38,222 bases of DNA from an uncultured Lachnospiraceae bacterium (GTDB lineage: Bacteria; Bacillota; Clostridia; Lachnospirales; Lachnospiraceae): positions 1 to 38,222 of the forward strand of contig CANQHZ010000032.1 in the NCBI GenBank assembly GCA_947623805.1. Direction: 5' to 3'. Position 1 is the stretch's first letter; every line of letters begins with the position of its first letter. A program made the position numbers and the translations under genes. A model generated the notes under the pieces. The model was given only the letters and a program-made list of their open reading frames with translations, made no database searches and had not been told where the DNA came from. This document shows positions 1 through 38,222 of the stretch, in pieces.

Positions 1-564
1 ATGACTGTGGGTGAAAATATAAGGCGTATTCGTCAGGAACGTGGTCTTACGCAAAAGCAGCTTGGGGAATTAGTAGGCGCAAGCGAAGCATATATTCGTG
101 CATATGAAAGCGGCAGAAGAAATCCTAAACCTTCATCTCTCGAAAAAATAGCAACCGCCTTGGCAGTCAATCCAGAAGTATTGGAAAACTCCGAATTTGA
201 CGGCATAAAGGCTATGCACAGACTTTTTCAGGTATTCCGCCAATATAGCGGGCATCTTTTTGAATGCCAAGATCCAGATGGTAATGATGTCGTTGGAATT
301 TACTTTGACATGTTAAGCCTGATGCGCTCGTGGTTTGAACGCTATGAACAATATATGCAGGAAGTCGAGAAGTGTAATTCAATTAAAGATGTCAAAAAAC
401 GTGGTGAAGCGCTCTTGAAAGCAGAGGCAGATTTTAACCTTTGGATGGATATCTACCCAGAGTCAGAGCCTTGGAGACAGCGGCTTAATCTTCAAAAGAC
501 GCATGATGAGTTTATGGATAGGATTGGGTTGAATCCGAAAGATAGAGTGGAGGACGAAAAGTGA
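1..564 (+). CDS. XRE-family HTH transcriptional regulator
   Basis: This 187-residue protein starts with a Cro/C1-type helix-turn-helix at residues 4-58 (recognition region around GELVGASEAYIRAYESGRR). A helical, acidic and Trp-rich tail of about 120 residues follows that I do not recognise as a catalytic domain. Family knowledge makes it a DNA-binding repressor of its own transcription unit; that role is inferred. The ATG lies on the first base of the window, so its ribosome binding site and promoter are not visible and an upstream start cannot be excluded. Its stop codon overlaps the GTG start of the PIN-like gene by 4 bp, so the two are translationally coupled, as in toxin-antitoxin or island-control modules. 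Its base composition is clearly less AT-rich than the partner gene. Confidence 0.85.
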   Translation: MTVGENIRRIRQERGLTQKQLGELVGASEAYIRAYESGRRNPKPSSLEKIATALAVNPEVLENSEFDGIKAMHRLFQVFRQYSGHLFECQDPDGNDVVGIYFDMLSLMRSWFERYEQYMQEVEKCNSIKDVKKRGEALLKAEADFNLWMDIYPESEPWRQRLNLQKTHDEFMDRIGLNPKDRVEDEK

Positions 565-1397
565 AAATTGGTAATAATATATACAAATTGATTTTCCTAG
601 ATACAAATGCATTAAGGGAAATTGTGACTGACACTAATTCAGCCGGCAAGGGATTTCTACAAAATTTTTTTATTAATACAACTGAATATGCTCCCTGTTT
701 TTCTATTTATAACGTAATTGAACTTGTACCATACGGAGATATATTTGACCAGTTTATTGAGTTCTTTTCTGTCATACCTTGTATATTAACATTTCCAGTA
801 AAATCTATTTTTCAAAAAGAATATGATTGTTATATTACAGGTAGTACATTTCAAATTGATAACAACATAGCCTACGCTTTTTCACCAATATCTTCTGATC
901 AAAATCATGATTGTAAAAAATTTTTTGATAACATTTTGAATAACAAACCTTTAATTCAAACTATACATTCGGAACTTGACAATTTCCCTTCAATAGCAAC
1001 AATCTGGAACAAGAAAAGGGAAAATGCTAAAAAACTATTAAAAACTCTGCAATTACCGTTAAACTTGATAGATGAAAAATTTTACAAATCTCAGGAAAAA
1101 GTGACTGTATTAAAAGATTTGCAGAATTTTAATATCCCTGTCACTTCTAATACCGATATATTTAATCTACCTGCTGCAAGAATGATGGAATATTCACATT
1201 TTTCACGAATTTATTTTACACAGAAAAAAATTATCCCTAATGATGTTATGGATATACAAATTAGTTGCATCGCGCCTTATGTAGATGCTGTTATCACTGA
1301 AAATTTCCAAGCTGATGTGTACAAAAAAGCTAAACGGTTAATACCGCAGCTAAAGAAATTGGAAATATACACTCTAAAAGATATAAGAACGAAATAA
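561..1397 (+). CDS. PIN-like domain protein, putative RNase partner of the XRE regulator
   Basis: This 278-residue protein begins with a beta-strand ending in LDTN (Asp14), as in PIN-domain nucleases. Glu54 lies in a helix-like IYNVIEL segment. The C-terminal part (residues 226-250) has Asp228/Asp231 followed by VDAVITEN with Asp242 and Glu247. That is the usual acidic spacing of a PIN metal site, although the last position is Glu rather than the commoner Asp. At 278 residues it is about twice the length of VapC-type toxins, with an unassigned helical middle (about 60-220). It starts with GTG inside the preceding stop (4-bp overlap). The gene is markedly AT-rich compared with its neighbours, which suggests recent transfer. 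An RNA- or DNA-cutting effector controlled by the XRE protein is inference; a degenerate PIN fold without activity is the alternative. Confidence 0.55.
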   Translation: MKIGNNIYKLIFLDTNALREIVTDTNSAGKGFLQNFFINTTEYAPCFSIYNVIELVPYGDIFDQFIEFFSVIPCILTFPVKSIFQKEYDCYITGSTFQIDNNIAYAFSPISSDQNHDCKKFFDNILNNKPLIQTIHSELDNFPSIATIWNKKRENAKKLLKTLQLPLNLIDEKFYKSQEKVTVLKDLQNFNIPVTSNTDIFNLPAARMMEYSHFSRIYFTQKKIIPNDVMDIQISCIAPYVDAVITENFQADVYKKAKRLIPQLKKLEIYTLKDIRTK

Positions 1398-1403
1398 ATT
1401 TTT

Positions 1404-1421
1404 GTACCCAAATCGTACCCA
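1404..1421. repeat. paired GTACCCA repeats, possible integrase arm sites
   Basis: GTACCCA occurs at 1404-1410 and again at 1415-1421, an 11-bp (one helical turn) spacing. They lie just after the PIN-like gene and about 60-75 bp from the guaA stop codon. Short same-face direct repeats near an island end are typical of tyrosine-integrase arm sites, but no integrase gene is in the window, so the role is inferred. Confidence 0.35.
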
Positions 1422-1433
1422 CCGCCAATTTTA

Positions 1434-1475
1434 AAATCCCCGCAAGCCTTGATTTTTCAAGGTTTGCGAGGATTT
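1434..1475. terminator. bidirectional terminator between the PIN-like gene and guaA
   Basis: Arms AAATCCCCGCAAGCCTTGA (1434-1452) and TCAAGGTTTGCGAGGATTT (1457-1475) form a 19-bp stem with two imperfections and a 4-base T loop. On the minus strand the stem is followed by TTTT, which suits termination of guaA. It also separates convergent transcription from the PIN-like gene. Confidence 0.85.
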
Positions 1476-1481
1476 ACCCTC

Positions 1482-3026
1482 TCACTCAAACTCAATCGTC
1501 CCAGGCGGCTTACTAGTCAGATCATACATCACCCGATTAACCCCCCTGACCTCATTTATAATCCGACTCATCACCCTCTGCAGCACCTCAAGCGGCACCT
1601 CCGCCGCCTCCGCCGTCATAAAGTCCACCGTATTCACAGCCCTAAGCGCCACAGCATAATCATAAGTTCTCTCATCACCCATAACGCCCACCGACCTCAT
1701 ATTGGTCAGCGCCGCAAAATACTGCCCGATGCTCTTATCCAGCCCCGCCTTCGCAATCTCCTCTCTGTAAATCGCATCCGCGTCCTGCACAATCCTTACT
1801 TTTTCCGCAGTCACTTCCCCGATTATCCTTATACCAAGTCCCGGTCCCGGGAACGGCTGACGGAACACCAGCTTCTCCGGTATGCCAAGCTCCAGTCCCG
1901 CCTTTCTCACCTCGTCCTTGAAAAGATTGCGGAGCGGCTCGATAATCTCCTTGAAATCCACGCAGTCAGGCAGCCCTCCGACATTGTGGTGCGACTTAAT
2001 CACAGCCGACTCGCCGCCAAGCCCGCTCTCCACCACGTCGGGATAAATTGTCCCCTGCACGAGGAAATCCACAGCGCCGATTTTCTTTGCCTCCTCCTCG
2101 AAAACGCGGATAAACTCCTCACCGATAATCTTGCGCTTGCGTTCAGGTTCAGTCACGCCCGCAAGCTTTGAATAAAACCTCTCTTGCGCGTTGACGCGGA
2201 TGAAATTAAGCTCATACGGTCCATTCGGTCCGAAAACTTCCTCGACCTCATCACCCTCATTTTTGCGCAAGAGTCCATGGTCTACGAAAACGCACGTAAG
2301 CTGTCCGCCGATTGCCTTGGCAAGCATCACAGCCGCAACGGACGAATCCACGCCGCCCGAAAGCGCACAGAGTACCTTGCCGCCGCCTACCTTTTCGCGT
2401 ATCTCCTTTATGGAATTTTCCACAAACGAATCCATTCTCCAAGTGCCCGCGCAGCCGCATATGCCTCGCACGAAATTGTATAGCATTTTGCTGCCCTCTT
2501 TTGTGTGAAGCACTTCTGGGTGAAACTGTATCGCGTATAGCTTCTTTGCGTCATTTTCAGCCGCCGCTACAGGACAGTCCGCTGTATGCGCGACTATTCT
2601 AAATCCGTCAGCAACCTTTGAAATATAGTCAAAATGGCTCATCCAGCAAATCGTGGTCTCAGACACATCTGCAAAAAGCGGCGAAGTCTTATCCACATAG
2701 ACCTCTGTTTTCCCGTATTCGCGGACAGGCGCTTTTTCCACCTTTCCTCCAAGCACATGCGTCATAAGCTGTGCGCCGTAACACAATCCAAGCACGGGTA
2801 TGCCCAAATCAAAAAGCTCACTCGTGTAAGTCGGCGAATCAGCCTCATAGCAGCTGTTCGGTCCGCCTGTCAAGATGATTCCCTTAGGGTTCATCGCCTT
2901 TATCTGCTCAATATCGGTCTTATACGAATATATCTCACAATAAACATTACATTCCCTGACGCGCCTTGCGACAAGCTGGTTGTACTGTCCCCCAAAATCA
3001 ATAACTATTACCTTTTCCTGATTCAT
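1482..3026 (-). CDS. guaA: GMP synthase (glutamine-hydrolysing)
   Basis: This cytoplasmic enzyme converts XMP, glutamine and ATP to GMP in purine synthesis. All three domains are present in 514 residues, the usual length. The N-terminal class I amidotransferase has nucleophile Cys82 in LGLCYGAQ and His169/Glu171 in FHPE. The ATP pyrophosphatase domain has the SGGVDS loop at 223-228. The C-terminal dimerisation domain includes [13 protein letters not shown] and ends PPGTIEFE. An AGGAG box about 10 bases upstream supports the ATG at 3026. It lies 35 bp downstream of the membrane-protein gene on the same strand. No guanine riboswitch is visible in that gap, so guaA either shares that transcript or has a promoter inside the upstream gene. 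The 3' end of guaA is a recognised insertion site for genomic islands, which fits the accessory genes beyond its stop. Confidence 0.98.
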
Positions 3027-3061
3027 TCCTTAACTCTCCTATACATAATACTAACTGTTTC

Positions 3062-4666
3062 TTAATACTCATCTGCGCCATCATAAACGATATCCTCAAA
3101 TCCATTATCAGTTTCTACTATTTTTCTAATCTCTCCTGTCAAAGTATCATATACCATAGCACCAGCTAAATCATACATATTCCATGACATTGCATTTTCG
3201 ACATCTATAAGAACCGCAAATCTTTTTCCCTTTTCATATGCAATATTTTTTATGATTTCCTTATCTACCCATTCATATATACCCCGCCCAAAAATCAAAT
3301 TTATATAACCCCTAACTGATACATTCTCTATGCCAATAACAGAATCATTATAATTTTCATTTATATACTCCGCAAGCATCAAATTTTCGTTTCTATAATC
3401 AGCCTGCCATATATATGTTTCATCAGTCATGTATGCCTTTAAATTAAGTACTCCCGCAATTACTGCCAATGACATAATAATTGCCATAACATATGTTTTT
3501 CTTTTACAAGTTTCTATTAGCTGTCTAGACAACTCACATACCAACAAAGATAGTAAAAAACCTGCTTTCATTCTGTCGTAAGTATAAGATATCGCATGCT
3601 CTTTCATCAATATATTTTCTATCAGAAAAAACAATAACAAAAACATTAATATACCCTTTTTCAATTCAATACTCTGTTTTTGTGCAATATTCCATATAAT
3701 AAGCACAATCATCAACACCCATATATACAAAAAAGATTTTAAGTATCCTGAAAAAAGGTCTATTAAATGTGCAGAGTTGGCAATATTTCTTGCCATAAAT
3801 CTACTCTTAAGCGTTGCCATAAAAATTTTTGCATCAACGCGCAACAAATAGTGAATTGTAAATAAGCCAAAGGATGATACTGTAATTAAACCTAGAATGA
3901 TGGCATTTATAACCCCTCGTTTTATATTTCTCTTATACGCAATTATTATCTCAGCAAAAGCAAATCCGACATTTGCAACATAGCCTGTCCATTCAATATA
4001 CGGATTAATCAATGCCAATATGTAAAATGCTATTCTAGCCGTCTTTGAATTTGTTTCCTTTAGATTATAAAATGCCATTACCTGTGCCAAAAGAGTAACC
4101 TGCATAATTGACTGATGCCAATACACAATTCCCATTCCATGTAGCAACTCAGGCGTAAGAACATATGTCACTACCCCCGCCACAGCCAAAAAATACTTAT
4201 TAGGCAGCTTACTATATATTTGAATAATAAAAAGCGTCCATAATACTGCTGAAATAGCAAATAGTACAGTATTAAAAGCATAAAGAGATTTCTCACACAC
4301 AGGCAAATTAAATATCTTCATAAATAACCATGGCGCAAAATACCCCGCTGGTGAAAATGATGTGTAATAGTAATTCCCTTTTTCATCAGGTATGGTTGCT
4401 CCCCAAGAAATGTTTTTGTCATTTTCATTTCCCAAACTTACTATTGGTAAAAATAAATGCTGTGTTATAGGCGTTTCATTGTATGCCTCTATAGTTAACA
4501 GTGTGTGCCATGTAGCATCCGAACATTTATAATTAATTTCTCCAGAGCGGTATTTTAGCGCTGATATTATTATAACAAAAACAGTTACAGTTATAATTAT
4601 TATTTGCTTATTATACCCCCCCCCTGTATTTAAATGTTTTTTTATCACTTTCATTTGATTATCCAC
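3062..4666 (-). CDS. polytopic membrane protein, GT-C glycosyltransferase-like
   Basis: This 534-residue protein has a cytoplasmic N-terminus of about 20 residues, a first membrane segment at 21-37, then a large outside loop containing CSDATWH (Asp near 50). About eight to nine further hydrophobic segments lie between about 115 and 420, followed by a soluble C-terminal domain of about 110 residues. One TM, an acidic outer loop, many TMs and a soluble tail is the layout of GT-C enzymes that move sugars from lipid-linked donors, but I see no family-specific motif, so the function is inferred. The gene is AT-rich against its neighbours. Codons 15-17 (three Gly) sit in an uninterrupted run of nine G, so a one-base slip would abolish the protein before its first TM. 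The start is the ATG preceded by AAGGGG; an internal ATG at codon 5 is possible. It has its own promoter. Confidence 0.75.
   Translation of the reverse strand: MDNQMKVIKKHLNTGGGYNKQIIIITVTVFVIIISALKYRSGEINYKCSDATWHTLLTIEAYNETPITQHLFLPIVSLGNENDKNISWGATIPDEKGNYYYTSFSPAGYFAPWLFMKIFNLPVCEKSLYAFNTVLFAISAVLWTLFIIQIYSKLPNKYFLAVAGVVTYVLTPELLHGMGIVYWHQSIMQVTLLAQVMAFYNLKETNSKTARIAFYILALINPYIEWTGYVANVGFAFAEIIIAYKRNIKRGVINAIILGLITVSSFGLFTIHYLLRVDAKIFMATLKSRFMARNIANSAHLIDLFSGYLKSFLYIWVLMIVLIIWNIAQKQSIELKKGILMFLLLFFLIENILMKEHAISYTYDRMKAGFLLSLLVCELSRQLIETCKRKTYVMAIIMSLAVIAGVLNLKAYMTDETYIWQADYRNENLMLAEYINENYNDSVIGIENVSVRGYINLIFGRGIYEWVDKEIIKNIAYEKGKRFAVLIDVENAMSWNMYDLAGAMVYDTLTGEIRKIVETDNGFEDIVYDGADEY
4616..4624 (-). 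repeat. G9 homopolymer tract inside the 5' coding region
   Basis: Nine consecutive C on the plus strand (nine G in the coding strand) encode Gly15-Gly17 of the membrane protein, upstream of its first TM segment. In the length given, the frame is open. A change of one base would put the remaining 500 codons out of frame, and no in-frame Met follows for about 90 codons. Such tracts act as phase-variation switches in other bacteria; activity here is inferred. Confidence 0.6.
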
Positions 4667-4713
4667 GCCCCTTTTATTGTAATTTATCTCTACTTTAATG
4701 CATCTTAAATTTG

Positions 4714-4742
4714 ATTATATTACACAAAATCAGCCAAGACAA
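4714..4742 (-). promoter_or_regulatory. sigma-A promoter for the GT-C-like membrane protein
   Basis: On the minus strand, TTGTCT (4737-4742) and a perfect TATAAT (4714-4719) are separated by 17 bp. Transcription would begin near 4707, giving a leader of about 40 bases before the ATG at 4666. Confidence 0.65.
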
Positions 4743-4849
4743 CAATTATTCTCAATTTTTGACTTAAACCTTTACCAAACAACGGAAAACACGCCCTGCA
4801 AGTTTTTATTGTCATAAATAAAATTTTTTTATTTTTATAATAAACCTGC

Positions 4850-4878
4850 TTTAAACTCACATTATTATATGATATACT
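4850..4878 (+). promoter_or_regulatory. promoter for the DJ-1/PfpI gene
   Basis: TTTAAA (4850-4855), a 17-bp spacer and TATACT (4873-4878) preceded by TGA, an extended -10. The start site would be near 4885. The ATG at 4931 is preceded by AGGAGA at 4919-4924. Confidence 0.55.
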
Positions 4879-4930
4879 TTAAAAACATTCCGCTAAAATT
4901 TATAAAAACAGTAAAAACAGGAGAACCACT

Positions 4931-5497
4931 ATGAAAAAAATTTTGTGTTACATATACGAGCAAATGGCTGATTTTGAGATTACGCTGCTGCTGCATCGGC
5001 TTCGCAATACTGGCGGCTATAATATTGTGTCAGTCTCAGAAAGCTGCCAGCCGCTCACGGCACAGTCCGGTCTCCATTACCACGCAGATAAGCCCATTAA
5101 TGAAATCACAGATATAACAGAGTACGAAGCGCTTTTGATACCAGGCGGTCCTATAAATAACGAACAAAACTCCATATGTCCGATTATCAGGGAAATGCTG
5201 TCAGCCGAAAAGCTTGTCGGCGCTATCTGCTTTGCACCGCAGTTTTTAGGGCGTGCGGGCGTGCTTGAGCATTACAAATTTACTACCTCATGCTCTAAGG
5301 ATAAGCTCTTGCAGCTTGGCGAGGCGGATCCCTTTAATTGGTCAAACTATGTAATGCAGCGCGTTGTATCAGACCGCAACCTCATTACCGCGCAGGGCTA
5401 TGCATTTGTGGATTTTGCCAGTGCCGTCTGCAATCGGCTTAATGTTTTTGCAAACGCCGAACAGGAATATCAGCAGCTTGGCAGAATTAAAGAATAA
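4931..5497 (+). CDS. DJ-1/PfpI family protein
   Basis: This 188-residue, single-domain protein has the class I glutamine-amidotransferase-like fold. An acidic residue near the N-terminus (Glu15 in ADFEITLL), the PGGP turn (71-74) and the nucleophile-elbow motif GAICFAPQFLG with Cys100 match the DJ-1/PfpI superfamily. Members include deglycase or chaperone-like proteins, cysteine peptidases and isonitrile hydratases, and the sequence does not single out one of these. It is monocistronic: its own promoter lies upstream and a hairpin follows directly after the stop codon. The start has AGGAGA six bases upstream. A role in stress or small-molecule detoxification is the usual guess for such genes, not something shown here. 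Confidence 0.85.
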   Translation: MKKILCYIYEQMADFEITLLLHRLRNTGGYNIVSVSESCQPLTAQSGLHYHADKPINEITDITEYEALLIPGGPINNEQNSICPIIREMLSAEKLVGAICFAPQFLGRAGVLEHYKFTTSCSKDKLLQLGEADPFNWSNYVMQRVVSDRNLITAQGYAFVDFASAVCNRLNVFANAEQEYQQLGRIKE

Positions 5498-5526
5498 CGG
5501 GCTGCCGCGTTTGTCACGGCAACCCG
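5498..5526. terminator. hairpin between convergent genes
   Basis: CGGG-C-TGCCG (5498-5507) pairs with CGGCA-A-CCCG (5517-5526), leaving one internal mismatch and a nine-base loop. It begins at the first base after the DJ-1-type stop and ends 8 bp before the merR-type stop. No strong T run follows on the plus strand; the minus side has TTATTCTTT. Confidence 0.55.
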
Positions 5527-5534
5527 CCAATTAC

Positions 5535-6401
5535 CTATTCCTTCCTATTATAAAACGCCTCCACAGCCCGCGCAAAAAATTTCGAGAATCCTTCCCCATA
5601 AATTGCATCCATTTCAGCCTGAAGCTCCTTATTTTCGCCATACACCTTTGCAATTTCCAGCATCAGCCCGCTTACGTCTTCCATCTGATAAAGCTGTTTT
5701 GCGACAAAATCATACTCCCCGATAAGCTCCTTCACCGCAAAAGAATTTACCTCTGCATCCTCCGCCGTCATTTTCCGCGCTATTTTTTTATTGATTTCCC
5801 CAAGCCGTTTCTGGTACGCTGTCACGACATCAAGCCCCATGCCTTTCTGCCTTGTCTTATCCATAAACTCCTTTTTGCCCCCATACCACTCAACCAGCTT
5901 TGCAAACTCCTTCTGCACCTTCGCCGTGCCTGCATTTTTCAGGAAATTTTCCTTAAACGCCTCCATGCTTCCATAATAATCAACAAATACCTGCCTTTGT
6001 CCGTCGCTCATGCCTTCGACTATCGTGTCATACATCAAGCGGATTTCCGTTCCGTCAAATACCGTAAAGTCTATACTGTTTTCTCCTTTCAAAATATTGT
6101 CAATGCTTGCAATCAGCCGCTCCATGCGCTCCTTCTTTTCCACAAGCATCTTCCTCTGCATCTGCAGAATTTGGTTTCTGTCAAGCGCAGGATTTTCCAA
6201 AACCGCCTTGATTTCCTTTAGGGGAATGTCAAACTCACGGAAAAACAATATCTGCCGTAATGTTTCAAGTGCTTTATCGTCATAAAGCCTGTATCCCGCC
6301 TCACTCTTTGCCGTCGGGCAAAGCAGCCCGATTTCATCATAGTAATGAAGCGTGCGCACGCTGATACCCGTGAGCTTAGCGATTTCCTTTATAGTCCTCA
6401 T
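5535..6401 (-). CDS. MerR-family regulator with TipAS-like effector domain
   Basis: Residues 1-70 form the MerR winged HTH (TIKEIAKLTGISVRTLHYYDEIGLL, then GYRLYDD), 75-115 the dimerising coiled coil, and about 140-285 an alpha-helical domain of TipAS type. TipAL-type proteins sense peptide antibiotics or other amphipathic drugs and activate promoters with unusually long spacers. At 288 residues the length fits that class. The ATG at 6401 has GGAGGG upstream. No efflux or resistance gene is encoded beside it on the same strand, so the visible target is its own promoter, which has exactly the expected 19-bp spacing. The ligand cannot be read from the sequence. Confidence 0.9.
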   Translation of the reverse strand: MRTIKEIAKLTGISVRTLHYYDEIGLLCPTAKSEAGYRLYDDKALETLRQILFFREFDIPLKEIKAVLENPALDRNQILQMQRKMLVEKKERMERLIASIDNILKGENSIDFTVFDGTEIRLMYDTIVEGMSDGQRQVFVDYYGSMEAFKENFLKNAGTAKVQKEFAKLVEWYGGKKEFMDKTRQKGMGLDVVTAYQKRLGEINKKIARKMTAEDAEVNSFAVKELIGEYDFVAKQLYQMEDVSGLMLEIAKVYGENKELQAEMDAIYGEGFSKFFARAVEAFYNRKE

Positions 6402-6447
6402 TTGATTTTTCCCTCCTGCTATTTAAAAAGCTGTTCTTGACAAAACC

Positions 6448-6478
6448 AATATACGCTATAACGCAGCGTAAAGGTCAA
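6448..6478 (-). promoter_or_regulatory. MerR-type autoregulated promoter and operator
   Basis: Minus-strand TTGACC (6473-6478) and TATATT (6448-6453) are 19 bp apart rather than 17. The spacer contains the dyad ACGC-T-GCGT (6461-6469). An overlong spacer holding the operator is the signature of MerR-family control, so the regulator at 5535-6401 probably activates itself. Confidence 0.75.
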
Positions 6479-6628
6479 AAGTTTTTTTGAAAAAATTTAA
6501 CGCAAAAACGCGAAGTCCCTCAAAAACTCCGCGCAGACTTGCAAATCAATATAAAAAGCAGACACACAAAATTTATCTTTTAATTTTTCTTGCAATTTTT
6601 CTAAAATTATGATATATAATAATTAAAG

Positions 6629-6671
6629 AAGGACGTTCCTCTGCCCATATTGGCGGGGGGGCAACGTCCTT
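6629..6671 (-). terminator. terminator of the small nuclease gene
   Basis: AAGGACGTT (6629-6637) and AACGTCCTT (6663-6671) are perfect 9-bp arms, with inner GCCC/GGGC pairing. The right arm includes the stop codon of the gene ending at 6670. On the minus strand the hairpin is followed by CTTTAATTATT. The loop contains a G7 run (6655-6661, plus strand). Confidence 0.65.
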
Positions 6672-7155
6672 ACTTTTTGTATCTCAATACTTTTTTCAGA
6701 TTGTCTCCTGTCTTTATCAATATATCTATTTGTTCCATTCTCACACGTTTAAAACGACTGGAAAGTATTTTTTCCAAAGTCTCTATATCAACCTCGCCTA
6801 CAAGCTCTAATATAACACCTCCTGGGTTCTCAATAATCTGTTTCGCTGCTGTCCGCAGTGCACTGTCAGCCGCCTTTGCAGAAGAAATACTTTTCAACTC
6901 CCACGCTTTCCCATTCCAAATATAATCAGGTGTTTTCTTTCCACAATCGGATGCCTCCTGCAAAAGGGTAATATCACCGCCTAATGTACTATATAGCCAA
7001 ATTCCAATAGCTGTTTCTTTCCTATGATTTTTGATACTATATCCAGCTGAATATATAAATGTTCCTTTGTTTGGAGTTGCATTTTCCAAATAACATTCTG
7101 TCACATTTTGTATTTTCATGCTGTTAATTGTAACATCTGAAAATAATTTTTTCAA
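6670..7155 (-). CDS. CdiA C-terminal-like PD-(D/E)xK nuclease domain protein
   Basis: This 161-residue protein contains PDYIWNGKAWELKS, with Asp77, Glu86 and Lys88 in PD-x8-ExK spacing. A helix with AAKQ (Gln107) and a GGVILEL strand follow, and the preceding segment reads GGDITLLQEASDCGKKT. This order matches the CdiA_C-type (PF18451-like) tRNA nuclease domains that occur at the ends of polymorphic toxins and some phage head proteins. Here it stands alone without secretion or pre-toxin modules. The only start for full length is a TTG at 7155 with no convincing ribosome binding site; an ATG at codon 13 (7119) is also weakly preceded. It may be an orphan toxin module or a remnant of a longer gene. 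No immunity gene is evident beside it. Confidence 0.55.
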   Translation of the reverse strand: MKKLFSDVTINSMKIQNVTECYLENATPNKGTFIYSAGYSIKNHRKETAIGIWLYSTLGGDITLLQEASDCGKKTPDYIWNGKAWELKSISSAKAADSALRTAAKQIIENPGGVILELVGEVDIETLEKILSSRFKRVRMEQIDILIKTGDNLKKVLRYKK

Positions 7156-7178
7156 TACTGATTTTTCGTTTCACCAAT

Positions 7179-7214
7179 GCCTTTTCAAGCCTATCACTTC
7201 TGCCTTTTCAAGCC
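7179..7214. repeat. 14-bp direct repeat, 22-bp period, upstream of the nuclease gene
   Basis: TGCCTTTTCAAGCC occurs at 7179-7192 and 7201-7214. The repeats lie 25-60 bp upstream of the TTG start of the nuclease gene (minus strand). They could be regulator sites spaced two helical turns apart, or the trace of coding repeats in a longer ancestral toxin gene. Confidence 0.5.
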
Positions 7215-7299
7215 AAAAATCTAAAAACCTTAACTAATTCTCCATAATGCACATAAACAGCCAAAATAATATCAGGCATTTTACGACACATGTGTCATT

Positions 7300-7713
7300 T
7301 TACATCACCATAACCAATGTCCCTGCCGCAATCAGCACAGTACCGATAGCCGACTTCGGCGTAAAGCTCTCATGTAGAAATACAAACGCAAGTATCAGCG
7401 TGATAACCACGCTCAGCTTGTCAATCGGCACTACCTTTGAAACCTCGCCAAGCTGAATTGCGCGGTAATAGCACAGCCATGACGCGCCTGTCGCCAAGCC
7501 CGACAGTATCAGAAACGCCCAGCTTTTTTTGCTTATTTCCATTATGCCGCTCTGCGCGTTTGTCGCAAAGACTATCGCCCAAGCCATTATCAGCACCACA
7601 AACGTGCGGATTGCCGTCGCCAGATTGGAATTTACGCCCTCAATGCCGATTTTTGCAAGTATCGACGTAAGTGCCGCGAACACAGCGGACAAAAAAGCAA
7701 GTAACATCCACAT
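7300..7713 (-). CDS. EamA/DMT-family small transporter subunit
   Basis: The protein of about 137 residues is hydrophobic, with four to five TM segments, and carries the single EamA repeat: WMLLAFLSAVFAALTSILAKIGI at the start, and PIDKLSVVITLILAFVFLHE then IGTVLIAAGTLVMV at the end. Ordinary drug/metabolite transporters have two such repeats in about 300 residues; half-size members work as dimers, so this is not necessarily a fragment. I place the start at the ATG at 7713, which has GGGG seven bases upstream; a longer frame begins at an ATG at 7731 with no ribosome binding site. The substrate is unknown. It is divergent from the thiamine operon but outside the riboswitch transcript, so thiamine-linked transport is possible but unsupported. 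Confidence 0.85.
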   Translation of the reverse strand: MWMLLAFLSAVFAALTSILAKIGIEGVNSNLATAIRTFVVLIMAWAIVFATNAQSGIMEISKKSWAFLILSGLATGASWLCYYRAIQLGEVSKVVPIDKLSVVITLILAFVFLHESFTPKSAIGTVLIAAGTLVMVM

Positions 7714-7731
7714 ATTTTTACCCCATTTCAT

Positions 7732-7860
7732 TTAAATAATTCATTATTGACTGCCTAAATTGCAGCATACTGACCTATATACATTATTATAATCTATTAA
7801 TGCTATTTTAAACCTCACTCTGCGGATTGTCTATTATATTCTATAAAAAACACAAATCCC
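7732..7860. other. intergenic AT-rich spacer
   Basis: Between the EamA gene and the thiamine promoter lies a very AT-rich stretch. It holds minus-strand TATAAT-like boxes that could serve the EamA gene (for example around 7789-7794), but no -35 box at good spacing. I see no gene in it. Confidence 0.4.
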
Positions 7861-7890
7861 TTGCAATTCACCCTCAAAAGTGTATATAAT
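7861..7890 (+). promoter_or_regulatory. promoter of the thiamine operon
   Basis: TTGCAA (7861-7866), an 18-bp spacer and a perfect TATAAT (7885-7890). The start site would be near 7897, just ahead of the riboswitch. Confidence 0.75.
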
Positions 7891-7902
7891 AAATGCAAGT
7901 AA

Positions 7903-7992
7903 ACAACCGGGAGCTTGTATACAGGCTGAGAGGGAGGTGTGGCCTCCGACCGATAACCTGATTTGGATAATGCCAACGTAGGGATTGTAGTT
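7903..7992 (+). ncRNA. TPP riboswitch (THI element)
   Basis: The conserved thiamine-pyrophosphate aptamer is clear: GGGAGC near the 5' end (7909-7914), CTGAGAGGG (7926-7934) in the pyrimidine-sensing arm, and ACCTGATTTGGATAATGCC (7957-7975) followed by ACGTAGGGA (7977-7985). P1 can close through ACAA (7903-7906) and TTGT. The P3 stem is a strong GGAGG/CCTCC pair (about 7934-7947). A terminator follows within 20 bases, so the mechanism is probably transcription termination when TPP is bound, lowering expression of thiM-thiE-thiD-thiC. Confidence 0.97.
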
Positions 7993-8010
7993 AATGCTTT
8001 GTATTTTGCA

Positions 8011-8046
8011 AAGGCCTCCCTTATCAGGAGGCTTTTATTCTTTTTT
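8011..8046 (+). terminator. riboswitch-controlled intrinsic terminator
   Basis: GCCTCC (8014-8019) and GGAGGC (8027-8032) form a stem with a seven-base loop, followed by TTTTATTCTTTTTT. It lies between the TPP aptamer and thiM, so it is the expression platform. The left arm GGCCTCC (8013-8019) is identical to the P3 strand at 7941-7947, so exchange pairing with the P3 GGAGG strand is possible. Confidence 0.9.
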
Positions 8047-8075
8047 CTTAAAACTAAACAAATAAAGGAATAACC

Positions 8076-8966
8076 ATGTTTGGAAATTTTTTAAAAAACC
8101 TGACAGACCGCAAGCCGCTAATCCACAGCATAACAAACTATGTCACAGCAAACGACTGCGCAAATATCCTCCTCGCCTGCGGCGCATCGCCCATCATGGC
8201 AGACGATGTAAACGAGGCGGCAGAAATCACAAGTATTTGCGACGGCTTAAATCTCAGCCTTGGCACATTAAGCAGCCGCGTAATTCCGTCAATGCTCGCC
8301 GCGGGTGCACGCGCAAACAGCCTTGGACACCCTATAGTGCTTGACGCAGTCGGCATAGGTGCCTCCCATTTCAGGCTTGATACAGCGTCACAGCTCATAA
8401 GCAAAATAAAATTTTCCATAATAAAGGGAAATATCTCAGAAATAAAATCGCTCGCTATAGTACTGGGGCTTTCAGCAGAGATTGATAACAATATTAACAA
8501 TTCGACACAGTCTGACAGACACAAAGAAATCCCTCTGCCTTCAAGCGGCGTTGACGCCGATGCAGGCGATACCGTGACACGCGAACAGCTTGACGGCACT
8601 GTCCGTTTCATAAAGCATTGTGCCCAAAAAGCACAGACAATAGTCGCCGCGACAGGCGCAATCGACATTATATCCGACGGGCACACAGCTTTTTGCATTT
8701 ACAACGGCAACCCTATGATGAGCCGCGTCACAGGCACAGGCTGCCAGCTTTCGGCAATGACCGCCGCATACGCCGCCGCAAATCCGGACGATATACTTAC
8801 CGCCGCCACTGCCGCCGCCGCCGCAATGGGAGCCTGCGGCGAGATAGCATTTGAACGGCTGAACACCCAAGACGGTAGCGCCACCTATCGCAATTATATA
8901 ATTGACGCCGTTTACAGACTTACCCCCGACGAGCTTGAAAGGAGAGCCAAATATGAAATTAGATAA
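8076..8966 (+). CDS. thiM: hydroxyethylthiazole kinase
   Basis: ThiM phosphorylates 5-(hydroxyethyl)-4-methylthiazole with ATP, salvaging the thiazole half of thiamine. The N-terminal LIHSITNYVTANDCANILLA and the GASPIMADD segment are family hallmarks. The GTGC motif in RVTGTGCQLSAM carries the conserved Cys. At 296 residues it is some 25-30 longer than usual, with the excess in a polar stretch around residues 130-165. The ATG has AAGGA upstream. It is the first gene behind the TPP riboswitch, and its last 14 bases overlap the start of thiE, so the two are coupled. Confidence 0.97.
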   Translation: MFGNFLKNLTDRKPLIHSITNYVTANDCANILLACGASPIMADDVNEAAEITSICDGLNLSLGTLSSRVIPSMLAAGARANSLGHPIVLDAVGIGASHFRLDTASQLISKIKFSIIKGNISEIKSLAIVLGLSAEIDNNINNSTQSDRHKEIPLPSSGVDADAGDTVTREQLDGTVRFIKHCAQKAQTIVAATGAIDIISDGHTAFCIYNGNPMMSRVTGTGCQLSAMTAAYAAANPDDILTAATAAAAAMGACGEIAFERLNTQDGSATYRNYIIDAVYRLTPDELERRAKYEIR

Positions 8967-9603
8967 GCGCACAATGCTCCTCTATGCAATCACAGACCGC
9001 GCATGGCTAAACGGCAGAACGCTTTACGAACAGGTCGATGAGGCTTTGAAAGGCGGCATAACCTGCCTGCAGCTTCGCGAAAAAAGTCTCGACTACGACC
9101 ACTTTCTCGCCGAGGCCATTGAAATCAGAAAGCTATGCAAAAATTACAATGTCCCATTCATCATAAACGACAATATCGACATCGCGCTTAAATGCGACGC
9201 CGACGGTGTCCACATCGGACAACACGACACAGATGCAAGACAAGCTCGCGCATTAATCGGCAAGGACAAAATCCTTGGTGTCACAGCAAAGACGGTATCA
9301 CAGGCAAGAAAAGCCGCCGAAGACGGAGCAGACTATCTCGGCACAGGCGCAGTCTTTTCCACCTCCACCAAGCCGGACGCAATCGGCATATCACGCGATA
9401 CCCTAAAAAGCATATGCCAAAGCGTAAACCTCCCCATAGTGGCAATCGGTGGCATAAACAGTGAAAACATCTTGCAGCTTACAGGCAGTGGCGTTGACGG
9501 CGTGGCGCTTGTTTCCGCAATCTTCTCCGCTGAAAATATCACAGAGGAATGTCACAAACTCAGGCAGCTATCCGAAAAAATGGTTGGACAGCAGGGTAAA
9601 TGA
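8953..9603 (+). CDS. thiE: thiamine-phosphate synthase
   Basis: ThiE joins HMP pyrophosphate with hydroxyethylthiazole phosphate to make thiamine monophosphate. The TIM-barrel motifs are intact: TCLQLREK, FIINDNIDIALKCDADGVHIGQ, LGTGAVFSTSTKPDA and VAIGGINSENI. I place the start at the ATG at 8953, giving 216 residues, the normal size. AAAGGAGA lies just upstream, whereas a longer frame starting at 8902 would add 17 residues from the thiM coding region. It overlaps the end of thiM by 14 bp and ends 15 bp before thiD, within the riboswitch-controlled operon. Confidence 0.97.
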   Translation: MKLDKRTMLLYAITDRAWLNGRTLYEQVDEALKGGITCLQLREKSLDYDHFLAEAIEIRKLCKNYNVPFIINDNIDIALKCDADGVHIGQHDTDARQARALIGKDKILGVTAKTVSQARKAAEDGADYLGTGAVFSTSTKPDAIGISRDTLKSICQSVNLPIVAIGGINSENILQLTGSGVDGVALVSAIFSAENITEECHKLRQLSEKMVGQQGK

Positions 9604-9618
9604 AAGGAGAATTTCACA

Positions 9619-10425
9619 TTGAACACAGCACTGACTATCGCAGGCAGCGACTCAAGCGGCGGAGCAGGTATACAGGCCGACATAAAGACAATGACTATGA
9701 ACGGCGTGTACGCCATGAGCGCCATTACGGCACTGACAGCGCAAAACACCACAGGAGTACGCGGCATATTCGACGTCTCCCCTCAATTTTTGGCACAGCA
9801 GCTTGACGCCGTATTTGAGGACATTTTCCCCGATGCCGTAAAAATCGGTATGGTTTCATCAGCAGAGCTTATAGAAACAATCGCCGCCAAACTAAAAAAA
9901 TACAATGCCAAAAATATCGTAATAGACCCCGTCATGATTGCCACGAGCGGTTCGCGTCTTATACAGGAGGAGGCCGTTTGCGCCCTCGCAGACAACCTGC
10001 TGCCGTTAGCCGACCTCATAACGCCAAACATTCCCGAGGCAGAAATATTGTGCGGCAAAACCATTCGAGATAAAAATGACATGCTGTACTGCTCAGAGCT
10101 TATCGGCAATACCTACGGCTGCGCCGTGCTGTTAAAAGGCGGCCACAGCATAAATGACGCCAACGACCTTCTCTACGCAGACGGCAGACATCGCTGGTTT
10201 GAGGGAAAAAGAATTGACAACCCAAACACCCACGGCACAGGCTGCACACTATCAAGCGCCATAGCCTCAAACCTTGCCAAAGGCTTTAATCTCGAGGACG
10301 CCATAAAGAGGGCAAAAGAATATATTTCAGGCGCCTTATCCGCAATGCTCGACTTAGGCATAGGAGCAGGTCCCATGAAACATTGCTTTAACCTTGACGG
10401 ATATTTCTCCGATATGCCAAATTAA
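9619..10425 (+). CDS. thiD: bifunctional HMP kinase / HMP-phosphate kinase
   Basis: ThiD phosphorylates hydroxymethylpyrimidine twice, supplying HMP-PP to ThiE. It is a ribokinase-fold protein of 268 residues with TIAGSDSSGGAGIQADIKT at the N-terminus (substrate pocket), the TPNIPEAEIL segment, KGGH, and the ATP/anion-hole motif HGTGCTLSSAIA near the C-terminus. The start codon is TTG at 9619, preceded by AAGGAGA at 9604-9610; there is no closer ATG at the conserved N-terminus. It is the third gene of the thi operon. Confidence 0.96.
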   Translation: MNTALTIAGSDSSGGAGIQADIKTMTMNGVYAMSAITALTAQNTTGVRGIFDVSPQFLAQQLDAVFEDIFPDAVKIGMVSSAELIETIAAKLKKYNAKNIVIDPVMIATSGSRLIQEEAVCALADNLLPLADLITPNIPEAEILCGKTIRDKNDMLYCSELIGNTYGCAVLLKGGHSINDANDLLYADGRHRWFEGKRIDNPNTHGTGCTLSSAIASNLAKGFNLEDAIKRAKEYISGALSAMLDLGIGAGPMKHCFNLDGYFSDMPN

Positions 10426-10479
10426 AATGTTTCACAATCACCTATTTACACGTATAAACAAACGGAGGTTTAAATCAAT

Positions 10480-11784
10480 ATGAGAAACTACACAACACAA
10501 ATGGACGCCGCAAAGCAGGGTATCATCACCCCTGAGATGAAAGCAGTAGCCAAAAAAGAATACCGCACAGAAGATGAGATACGTAATCTTGTCGCCAAAG
10601 GACAGGTCGCCATCTGCGCAAACCGCCTGCATACGTGCCTTGAGCCAAACGGCGTAGGCTCCATGCTGCGCACCAAGATAAACGTAAATCTTGGCGTATC
10701 AAGAGACTGCAAAGACTACGACATTGAGTTGGAGAAAGTCATGGCAGCCGTCAATATGGGCGCTGAGGCAATCATGGACCTCTCATCACACGGCGACACT
10801 CAGCCCTTTAGAAAAATGCTGACAAGCAAGTGTCCTGCTATGATAGGCACTGTTCCCGTATACGACAGCGTCATTCACTATCAACGCGACCTATCCACAC
10901 TCACGGCTAAGGATTTTATAGATGTAGTCAGGCTTCACGCTGAGGACGGCGTGGATTTTGTGACACTCCACTGCGGCATCACGCGCAAGACTATCGAGCA
11001 GATTAAACAGCACAAGCGCAAAATGAACATCGTATCGCGCGGCGGCTCCCTTGTGTTTGCATGGATGAGCATGACAGGCGAGGAAAATCCGTTTTACGAA
11101 TATTTTGACGAAATCCTTGAAATCTGCCGCGAATATGATGTGACCATCTCTCTCGGCGACGCATGCCGCCCCGGGTGCCTTGCCGACGCAAGCGATGTGT
11201 GCCAGATTGAGGAGCTTGTCCGACTTGGCGAGCTCACAAAGCGCGCTTGGGAAAAAGACGTGCAGGTCATGATTGAGGGCCCCGGTCATATGCCGCTTGA
11301 CCAAATTGAGGCAAATATGAAAATGCAGCAGACTATCTGCATGGGAGCTCCTTTCTACGTGTTAGGCCCGCTTGTCACAGATATTGCCCCGGGCTATGAC
11401 CACATCACTTCCGCAATCGGTGGAGCTATCGCGGCGTCGGCAGGCGCAGCGTTTTTGTGCTATGTCACTCCCGCCGAACACCTTGCGCTCCCGAATGTTG
11501 ACGACGTAAAGCAGGGAATAATCGCATCTAAAATCGCGGCACATGCGGCTGATATCGCAAAGCACATACCGCACGCGCGCGATATAGATGACAAAATGGC
11601 GGATGCCCGACGCAACTTTGACTGGGAAACACAATGGGAATGTGCCATAGACCCCGAGACCGCCAAACAAATACGCGAGGACAGAAAGCCTGAAATTGAA
11701 GAAAGCTGCTCTATGTGCGGTAAATTCTGCGCTGTCAGAAGTATGAACAAGGCTCTCAATGGAGAATATATAGACATTCTGTAA
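10480..11784 (+). CDS. thiC: phosphomethylpyrimidine synthase (radical SAM-type)
   Basis: ThiC rearranges aminoimidazole ribotide to HMP phosphate, using S-adenosylmethionine and a [4Fe-4S] cluster. At 434 residues it is the short form found in many anaerobes, lacking the N-terminal extension of the enterobacterial enzyme. Recognisable segments are [28 protein letters not shown] (with AEDG variant) and [11 protein letters not shown]. The C-terminal cluster motif is Cys410, Cys413 and Cys417 in CSMCGKFC. The ATG is preceded by GGAGG about 11 bases upstream. With thiM it gives the cell de novo pyrimidine but salvaged thiazole, at least from the genes in this window; thiG, thiH and thiS are absent here. 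A long hairpin follows the gene. Confidence 0.97.
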
Positions 11785-11849
11785 AGCCAAATACAAAGCA
11801 TAAAAATAAATTTGTCATCTCAGTCAGTTGTCATCGGAAATACAGAAAT

Positions 11850-11918
11850 AAAAGACTGTCGCACAAAGCATCAACTACTATACATTGTAGATTGTCTGCT
11901 CTTGTCCGACAGTCTTTT
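11850..11918 (+). terminator. long hairpin ending the thi operon
   Basis: AAAAGACTGTCG (11850-11861) and CGACAGTCTTTT (11907-11918) are perfect 12-bp arms. The 45-base loop can fold further (ACAAAGCA with TGCTCTTGT; CTAC with GTAG). It lies 66 bp after thiC, and the right arm ends in TTTT. Because of its length it may also be an intergenic repeat element that serves as a terminator. Confidence 0.75.
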
Positions 11919-11976
11919 ACTGCTAAAAACTATTATCTCGCACTATTGCCCATATTTTTCATGGCAATTTTTTATT

Positions 11977-13605
11977 TTAATTAATGACCGCATTATGCAC
12001 TACTAAATATGTCCCGTTATTCTGCGGCACGGCTCTGGCTGTAATATTGCAGCTTCGCTTATGCTTTTCCACCAGATAGCGCTCTATAAAGCCCTCCTGA
12101 ACATCTCCGTCCTCGTATGCATCATAGATATCTTCCCAAAAATCCTCTCCCGACACAACCACGCCAAAGCTTATATTACTGTTGTCACTCTCCATCATAG
12201 CCTCAAAGCAAGCGATATAATAGTCGTCAAGATTGGCAATGTAATTCCCATCATCACCCCAGCGCACTGTTTCTACAGTAATCGAAAGCCCGTCGTCTTC
12301 TTCGGTCTGACTACTTGTGCTTGTGTCATCTCTGCCGGAGGCAGCATTGTTAGTCGTTGTTGTGTTGTTAGTTGTCGTACCTTGAGATGACGTACTGCCT
12401 GTTGTATTGCTGCCTGTTGTACCGCTGCTTGGATTATTTACGGTAGTACCTGTAATAACCGTATCTGCCGGCGGATTTACCTCAAGCCCGCTGTATTTAT
12501 TTCCGTTGCACGGCGGCAAATACACTGAAAGGTCAGTCCGCATATGGTCCGTCGCATAATCGGCATCTGAACAGTTAAAATAATCATAGGTATTTGGAGA
12601 TGTATCGTCCCATGTGCTGTCCACGTTATAGTAACCGTCATCAAGCTTAACTATATTCCACGCATGATTTTCGCCCGCATATCCCGTCACATAATAGCAC
12701 GGAATGTCAAGCTGCTGCATAAGATACTGGAATGCCCTCGCATATCCTGCACATACAGTTCTCCCATACACAAGCGCGCTGTAAGCGCTTTGGTTTATCG
12801 GCGCATTTGCATCATAGCGAACCTTGCCGATAAGTTCATTATGTACTTTTTTCTCCTTATCATAATCCGTGTAAAGTCCATACGTTTCGTCAGTTATAAG
12901 CTTAGCCGCCGCCACAAACTGCGCCTTTGAGCTGTCTATATCAGTCGCCGTGAGATTAAACACAAGTGTAATCTCCGCTATCTGCCCTTTGGGGGAATGC
13001 TTATATTTATATGCCGTGTCAACCCAAAACAATTCAGGGTGGTCATTTACAACCGCTGTAAACGCATTCTTCAAATCAACGGAATTTATATACTCCGCGC
13101 CCGAGGGTTTTATCGGCGCGAAATTTTTAATCAACGCATCCGCATTTGCATATATCTGCTTATACAGCTCCTTTTGCGGATTTTCAAGCATTTCATAATA
13201 CGGATATATTTCTCCGTCAAATGTAAGTTTTGCACCGGTTTTTCCCACACTTAATGTCGAAAGTATATCATCCGCTTTAGTCTGAGTAATCTCCGTGGCA
13301 GTCGCCTTTACCGGAATGTATCCGTTTAACGCCGCTACCTTGTCCGGTATATAAAGCGTTTTTGTATCATCATTTGCAGGTTCCTCAGCCGCTGGCAGCT
13401 CCCCCGATGTAACCGTTATTTCTGCAATACCTAAAGCAGCATCAGGTGCCTGAACTGCCTTTACGTCGGCTTTTGCATTGTCTGTCCCCGACCCGCCTCC
13501 TATTTTGCTTGATAAATCAGGCATATAATGGCACAAAGCAATAAAAAGAAGTATAATCGCCAATATGCCGCCTATTCCATATATCAGTTTTTCTACTATC
13601 CGCAT
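11977..13605 (-). CDS. membrane-anchored transglutaminase-like domain protein
   Basis: This 542-residue protein starts with a single TM anchor or uncleaved signal (8-26). Next come a low-complexity spacer (30-80), an alpha/beta region, and a transglutaminase-like core with the full catalytic triad: Cys285 in GRTVCAGYARAF, His314 in GENHAWNIV and Asp329 in YYNVDSTWDD. A Thr/Ser/Asn/Gly-rich linker follows at about 382-436, then a C-terminal domain of about 100 residues that I do not recognise. The layout suggests an extracytoplasmic cysteine protease or crosslinking enzyme acting on surface proteins or peptides; the substrate is unknown. A GAGGAGGG box precedes the ATG. It starts 17 bp after proS on the same strand, so it is probably cotranscribed with proS although not functionally tied to it. 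Confidence 0.85.
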   Translation of the reverse strand: MRIVEKLIYGIGGILAIILLFIALCHYMPDLSSKIGGGSGTDNAKADVKAVQAPDAALGIAEITVTSGELPAAEEPANDDTKTLYIPDKVAALNGYIPVKATATEITQTKADDILSTLSVGKTGAKLTFDGEIYPYYEMLENPQKELYKQIYANADALIKNFAPIKPSGAEYINSVDLKNAFTAVVNDHPELFWVDTAYKYKHSPKGQIAEITLVFNLTATDIDSSKAQFVAAAKLITDETYGLYTDYDKEKKVHNELIGKVRYDANAPINQSAYSALVYGRTVCAGYARAFQYLMQQLDIPCYYVTGYAGENHAWNIVKLDDGYYNVDSTWDDTSPNTYDYFNCSDADYATDHMRTDLSVYLPPCNGNKYSGLEVNPPADTVITGTTVNNPSSGTTGSNTTGSTSSQGTTTNNTTTTNNAASGRDDTSTSSQTEEDDGLSITVETVRWGDDGNYIANLDDYYIACFEAMMESDNSNISFGVVVSGEDFWEDIYDAYEDGDVQEGFIERYLVEKHKRSCNITARAVPQNNGTYLVVHNAVIN

Positions 13606-13622
13606 ACTGGTCCCTCCTCAAC

Positions 13623-15062
13623 TTAATATGACCTGCCCCAATAAACCATCTTTTTAGCTGCTTTGCCACAGCACACACACTTGTCGCTTATCTGTTCCTG
13701 CTCAAACGGCATACAACGGCTCGTCGCCGAAAGCTCATCTTTTATCTTGTCCTCACATTCCTGATTGCCGCACCACATCGCCTTTACAAATCCCGGCTTA
13801 TTATTTATGGTATCGCAAAACTCCTCCCAATTCTCCGCCGTATAAGTATGGCTCTCCAGATGAGCTTTCGCCGCCTCATACATATCACGCTGAATTGTAT
13901 CGAGAAGTTCGGCAGCCTTTGCCTCTATGTCCGAAAGCGCCACTTCCGTCTTTTCCCTCGTGTCTCGGCGCACAAAAATACATTTGCCGTTCTCTATATC
14001 TTTAGGACCTATCTCTATTCTGAAAGGCACGCCCCGCATCTCGCACTCGCTGAATTTCCATCCCGGGCTTTTATCAGAGTCATCTACTTTTACCCTAAAG
14101 CCCTTTTCAATAAGACGGTCTCTAAGCTCATATGCCTTGTCAAGCACACCCTCTTTTCTCTGCTGTATAGGCACCACCATTATCTGCACGGGCGCTACCT
14201 TTGGAGGCAGCTTTAAGCCCGAGTCATCGCCATGTACCATTATCACGGCGCCGATTAAGCGCGTAGTCATACCCCATGAAGTCTGGTGTACATATTTAAG
14301 CGTGTTATCCTTGTCCGTGTACTGTATGCCAAACGCTTTCGCAAAGCCATCTCCGAAGTTGTGGCTTGTACCCGACTGCAGCGCCTTTCCGTCATGCATA
14401 AGCGCCTCTACCGTGTAAGTCGCCTCCGCGCCGGCGAATTTTTCCTTGTCCGTCTTCTGCCCTTTCACTACGGGAATGGCGAGTACGTCCTTAAGAAAAT
14501 CAGCGTACACATTGAGCATCAAAATCGTGCGCTCCTCAGCCTCCTTAGCCGTGGCATGCGCCGTATGTCCCTCCTGCCACAAAAATTCACGGCTCCTCAA
14601 AAACGGACGCGTAGTCTTTTCCCAGCGCACTACCGAGCACCACTGGTTATAAAGCTTTGGCAAGTCCCTGTATGACTGTATCTCATTCGCATAAAAATCA
14701 CAGAAAAGCGTCTCCGACGTAGGGCGCACGCACATTCTCTCCTGCAGCGGCTCAAGCCCGCCATGCGTCACCCACGCGACCTCGGGCGCAAAGCCCTCAA
14801 CATGGTCTTTTTCTTTCTGCAAAAGGCTTTCCGGTATGAACATAGGCATATATACATTCTCAACGCCCGTCTTTTTAAAAGCGCTGTCAAGCTGACTTTG
14901 TATCTGCTCCCATATAGCATAGCCCGCCGGCTTGATTATCATACAGCCCTTTACGCTCGAATAATCGCAAAGCTCTGCCTTTTTTACAACATCGGTATAC
15001 CACTGCGCAAAATCCTCGTCCATGGAGGTAATCGCCTCAACAAGTTTCTTATCGTTAGCCAT
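13623..15062 (-). CDS. proS: prolyl-tRNA synthetase, archaeal/eukaryotic-type short form
   Basis: This enzyme charges tRNA-Pro with proline in the cytoplasm. It is the 479-residue form without the bacterial editing insertion. Class II motifs are visible: RPTSETLF then [18 protein letters not shown] (motif 2), and [16 protein letters not shown] with [21 protein letters not shown] (motif 3 region). The C-terminal extension has the Cys-rich zinc-like pattern ([15 protein letters not shown]) and ends in the conserved Tyr. Although it is an aminoacyl-tRNA synthetase gene, the 63-bp upstream gap is too short for a T-box leader. Expression therefore probably comes from the HD-GYP gene upstream or from a weak local promoter. 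Confidence 0.97.
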
Positions 15063-15125
15063 GTCAGTTTCCTTCCTTTATATCAACTTTATATTAATTT
15101 CTATTATTTTAACGTATCTCCTATA

Positions 15126-16574
15126 TCATTCCGCAATATCGTGTCCGGACAGGATACGCTTTATCTCTGCCTTTATATATGTAGGTTTGTACGGCCGCAC
15201 TATAAAGCCAGCGGCTCCCGCTTTACGACATCTTGCCATAACGCCGCGGTCGTTGCTTTCCACCACAAACAGTATCGGCACGCTGCCACCCAATATATCA
15301 TTTATCTTTTCAGCCGTTTCTATACCGCTCATCTCAGGCATGTCCATGTCGAGTATAATCAAGTCAGGCTCAGTCTGCCGTTTGAGCTGCAAAATTGCCT
15401 GCCTCGGCGATGTCACCAAATCAAGAAAATAATTATTCTGCAAAAATCCTCTCAACGCATGCAGATTGATAAGCATATCATCTATTATCATTATACGGTA
15501 TTTTTTGTACGGCACAATCATTTTTTTGCGTTCTTCCTCGGCAATTGAAGGGTCCATCACATCTTCATTTGTGCCGTGAAGTATTGTGATATTATAATTA
15601 GCAGAATCCTGCAGGTCAAGCATAGCCGTGTCCATAAGTCTAAGCAACGGTCTTAGATTGCGCTTACCCGAATTTTCAACAATAATAGCATCTCTACCGT
15701 CAGAAAGCCTTACCTGAGTACCCTTTGGATAAAAAGGCACATACAAAAGCAGCACCTCCACCACTTTCGGGTCAAACATAATGCCGCCCGCTCCCATAAG
15801 ATACTCGCAAGCCTCATACGGCGAATACGGCGCCTTGTATGGCCGCCTTGAAACAAGCGCGTCATATACATCTGCCACATGGAGTATCTTCGTGAAAATA
15901 GTCATGTTTTCAGACTCTATGCCGTCAGGATATCCGCTGCCGTCAACATTTTCATGGTGATAAAGCACAGCCGCCTTGACCTGCGCCGAAATATCCCACC
16001 GCTCCTTGATAATCTCATACGAAAGTGTAGAGTGTGTCTTCATCACTTCATACTCATCCGGGGTAAGCCTGCCTTTTTTGTTGAGTATCTCCTGCGGTAT
16101 GACAAGCTTTCCAAGGTCGTGCAAAAGCCCCGCCATAACAAGCTGTTCAAGCGCCTCGTCGTTTAAATTCATGCCAAAGCCTATGATACACGAAAGCACA
16201 GCCACATTTACCGAATGGGCATAAGTATAGCCGTCAAAGCTGCGCAAATCCGTCAGGTCAAGCGAAAGCACCCCTTTGTTTAAAACCTGATTGACTATCT
16301 GCTTTGCCACACCCTTACATTTGTCAATATTGCTTTCCCGCACGCTGACAAGCCCCTCATTCCTAAGCTCAGGAGAAATAATAGGCTGTATGTCTATATC
16401 ATCTGAAAGCTCATCCGTTATGTATACGCCGTCAAAGCCATATTCGTTAAGTCTTTTTATATAAAAATCCGTAAGAATACTCCCGCTGCATATAAGGGTA
16501 TGTCCTGCCGAGTCATACATATTATAGGCAAGCTGCATACCCGACTGCGCGTTTTCTATTTTTACATAGCGCAT
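15126..16574 (-). CDS. HD-GYP phosphodiesterase with C-terminal receiver domain
   Basis: This 482-residue signalling protein has an N-terminal region of about 100 residues, then an HD-GYP domain: His152-Asp153 in LLHDLGKL, HHE at 206-208, and GYP at 214-216 in DGSGYPDG. A linker follows, and a CheY-like receiver lies at about 357-476 with Asp365/Asp366 and phosphoacceptor Asp409 in LIILDMDMPEMSG. HD-GYP domains degrade cyclic-di-GMP. The order is unusual, because the receiver normally precedes the output domain. The usual receiver Lys is replaced by Arg460 (FIVRPYKP), with a Lys two residues later, so phosphorylation response may be altered. The start has GAAAGGA upstream and its own promoter. 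proS and the transglutaminase gene follow. Confidence 0.92.
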   Translation of the reverse strand: MRYVKIENAQSGMQLAYNMYDSAGHTLICSGSILTDFYIKRLNEYGFDGVYITDELSDDIDIQPIISPELRNEGLVSVRESNIDKCKGVAKQIVNQVLNKGVLSLDLTDLRSFDGYTYAHSVNVAVLSCIIGFGMNLNDEALEQLVMAGLLHDLGKLVIPQEILNKKGRLTPDEYEVMKTHSTLSYEIIKERWDISAQVKAAVLYHHENVDGSGYPDGIESENMTIFTKILHVADVYDALVSRRPYKAPYSPYEACEYLMGAGGIMFDPKVVEVLLLYVPFYPKGTQVRLSDGRDAIIVENSGKRNLRPLLRLMDTAMLDLQDSANYNITILHGTNEDVMDPSIAEEERKKMIVPYKKYRIMIIDDMLINLHALRGFLQNNYFLDLVTSPRQAILQLKRQTEPDLIILDMDMPEMSGIETAEKINDILGGSVPILFVVESNDRGVMARCRKAGAAGFIVRPYKPTYIKAEIKRILSGHDIAE

Positions 16575-16667
16575 TTATATTCCTTTCTTCTTCATATGTA
16601 CTTGTGCCAAAGCAAATACTCTCTATCGTTTATCGAAAGACGCAATTTGCCTCTTAATAAATATATT

Positions 16668-16697
16668 ATCATATATTATCTGAAAAATAAATGCCAA
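16668..16697 (-). promoter_or_regulatory. promoter of the HD-GYP gene
   Basis: Minus-strand TTGGCA (16692-16697), 18-bp spacer, TATGAT (16668-16673). The leader would be about 85 bases. I see no c-di-GMP riboswitch motifs in it. The -10 region lies in a tandem repeat of ATATATTATC (16661-16680). Confidence 0.55.
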
Positions 16698-16752
16698 ATA
16701 AAAATTAAGTACAATCTTAGCGCTTCGGGATTTTTGCCGCCATTACGCAAAA

Positions 16753-16789
16753 TTCCACGGAAACCAAGCTTTAATCGGTTTCCGTGGAA
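16753..16789 (-). terminator. terminator of the aspartate aminotransferase gene
   Basis: TTCCACGGAAACC (16753-16765) and GGTTTCCGTGGAA (16777-16789) are perfect 13-bp arms with an 11-base loop. On the minus strand the stem is followed by TTTTGCG. It lies 24 bp beyond the stop codon at 16814. Confidence 0.9.
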
Positions 16790-16813
16790 GCTTAAAATAC
16801 TTTAATTTTATTA

Positions 16814-18103
16814 TTATGCTGCCTGAAGATACTTCTCAACCGACGCAAGCTTTACACAGAGCACAAATACCTCGCACGCCTTTTTAAGCTCATCAGGTGT
16901 AGGAAGTGTGGGAGCGATACGTATGCTTGTGTCTTTTTCGTCTTTTTTGTACGGATATGTAGAGCCCGCCGGCGTCATCACCACGCCCACACCCTTGCAG
17001 AGCTCCACTACGCGCTTTGCGCATCCCTCTATGGTGTCAAACGCGATAAAGTACCCGCCAAGCGGCTTTATCCAGCTTCCTATTTCAAGCCCGCCAAGCT
17101 CCTCCTCCAGACAGTCCAATACCGCCTCAAACTTAGGTCTTAAAATCGCCGCGTGCTTTTTCATATGCTCATGCACGCCCTGCGCATTTTTGAAAAACAG
17201 CACATGGCGCATCTGGTTAAGCTTATCATGCCCAATTGTCTGAATAGTCATCTGCTTCTTGACCTCGGCAAGATTTGCCGGCGATGATATAAGAGCCGCC
17301 ACGCCCGCGCCCGCAAATGTCACCTTCGCCGTCGAGCACAGCTCATAATAAATATCAGGGTTGCCCGCTTTCTCGCACTCCGTCACGATATTGAGGATTT
17401 CGCCCTTGTTATCGGGATAGAGATGATGGAAAGCATACGCGTTGTCCCAGAAAATCCTGAAATCAGGGGCAGCAGGCTTTAAGTTTGCAAAACGCCTTAC
17501 TACCTCGTCAGAATACACAACGCCCGCGGGATTTGTGTACTTGGGCACATTCCAAATGCCCTTTACTTTCGGGTCATTGTTTACGTATTTCTCTACCATA
17601 TCCATATCAGGACCGTTCTCGTCCATCGGAATGTTTATCATCTCTATGCCAAAGCTCTCCGTAATGGCAAAATGCCTGTCATATCCGGGCACGGGGCAGA
17701 GGAATTTGATGCCCTCCTGCTTAATCCATGGCTCATTGCCACCGATGCCATGCACCATAGCCCTCGCCACCAAATCATACATAATGTTAAGGCTTGAATT
17801 GCCGCCCACCATTACATGGTCCGTCGGGCACTCCATAAGCTCCGCAAAAAGCTCCTTTGCCTCCTTTATGCCGTCAAGCACGCCATAGTTTCTAAGGTCC
17901 ATACCGTCGCTGCCCTTAAAGCTTGAATGGCTGTTCAATACATCAAGCATGGGCGATGAAAGGTCAAGCTGCTCTACGCTCGGCTTTCCGCGGGACATAT
18001 CAAGCTTAATCCCCATTTCTTTCATTTTTTCATACTGCGCTTTCAGCTCTGTCTGCAGCGCGCTAAGTTCTTCCTTGCTCATTTCCTTGTAGGCTTTTTT
18101 CAT
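16814..18103 (-). CDS. PLP-dependent aminotransferase, aspartate aminotransferase class Ic type
   Basis: This 429-residue fold-type I aminotransferase belongs to the Asp_aminotransf (PF12897-like) group. Features include MSRGKPSVEQLDLS at 36-49 (substrate-side segment), RNYGVLDGI, WNVPKYTNPAGVVYSDE, the PLP-binding Asp220 in FWDNAYAFHHLY, and Schiff-base Lys260 in ELCSTAKVTFAGAGVAA. A C-terminal Arg segment SIRIAP binds the substrate carboxylate. The likely reaction is aspartate plus 2-oxoglutarate to oxaloacetate plus glutamate; other dicarboxylate or aromatic acceptors are possible within the group. GGAGGAG precedes the ATG. It appears monocistronic, with its own promoter and a strong terminator. 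Confidence 0.92.
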   Translation of the reverse strand: MKKAYKEMSKEELSALQTELKAQYEKMKEMGIKLDMSRGKPSVEQLDLSSPMLDVLNSHSSFKGSDGMDLRNYGVLDGIKEAKELFAELMECPTDHVMVGGNSSLNIMYDLVARAMVHGIGGNEPWIKQEGIKFLCPVPGYDRHFAITESFGIEMINIPMDENGPDMDMVEKYVNNDPKVKGIWNVPKYTNPAGVVYSDEVVRRFANLKPAAPDFRIFWDNAYAFHHLYPDNKGEILNIVTECEKAGNPDIYYELCSTAKVTFAGAGVAALISSPANLAEVKKQMTIQTIGHDKLNQMRHVLFFKNAQGVHEHMKKHAAILRPKFEAVLDCLEEELGGLEIGSWIKPLGGYFIAFDTIEGCAKRVVELCKGVGVVMTPAGSTYPYKKDEKDTSIRIAPTLPTPDELKKACEVFVLCVKLASVEKYLQAA

Positions 18104-18168
18104 AATGACTCCTCCATTCGTGTCGCTCCTCTGAAATTCGGGCGGGGGCGCAAAATTCTTTCTTACAT

Positions 18169-18198
18169 ACTATATAACACGCAATCGCCCTCTGTCAA
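18169..18198 (-). promoter_or_regulatory. promoter of the aminotransferase gene
   Basis: Minus-strand TTGACA (18193-18198, perfect) and TATAGT (18169-18174) with an 18-bp spacer. Transcription would begin near 18162, about 60 bases before the ATG. A palindromic site sits just upstream of the -35 box. Confidence 0.7.
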
Positions 18199-18200
18199 TA

Positions 18201-18214
18201 ACTTGTATACAAGT
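18201..18214. promoter_or_regulatory. palindromic operator ACTTGTATACAAGT
   Basis: A perfect 14-bp palindrome sits two bases upstream of the TTGACA box of the aminotransferase promoter. The core TTGTATACAA resembles GntR-family operators. Its position upstream of -35 suits an activator or a roadblock type of control. A related site lies in the uxu promoter at 20922-20936. The regulator is not in the window. Confidence 0.5.
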
Positions 18215-18227
18215 ATATCGCATATTT

Positions 18228-18362
18228 TTATTTTTTTGCCATTGTCTGCGGGAAAGCTTCGTGGTATTTAGGCACGAATATTTCGCGCCCAAGCTCTACA
18301 AGTATCAGCAGAGTGACAGGTCACAGCACTACGCCGCCCAAGCCGTAGAATTTTACGCTGGC
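18228..18362 (-). pseudogene. C-terminal fragment of an AI-2E-type permease
   Basis: Reading the minus strand from 18362 gives ASVKFYGLGGVVL, a TGA stop, then PVTLLILVELGREIFVPKY and a short tail ending at TAA (18228-18230). The peptide resembles the last TM segment and tail of AI-2E/YtvI-type permeases, where a Gly would be expected at the TGA. Upstream the reading frame is lost at a 13-bp tandem duplication. There is no start codon or ribosome binding site, so I read it as a decayed gene remnant in the 395-bp gap (18104-18498). Assignment to that family rests on a short segment. Confidence 0.5.
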
Positions 18363-18387
18363 TTTCCACGTTGCTTTTCCACGTTGC
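18362..18387. repeat. 13-bp tandem duplication
   Basis: CTTTCCACGTTGC (18362-18374) is followed at once by TTTTCCACGTTGC (18375-18387), differing only in the first base. It interrupts the permease fragment and probably arose by slippage during decay. Confidence 0.7.
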
Positions 18388-18437
18388 AAAAAATTTTAAC
18401 TTCCACCACTTTCCGAACTACACAGTCAAAAGAAAAA

Positions 18438-18483
18438 CTGCCCGCAATACAGTCCTGCAAAAAGGAGACTATATTGCGGGCAG
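18438..18483 (-). terminator. terminator of the uxu operon
   Basis: CTGCCCGCAATA (18438-18449) and TATTGCGGGCAG (18472-18483) are perfect 12-bp arms, with inner AGTC/GACT pairing. On the minus strand the hairpin is followed by TTTTTCTTTTG. It lies 16 bp after the uxuB stop. Confidence 0.92.
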
Positions 18484-18498
18484 CCAAAGCCTTGATTT

Positions 18499-19347
18499 TT
18501 ATACGCCTGAATACGCCGCAAATCCGGCATCAATCGGAAGCACTACCCCTGTAATCGCGCTTGCCGCCTTATCATCGCACAGGAAGAACACTCCGCCCAA
18601 CAGCTCCTCGCTGTCCACAAAGCGTCCCATCGGCGTGCCGCTCAAAATCTTGTGAGAGCGTGCCGTCGGCGTACCGTCCTCATTGAACAACAGCGCCCGA
18701 TTTTGGTTTGAAACAAGAAATCCAGGTGCAATCGCATTACAGCGGATTCCGGTTCCCGCAAAATGCGTCGCCAGCCACTGCGTAAAATTGGAAACTCCAG
18801 CCTTCGCCGCCGAATACGCGGGAATCTTAGTCAGCGGAATATAGGCGTTCATCGAAGAAATATTTAAGATTGTCCCCGACTTTCTCTCTACCATATCCTT
18901 TGCAAATACCTGCGTCGGGATCAACGTTCCTTGAAAATTCAGCTTAAACACAAAATCGACTCCAGCCGTGTCCAAATCAAAGAAGGTTTTCTGCCCCTCT
19001 GATGCTTCATGCTGATACTCATTGTCAGTTGTAGCCCTGGGGTTATTTCCTCCCGCGCCGTTAATCAAAATATCGCATGGTCCCAAATCCTTCAAAATTT
19101 TTGCATGGACTTCCTCCAGCGCCTCATGCTCCAGCACGTTCGCCTTATATCCCTCACAGATATAACCATCTGCCTTACATTCCTCCGAGAGTTTCCCGAC
19201 CCTATCCTCGTTTAAGTCCAGCGCCGCCACCTTTGCTCCCGCTTGGGCGAATGCTTTTGCCATCGTGCCGCACAGTACGCCGCCTGCGCCGGTAATCACA
19301 ACTACTTTTCCAGTAAAGTCAATATTTAACGGCAAATCCATTTTCAT
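18499..19347 (-). CDS. uxuB: D-mannonate oxidoreductase (SDR type)
   Basis: This 282-residue classical short-chain dehydrogenase probably converts D-fructuronate to D-mannonate with NAD(H). The Rossmann motif TGAGGVLCG is at 19-27, the NAG-like GAGG at 97-100, and the catalytic Ser164/Ser165, Tyr178 and Lys182 lie in NISSMNAYIPLTKIPAYSAAK. It is the Bacillus-type SDR enzyme rather than the longer enterobacterial MDR-like UxuB. Placement 43 bp after uxuA on the same strand supports the substrate; without that context, any sugar-acid SDR would be possible. GAGAGGG precedes the ATG, and a strong terminator ends the operon just downstream. Confidence 0.88.
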   Translation of the reverse strand: MKMDLPLNIDFTGKVVVITGAGGVLCGTMAKAFAQAGAKVAALDLNEDRVGKLSEECKADGYICEGYKANVLEHEALEEVHAKILKDLGPCDILINGAGGNNPRATTDNEYQHEASEGQKTFFDLDTAGVDFVFKLNFQGTLIPTQVFAKDMVERKSGTILNISSMNAYIPLTKIPAYSAAKAGVSNFTQWLATHFAGTGIRCNAIAPGFLVSNQNRALLFNEDGTPTARSHKILSGTPMGRFVDSEELLGGVFFLCDDKAASAITGVVLPIDAGFAAYSGV

Positions 19348-19390
19348 TTTAACCCTCTCTTTTCAAACCTGTTTTGGATTACAAATGTTC

Positions 19391-20467
19391 TTATTTTCCA
19401 ACGCTGCCTTCCGTCTTTTCCAGCATATCCCAACATCCCCACAGATACATGATTCCAAGCGCGCGGTCATAGAGTCCGTAGCCGGGTCTGCACTGCTCGC
19501 CCCAGATATGCCGCCCGTGATCTGGCCGTACATATCCGGTATATCCGCAATCATGGTACGCTTTCATAATCTCCAAAATTCCAGTATCTCCGTCACAATC
19601 GCGGTGAGACGCCTCTGTAAAATCCCCATTTGGATAGTGACGGACATTCCGAATATGGGCAAATGCAATCCGACTGCAGTAAGCGCGGACAATCTCTGCT
19701 ACATTATTTTGGGAATTCGCGCCCAAGGAGCCTGAACACAGACATAAGCAGTTATATTCATCATCTACCATTTTAAGAAAACGGCCAATTGACTCCTTAT
19801 CACATAACAGTCGGGGGAGTCCAAAAATATCCCATGGCGGATCATCCGGGTGAATCGCCATTTTTATCCCTGTTTCATGACAGGTAGGCATAAGCGCTTC
19901 CAGAAAATACTTCAGGTTTTCCCACAGCTTTTCCTTCGTCACAGGACGGTAAGCTTCAAAAAGTTCATCCAGCTTTGCCATACGCTCAGGTTCCCAGCCT
20001 GGAAACGTCATTCCATGCAGGTTGTTTAGAATATAATCCGCCATCTCTTTATAGTCGTCGTGTATTCGGTTTTTTTCATAAAACAGCGCAGTGGAACCGT
20101 CCTCCAGCGGGTGAAATAAATCTGTCCTTGTCCAGTCGAAAATCGGCATAAAATTATAAGTTACGACCTTAACGCCAAACTTCGCAAGGTTGCGGAGCGT
20201 AGTTTTATAATTTTCAATATACTGGTCACGTGTGGGAAGCCCGATCTTGATATCGTCATGCACATTGACGCTCTCAACCACATCCATGTTGAATCCCGCG
20301 CCTTCAATCTGACGGCGGACTTCCTCAATCTCATCTGTCTCCCATACCTCTCCGGGCTGTTTATTGTGCAAGGCCCACACAAGGCCAGTCACTCCCGGAA
20401 TCTGCCTGATCATTTCGGGCATGATACTGTCATTTCCCTCGCCATACCATCGAAACGTCATCTGCAT
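19391..20467 (-). CDS. uxuA: D-mannonate dehydratase
   Basis: UxuA dehydrates D-mannonate to 2-keto-3-deoxy-D-gluconate in hexuronate catabolism. The protein is a TIM-barrel enzyme of about 358 residues, the usual length, with N-terminal MTFRWYG, GVTGLVWALH, the metal and substrate segments MAIHPDDPPWDIFGLPRL, CLCSGSLGA, FAHIRNVRHYPNGDF, and YVRPDHGRHIWGE near the end. Three ATG codons lie close together (20473, 20467, 20461); AGGAGG is eight bases before the one at 20467, so I use that. The remnant upstream ends 12 bp before this start, so uxuA was the distal gene of an operon whose first genes have been lost. uxuB follows. Confidence 0.96.
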   Translation of the reverse strand: MQMTFRWYGEGNDSIMPEMIRQIPGVTGLVWALHNKQPGEVWETDEIEEVRRQIEGAGFNMDVVESVNVHDDIKIGLPTRDQYIENYKTTLRNLAKFGVKVVTYNFMPIFDWTRTDLFHPLEDGSTALFYEKNRIHDDYKEMADYILNNLHGMTFPGWEPERMAKLDELFEAYRPVTKEKLWENLKYFLEALMPTCHETGIKMAIHPDDPPWDIFGLPRLLCDKESIGRFLKMVDDEYNCLCLCSGSLGANSQNNVAEIVRAYCSRIAFAHIRNVRHYPNGDFTEASHRDCDGDTGILEIMKAYHDCGYTGYVRPDHGRHIWGEQCRPGYGLYDRALGIMYLWGCWDMLEKTEGSVGK

Positions 20468-20479
20468 ATGCATCGCCTC

Positions 20480-20897
20480 CTATACCTTGTCTATTTTAAC
20501 CAGCTGCGAATTTATGCTCTCCAAAAATCCTTCTGGCGCCATCGAACCTGCCATTTCCATCATTTTTTCAAGGGACATCGACTTCATCATGTCCCACATG
20601 CCCTCTCCTGGCACAAGCTTCATATTCATTGTCAGATTAATCGCCTACCAGCTTAAACCAGTTGGCAACGCCTTCAGCGCGCTCATTCACCTCCAGCAGC
20701 ACATAAATGGAAGGCTCCTTCTCGACCTTTTCCAGCGTGATACTGTCTTTTACGCCGCCTGCCTGCGCAAGCACAGTGTTAAAACCGTCCTTTAATGACA
20801 CATGACAGTCAAATGTAAACCAGCCAAATTCCGCCTCGCCGTCAGGAACATGCTCCCACAGTGGTAGATATGGATTGGCTGATTTGAGACGTTCTTT
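20480..20897 (-). pseudogene. deletion-fusion remnant: GH43 N-terminus joined to a GH2 C-terminus
   Basis: Translating the minus strand from 20897 gives LKSANPYLPLWEHVPDGE, the characteristic N-terminus of many Firmicutes GH43 enzymes, without an ATG. It then switches in frame to a piece resembling the C-terminus of a GH2 enzyme: about 65 residues with VLAQAGGVKDSITLEKVE and NERAEGVANWF, ending at TAA (20637-20639). The next 50 codons continue in the shifted frame (NLTMNMKLVPGEGMW ... ESINSQLVKIDKV) to TAG at 20480-20482. The simplest reading is a deletion that fused two neighbouring glycosidase genes, plus a later frameshift. The remnant still lies between an intact-looking promoter and uxuA. 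Confidence 0.75.
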
Positions 20898-20904
20898 TTA
20901 ATAA

Positions 20905-20933
20905 ATAATATCAAAATTCCGTACTTACTACAA
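20905..20933 (-). promoter_or_regulatory. promoter of the uxu operon
   Basis: Minus-strand TTGTAG (20928-20933), 17-bp spacer, TATTAT (20905-20910). The start site, about 20898, falls at the edge of the glycosidase remnant, so uxuA would be read with a leader of about 430 untranslated or mistranslated bases. Confidence 0.6.
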
Positions 20934-20936
20934 GTA
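20922..20936. promoter_or_regulatory. operator-like palindrome in the uxu promoter
   Basis: TACTT-ACTAC-AAGTA overlaps the -35 box. On the minus strand it reads ACTTGTAGTAAGT, close to the perfect palindrome ACTTGTATACAAGT at 18201-18214. A repressor bound here would block RNA polymerase. Confidence 0.45.
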
Positions 20937-21313
20937 TTTTAAAACACAATTCGTTCATATTCGTCCATACCGCCGTACGCGAAAAGCTCTTTTTCGTGGA
21001 TAAAGTTTTCCGAAATTCCAAAATCAGGCTAAGTGAGCGTAATAAAATTTATTATATTCATTTTTGTAATTCTTCTTGTGCTTCCACTACCCTTTCATAT
21101 ATAATACATATTAGGTAATTGTGAAATGTGTTCTAAACTGCCCGAATTTAGTCAAATAGAATTTTGCAAACGTCTAATAACATATATTATCGGGCGCCGC
21201 TCTTTGCGCCGTAATTTCGATTATAAGAAGCGCTTTTTGCTTCTTATTAATAAAATATAATGCAGATTTCTTTTGCAAATCCACACCAAAACCACAATCA
21301 GGAGGATATTTTA
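20937..21313. other. intergenic region and carB leader
   Basis: No intact gene is visible. The left part (20939-21028, minus strand) has a 29-codon open stretch without a start. The right part holds a weak plus-strand promoter TTTGCA-16-TATTAT (21163-21190) and a leader of about 115 bases with hairpins GGCGC/GCGCC (21193-21210) and ATAAGAAGC/GCTTCTTAT (21223-21247). Neither is followed by a T run, and I do not see a PyrR-binding loop. Control of carB by this leader is open. Confidence 0.45.
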
Positions 21314-24300
21314 ATGCCAAAAAGAACAGATATCAAAAAAGTGCTCATCATAGGCTCAGGCCCTATCGTTATCGGGCAGGCGTGCGAGTTTGACTACTCG
21401 GGCACGCAGGCGTGCAAGGCGCTTCGCAGGCTCGGATATGAAATCGTGCTTGTAAACTCCAATCCCGCCACGATTATGACCGATCCCGAAATAGCCGACG
21501 TCACCTATATCGAGCCTTTAAACGTGCAGCGCCTTGAAAAAATCATCGCAAAAGAGCGTCCCGACGCGCTGCTGCCAAACCTTGGCGGTCAGTCAGGGCT
21601 CAACCTCTGCGCCGAGTTAAATAAGGCGGGAATTTTGGACAAATACAATGTAAAGGTAATCGGCGTACAGGTAGACGCCATCGAACGCGGCGAGGACCGC
21701 ATTGAATTTAAAAATGCCATGAACGCGCTCGGCATTGAGATGGCGCGCAGCGAGGTTGCGTACAGCGTTGACGAGGCATTGAAAATCGCCGATACCCTCG
21801 GCTATCCCGTAGTGCTGCGCCCCGCGTACACTATGGGCGGCGCAGGCGGCGGGCTTGTGTACAACCGCGAGGAGCTAAAGACAGTCTGCGCAAGAGGCCT
21901 GCAGGCAAGCCTTGTCGGTCAGGTGCTGGTCGAGGAATCAGTGCTTGGCTGGGAGGAGCTTGAGCTTGAGGTAGTGCGCGATGCCGACAACAATATGATT
22001 ACAGTCTGCTTCATTGAAAATATCGATCCTATGGGAGTCCATACGGGCGATTCCTTCTGCTCCGCGCCAATGCTCACTATTTCAAAGGCGACACAGAAGC
22101 GTCTGCAGGAGCAGGCATACAAAATCGTAGAGTCCGTAAAGGTAATCGGCGGCACAAACGTGCAGTTTGCCCACGATCCGAAGACAGACCGCATCGTGGT
22201 AATCGAAATCAACCCGCGCACCTCGCGTTCCTCCGCGCTCGCGTCAAAGGCGACAGGTTTCCCTATCGCGCTCGTCTCCGCCATGCTCGCGTCAGGGCTT
22301 ACATTGAAGGACATTCCCTGCGGAAAATACGGCACTCTCGACCGCTATGTGCCCGACGGCGATTACGTGGTAATCAAATTCGCGCGCTGGGCGTTTGAAA
22401 AATTCAAGGGCGTCGAGGACAAGCTCGGCACACAGATGCGCGCTGTCGGCGAGGTAATGAGCATAGGAAAGACATACAAGGAAGCTTTCCAGAAAGCAAT
22501 CCGCTCGCTGGAAACAGGGCGCTACGGCCTCGGACACGCCAAAAACTTTGACACTCTCACAAAGGAGCAGCTCCTCAAAATGCTGATAACCCCGTCAAGC
22601 GAACGCCATTTCATAATGTACGAGGCGCTGCGCAAAGGCGCGTCAGCAGATGAGATAAACGAAATCACGCATGTAAAAAAATGGTTCATCGAACAGATGA
22701 AGGAGCTTGTCGATGAGGAGGAGCTGCTTTTAAAATCAAAAGGCAGCCTTCCGTCCGACGAAATGCTTATTGCGGCAAAAAAAGACGGCTTTTCAGATAA
22801 ATATTTGAGCCAGCTTTTGGAAATACCAGAGGCAGAAATACGCAGCCGCAGAATAAGCCTTGGCGCAGAGGAGTCTTGGGAGGGCGTGCATGTAAGCGGC
22901 ACAAAAGACAGCGCATATTACTTCTCCACATACAATGCGCCCGACAAAAATCCCGTAAGCGAAGGCAAGCCAAAGATTATGATACTCGGCGGCGGTCCGA
23001 ACCGTATCGGACAGGGCATAGAATTTGACTACTGCTGCGTACACGCTTCGCTTGCCTTGAAAAAGCTCGGCTTTGAGACGATTATCGTAAACTGCAATCC
23101 CGAAACGGTTTCCACGGATTACGATACCTCGGACAAGCTCTATTTTGAGCCGCTCACGCTTGAAGACGTGTTAAGCATTTACAAAAAAGAAAAACCGCTC
23201 GGCGTAATCGCCCAGTTCGGCGGACAGACACCGCTCAATCTCGCGGCGGAGCTTGAGAAAAACGGCGTGAAAATCCTGGGCACTTCCCCGTCGGTAATCG
23301 ACTTGGCGGAGGACCGCGACCAGTTCAGGGCTATGATGGAAAAGCTCAATATTCCTATGCCCGAATCGGGAATGGCGACTACCGTAGACGAGGCGCTTGC
23401 AATCGCGGCGCGCATAGGTTATCCCGTGATGGTGCGTCCCTCTTACGTGCTCGGAGGGCGCGGAATGGAGGTTGTGTATGATGATGAGAGCATGACCGAA
23501 TATATGAATGCTGCCGTCGGCGTGACGCCTGACCGCCCGATTTTGATTGACCGTTTCTTAAACCACGCTACGGAATGTGAGGCAGATGCCATAAGCGACG
23601 GCGCCCACGCGTTTGTCCCCGCCGTTATGGAGCATATAGAGCTTGCGGGCATACATTCGGGCGACTCGGCGTGCATTATCCCGTCCGTACATATTTCTGC
23701 CGAAAATGTAGCGACAATCAAAGAATACACGCGCAGAATCGCGGAGGAAATGCATGTTAAAGGATTGATGAATATGCAGTATGCCATTGAAAACGGCACT
23801 GTATATGTACTTGAAGCCAATCCGCGCGCGTCGCGTACCGTGCCCTTGGTTTCAAAGGTATGCAATATCCGCATGGTGCCGCTTGCCACAGAAATTATTA
23901 CATCAGAGCTCACAGGAAAGCCTTCGCCTGTTCCTGATTTAAAGGAGCAGGTAATACCGAATTACGGCGTAAAGGAGGCTGTATTCCCGTTTAATATGTT
24001 CCAGGAGGTCGACCCGATACTTGGACCCGAAATGCGCTCTACTGGCGAGGTGCTTGGACTTTCAAGCTCTTACGGAGAGGCGTTTTACAAGGCGCAGGAG
24101 GCGGCGCAGTCAAAGCTGCCGCTTGAGGGAACTGTACTTATTTCCGTAAACAGAAAGGACAAGGCTGAAGTCGTAGATGTCGCTAAACAGTTTGCCGAGT
24201 GCGGATTTAAGATTGTCGCTACTGGAACGACATATGAGCTTATTACTGGCGCGGGCATTGAGGCTGAAAATGTAAACAAGCTTTATGAGGGGCGTCCAAA

Positions 24301-24538
24301 TATCCTCGACCTTATCACAAACGGCAAGATTGATTTGATTGTCAATTCGCCGATTGGCAAGGACAGCGTACATGACGACAGCTATTTGAGAAAGGCAGCG
24401 ATTAAGGCGAAGATACCTTACATGACTACTATTGCCGCTGCGAAAGCTACCGCGAGCGGGATAAAGTATGTGAAGGAGCACGGCGACAGCGAGGTGAAGT
24501 CGCTGCAGGCGCTGCATGGGGAGATTCATGATAAATAA
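21314..24538 (+). CDS. carB: carbamoyl-phosphate synthase large subunit
   Basis: CarB makes carbamoyl phosphate from bicarbonate, ammonia delivered by CarA, and two ATP, for pyrimidine and arginine synthesis. At 1074 residues it is full length. It has two homologous halves, each with a PreATP-grasp segment (IIGSGPIVIGQACEFDYSG; ILGGGPNRIGQGIEFDYC) and an ATP-grasp domain (RPAYTMGGAGGG; RPSYVLGGRGMEVVYDD), then the oligomerisation domain between them and a C-terminal MGS-like allosteric domain (VDVAKQFAECGFKIVATGTT). The start is the ATG at 21314 with AGGAGG eight bases upstream; a longer frame from 21260 lacks this support. carA, normally just upstream, is absent; a decayed region lies there instead. 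A terminator follows about 170 bp after the stop. Confidence 0.98.
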   Translation: MPKRTDIKKVLIIGSGPIVIGQACEFDYSGTQACKALRRLGYEIVLVNSNPATIMTDPEIADVTYIEPLNVQRLEKIIAKERPDALLPNLGGQSGLNLCAELNKAGILDKYNVKVIGVQVDAIERGEDRIEFKNAMNALGIEMARSEVAYSVDEALKIADTLGYPVVLRPAYTMGGAGGGLVYNREELKTVCARGLQASLVGQVLVEESVLGWEELELEVVRDADNNMITVCFIENIDPMGVHTGDSFCSAPMLTISKATQKRLQEQAYKIVESVKVIGGTNVQFAHDPKTDRIVVIEINPRTSRSSALASKATGFPIALVSAMLASGLTLKDIPCGKYGTLDRYVPDGDYVVIKFARWAFEKFKGVEDKLGTQMRAVGEVMSIGKTYKEAFQKAIRSLETGRYGLGHAKNFDTLTKEQLLKMLITPSSERHFIMYEALRKGASADEINEITHVKKWFIEQMKELVDEEELLLKSKGSLPSDEMLIAAKKDGFSDKYLSQLLEIPEAEIRSRRISLGAEESWEGVHVSGTKDSAYYFSTYNAPDKNPVSEGKPKIMILGGGPNRIGQGIEFDYCCVHASLALKKLGFETIIVNCNPETVSTDYDTSDKLYFEPLTLEDVLSIYKKEKPLGVIAQFGGQTPLNLAAELEKNGVKILGTSPSVIDLAEDRDQFRAMMEKLNIPMPESGMATTVDEALAIAARIGYPVMVRPSYVLGGRGMEVVYDDESMTEYMNAAVGVTPDRPILIDRFLNHATECEADAISDGAHAFVPAVMEHIELAGIHSGDSACIIPSVHISAENVATIKEYTRRIAEEMHVKGLMNMQYAIENGTVYVLEANPRASRTVPLVSKVCNIRMVPLATEIITSELTGKPSPVPDLKEQVIPNYGVKEAVFPFNMFQEVDPILGPEMRSTGEVLGLSSSYGEAFYKAQEAAQSKLPLEGTVLISVNRKDKAEVVDVAKQFAECGFKIVATGTTYELITGAGIEAENVNKLYEGRPNILDLITNGKIDLIVNSPIGKDSVHDDSYLRKAAIKAKIPYMTTIAAAKATASGIKYVKEHGDSEVKSLQALHGEIHDK

Positions 24539-24706
24539 AGGGGTGATACCTGCAAAATGATGGAATTTTTGATGAAATTTGGGGGCAGCAAAGAAAAATT
24601 CACACCCGCTTGACAAAAACGAGAAATTCGCTATAAGAAAAACAAAAAAGGGCATTGCCGACAAGCGGTTAGCCCAGAAACGAATTTACAAAGTTAAACC
24701 TTAGAA

Positions 24707-24744
24707 AGAAACCGTCACTTGGCAGAGTGGCGGTTTCTGCTTTT
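24707..24744. terminator. bidirectional terminator after carB
   Basis: AGAAACCGTCAC (24707-24718) and GTGGCGGTTTCT (24727-24738) form a 12-bp stem with one G-U pair and an eight-base loop, followed by GCTTTT. On the minus strand it is followed by TTCTAAGG and can also stop the toxin-antitoxin transcript. The 168 bp between carB and this hairpin hold no convincing gene. Confidence 0.85.
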
Positions 24745-24782
24745 CACGACATTAGTAAAATGACATACTTTGAGGTATAGCA

Positions 24783-25001
24783 TTATTTCCACGTCATCTG
24801 TAGTTCTCTTTTATTATTCACGCAATCTGATAAATACAGGTTGATAAGCGTTTGATATGGTATTCCTACCTTGCTCGCCTGCTGCTTGAAATAATCAATG
24901 ATAAATGGCGAGATTTTGATTGTTACCTGCTTTTTAAGCTCCTTGGCATAAGGGTTTGGTCTTGGATTCAGTTCGTCAATATTATCATATTCCTCTAACA
25001 T
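24783..25001 (-). CDS. BrnA-type (CopG-like) antitoxin
   Basis: This 72-residue protein has an acidic N-terminus and a ribbon-helix-helix-like core: KKQVTIKISPFIIDYFKQQASKVGIPYQTLINLYLSDCV, where a beta strand is followed by two helices that bind DNA as a dimer. It overlaps the upstream BrnT-type toxin gene by 7 bp, and AGGGAGG nine bases before the ATG supports strong translation. In the family it neutralises the toxin and represses the operon. The operator is probably the palindrome in the promoter. Toxin-first order is normal for BrnTA. Confidence 0.88.
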   Translation of the reverse strand: MLEEYDNIDELNPRPNPYAKELKKQVTIKISPFIIDYFKQQASKVGIPYQTLINLYLSDCVNNKRELQMTWK

Positions 25002-25270
25002 ATATCATTTCCTCCCTTTTTGTCGCTTTTTCTCGCTGATATGATGCGTATTGCCGTATCCGATTCCCTGTAACAATGGCATACTATACAGACATTTGCA
25101 TTCTCGCTCATTCCCAGCAATATAAATCTTTCTTCATTCTCGGAATGTTCCGGATCATCAAATAGTATAGCCCTTTCATCAAAAAACACAGTGCTTGCCT
25201 CATCAAAGTCAATGCCATGCTTTTCCTGATTAATTCGGTTTTTATTTTCATCCCAGTCAAATATATACAT
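24995..25270 (-). CDS. BrnT-type ribonuclease toxin
   Basis: This protein of about 91 residues contains the BrnT signature IFDWDENKNRINQEKHGIDFDEASTVFFDE, then LGMSENANVCIVCHCYRESDTAIRIISARKSDKK. That is the RelE-like fold of BrnT toxins that cut RNA and stop growth. I take the ATG at 25270, nine bases after AGGAAA; a GTG three codons earlier (25279) lies too close to that box. The antitoxin gene follows with overlap. It sits between carB and the uronide operon and is unrelated to both, so it is probably a mobile module. Confidence 0.92.
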   Translation of the reverse strand: MYIFDWDENKNRINQEKHGIDFDEASTVFFDERAILFDDPEHSENEERFILLGMSENANVCIVCHCYRESDTAIRIISARKSDKKGGNDIC

Positions 25271-25306
25271 ATATGCCACTTTCCTTTAGTAAATACAAAG
25301 TATCTT

Positions 25307-25342
25307 CAATATAATTATATTGTATTTATTTTGAAACGTCAA
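25307..25342 (-). promoter_or_regulatory. toxin-antitoxin promoter with palindromic operator
   Basis: Minus-strand TTGACG (25337-25342), 17-bp spacer and perfect TATAAT (25314-25319). The -10 box lies inside the perfect palindrome CAATATAATTATATTG (25307-25322). A ribbon-helix-helix antitoxin dimer pair bound there would block transcription, giving the autorepression usual for such modules. Confidence 0.8.
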
Positions 25343-25476
25343 TTATTCTTATTATAAATTAAACATTATTTCCCGAACAATCTTACTTTTATACCTTTTA
25401 CCATTGCTTTTGATTTTCAAGATATACTGTAAAATATAAGACATGCAAATCCCATCAAACATATCCAAACACTGTC

Positions 25477-27546
25477 TCAAAGCATCAGTTTCCCTTCTAT
25501 TCCCTCGAAGTCGATTGTTTTCTCCTCGCCGTTCTTCATTCTCACAGTCACAGCGCCGTACCCGCCGCACTTTTCCTTATCCGTATAAACAATCTCCTCA
25601 ATCGGAAACAGCTCCTCTTCCGAAAAGTCCGCAAGCTCCTCCTTAGTAATCACCTGAGAAATCAAAATGCTTTTCTCATAATGATTATGTGATGTTCTTT
25701 TCGCCGAAGCATAAACCACCACAGATTTTTCAGAGTCAGGATTTGTGCCTGCGCTATGTATCACGTCAAGCGACTCCCAACCGTCATAAATCGTCATCGC
25801 AAGCTGCTTTTCCTTTCCGGTAAAATCATGCCCTTTCAATATAACCGCCGTCGCAGGCTGCACGCCGTTTTCAGTCTTTTTGATAATCTCAGTCCCATTA
25901 TCGGGGAATCCATACGCGCCAAGCGTGAGCTCCACGGGCTTCTTGAACAGCCGCATCCTGTCCACGCGCATTATACCATAAGGCACTGCAAAATCGGCAA
26001 GGTTAATCGCCTGTATCCAATGGCACTCCGTTTCCAGATTGTAACCGAAAAACTGCCGCCTGTAAAGCACGCCGTCTTTTTCACCATGCCAGAAAGTTAC
26101 ATTAGCATTCTCAAAGGTTTCCGCCAAAATATCATGAAGCACATACTGCTGCGATTCAACCTGAATATTTTCCTCGCCATCCACAATCGGCGCCGCCTCC
26201 CACGGATATTTCGTGTTAAAGCAGAGCTTTGAATAATTCCACATTCCATGGCGGTCCTCCCTCTGCTTTACGACCTTTCCCGTACGCAGGATTGTCTCAC
26301 CATTTGCCTCATGATTGGAAAAACACAGCGCGGGCCCGTCAAGCGTTGTCACCTTGGCTTCGCGTTTTGCAAGCCGCTCCCATGTACCATTGTTCTCTTT
26401 CTGCGTCCAAAAAGGATGGTCTTTAGGCAAATGCAAACACAAAAACGCCTTTCCCAGCCAAAACGGCGACTCTGCGCAGGAATATCCCTGAACCAGCGGC
26501 ATAAATTGCCCGTAAAATCCAAGCGTCGGCACGCCCTCATATAAAAAGTCCTCCCGCGCCAAAAACTGCAAAAGCGAACCCGAACAAATACGACGCGCCA
26601 GTCCCGCGTCCGCCGCGGAATTTCTAAGCATCATATTACCATCAAACGCGCTTGTCGCGGCATTCCTGTATATACAGCTCCTGCCCCACATGTTTGTAAA
26701 TCCATCTCTGTCAAAGAAATCTGCATACGTCGCCATCAGCTCATTTGAATTTTTTTCAAACTGCGCGGCAATATAAGGCTCCTCCTCATAACCATACCAC
26801 AGACACCACAACGGCGCATACACATTAAACGCCCAACAGGAATAATAATCAAAGGAATGTCCATCACGATACCACCCCTGCCCCGCATAATAATTCAAAA
26901 TATGCGACGCATGCTCGCGCATAATGCTCTTATCAATCTCATAACCCTCCATATTCAGAAAGGCAAGGACAAGCATATTGAAAAGTCGCCAGTTCTGCGG
27001 TACAGTGTTCCCCACAGCATAATCCATAAGAAAATCCGCAATGCGGTCTTTTTCCGTCTTTGTATATGTATCCCATATTTCAGGCTTACACAGCCACAGA
27101 CAAATTACAAGCGCACACGTTTCCACAGTTTGCTGAAATGTTTTTGTAGCATTTTCGGCGCACTCAGGTCCCAGCAGCTCTTTATAGGCGCCCACACACT
27201 GCGAATCCTCTATCGTGCAGGAGCGCAACACATGACTTTTATAGTAATCTCTGATTTTATAACCTTCTATTTCCAGCTCAGGTTTCTCATGAATCAACGG
27301 CGCAGCAATGAAAAAAGAGCGTGCAAGCCCTTCAAAATATTCCGCCTTTTTCTCTCCGACGGCGTCCGCGCTATGCGGATATGTTATATTCGTTTCCTTT
27401 CTAGGCATAACGACCGGGTCCGAAAACTGCCTGATATTTTTAAATATTCCTCCCAGCAGATATTCTCCCGCCTCAATCCAGCTCTCGCGGGTAAGCCCCG
27501 TATACGGGCTCAGCTCAAAATCCGTGTGTTTTGGCTCAAAAATCAT
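25477..27546 (-). CDS. DUF2264-family protein, probable uronide-active enzyme
   Basis: This 689-residue cytoplasmic-looking protein (no signal peptide) matches the DUF2264 (PF10022) layout. The N-terminal two-thirds is helix-rich, as in an (alpha/alpha) toroid, with SPYTGLTRESWIEAGEYLL, YFEGLARSFFIAAPLI, NWRLFNMLVLAFLNMEG, GWYRDGHSFDYYSCWAFN and GRSCIYRNAATSAF. The C-terminal third is beta-rich. Conserved Asp, Arg and Trp residues in the middle suggest a sugar-cleaving enzyme, but I cannot assign the reaction from sequence. The start is the ATG at 27546 behind GAGGAGG; a longer frame reaching 27609 would overlap the preceding gene. It is the last gene of the uronide operon, and no clear terminator is visible after it. 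Acting on intracellular uronide oligosaccharides is inference from its place beside GH88. Confidence 0.82.
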   Translation of the reverse strand: MIFEPKHTDFELSPYTGLTRESWIEAGEYLLGGIFKNIRQFSDPVVMPRKETNITYPHSADAVGEKKAEYFEGLARSFFIAAPLIHEKPELEIEGYKIRDYYKSHVLRSCTIEDSQCVGAYKELLGPECAENATKTFQQTVETCALVICLWLCKPEIWDTYTKTEKDRIADFLMDYAVGNTVPQNWRLFNMLVLAFLNMEGYEIDKSIMREHASHILNYYAGQGWYRDGHSFDYYSCWAFNVYAPLWCLWYGYEEEPYIAAQFEKNSNELMATYADFFDRDGFTNMWGRSCIYRNAATSAFDGNMMLRNSAADAGLARRICSGSLLQFLAREDFLYEGVPTLGFYGQFMPLVQGYSCAESPFWLGKAFLCLHLPKDHPFWTQKENNGTWERLAKREAKVTTLDGPALCFSNHEANGETILRTGKVVKQREDRHGMWNYSKLCFNTKYPWEAAPIVDGEENIQVESQQYVLHDILAETFENANVTFWHGEKDGVLYRRQFFGYNLETECHWIQAINLADFAVPYGIMRVDRMRLFKKPVELTLGAYGFPDNGTEIIKKTENGVQPATAVILKGHDFTGKEKQLAMTIYDGWESLDVIHSAGTNPDSEKSVVVYASAKRTSHNHYEKSILISQVITKEELADFSEEELFPIEEIVYTDKEKCGGYGAVTVRMKNGEEKTIDFEGIEGKLML

Positions 27547-27577
27547 GTTATTCCTCCTCACATATCTTTCAAAACCG

Positions 27578-28366
27578 TCAATCGGCTGCAACCACGCCGT
27601 ATACCTCAAGCTGCGTCAGCGCCGGAAACGGCGATTCCTGTTCCGCCTTTATCAGCTTTTTAAACTCAAGCCATGTGACAGTACGCTTTTCAAAACGAAC
27701 CTCCTGCCCGTCAGCTCTTTTTTCAAGCGGCGCCGTTATACTGCTGCCATCGGAAAATTCAAGCGTTACCTCTTTCCACCAATTGTCATGCGGAAAATCC
27801 GCCCTCAGATAAATGACAGCCCTGTCAATTTCCACAGGATGACCAAATTCCAGTTTAAGCACAGCCTCCGGATTGCGGTTTATCCCCCATGACGTATACG
27901 GCCACTGCCCATGCGAGCTGTTTGCCCTCACGCCGTCAATCGCATTGCGTGCCGCAAAAACGGCCTCATTTCTTGTCTCCACATTAGCCGAGGCATGCGG
28001 AAATGATGCGGTATTTTCATGGTTGTCATACACATTAAGCGCCTGATTGCGGTAAGCAAATATGTCGTTGTTATCCGCTATGCACGCATAAATATAATGA
28101 CAGCTTCCCGAAAACGCTTTAGGCGAATATCCCTTTTTCCGTTCGCCAAACGGCACCTTAAACTCCACATTCCCCGTGACAAAAATCAGCGCACTACCCA
28201 GCGCGTCATCCGCCTGAAACCAAAAATACCTCGGCTCGCCCGCGTATTCCAGCACAATACGGTCGCCCTCGACATACTCGGAAGTTACCGTCAAAGAGAC
28301 CTCCCGCTCTCCATGCGCCACAAATTTCGTCTCTCCATCATCTTTTAACACCTTTATCGAAAACAT
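27578..28366 (-). CDS. F5/8 type C-like (galactose-binding fold) protein
   Basis: This 262-residue protein has no signal peptide. Residues 1-115 form a beta-rich domain. Residues 120-262 resemble an F5/8C domain: ASANVETRNEAVFAARNAIDGV, then SHGQWPYTSWGINRNPEAVLKLEFGHPVEIDRAVIYLR, LEFSDGSS and FPALTQLEVYG. Such folds usually bind sugars. The cytoplasmic location is unusual for a binding module, so it may assist the DUF2264 enzyme encoded 31 bp downstream, perhaps as a separate subunit. AGGAGAAGGGG lies before the ATG. I do not know a function for stand-alone members. Confidence 0.75.
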   Translation of the reverse strand: MFSIKVLKDDGETKFVAHGEREVSLTVTSEYVEGDRIVLEYAGEPRYFWFQADDALGSALIFVTGNVEFKVPFGERKKGYSPKAFSGSCHYIYACIADNNDIFAYRNQALNVYDNHENTASFPHASANVETRNEAVFAARNAIDGVRANSSHGQWPYTSWGINRNPEAVLKLEFGHPVEIDRAVIYLRADFPHDNWWKEVTLEFSDGSSITAPLEKRADGQEVRFEKRTVTWLEFKKLIKAEQESPFPALTQLEVYGVVAAD

Positions 28367-28407
28367 AATCTAACCCCTTCTCCTTTTTTGCATACCATAT
28401 GCTTCAT

Positions 28408-29004
28408 TTACTGCCTGCTAAAAATCTGGTTAAAAATAAGCGACTGCAGATAAGCAGTCAGCCCGACTACAATCAACAACAGCGGCCCAAACACAAAAAT
28501 GCCCAAAACCACAAGGCAACCTGCTATTACAATAATTAAAATCGTCCACCCGAAATATTTTAAGGCAAGATAAAAAGCCGCCCTCAGATAGTCGGCTATG
28601 CTTCCGTCAAGCCATGCCATTACCGGAAACAGATAAACCGCTGTCATAAGAAACACAGCGGTTATCAAAAAGACCGCGGCTAAAAGCATAGTCGTGGCAG
28701 GAGTATGAAGTCGCAGACAAAGATACAGATTACCGCAAAGCACTCCGCCGGCAGCAAGAACCATAATCCAAGCTTTCGTCGTCTGCACAAAAAATCGCGC
28801 AAAATTTTTAAAATATGTAGGTATAATGTAGCCTTCCTGGTCCCTTGTCATTTTAAGCGTAATATAATATACGACGGTCGTTGCCGTTCCCATTGTTACT
28901 ACAGGCAGCGACGTGACTGCCCACAGTAGCGTCAAGACAAGAAAATCCACCAGACGCCCCATAAATTTCCACACGGGACTGTCATATGAAAAAAATCCCT
29001 TCAA
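28408..29004 (-). CDS. DUF624 (YesL-like) membrane protein
   Basis: This 198-residue protein has about five to six TM segments. The N-terminal motif MGRLVDFLVLTLLWAVTSLPVVTMGTATTVVYY is the hallmark of the DUF624/YesL family. These genes accompany carbohydrate ABC transporters and YesMN-type regulators in Firmicutes, but their function is unknown; a helper role for the transporter or sensor is inferred. The start is TTG at 29004 with AAGGAG upstream. It lies between the GH88 gene and the F5/8C gene in the uronide operon. Confidence 0.9.
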   Translation of the reverse strand: MKGFFSYDSPVWKFMGRLVDFLVLTLLWAVTSLPVVTMGTATTVVYYITLKMTRDQEGYIIPTYFKNFARFFVQTTKAWIMVLAAGGVLCGNLYLCLRLHTPATTMLLAAVFLITAVFLMTAVYLFPVMAWLDGSIADYLRAAFYLALKYFGWTILIIVIAGCLVVLGIFVFGPLLLIVVGLTAYLQSLIFNQIFSRQ

Positions 29005-29037
29005 CTCCTGCCACTCCTTTTTCCCGCAAGCCGCTTC

Positions 29038-30231
29038 CTACCAATAAGGATTCCAATCTCTCATCAGTCTGGTCATAGCTTCCATATAAAAATAATCGCC
29101 CCATGAATTACATTCATCTACACCGTAATGATTGCATGTATTATACGGCGAATGATTTGAATACGTGCTATGAAGCACTAAGCCGTTTGACGCACTGTAA
29201 TCCTTCACAGCGCACTTGTCATATACCGCCTTCAAAAGCTGCTTTGCGGCTCTTATGTAATACCCTCTTTCATTCTCAGGAAGATATTTTACCATCTCCA
29301 GCATACCGCACGCCGCGATTGACGCGCTCGACGAATCCCTCGGCTGTTCGTCACCTGACGTAAACTCCAAATCCCAATAAGGAATCAAATCCTTGGGCAT
29401 ATGAGAGAGGAAATATTCCGTCACATGTTTGAAAATGTCTATATACTCCTCTTTCTTTGTATACCTGTAGGCAAGCGCCATGCCGTAAATCCCCCACGCC
29501 TGCCCTCTGGTCCAAGCCGAACCGTCGCGGTAGCCCTGGCAGGTAGCGCCGTGGTCTGGCGCCCCTGTCTTCATGTCAAAGAAAAATGTATGCCATGTAG
29601 AATAATCCTCGCGGATTACATTTGCGACTGCCGTGTGGATATGTTTCTCGGCAATATCACGATACTTCATATCGCCTGTTTCCTCCGAAGCCCAATACAG
29701 TAGCGGCAGATTGAGAAGACAGTCGATAATAAGCCTGTAATTTTCGGGCGCGTCCATCGCTCCCCACGCCTGAATAAACTCCCCTATCGGGTGAAAACGC
29801 GTAATAAGCTGGTCTGCCGCCTTTATTGCCGCCTCACGCCCCATTTGTGAGCCCGTCAGCTTATAGCCTGCCACGCATGACGGCGAATACAGAAAGCCCA
29901 TGTCGTGATGGTCGACTTCTATCTTATTGACAATCCTATCCATAAACGAGGCAATCTGAACCTCGCCCGCATGCCTTAGCGCTTTTGCCTCCTCATGCAT
30001 GCCGTGCTCCTTGGCATACTCATACGCAAGCCATATCTCGCCTGTCCAAAAGCCCGTCGTCCAGTAATTGTTTTCTATAGGCTGGTAAAAACCGTTTTCA
30101 CTGTATGCCTTTTGAAATTTGTCCGTAAATGTACCTAAATTTTTAACCACACTGCCGACCGCAAACTGCATTGCCGCTTCAAGCTCACTATCGGAAATTT
30201 CCGGATATCCCTTAAACTCTGTCCTCTCCAT
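29038..30231 (-). CDS. GH88 unsaturated glucuronyl hydrolase
   Basis: This 397-residue enzyme of the GH88 family removes the 4,5-unsaturated uronic acid from the non-reducing end of oligosaccharides made by polysaccharide lyases, by hydrating the double bond. Segments visible are NNYWTTGFWTGEIWLAYE (54-71), HHDMGFLY with Asp110 and LIIDCLLNLPLLYW with Asp170. These two Asp match the catalytic pair of Bacillus UGL. Also seen are GYRDGSAWTRGQAWGIYG, SSSASIAACGMLE, and a C-terminal NSWGDYFYMEAMTRL. No signal peptide: it acts inside after uptake. GGAGG precedes the ATG. It follows the permease genes by 13 bp. The parent polymer (glycosaminoglycan, xanthan-like or other uronan) cannot be told from this gene. 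Confidence 0.95.
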   Translation of the reverse strand: MERTEFKGYPEISDSELEAAMQFAVGSVVKNLGTFTDKFQKAYSENGFYQPIENNYWTTGFWTGEIWLAYEYAKEHGMHEEAKALRHAGEVQIASFMDRIVNKIEVDHHDMGFLYSPSCVAGYKLTGSQMGREAAIKAADQLITRFHPIGEFIQAWGAMDAPENYRLIIDCLLNLPLLYWASEETGDMKYRDIAEKHIHTAVANVIREDYSTWHTFFFDMKTGAPDHGATCQGYRDGSAWTRGQAWGIYGMALAYRYTKKEEYIDIFKHVTEYFLSHMPKDLIPYWDLEFTSGDEQPRDSSSASIAACGMLEMVKYLPENERGYYIRAAKQLLKAVYDKCAVKDYSASNGLVLHSTYSNHSPYNTCNHYGVDECNSWGDYFYMEAMTRLMRDWNPYW

Positions 30232-30244
30232 ATTTTTCCTCCGC

Positions 30245-31084
30245 TTATCCTTTCAGTCCTGTAGACGCCACGCCCTCGACAAAATACTTCTGCAGGCACA
30301 GGAAAACAGCCAAAACAGGGATTAATGACAGCACGGAGCCTGCCATAATCAAGCCGTAATCAGACGAATACTGGCTGATAAACATCTTTAACCCGAGTTG
30401 GATTGTCTTTTTCGCCTCGCTCTTTAAGTAAATCAAGGGTCCTAAATAATCGTTCCATGTATTTACAAACGTGAAAATAGTCAATGTGGAAAGCGCCGGT
30501 TTCGACAGCGGCAGCATAATGCTCGCATAAATCCGATATTCGCTCATGCCGTCAATTCGCGCCGCCTCGCAAAGCTCATCAGGAATGTCCTCATAGAACT
30601 GCTTCATCATAAACACGCCGAATGCCGAAAACGCCTGCAGACAGATGATTGCCAAAAGCTTATCATTAAGCCCGAACTTACGCATCATGATAAACTGCGG
30701 CACCATGTACACCTGCCACGGCATCGCGATTGTCGCAATATATGCGAAAAACAGCGTATTTTTATGCTTAAACTCAAGCTTCGCAAAGGAATACGCCGCA
30801 AAGCTGCTCGTGAGCAGCTGCAGGAATGTAACCACAATAGTCAGAAATACAGTATTCTCCACAAACTTCAGCATTGGTATTTTCGTCCATATGTCATGAT
30901 AATTGCTCCATTTCGGATTTTCCGGTATCAGTACAAATGGATTCATCTGAAAAACTTCACGGTCGCTTTTAATCGATGCCGAAAGCATCCATATAAACGG
31001 AATAATCATCAGCGCCGCAATTATGATTAATATGACGTATACAAGCACTTTGCCTGCAATCGCCTTTTTTCTGGCAGATTTCAT
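30245..31084 (-). CDS. carbohydrate ABC transporter permease, MalG type
   Basis: This 279-residue inner-membrane permease has six TM segments. The EAA loop that contacts the ATPase reads ELCEAARIDGMSEYRIYASIMLPLSKPAL. The N-terminal TM with IPFIWMLSASIKSDREVF and the C-terminal GVASTGLKG tail are typical of CUT1 systems. It pairs with the MalF-type permease 18 bp upstream and the lipoprotein encoded further upstream to import an oligosaccharide, here probably an unsaturated uronide. No ATPase is encoded nearby, so a shared MsmX-type ATPase is expected. Confidence 0.96.
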   Translation of the reverse strand: MKSARKKAIAGKVLVYVILIIIAALMIIPFIWMLSASIKSDREVFQMNPFVLIPENPKWSNYHDIWTKIPMLKFVENTVFLTIVVTFLQLLTSSFAAYSFAKLEFKHKNTLFFAYIATIAMPWQVYMVPQFIMMRKFGLNDKLLAIICLQAFSAFGVFMMKQFYEDIPDELCEAARIDGMSEYRIYASIMLPLSKPALSTLTIFTFVNTWNDYLGPLIYLKSEAKKTIQLGLKMFISQYSSDYGLIMAGSVLSLIPVLAVFLCLQKYFVEGVASTGLKG

Positions 31085-31102
31085 AAGCCTCTCCTCTCTT
31101 CC

Positions 31103-31999
31103 TTACTGATATTTTTTCTGTCCCCTGAATTGTATCATCGTAACCACGAATACCATTAAAAACAGAACCATCGCAACCGCGCTCGAATATCCAAGTTTCC
31201 AGTCGATAAACGCTTTTTGGTAGATGTAATATACCAGTACGGTCGATGAAATAGTCAGCTCACCGCTTCCGCCTCCTGCCAGCATTATAGCAATATCATA
31301 TACTTTAAAGCAGTTGATTGTCAACATAACTACCACAAAAAATGTGGTGGAGCGAAGCTGCGGCCATGTTATGTACTGGAATTTCTGCCATGTGTTCGCA
31401 CCGTCAAGAGATGCCGCCTCGTACAGCTCTGCCGAAATTCCCTGTAAGCCCGCAAGGTAGATTACCATATAATAGCCCATGTATTTCCACACGCTGAACA
31501 AAATCATGCTCACCAGGACTAAACCGCCCGTAAACCACTGCGGGAGCTGCTCCATCGGAACATGGAAAACAGTATAGAGAATATTGTTGATAGGTCCCTT
31601 AGACGGGTGAAAAAGCATCTTCCATACAGATGTAACTGCCACGAGGGAAGCAACATATGGGAAAAATGAAAGCGTCCTAAAAATTCCCCGCCCTACTACC
31701 TTTTGATTCAATACAATCGCAAGCGCCAAGGAAGCAATCATAGTGAGCGGCACTGTTCCCACACAATAAATAATCGTGTTTTTTAACGCCGCCTTGAAAA
31801 ATACATCTCCCGTAAGCTGCTTAAAGTTGCTCAGTCCCGCAAAAGTAATAGGATTGCTGCCGTCCCAGTTAAAGAATGCAAGCGCAAACGCAAAGACAAT
31901 CGGGACTAAGGTAAATACCGCAAATCCGATAAAGTTTGGGGCGATAAAAGAATATGCAACCAAGTCCCTTTTTTTCTGGCGGCTAAGTCCTTTCGCCAT
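31103..31999 (-). CDS. carbohydrate ABC transporter permease, MalF type
   Basis: This 298-residue permease has six TM segments, an N-terminal AYSFIAPNFIGFAVFTLVPIVFAFALAF and the EAA loop ELYEAASLDGANTWQKFQYITWPQL. I use the ATG at 31999, seven bases after GGAGG; a TTG two codons earlier (32005) is less likely. The pair of permeases forms the channel of a CUT1 uptake system. It lies after an attenuating hairpin that separates it from the solute-binding protein gene. Confidence 0.96.
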   Translation of the reverse strand: MAKGLSRQKKRDLVAYSFIAPNFIGFAVFTLVPIVFAFALAFFNWDGSNPITFAGLSNFKQLTGDVFFKAALKNTIIYCVGTVPLTMIASLALAIVLNQKVVGRGIFRTLSFFPYVASLVAVTSVWKMLFHPSKGPINNILYTVFHVPMEQLPQWFTGGLVLVSMILFSVWKYMGYYMVIYLAGLQGISAELYEAASLDGANTWQKFQYITWPQLRSTTFFVVVMLTINCFKVYDIAIMLAGGGSGELTISSTVLVYYIYQKAFIDWKLGYSSAVAMVLFLMVFVVTMIQFRGQKKYQ

Positions 32000-32045
32000 A
32001 AACAACCCTCCTCAAAATTTGTTATGTTTTTTAATTAATTTTTTA

Positions 32046-32075
32046 AAAAGAAGCCGGTTTGTCACCGGCCTCTTT
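32046..32075 (-). terminator. attenuating hairpin between binding protein and permease genes
   Basis: GCCGGT (32053-32058) and ACCGGC (32064-32069) pair, extended by AAAGA/TCTTT with one mismatch. On the minus strand CTTCTTTTTAAAAAATT follows. Partial readthrough would give more binding protein than permease, a common arrangement in ABC uptake operons. Confidence 0.8.
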
Positions 32076-32113
32076 ATATGTTTCTCGTTTATTTTTTGAT
32101 GAGATACACTATG

Positions 32114-33505
32114 TTAGTTTTTAATTGCCTGAACAGCCTCATTCATCGCTGCGATACCTTCGTCAATCGTCATCTCGCCGCTCATGATTGAACCATGATA
32201 AGAATCAAGTGCGCTGTTGATTTCTGATACGTTTTCAGCATAAGGTACTTCCAGATACAGATTTGATACGTTCATAGCTTCCTTAGAGGCATCGTCTGTC
32301 GGGAAACCGTCAAGACCTGTAATCAAATCCATTGCCTCGTCTGTCATGATTGCGGGGAAGTTTCCTGTAGCTGCCATTACAGCTGCGCCTTCCTCACCGC
32401 TTACCCATTTTACAAAGTTCCATGCTTCGTCAGGAGTATCGGTAGCTGATGTAACTGAAAGACCTGTAATCGTACCAAGCGTAGAACCCGGCTCAACACC
32501 TTCTGCATGAGGATATTTTACCATACCCCAGTTACCGCAAAGGTCTGCATCATACTCACCGCTCTGGAGGCTTGCAATCAATGTTGCAACATACCATGAA
32601 CCCATATTCATCATTGCCACGTCGCCGTTAGAAAATGCTGCTGAATAATGAAGACCCTCTGCCTTTAAATCTGTATACTTGCGGCATACGCCGTCTTTTT
32701 CCTGATTTAAAACCATCTCATAATAGGGCTTCATAAACTCATAATCGCCGTCAAGTATTGTATGCTTGCCGTCAAGTACCGCAAAAAGCTGTACTGCTGA
32801 ACGCCATGTATGATAATGAGCGCCGTATACCTGAGAGCCAAAGGTTGTGTCTGTAAGCTCTCTTGCCAGTGCGTCATACTCATCAAATGTCATGTCGTTT
32901 GTAGGATAAGCTACACCCTTTGCATCAAACAGGTCCTTGTTGTAAAACAGTACCCAGAAATCGTTTCTAAACGGCAGCTCATACAGGCTTCCGTCTACCG
33001 TTACCTGGTCTGTTGTTCCTGCATACTTGCTAAGGTCAATTCCGTCTGCCGAAATATAATCGTCAAGCGGGAGAATCGCATTTTTCTGTACTAAAGTAGC
33101 ATATCCAGGAACATCCTTAATCGTAACTACATCAAAATCAGAGCCTTCGCCTGACAGCTCTGTAGCAAGGACTGTCATATAATCTGTAGAACCAAGGTCT
33201 ACCATCTCGATTGTGACATTGGGAGCAACCTCTTTATACGCATCTACCAACGCCTGCCAATATGGTGTTGATTCCTTATCCCATATTGCCCATTTTAAAG
33301 TAACTGCATCGCCGCCTGCCGCATCAGCTGTCTGTGCTTCCGAAGCCGCCTCTGTCTGAGGAGCCGCCTCGGTTTCTGCCGCCTGCGTCTGAGTCTCAGC
33401 CGCATTATCATTTGAAGCTGCGGGCTGTGAATTTGAGTTTCCGCATCCTGCCATCGACATAACCATGCTTGTCGCAAGCAAAACGCTCAATAATTTCTTT
33501 TTCAT
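32114..33505 (-). CDS. extracellular solute-binding lipoprotein (family 1)
   Basis: This 463-residue protein has a lipoprotein signal with lipobox MAGC (Cys21), followed by a low-complexity Ala/Glu/Thr/Gln linker to about residue 72. The mature part, starting VTLKWAIWDKESTPYWQALVDAYKE, has the CUT1 sugar-binding fold: LGSTDYMTVLATELSGEGSD, DVVTIKDV, ELPFRNDFWVLFYNKDLFD, and EAWNFVKWVSGEEG near the C-terminus. It captures the oligosaccharide for the two permeases. The ATG has AAGGG upstream. As first gene behind the operon promoter, facing the sensor kinase, it is the likely main target of the regulator pair. Confidence 0.96.
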   Translation of the reverse strand: MKKKLLSVLLATSMVMSMAGCGNSNSQPAASNDNAAETQTQAAETEAAPQTEAASEAQTADAAGGDAVTLKWAIWDKESTPYWQALVDAYKEVAPNVTIEMVDLGSTDYMTVLATELSGEGSDFDVVTIKDVPGYATLVQKNAILPLDDYISADGIDLSKYAGTTDQVTVDGSLYELPFRNDFWVLFYNKDLFDAKGVAYPTNDMTFDEYDALARELTDTTFGSQVYGAHYHTWRSAVQLFAVLDGKHTILDGDYEFMKPYYEMVLNQEKDGVCRKYTDLKAEGLHYSAAFSNGDVAMMNMGSWYVATLIASLQSGEYDADLCGNWGMVKYPHAEGVEPGSTLGTITGLSVTSATDTPDEAWNFVKWVSGEEGAAVMAATGNFPAIMTDEAMDLITGLDGFPTDDASKEAMNVSNLYLEVPYAENVSEINSALDSYHGSIMSGEMTIDEGIAAMNEAVQAIKN

Positions 33506-33550
33506 GTTATCCCTTCCCTTCTGAAACTATTTGTATTTGTTACATTAGAA

Positions 33551-33579
33551 ATTATAGCTTTTCCCTTGCGTAAAAAGAA
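33551..33579 (-). promoter_or_regulatory. promoter of the uronide operon
   Basis: A perfect minus-strand TATAAT (33551-33556) has only a poor -35 (TTCTTT, 33574-33579) at 17 bp. A good -10 with a weak -35 is what an activator-dependent promoter looks like, fitting control by the AraC-type regulator encoded divergently. The leader would be about 40 bases. Confidence 0.55.
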
Positions 33580-33672
33580 TGTTTTTATTTTTTATTTCAT
33601 GCAATTTCTTATATACTTTTTTATGATTATAATATACTTTTTTAACAAAACATGCAATTTTCTACAAAGCAC

Positions 33673-33701
33673 TTTATGCGTATCTGATTTTTTTGTATAA
33701 T
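33673..33701 (+). promoter_or_regulatory. promoter of the sensor kinase/regulator pair
   Basis: TTTATG (33673-33678), 17-bp spacer, TATAAT (33696-33701). The ATG at 33731 is preceded by GGAGGGG. The spacing to the divergent operon promoter (about 120 bp) leaves room for a shared regulator site. Confidence 0.55.
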
Positions 33702-33730
33702 ATTTATATATTTTATTACGGAGGGGCGCT

Positions 33731-35590
33731 ATGCTTGCACAACATTCCAAAAAAGCTTCATATAAGCTGCAGCAGTACATCATATTGCTTACGCTTGCTA
33801 TCACGCTGAGCGTGGGAATCATGTTCAGCATAATATTTACGGGCCTTTACCGCAACTACCTGTCTGAATCGCTTGCGTCGTCGACCGCCGTAAACATGAA
33901 ATTTCTGACCGATTCGATTGACAATAATCTCGAATCGGTCATGCACCTGATTCACTGGGCTCAGAGCAATACGACAATCGGCAAATATATCGAAGCACCA
34001 GACGATTCCAATTACGGCATAATTGCACTCCAAGCGCACACGCGGCTTACAGAAGAATATCAAAACAATCCCGTCAGCTCAATGCTGCATAGAATTGTAA
34101 TCGGCGGCAAAAACCAGCGTTTTATCCAAATTGTCGCCGCCAAATATTCTTCCGCGCATAATCTCGGCGAGGAAATTCCCAAGCTACCATATTTCGAGGA
34201 CCTGTACAACGGCTCCGCAGGGCGACTGTCTACGGGATTGATAGACGATTCTTTTTATCCTTCCATGAGCAAAAAAGTAATTCCCATCGTCTGCCCCATA
34301 TACTCGCAATACCATTCAGACAAGGCAGGCTGGATTTTTTTGGAGGTTACGCAAGATATCTTTACCGCTCCGCTCCAATACTACAGCTATGCGCCTGACG
34401 CCCGCCTTTATCTGGTCTTGGACGGACACACTTACGAGCTTTCGGAAAACTGCGTGCTTCCCTCAGACTTTACGTACGATATTGAAAACGAAATCATTAA
34501 TTCCGCCTCCGGCAGCGCCACGGCACAAAAAGACTGCCACACGTATACTGTACACGAATATCCCGCAGATAAAAAATCTGTAATTGTCATTCGCCCACTG
34601 TCGCAAAAAAACTGTTATATTATACAGACAATTTCCAATCAGGAAATCAAAAAGCAAAATCAGATGCTTGTCTTAATCTGGGCTGTCATTCTGATTTTAA
34701 TGTCAATCGTAGCGCTTTTGCTTACTTTCTTTCTTCATAGATTTATAGCAGTGCCCGTAAAGAAACTTCAAAATCAAATCACCTCTATCGCGGGAGGAAA
34801 TTTTGAGCCGTCCGACTCAATTGAATGGAAACATGAACTTGGCGATATCGGACGCGGCGTAAATAAGCTCGCCTGCGATATGGAGCAGTTGATAGAAAAA
34901 CGTATCTCTGATGAAAAAGAGAAAAAAGATTTGGAGTACAAGATGCTTCAAAGCCAAATCAATCCGCATTTTTTGTACAATACGCTTAATTCCATTAAAT
35001 GGATGGCAGCAACCCAAGGAGCCGACGGAATCGCGGACATGACGACATCGCTCTCAAGGCTGCTGCGCAGCATTTCAAAAGGAACGAGCCACCTAATCCC
35101 TCTGTCGGAGGAGCTCGACCTTGTAAAAGACTACTTTAATATTCAAAATTACCGATACGGAGGCGCCATCGAATTTACTGTCACATGTGATGACAAGAGG
35201 CTGCTTGATGTTCTCATTATCAAATTCACGCTGCAGCCTATCGTGGAAAACGCTATCTTTCACGGATTAGAGCCGCGTGGAAATACAGGAACCATTCGCA
35301 TCACTGTTCAGGAGGAGCCGCTCTCAGACGGACAAAACGTAGAGATTATCGTCTATGACAACGGAATCGGCATTCCTCCGGAAAAGATAAAGGAGCTTTT
35401 GACAGACAACAGCGCTGCCCCATCGGAATTTTTCAGGGAAATCGGCATCGCCAACGTTCATAAGCGCCTGCAGTACGAGTTTGGTCCGCAATACGGCATC
35501 CGCATTGAAAGCGTTCCAAACCAATACACAAAGATGCATCTGATAATACCCAAAAACCTATCACCCGATAATCTCAACGGAGGTATGTAA
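33731..35590 (+). CDS. YesM-type sensor histidine kinase
   Basis: This 619-residue membrane kinase has TM1 at about 20-38, an extracellular sensing domain of about 270 residues, TM2 at about 312-338 (MLVLIWAVILILMSIVALLLTFFL), a HAMP segment, then the HisKA_5/LytS-type phosphorylation site: His413 in LQSQINPHFLYNTLNSIKWM. The ATPase domain has QPIVENAIFHGLEP (N box), VYDNGIGIPPEKI (G1) and GIGIANVHKRLQYEFG (G2). It likely senses the oligosaccharide or the loaded binding protein and phosphorylates the regulator encoded next; the stop codon overlaps the next start by 1 bp. Family members sit beside carbohydrate ABC operons, as here. Confidence 0.95.
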   Translation: MLAQHSKKASYKLQQYIILLTLAITLSVGIMFSIIFTGLYRNYLSESLASSTAVNMKFLTDSIDNNLESVMHLIHWAQSNTTIGKYIEAPDDSNYGIIALQAHTRLTEEYQNNPVSSMLHRIVIGGKNQRFIQIVAAKYSSAHNLGEEIPKLPYFEDLYNGSAGRLSTGLIDDSFYPSMSKKVIPIVCPIYSQYHSDKAGWIFLEVTQDIFTAPLQYYSYAPDARLYLVLDGHTYELSENCVLPSDFTYDIENEIINSASGSATAQKDCHTYTVHEYPADKKSVIVIRPLSQKNCYIIQTISNQEIKKQNQMLVLIWAVILILMSIVALLLTFFLHRFIAVPVKKLQNQITSIAGGNFEPSDSIEWKHELGDIGRGVNKLACDMEQLIEKRISDEKEKKDLEYKMLQSQINPHFLYNTLNSIKWMAATQGADGIADMTTSLSRLLRSISKGTSHLIPLSEELDLVKDYFNIQNYRYGGAIEFTVTCDDKRLLDVLIIKFTLQPIVENAIFHGLEPRGNTGTIRITVQEEPLSDGQNVEIIVYDNGIGIPPEKIKELLTDNSAAPSEFFREIGIANVHKRLQYEFGPQYGIRIESVPNQYTKMHLIIPKNLSPDNLNGGM

Positions 35591-37209
35591 TGTATAAATT
35601 GTTAATCATTGATGACGAGCCTTTAGTCCAAGCAGGAATCCGTTCAATGCTCCCCTGGGAGGAGCTGCAGATAAGCGTCTGCGGCATTGCCTCAAACGGC
35701 CAACTCGGATGGGAAATTATGGAACGCGAGCATCCCGACATCGTTATTACGGACGTAAAAATGCCCGTAATGTCAGGTCTGGAGCTTTTAAAGAAGACTC
35801 GCGACGCATATCCGCACAATGATTATCCTGCCTTTATTATTTTGACAAGCTATGAAGAATTTCAGATGGCAAAGGAAGCGCTTACTTACCATGCCGCGGA
35901 CTATCTGGTGAAAATCGAGCTGACTCCCGAAATGTTAAAGGCGTCCGTTTTGCGTGCCATAGACATTATTGCCAAATCGCCTGCCTTGTCGGATTCGGCA
36001 AAGGAATTGCCGACAACGGATTTTCAGATGCTTCAGGAAAAGTTTTTCATCCGGCTGCTACATAATCTCTACGATTCGCCAAAGCAGTTTGAAATGTTGA
36101 TGCATGACTTAAATATCCCTTTGTCTTACGCCGCCTACCAATGCTGCTATTTCGAGATGCGCAATGATTCTATCGACAAAATGGATATTCAAAAGCAGAT
36201 TGTCCTGTATACCAACTCCTATCAGCTGCTGCAGAAAATTATGGACAAATATCTCGCCGAGCAGCAAATCCACGCATGCTTTGTGACGCTTGATAGAAAA
36301 CACGGGGCAATCATATTGTTGTATGACGCGGTTTTAGACATGGGAAACGACACTCGGATAGATTCTTATCTGCAGCAGATTTGCACCTCTTTAATCAGTT
36401 ACTACAAAACTACTTTAAAAATCGGCATTGGAACAATTGTTTCAGAGCCGCTTGCAATCGCTGATTCCTACCAGTCTGCCCGAGCCGCTTTTGCAAGCAT
36501 CACTGATTCGGAGGGCATTGCCAACATATCCTCTGTAAAGTCCGACAGCTGCATGGTTTTTAATCTTTCCATTATAAAAGACGACCTCAGCCGCGCCTTT
36601 TCAGAATACGACGAGACACTGCTCGGAAGCGTATTGGACCAGGTCATTGCCCTATTTGAAGAACACCCGTCACATTATGTGCAGGCACTTGATGCCGCCT
36701 GCAACCTGCTTTTTCTGTCCATTTCGCTGATGCCGAATGGGGAGGCCCTGCTTTCATCGCTTTTTGAGGACTATAATGACGGTTATCGCTCTATTTACCG
36801 CCAAAACACGACGGAGCAGGTCATCATATGGCTTCACCAGTTCCGCGACCGCCTCTGTCAAAGCTTTATCGAGCATAAAAAAGAGCACAGGCACCATATC
36901 GTTGATAATGTGAAAAAGTATATAGAAACTCACATATCGCAAAGGCTGAATTTGAATGATGTCGCCGCGATTTACGGCATTTCTCCCAATTATCTAAGCT
37001 CGCTTTTCAAAAAGTACAATTACTGCGGGTACTCCGAGTACATTACGGAACGCAAGATTGCGGAGGCCAAGCGTATGATGCAGGACGGCAACATCAAGGT
37101 TTACGAAGTAGCCGATGCGCTGGGGTTTGAAAACGCGTTCTATTTCAGCAAGGTTTTTAAGAAAGTAGAGGGCATCTCGCCTACGGAATATCTGAATAGG
37201 CTGAAATGA
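35590..37209 (+). CDS. YesN-type response regulator with AraC DNA-binding domain
   Basis: This 539-residue protein has a receiver domain at 1-120 with Asp8-Asp9, phosphoacceptor Asp55 in IVITDVKMPVMSG and a Lys in YLVKIE. A middle region of about 300 residues is of unknown detail. The C-terminal AraC-type double helix-turn-helix (about 437-539) reads LNDVAAIYGISPNYLSSLFKKYNYCGYSEYITERKIAEAKRMMQD, then VADALGFENAFYFSKVFKKVEGISPTEYLNRL. GGAGGT just before the ATG lies within the kinase gene. It probably activates the divergent uronide operon, whose promoter has a weak -35. The pair ends with a long hairpin. Confidence 0.95.
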   Translation: MYKLLIIDDEPLVQAGIRSMLPWEELQISVCGIASNGQLGWEIMEREHPDIVITDVKMPVMSGLELLKKTRDAYPHNDYPAFIILTSYEEFQMAKEALTYHAADYLVKIELTPEMLKASVLRAIDIIAKSPALSDSAKELPTTDFQMLQEKFFIRLLHNLYDSPKQFEMLMHDLNIPLSYAAYQCCYFEMRNDSIDKMDIQKQIVLYTNSYQLLQKIMDKYLAEQQIHACFVTLDRKHGAIILLYDAVLDMGNDTRIDSYLQQICTSLISYYKTTLKIGIGTIVSEPLAIADSYQSARAAFASITDSEGIANISSVKSDSCMVFNLSIIKDDLSRAFSEYDETLLGSVLDQVIALFEEHPSHYVQALDAACNLLFLSISLMPNGEALLSSLFEDYNDGYRSIYRQNTTEQVIIWLHQFRDRLCQSFIEHKKEHRHHIVDNVKKYIETHISQRLNLNDVAAIYGISPNYLSSLFKKYNYCGYSEYITERKIAEAKRMMQDGNIKVYEVADALGFENAFYFSKVFKKVEGISPTEYLNRLK

Positions 37210-37211
37210 TC

Positions 37212-37281
37212 AAAGAGGGTTGTCGCACCAGAAGGGGCATATCAATCAAGGGAACATATCAAAAACTGCGGCAGCCTCTTT
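37212..37281. terminator. long hairpin after the regulator gene
   Basis: AAAGAGGGTTGTCGCA (37212-37227) pairs with TGCGGCAGCCTCTTT (37267-37281) with one bulge and G-U pairs, and a loop of about 39 bases. TCTTAATT follows. It separates convergent genes. The left arm shares TGTCGCAC with the hairpin after thiC (11850-11918). Confidence 0.75.
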
Positions 37282-37282
37282 C

Positions 37283-38222
37283 TTAATTATTTGACCTTTT
37301 CTTGTCCTCTAAGCTAATCCTCTCCACAATAGTCCAGTTATCTGGGTTCAATACATCCCCATTAATTTCCACTTTAACATAGGGCATGTCTCCTCGATCA
37401 AAGATAAAAATGCGTTTTCGCTCTTGCATTTCACCTATATCTTCTAAGGTTTGACCATATTTTGCCGTATTTTGAGGAACAATTGTATTTATAATACTGG
37501 CAATCATCTCTGTATGAGATACCGGAGCCTTGCTTTCATGCACACCTTTCCATGTTGAATGAGCATGTTTCACTAATAAAATAGGGCTTGATGTATTAAT
37601 TAATTTTCTTTTTTCCAGCAGGACAAATCTATAAGAATCATACAAATAATTTTCACCATGATCCGCAGTTATATAAATTTCGCTACTATCATACAGACCT
37701 AAAGCTTTTAATTGATTTAGATATTCATATACAATCTTAAGGCTTCCCTTTGCCTGTGAAATCATAGCCTCATAATTACCCAAATAGTCTACTGGCATGA
37801 AATCCTCTGTCATATTAAAAGAAGGATGCGCACCATACATATGATATAACTTAAAACTACCTATACTTGTTTTATCGGATATGCTTAATCCGGTATCCTT
37901 AAGAGCATTCCAAAACGGATAATCATAATCAACTTCCCATACTGTAAAGTCATTTTTCCGCAATGTACTAAAATCATCAGTCTTATAAGAATAATTATCT
38001 TTAAGAATAAATGGCGATATTTGATATTTTGAGCATTTTAACATTAAACGAACCGTATCAAAACCATAATATTTAGGTTTATATGTTGTCCAATTGTCTA
38101 TTTTATCCAACAATTGCTGTGGTAAATATTTAGGTTCTGTATATACAGAAATATCATAACCCGCCTCTGATATATCTTCCAACATAGTACCATTACCATA
38201 CGGTGGCTCTTTAATACCCCCC
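37283..38222 (-). CDS. sulfatase/alkaline-phosphatase superfamily protein, 5'-truncated by window end
   Basis: The frame is open to the edge of the window, so this is the C-terminal part (about 312 codons) of a longer gene; an internal ATG at 38185 is not the true start. Visible sulfatase-fold motifs are FKLYHMYGAHPSFNMTEDF, where the His/Gly segment holds the substrate side, and YITADHGENYLYDS, the metal-binding Asp-His. PPYGNGTMLEDISEAGYDISVYT also fits the family. Such C-terminal domains occur in membrane-bound LTA-synthase or phosphoethanolamine-transferase-like enzymes that decorate surface polymers; which one is not decidable here. The gene is AT-rich, like the membrane protein at 3062-4666. 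The stop is 2 bp from the convergent hairpin. Confidence 0.8.
   Translation of the reverse strand, partial: GGIKEPPYGNGTMLEDISEAGYDISVYTEPKYLPQQLLDKIDNWTTYKPKYYGFDTVRLMLKCSKYQISPFILKDNYSYKTDDFSTLRKNDFTVWEVDYDYPFWNALKDTGLSISDKTSIGSFKLYHMYGAHPSFNMTEDFMPVDYLGNYEAMISQAKGSLKIVYEYLNQLKALGLYDSSEIYITADHGENYLYDSYRFVLLEKRKLINTSSPILLVKHAHSTWKGVHESKAPVSHTEMIASIINTIVPQNTAKYGQTLEDIGEMQERKRIFIFDRGDMPYVKVEINGDVLNPDNWTIVERISLEDKKRSNN
38217..38222 (-). repeat. G tract (at least six) at the window end
   Basis: The plus strand ends in CCCCCC, so the sulfatase-type gene enters a run of six or more G in its coding strand at the edge, encoding Gly-Gly before IKEPPYGNG. Its true length cannot be seen. It resembles the G9 tract at 4616-4624, which is likewise followed by TAT. 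Confidence 0.5.

Follow-up and report, generated by a model that had tools for sequence, protein, structure and literature searches.

Several elements are known to reside at the 3' end of guaA, including ATE-1, the IncP island and Gisul2, some of which are listed with toxin-antitoxin or antitoxin genes in the available part of the source (PMC5704250). IMEs at the guaA 3' end of S. suis are described in the accessible portion of a second paper (PMC12479173). According to an excerpt of a third report, Stenotrophomonas maltophilia harbours a guaA-flanked defence island, which is the one with the most diverse content and comprises diverse anti-phage systems (PMC11680222). PIN-like toxins, in turn, figure in toxin-antitoxin and defence networks, as laid out in the part at hand of a further study (PMC10440598). 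Searches for literature on guaA together with Lachnospiraceae mobile genetic elements, and on the cargo slot described below, returned no paper, and the literature searched, in so far as its text was available, holds no description of the PIN-like family or of a cargo slot behind an XRE gene.

Here we analysed a stretch of 38,222 nucleotides (the window), which represents a whole contig (G000:C32:1-38222). The contig itself begins at position 1, which coincides with the start codon of an XRE gene, and therefore all sequence upstream of XRE is absent and the integrase side is unseen. The beginning of the window is organized as follows:

1..564, plus strand: XRE/HTH regulator, 187 aa, ATG start, with a strong HTH (Pfam HTH_3, E 2.4e-15)
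549..563, plus strand: GGAGG ribosome-binding site inside the 3' end of the XRE gene, followed by the GTG with which the PIN-like gene starts (from the sequence)
561..1397, plus strand: PIN-like protein, 278 aa, GTG start (alignment of seven homologues, PF01850 profile comparison, VIA-align)
1404..1421, no strand: direct repeat GTACCCA-AATC-GTACCCA with a period of 11, lying 60 nt away from the guaA stop (flank comparison)
1438..1473, no strand: hairpin in the gap where the PIN-like gene and guaA converge (by eye, in the listed flanks)
1482..3026, minus strand: guaA, with GATase and GMP_synt_C domains

The first two reading frames (1-564 and 561-1397) share the 4 bp GTGA, and GGAGG (549-553) is spaced 7 nt from the GTG of the PIN-like gene. 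Thus, the overlap of an HTH gene with a gene for a 278-residue protein carrying acidic motifs, as put forward in an earlier sequence-only reading of this DNA, is borne out. As judged from this arrangement, translation of the PIN-like gene may be coupled to that of XRE. The same reading had noted that the PIN-like gene is more AT-rich than its surroundings, which is correct (GC content 0.288 vs 0.448 for the window). However, six homologues from other genomes have similar values (0.256-0.306), so that AT-richness is a trait of the family rather than a mark of the copy in the window. The hairpin at 1438..1473 was not called in a terminator scan; inspection by eye indicates that its shape, not its sequence, is kept at other guaA element ends.

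Comparison of guaA flanks revealed that sequence identity among genomes ends with the guaA stop codon; the site used for insertion by the elements is the 3' end of this gene (about 1482-1495). At about 56-62 nt past the guaA stop, the elements carry a pair of 6-10 bp repeats located exactly 11 bp apart, whose sequence is specific to the element type (GGGTAC, GGCAAC, TGATACC, TGAGATTG, TGCTACT, ATTGCATT and others). The window bears such a period-11 repeat, offset by 60 nt from the stop of guaA, and its terminus is identical in G037 and in the outer element of G010. The repeat is present in 16/17 of the genus set plus the window. When the genus and family sets are combined, 37 of the 51 usable guaA flanks contain it, vs 145 of 20,000 random segments. 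These 51 flanks are what was left of 59 flanking loci once three lacking guaA and five under 100 nt had been dropped; the family sample is non-random, as its 40 genomes stem from the upper part of a guaA identity ranking (134 of 150 genomes had matched; genomes offering too little contig sequence were passed over). The survey of flanks covered L074-L090 and L102-L141, plus positions 1404-1421 of the window. Of the 37 flanks with the repeat, 26 have within 5 kb a gene for an integrase resembling one of seven references; of the 14 without, none has. The period-11 repeat at the element end would presumably function as an arm-type site for the integrase. In G010, where two elements lie in a row, a related repeat is found at the far end of the first, which fits integrase arm sites, and a second copy of the guaA core is located at the far end of the element (L081). 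These tandem guaA elements (L080 and L081; G010:C12, about 1026743-1107250) are separated by this core copy, and the first of them spans ~80 kb and contains a lysozyme-like gene, as seen by eye.

The genome of the window itself contains a second, 84% identical copy of the terminus with a degenerate repeat, positioned between two unrelated genes (G000:C13:3529-3604; L002 1501-1576). We rejected this match as another module, as it is only a short terminus copy; perhaps it is a relic of an insertion at a secondary site. Integrase matches in this genome reach at most 28% identity. Integrase and relaxase genes are seen in the elements of relatives, while those of the window's own element would lie off the contig. 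The element-specific terminal repeats, the identical termini and the elements of the relatives support the earlier proposal that the gene pair is island cargo at the 3' end of guaA. The start of the window is the guaA-proximal end of an integrative element, which is probably mobilizable.

Searching 38 genomes of the genus with the XRE protein yielded, after its own copy, best matches of 82, 73, 73, 67, 71 and 48% identity, several of which adjoin guaA within the same genus. Upon alignment, five orthologues showed 67-81% identity and one 43%. In the relatives, the relaxase, integrase and small HTH genes point away from guaA, whereas XRE points towards it. None of the five orthologues with 67-81% identity is followed by a PIN-like gene: there is nothing between XRE and the element end in L089, L081, L090 and L092, and an unrelated 225-aa gene in L077. 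XRE is the last core gene and the own regulator of the guaA-targeting element. Beyond a more distant XRE of the same type, at a distance of ~1 kb and on the opposite strand, TIR-like and caspase-like genes were observed (L091 7448-9354).

An XRE gene facing guaA comes first in 22 loci, i.e. 21 surveyed loci and the window. A divergent integrase gene is visible in 16 of the 21 surveyed loci and absent from the available stretch in the other five. Ten of the 22 loci contain cargo between XRE and the element end; the slot is empty in the remaining 12, among which we counted L132 and L134 with frames of 60 aa and 110 aa, respectively. In 10 of the 22 loci, the last gene, be it cargo or XRE, ends 76-87 nt away from the stop codon of guaA, which indicates that cargo is fitted tightly between the end of XRE and the repeats. 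The slot contents are:

Window: PIN-like protein, 278 aa
L077: protein of 225 aa, function unassigned
L079: GmrSD_N protein (E 2.8e-24; PADLOC NsnA, 4.1e-41) and a 186-aa protein
L083: bSEFIR (2.7e-55)
L086 and L140: MerR/TipAS protein and a 155-aa protein, with the same layout and XRE in two genomes
L106: protein of 274 aa, function unassigned
L108: AAA ATPase (HEC-01A, 3.7e-40) and a 273-aa protein
L115: protein of 182 aa with a weak match to PycTM (1.3e-4)
L127: RT_UG31, a defence reverse transcriptase (1.6e-89)

Four of the ten slot proteins scanned with PADLOC match defence families at E<=4e-40, the scan having covered all but the 155-aa protein of L086 and the copies in L140. Among ten control genes located beyond the integrase in the same elements, none scored below 1e-20; the best of their weaker matches were 2.4e-19 (primase-like) and 4.4e-14 (specificity subunit). 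The PIN-like gene is exchangeable cargo at the tip of the guaA element, and since the same slot sometimes holds recognised defence genes, it is probably a stand-alone defence gene rather than one half of a toxin-antitoxin pair.

The sequence-only reading had described the PIN-like protein as having an acidic quartet composed of Asp14, Glu54, Asp228/231 and Asp242. When residues are allotted to PIN motifs by profile alignment with PF01850 proteins, D14 falls into motif I, E54 into motif II and D228/D231 into motif III, whereas motif IV is probably E247. Indeed, D14, E54, D228, D231 and E247 are invariant in all seven aligned full-length homologues, down to 26% identity. In contrast, D242 is replaced by Asn in homologue L010, making E247 the more likely fourth acidic residue. 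Hence, the quartet stands as far as D14, E54, D228 and D231 are concerned and fails at D242. The acidic residues D-E-D-D/E follow the order of PIN motifs, with an insert of ~115-150 residues between motifs II and III.

The protein has no match in Pfam, the PF01850 search of PIN proteins misses the gene, and a sequence search of solved structures returned nothing meaningful. Weak domain matches (Imm57, LAMB4, Tup_N and a PHROG tail protein) were judged to be chance. No PADLOC model matches at E<=1, and hence there is no match to a described anti-phage system. Aligned by hhalign at full length, the PIN-like profile reaches P 0.043 against PF01850, with 3 of 60 column shuffles scoring as high. 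Once the insert is deleted, the profile is collinear with 12 PF01850 proteins (12 of 30 loci remaining after a length and frame filter) at a score of 21.0, which was equalled by none of 60 column shuffles. A weak but PIN-dominated VIA-align fold comparison places VapC structures at ranks 1-4 and names Vap, PIN or PilT-N in 18 of 48 rows, all at ranks 1-32; the predicted structure model is of low confidence. Motif register, profile and VIA-align moderately support the assignment as a PIN-like nuclease, against which it counts that no family model detects the protein. A PIN core interrupted by a long insert is accordingly a moderately supported model, though not a proven one, and the protein is likely an RNA-cutting enzyme of an undescribed family, its RNase activity being suggested by this resemblance.

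Homologues of the PIN-like protein were found in L005 (67% identity), L006 (66%), L007 (Clostridium porci; 61%) and L010 (MT836216; 62%), and more distant ones in L142 (46%) and L004 (26%). L008 and L009 contain C-terminal pieces only; in Schaedlerella arabinosiphila (L008 10001-10177) the last 59 residues are left, and the downstream gene is the same as in L005. The family is rare, as full-length matches in the genome searches were confined to the window's own genome, G084 and G912. One of 97 other relatives has such a match; among the genome samples, which overlap, that of the order (392 genomes) returned the same genome plus two partial matches with stops, that of the class (391 genomes) returned one full-length match, and those of the family (397 genomes) and the phylum (398 genomes) returned none. 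Viral-contig scans revealed no relative, and plasmid and phage searches with the remaining queries gave no match.

The surroundings of the homologues vary. By eye, the PIN-like gene adjoins an integrase gene in L005 and L006 and a relaxase gene in L007, is preceded by a methyltransferase and a presumed restriction gene and followed by Mob in L010, and lies beside phage structural genes in L004/L093. SEC-C and FRG genes flank the homologue in L142/L143, the order in G912 (L143 6007-7519) being SEC-C gene, PIN-like homologue, FRG-domain gene. An XRE neighbour is found for none of the six other full-length homologues; by eye, HTH genes are more distant, ~2 kb upstream in L007 (7639-8007) and ~4 kb upstream in L093 (4199-4417). 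Comparison of the flanks detected no shared small ORF, and similarity is restricted to the sister elements L005 and L006, which are 90% identical for 60 nt past the PIN-like gene and share nothing beyond. As the shared sequence ends ~60 nt after the gene, the latter is the last gene of this element, too. MT836216 is filed in GenBank as "Bacteriophage sp.", but looks like a mobilizable element by eye (methyltransferase, Mob, primase, integrase), and a phage origin, for which this was the one match in a phage collection, was therefore discarded.

XRE proteins act as antitoxins in other families, and the 4-bp overlap as well as the antitoxin-toxin gene order would suit a type II toxin-antitoxin or two-gene defence module, in which XRE is the antitoxin or repressor and the PIN-like protein the toxin. 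However, neither gene keeps the other: the slot behind the five close XRE orthologues is empty in four cases and filled by the unrelated 225-aa gene in one, and all six other full-length PIN-like homologues do without an adjacent XRE gene. XRE is therefore not a dedicated antitoxin. For its two-gene defence or addiction module, the sequence-only reading had named homologues without XRE as a refuting outcome, and this is what we observe, as none of the homologues found lies next to an XRE gene. We therefore dropped the module and now regard it as quite improbable. Alternatively, the PIN-like gene could serve addiction or exclusion, i.e. stabilise the element or block competitors, with an antidote that is unlinked or built in. 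This would agree with its presence in different mobile elements, be it at their ends or in their cores, its AT-richness and its rarity, but appears rather unlikely given that no conserved small ORF accompanies the gene and flank similarity is limited to L005 versus L006.

The protein might also adopt another fold or be a PIN-derived non-nuclease, such as a factor that binds RNA or has a regulatory role in the elements, considering that it escapes all family models, has T-E-N in place of the canonical TxD in motif IV, does not conserve D242 and yields a low-confidence structure model. The five acidic residues retained down to 26% identity, the insert-deleted profile in register with PIN and the dominance of PIN rows in the VIA-align list argue against this possibility, rendering it unlikely. 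Last, the junction of XRE and PIN-like gene could reflect chance insertion of cargo without functional selection, as the slot is empty in 12 of 22 elements of the same layout, yet the intact reading frame, the 61-67% identical homologues on different mobile elements with their invariant motifs and the recurrence of defence cargo in the same slot make this most improbable.

We favour the explanation, at a probability of about 0.5, that the gene encodes a PIN-type RNase that acts alone and constitutes defence cargo at the guaA element end. Beyond the gene arrangement, the mechanism is deduced from position and fold. XRE, transcribed towards guaA and divergently from xis/integrase in relatives, would act as regulator of the element, and its promoter may drive a message that also carries the cargo. 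The PIN-like protein would be made from the XRE message via the GTGA overlap and the internal GGAGG. Its long insert may supply sensing or self-restraint, thereby replacing a VapB-type antitoxin; alternatively, low expression may keep the protein idle. When a phage infects the cell or a rival element enters it, the protein would then cleave RNA and stop the infected cell. More tentatively, the protein may represent a new stand-alone anti-phage PIN RNase family, in which the II-III insert is both sensor and brake, and which travels via a general cassette port of guaA elements. At such a port, unrelated one- or two-gene defence systems would be swapped between XRE and the terminal integrase-arm repeats, and cargo lying flush between the two would come under the element's own regulator.

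Taken together, a positional rule replaces the two-gene module: in these Clostridia, the gene enclosed by XRE and the 11-bp-period end repeat of a guaA element is swappable cargo, and in several genomes this gene is a recognised defence gene. By this rule, the PIN-like protein, the 225-aa protein (G030) and the 274-aa protein (G046) become ranked candidates for new defence genes. In addition, the period-11 repeat provides a sequence mark that locates element ends without seeing the integrase, and it is possible that such repeats are a general mark of integrase arm sites.

With the known guaA IMEs, as far as the available descriptions go, the elements share the guaA 3' site, a tyrosine integrase and mobilisation genes; going beyond them, the present comparison covers the element end, the repeat and the order of XRE and cargo across many clostridial genomes. 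Defence systems beside guaA are also a feature of the S. maltophilia island. However, according to the accessible part of that report, the latter is a multi-gene island in an unrelated phylum, as opposed to a one- or two-gene slot behind the element regulator. The PIN-like protein resembles VapC/PIN RNases (PF01850) in the order and register of its motifs, including LDTN with D14, and E54, its NDVMD is similar to NDPFD of local PF01850 proteins, and its best VIA-align rows are VapC proteins. It differs from VapC in its size (278 vs about 130 residues), in the long insert between motifs II and III, in having T-E-N for T-x-D and in being missed by the PF01850 model. Unlike in VapBC, there is neither a VapB-type partner nor a conserved adjacent antitoxin (0/6 homologues). 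With the defence genes of the slot (bSEFIR, DRT RT_UG31, GmrSD_N/NsnA and HEC-01A), the PIN-like gene has position and direction of transcription in common, whereas it belongs to an unrelated family that has no PADLOC match.
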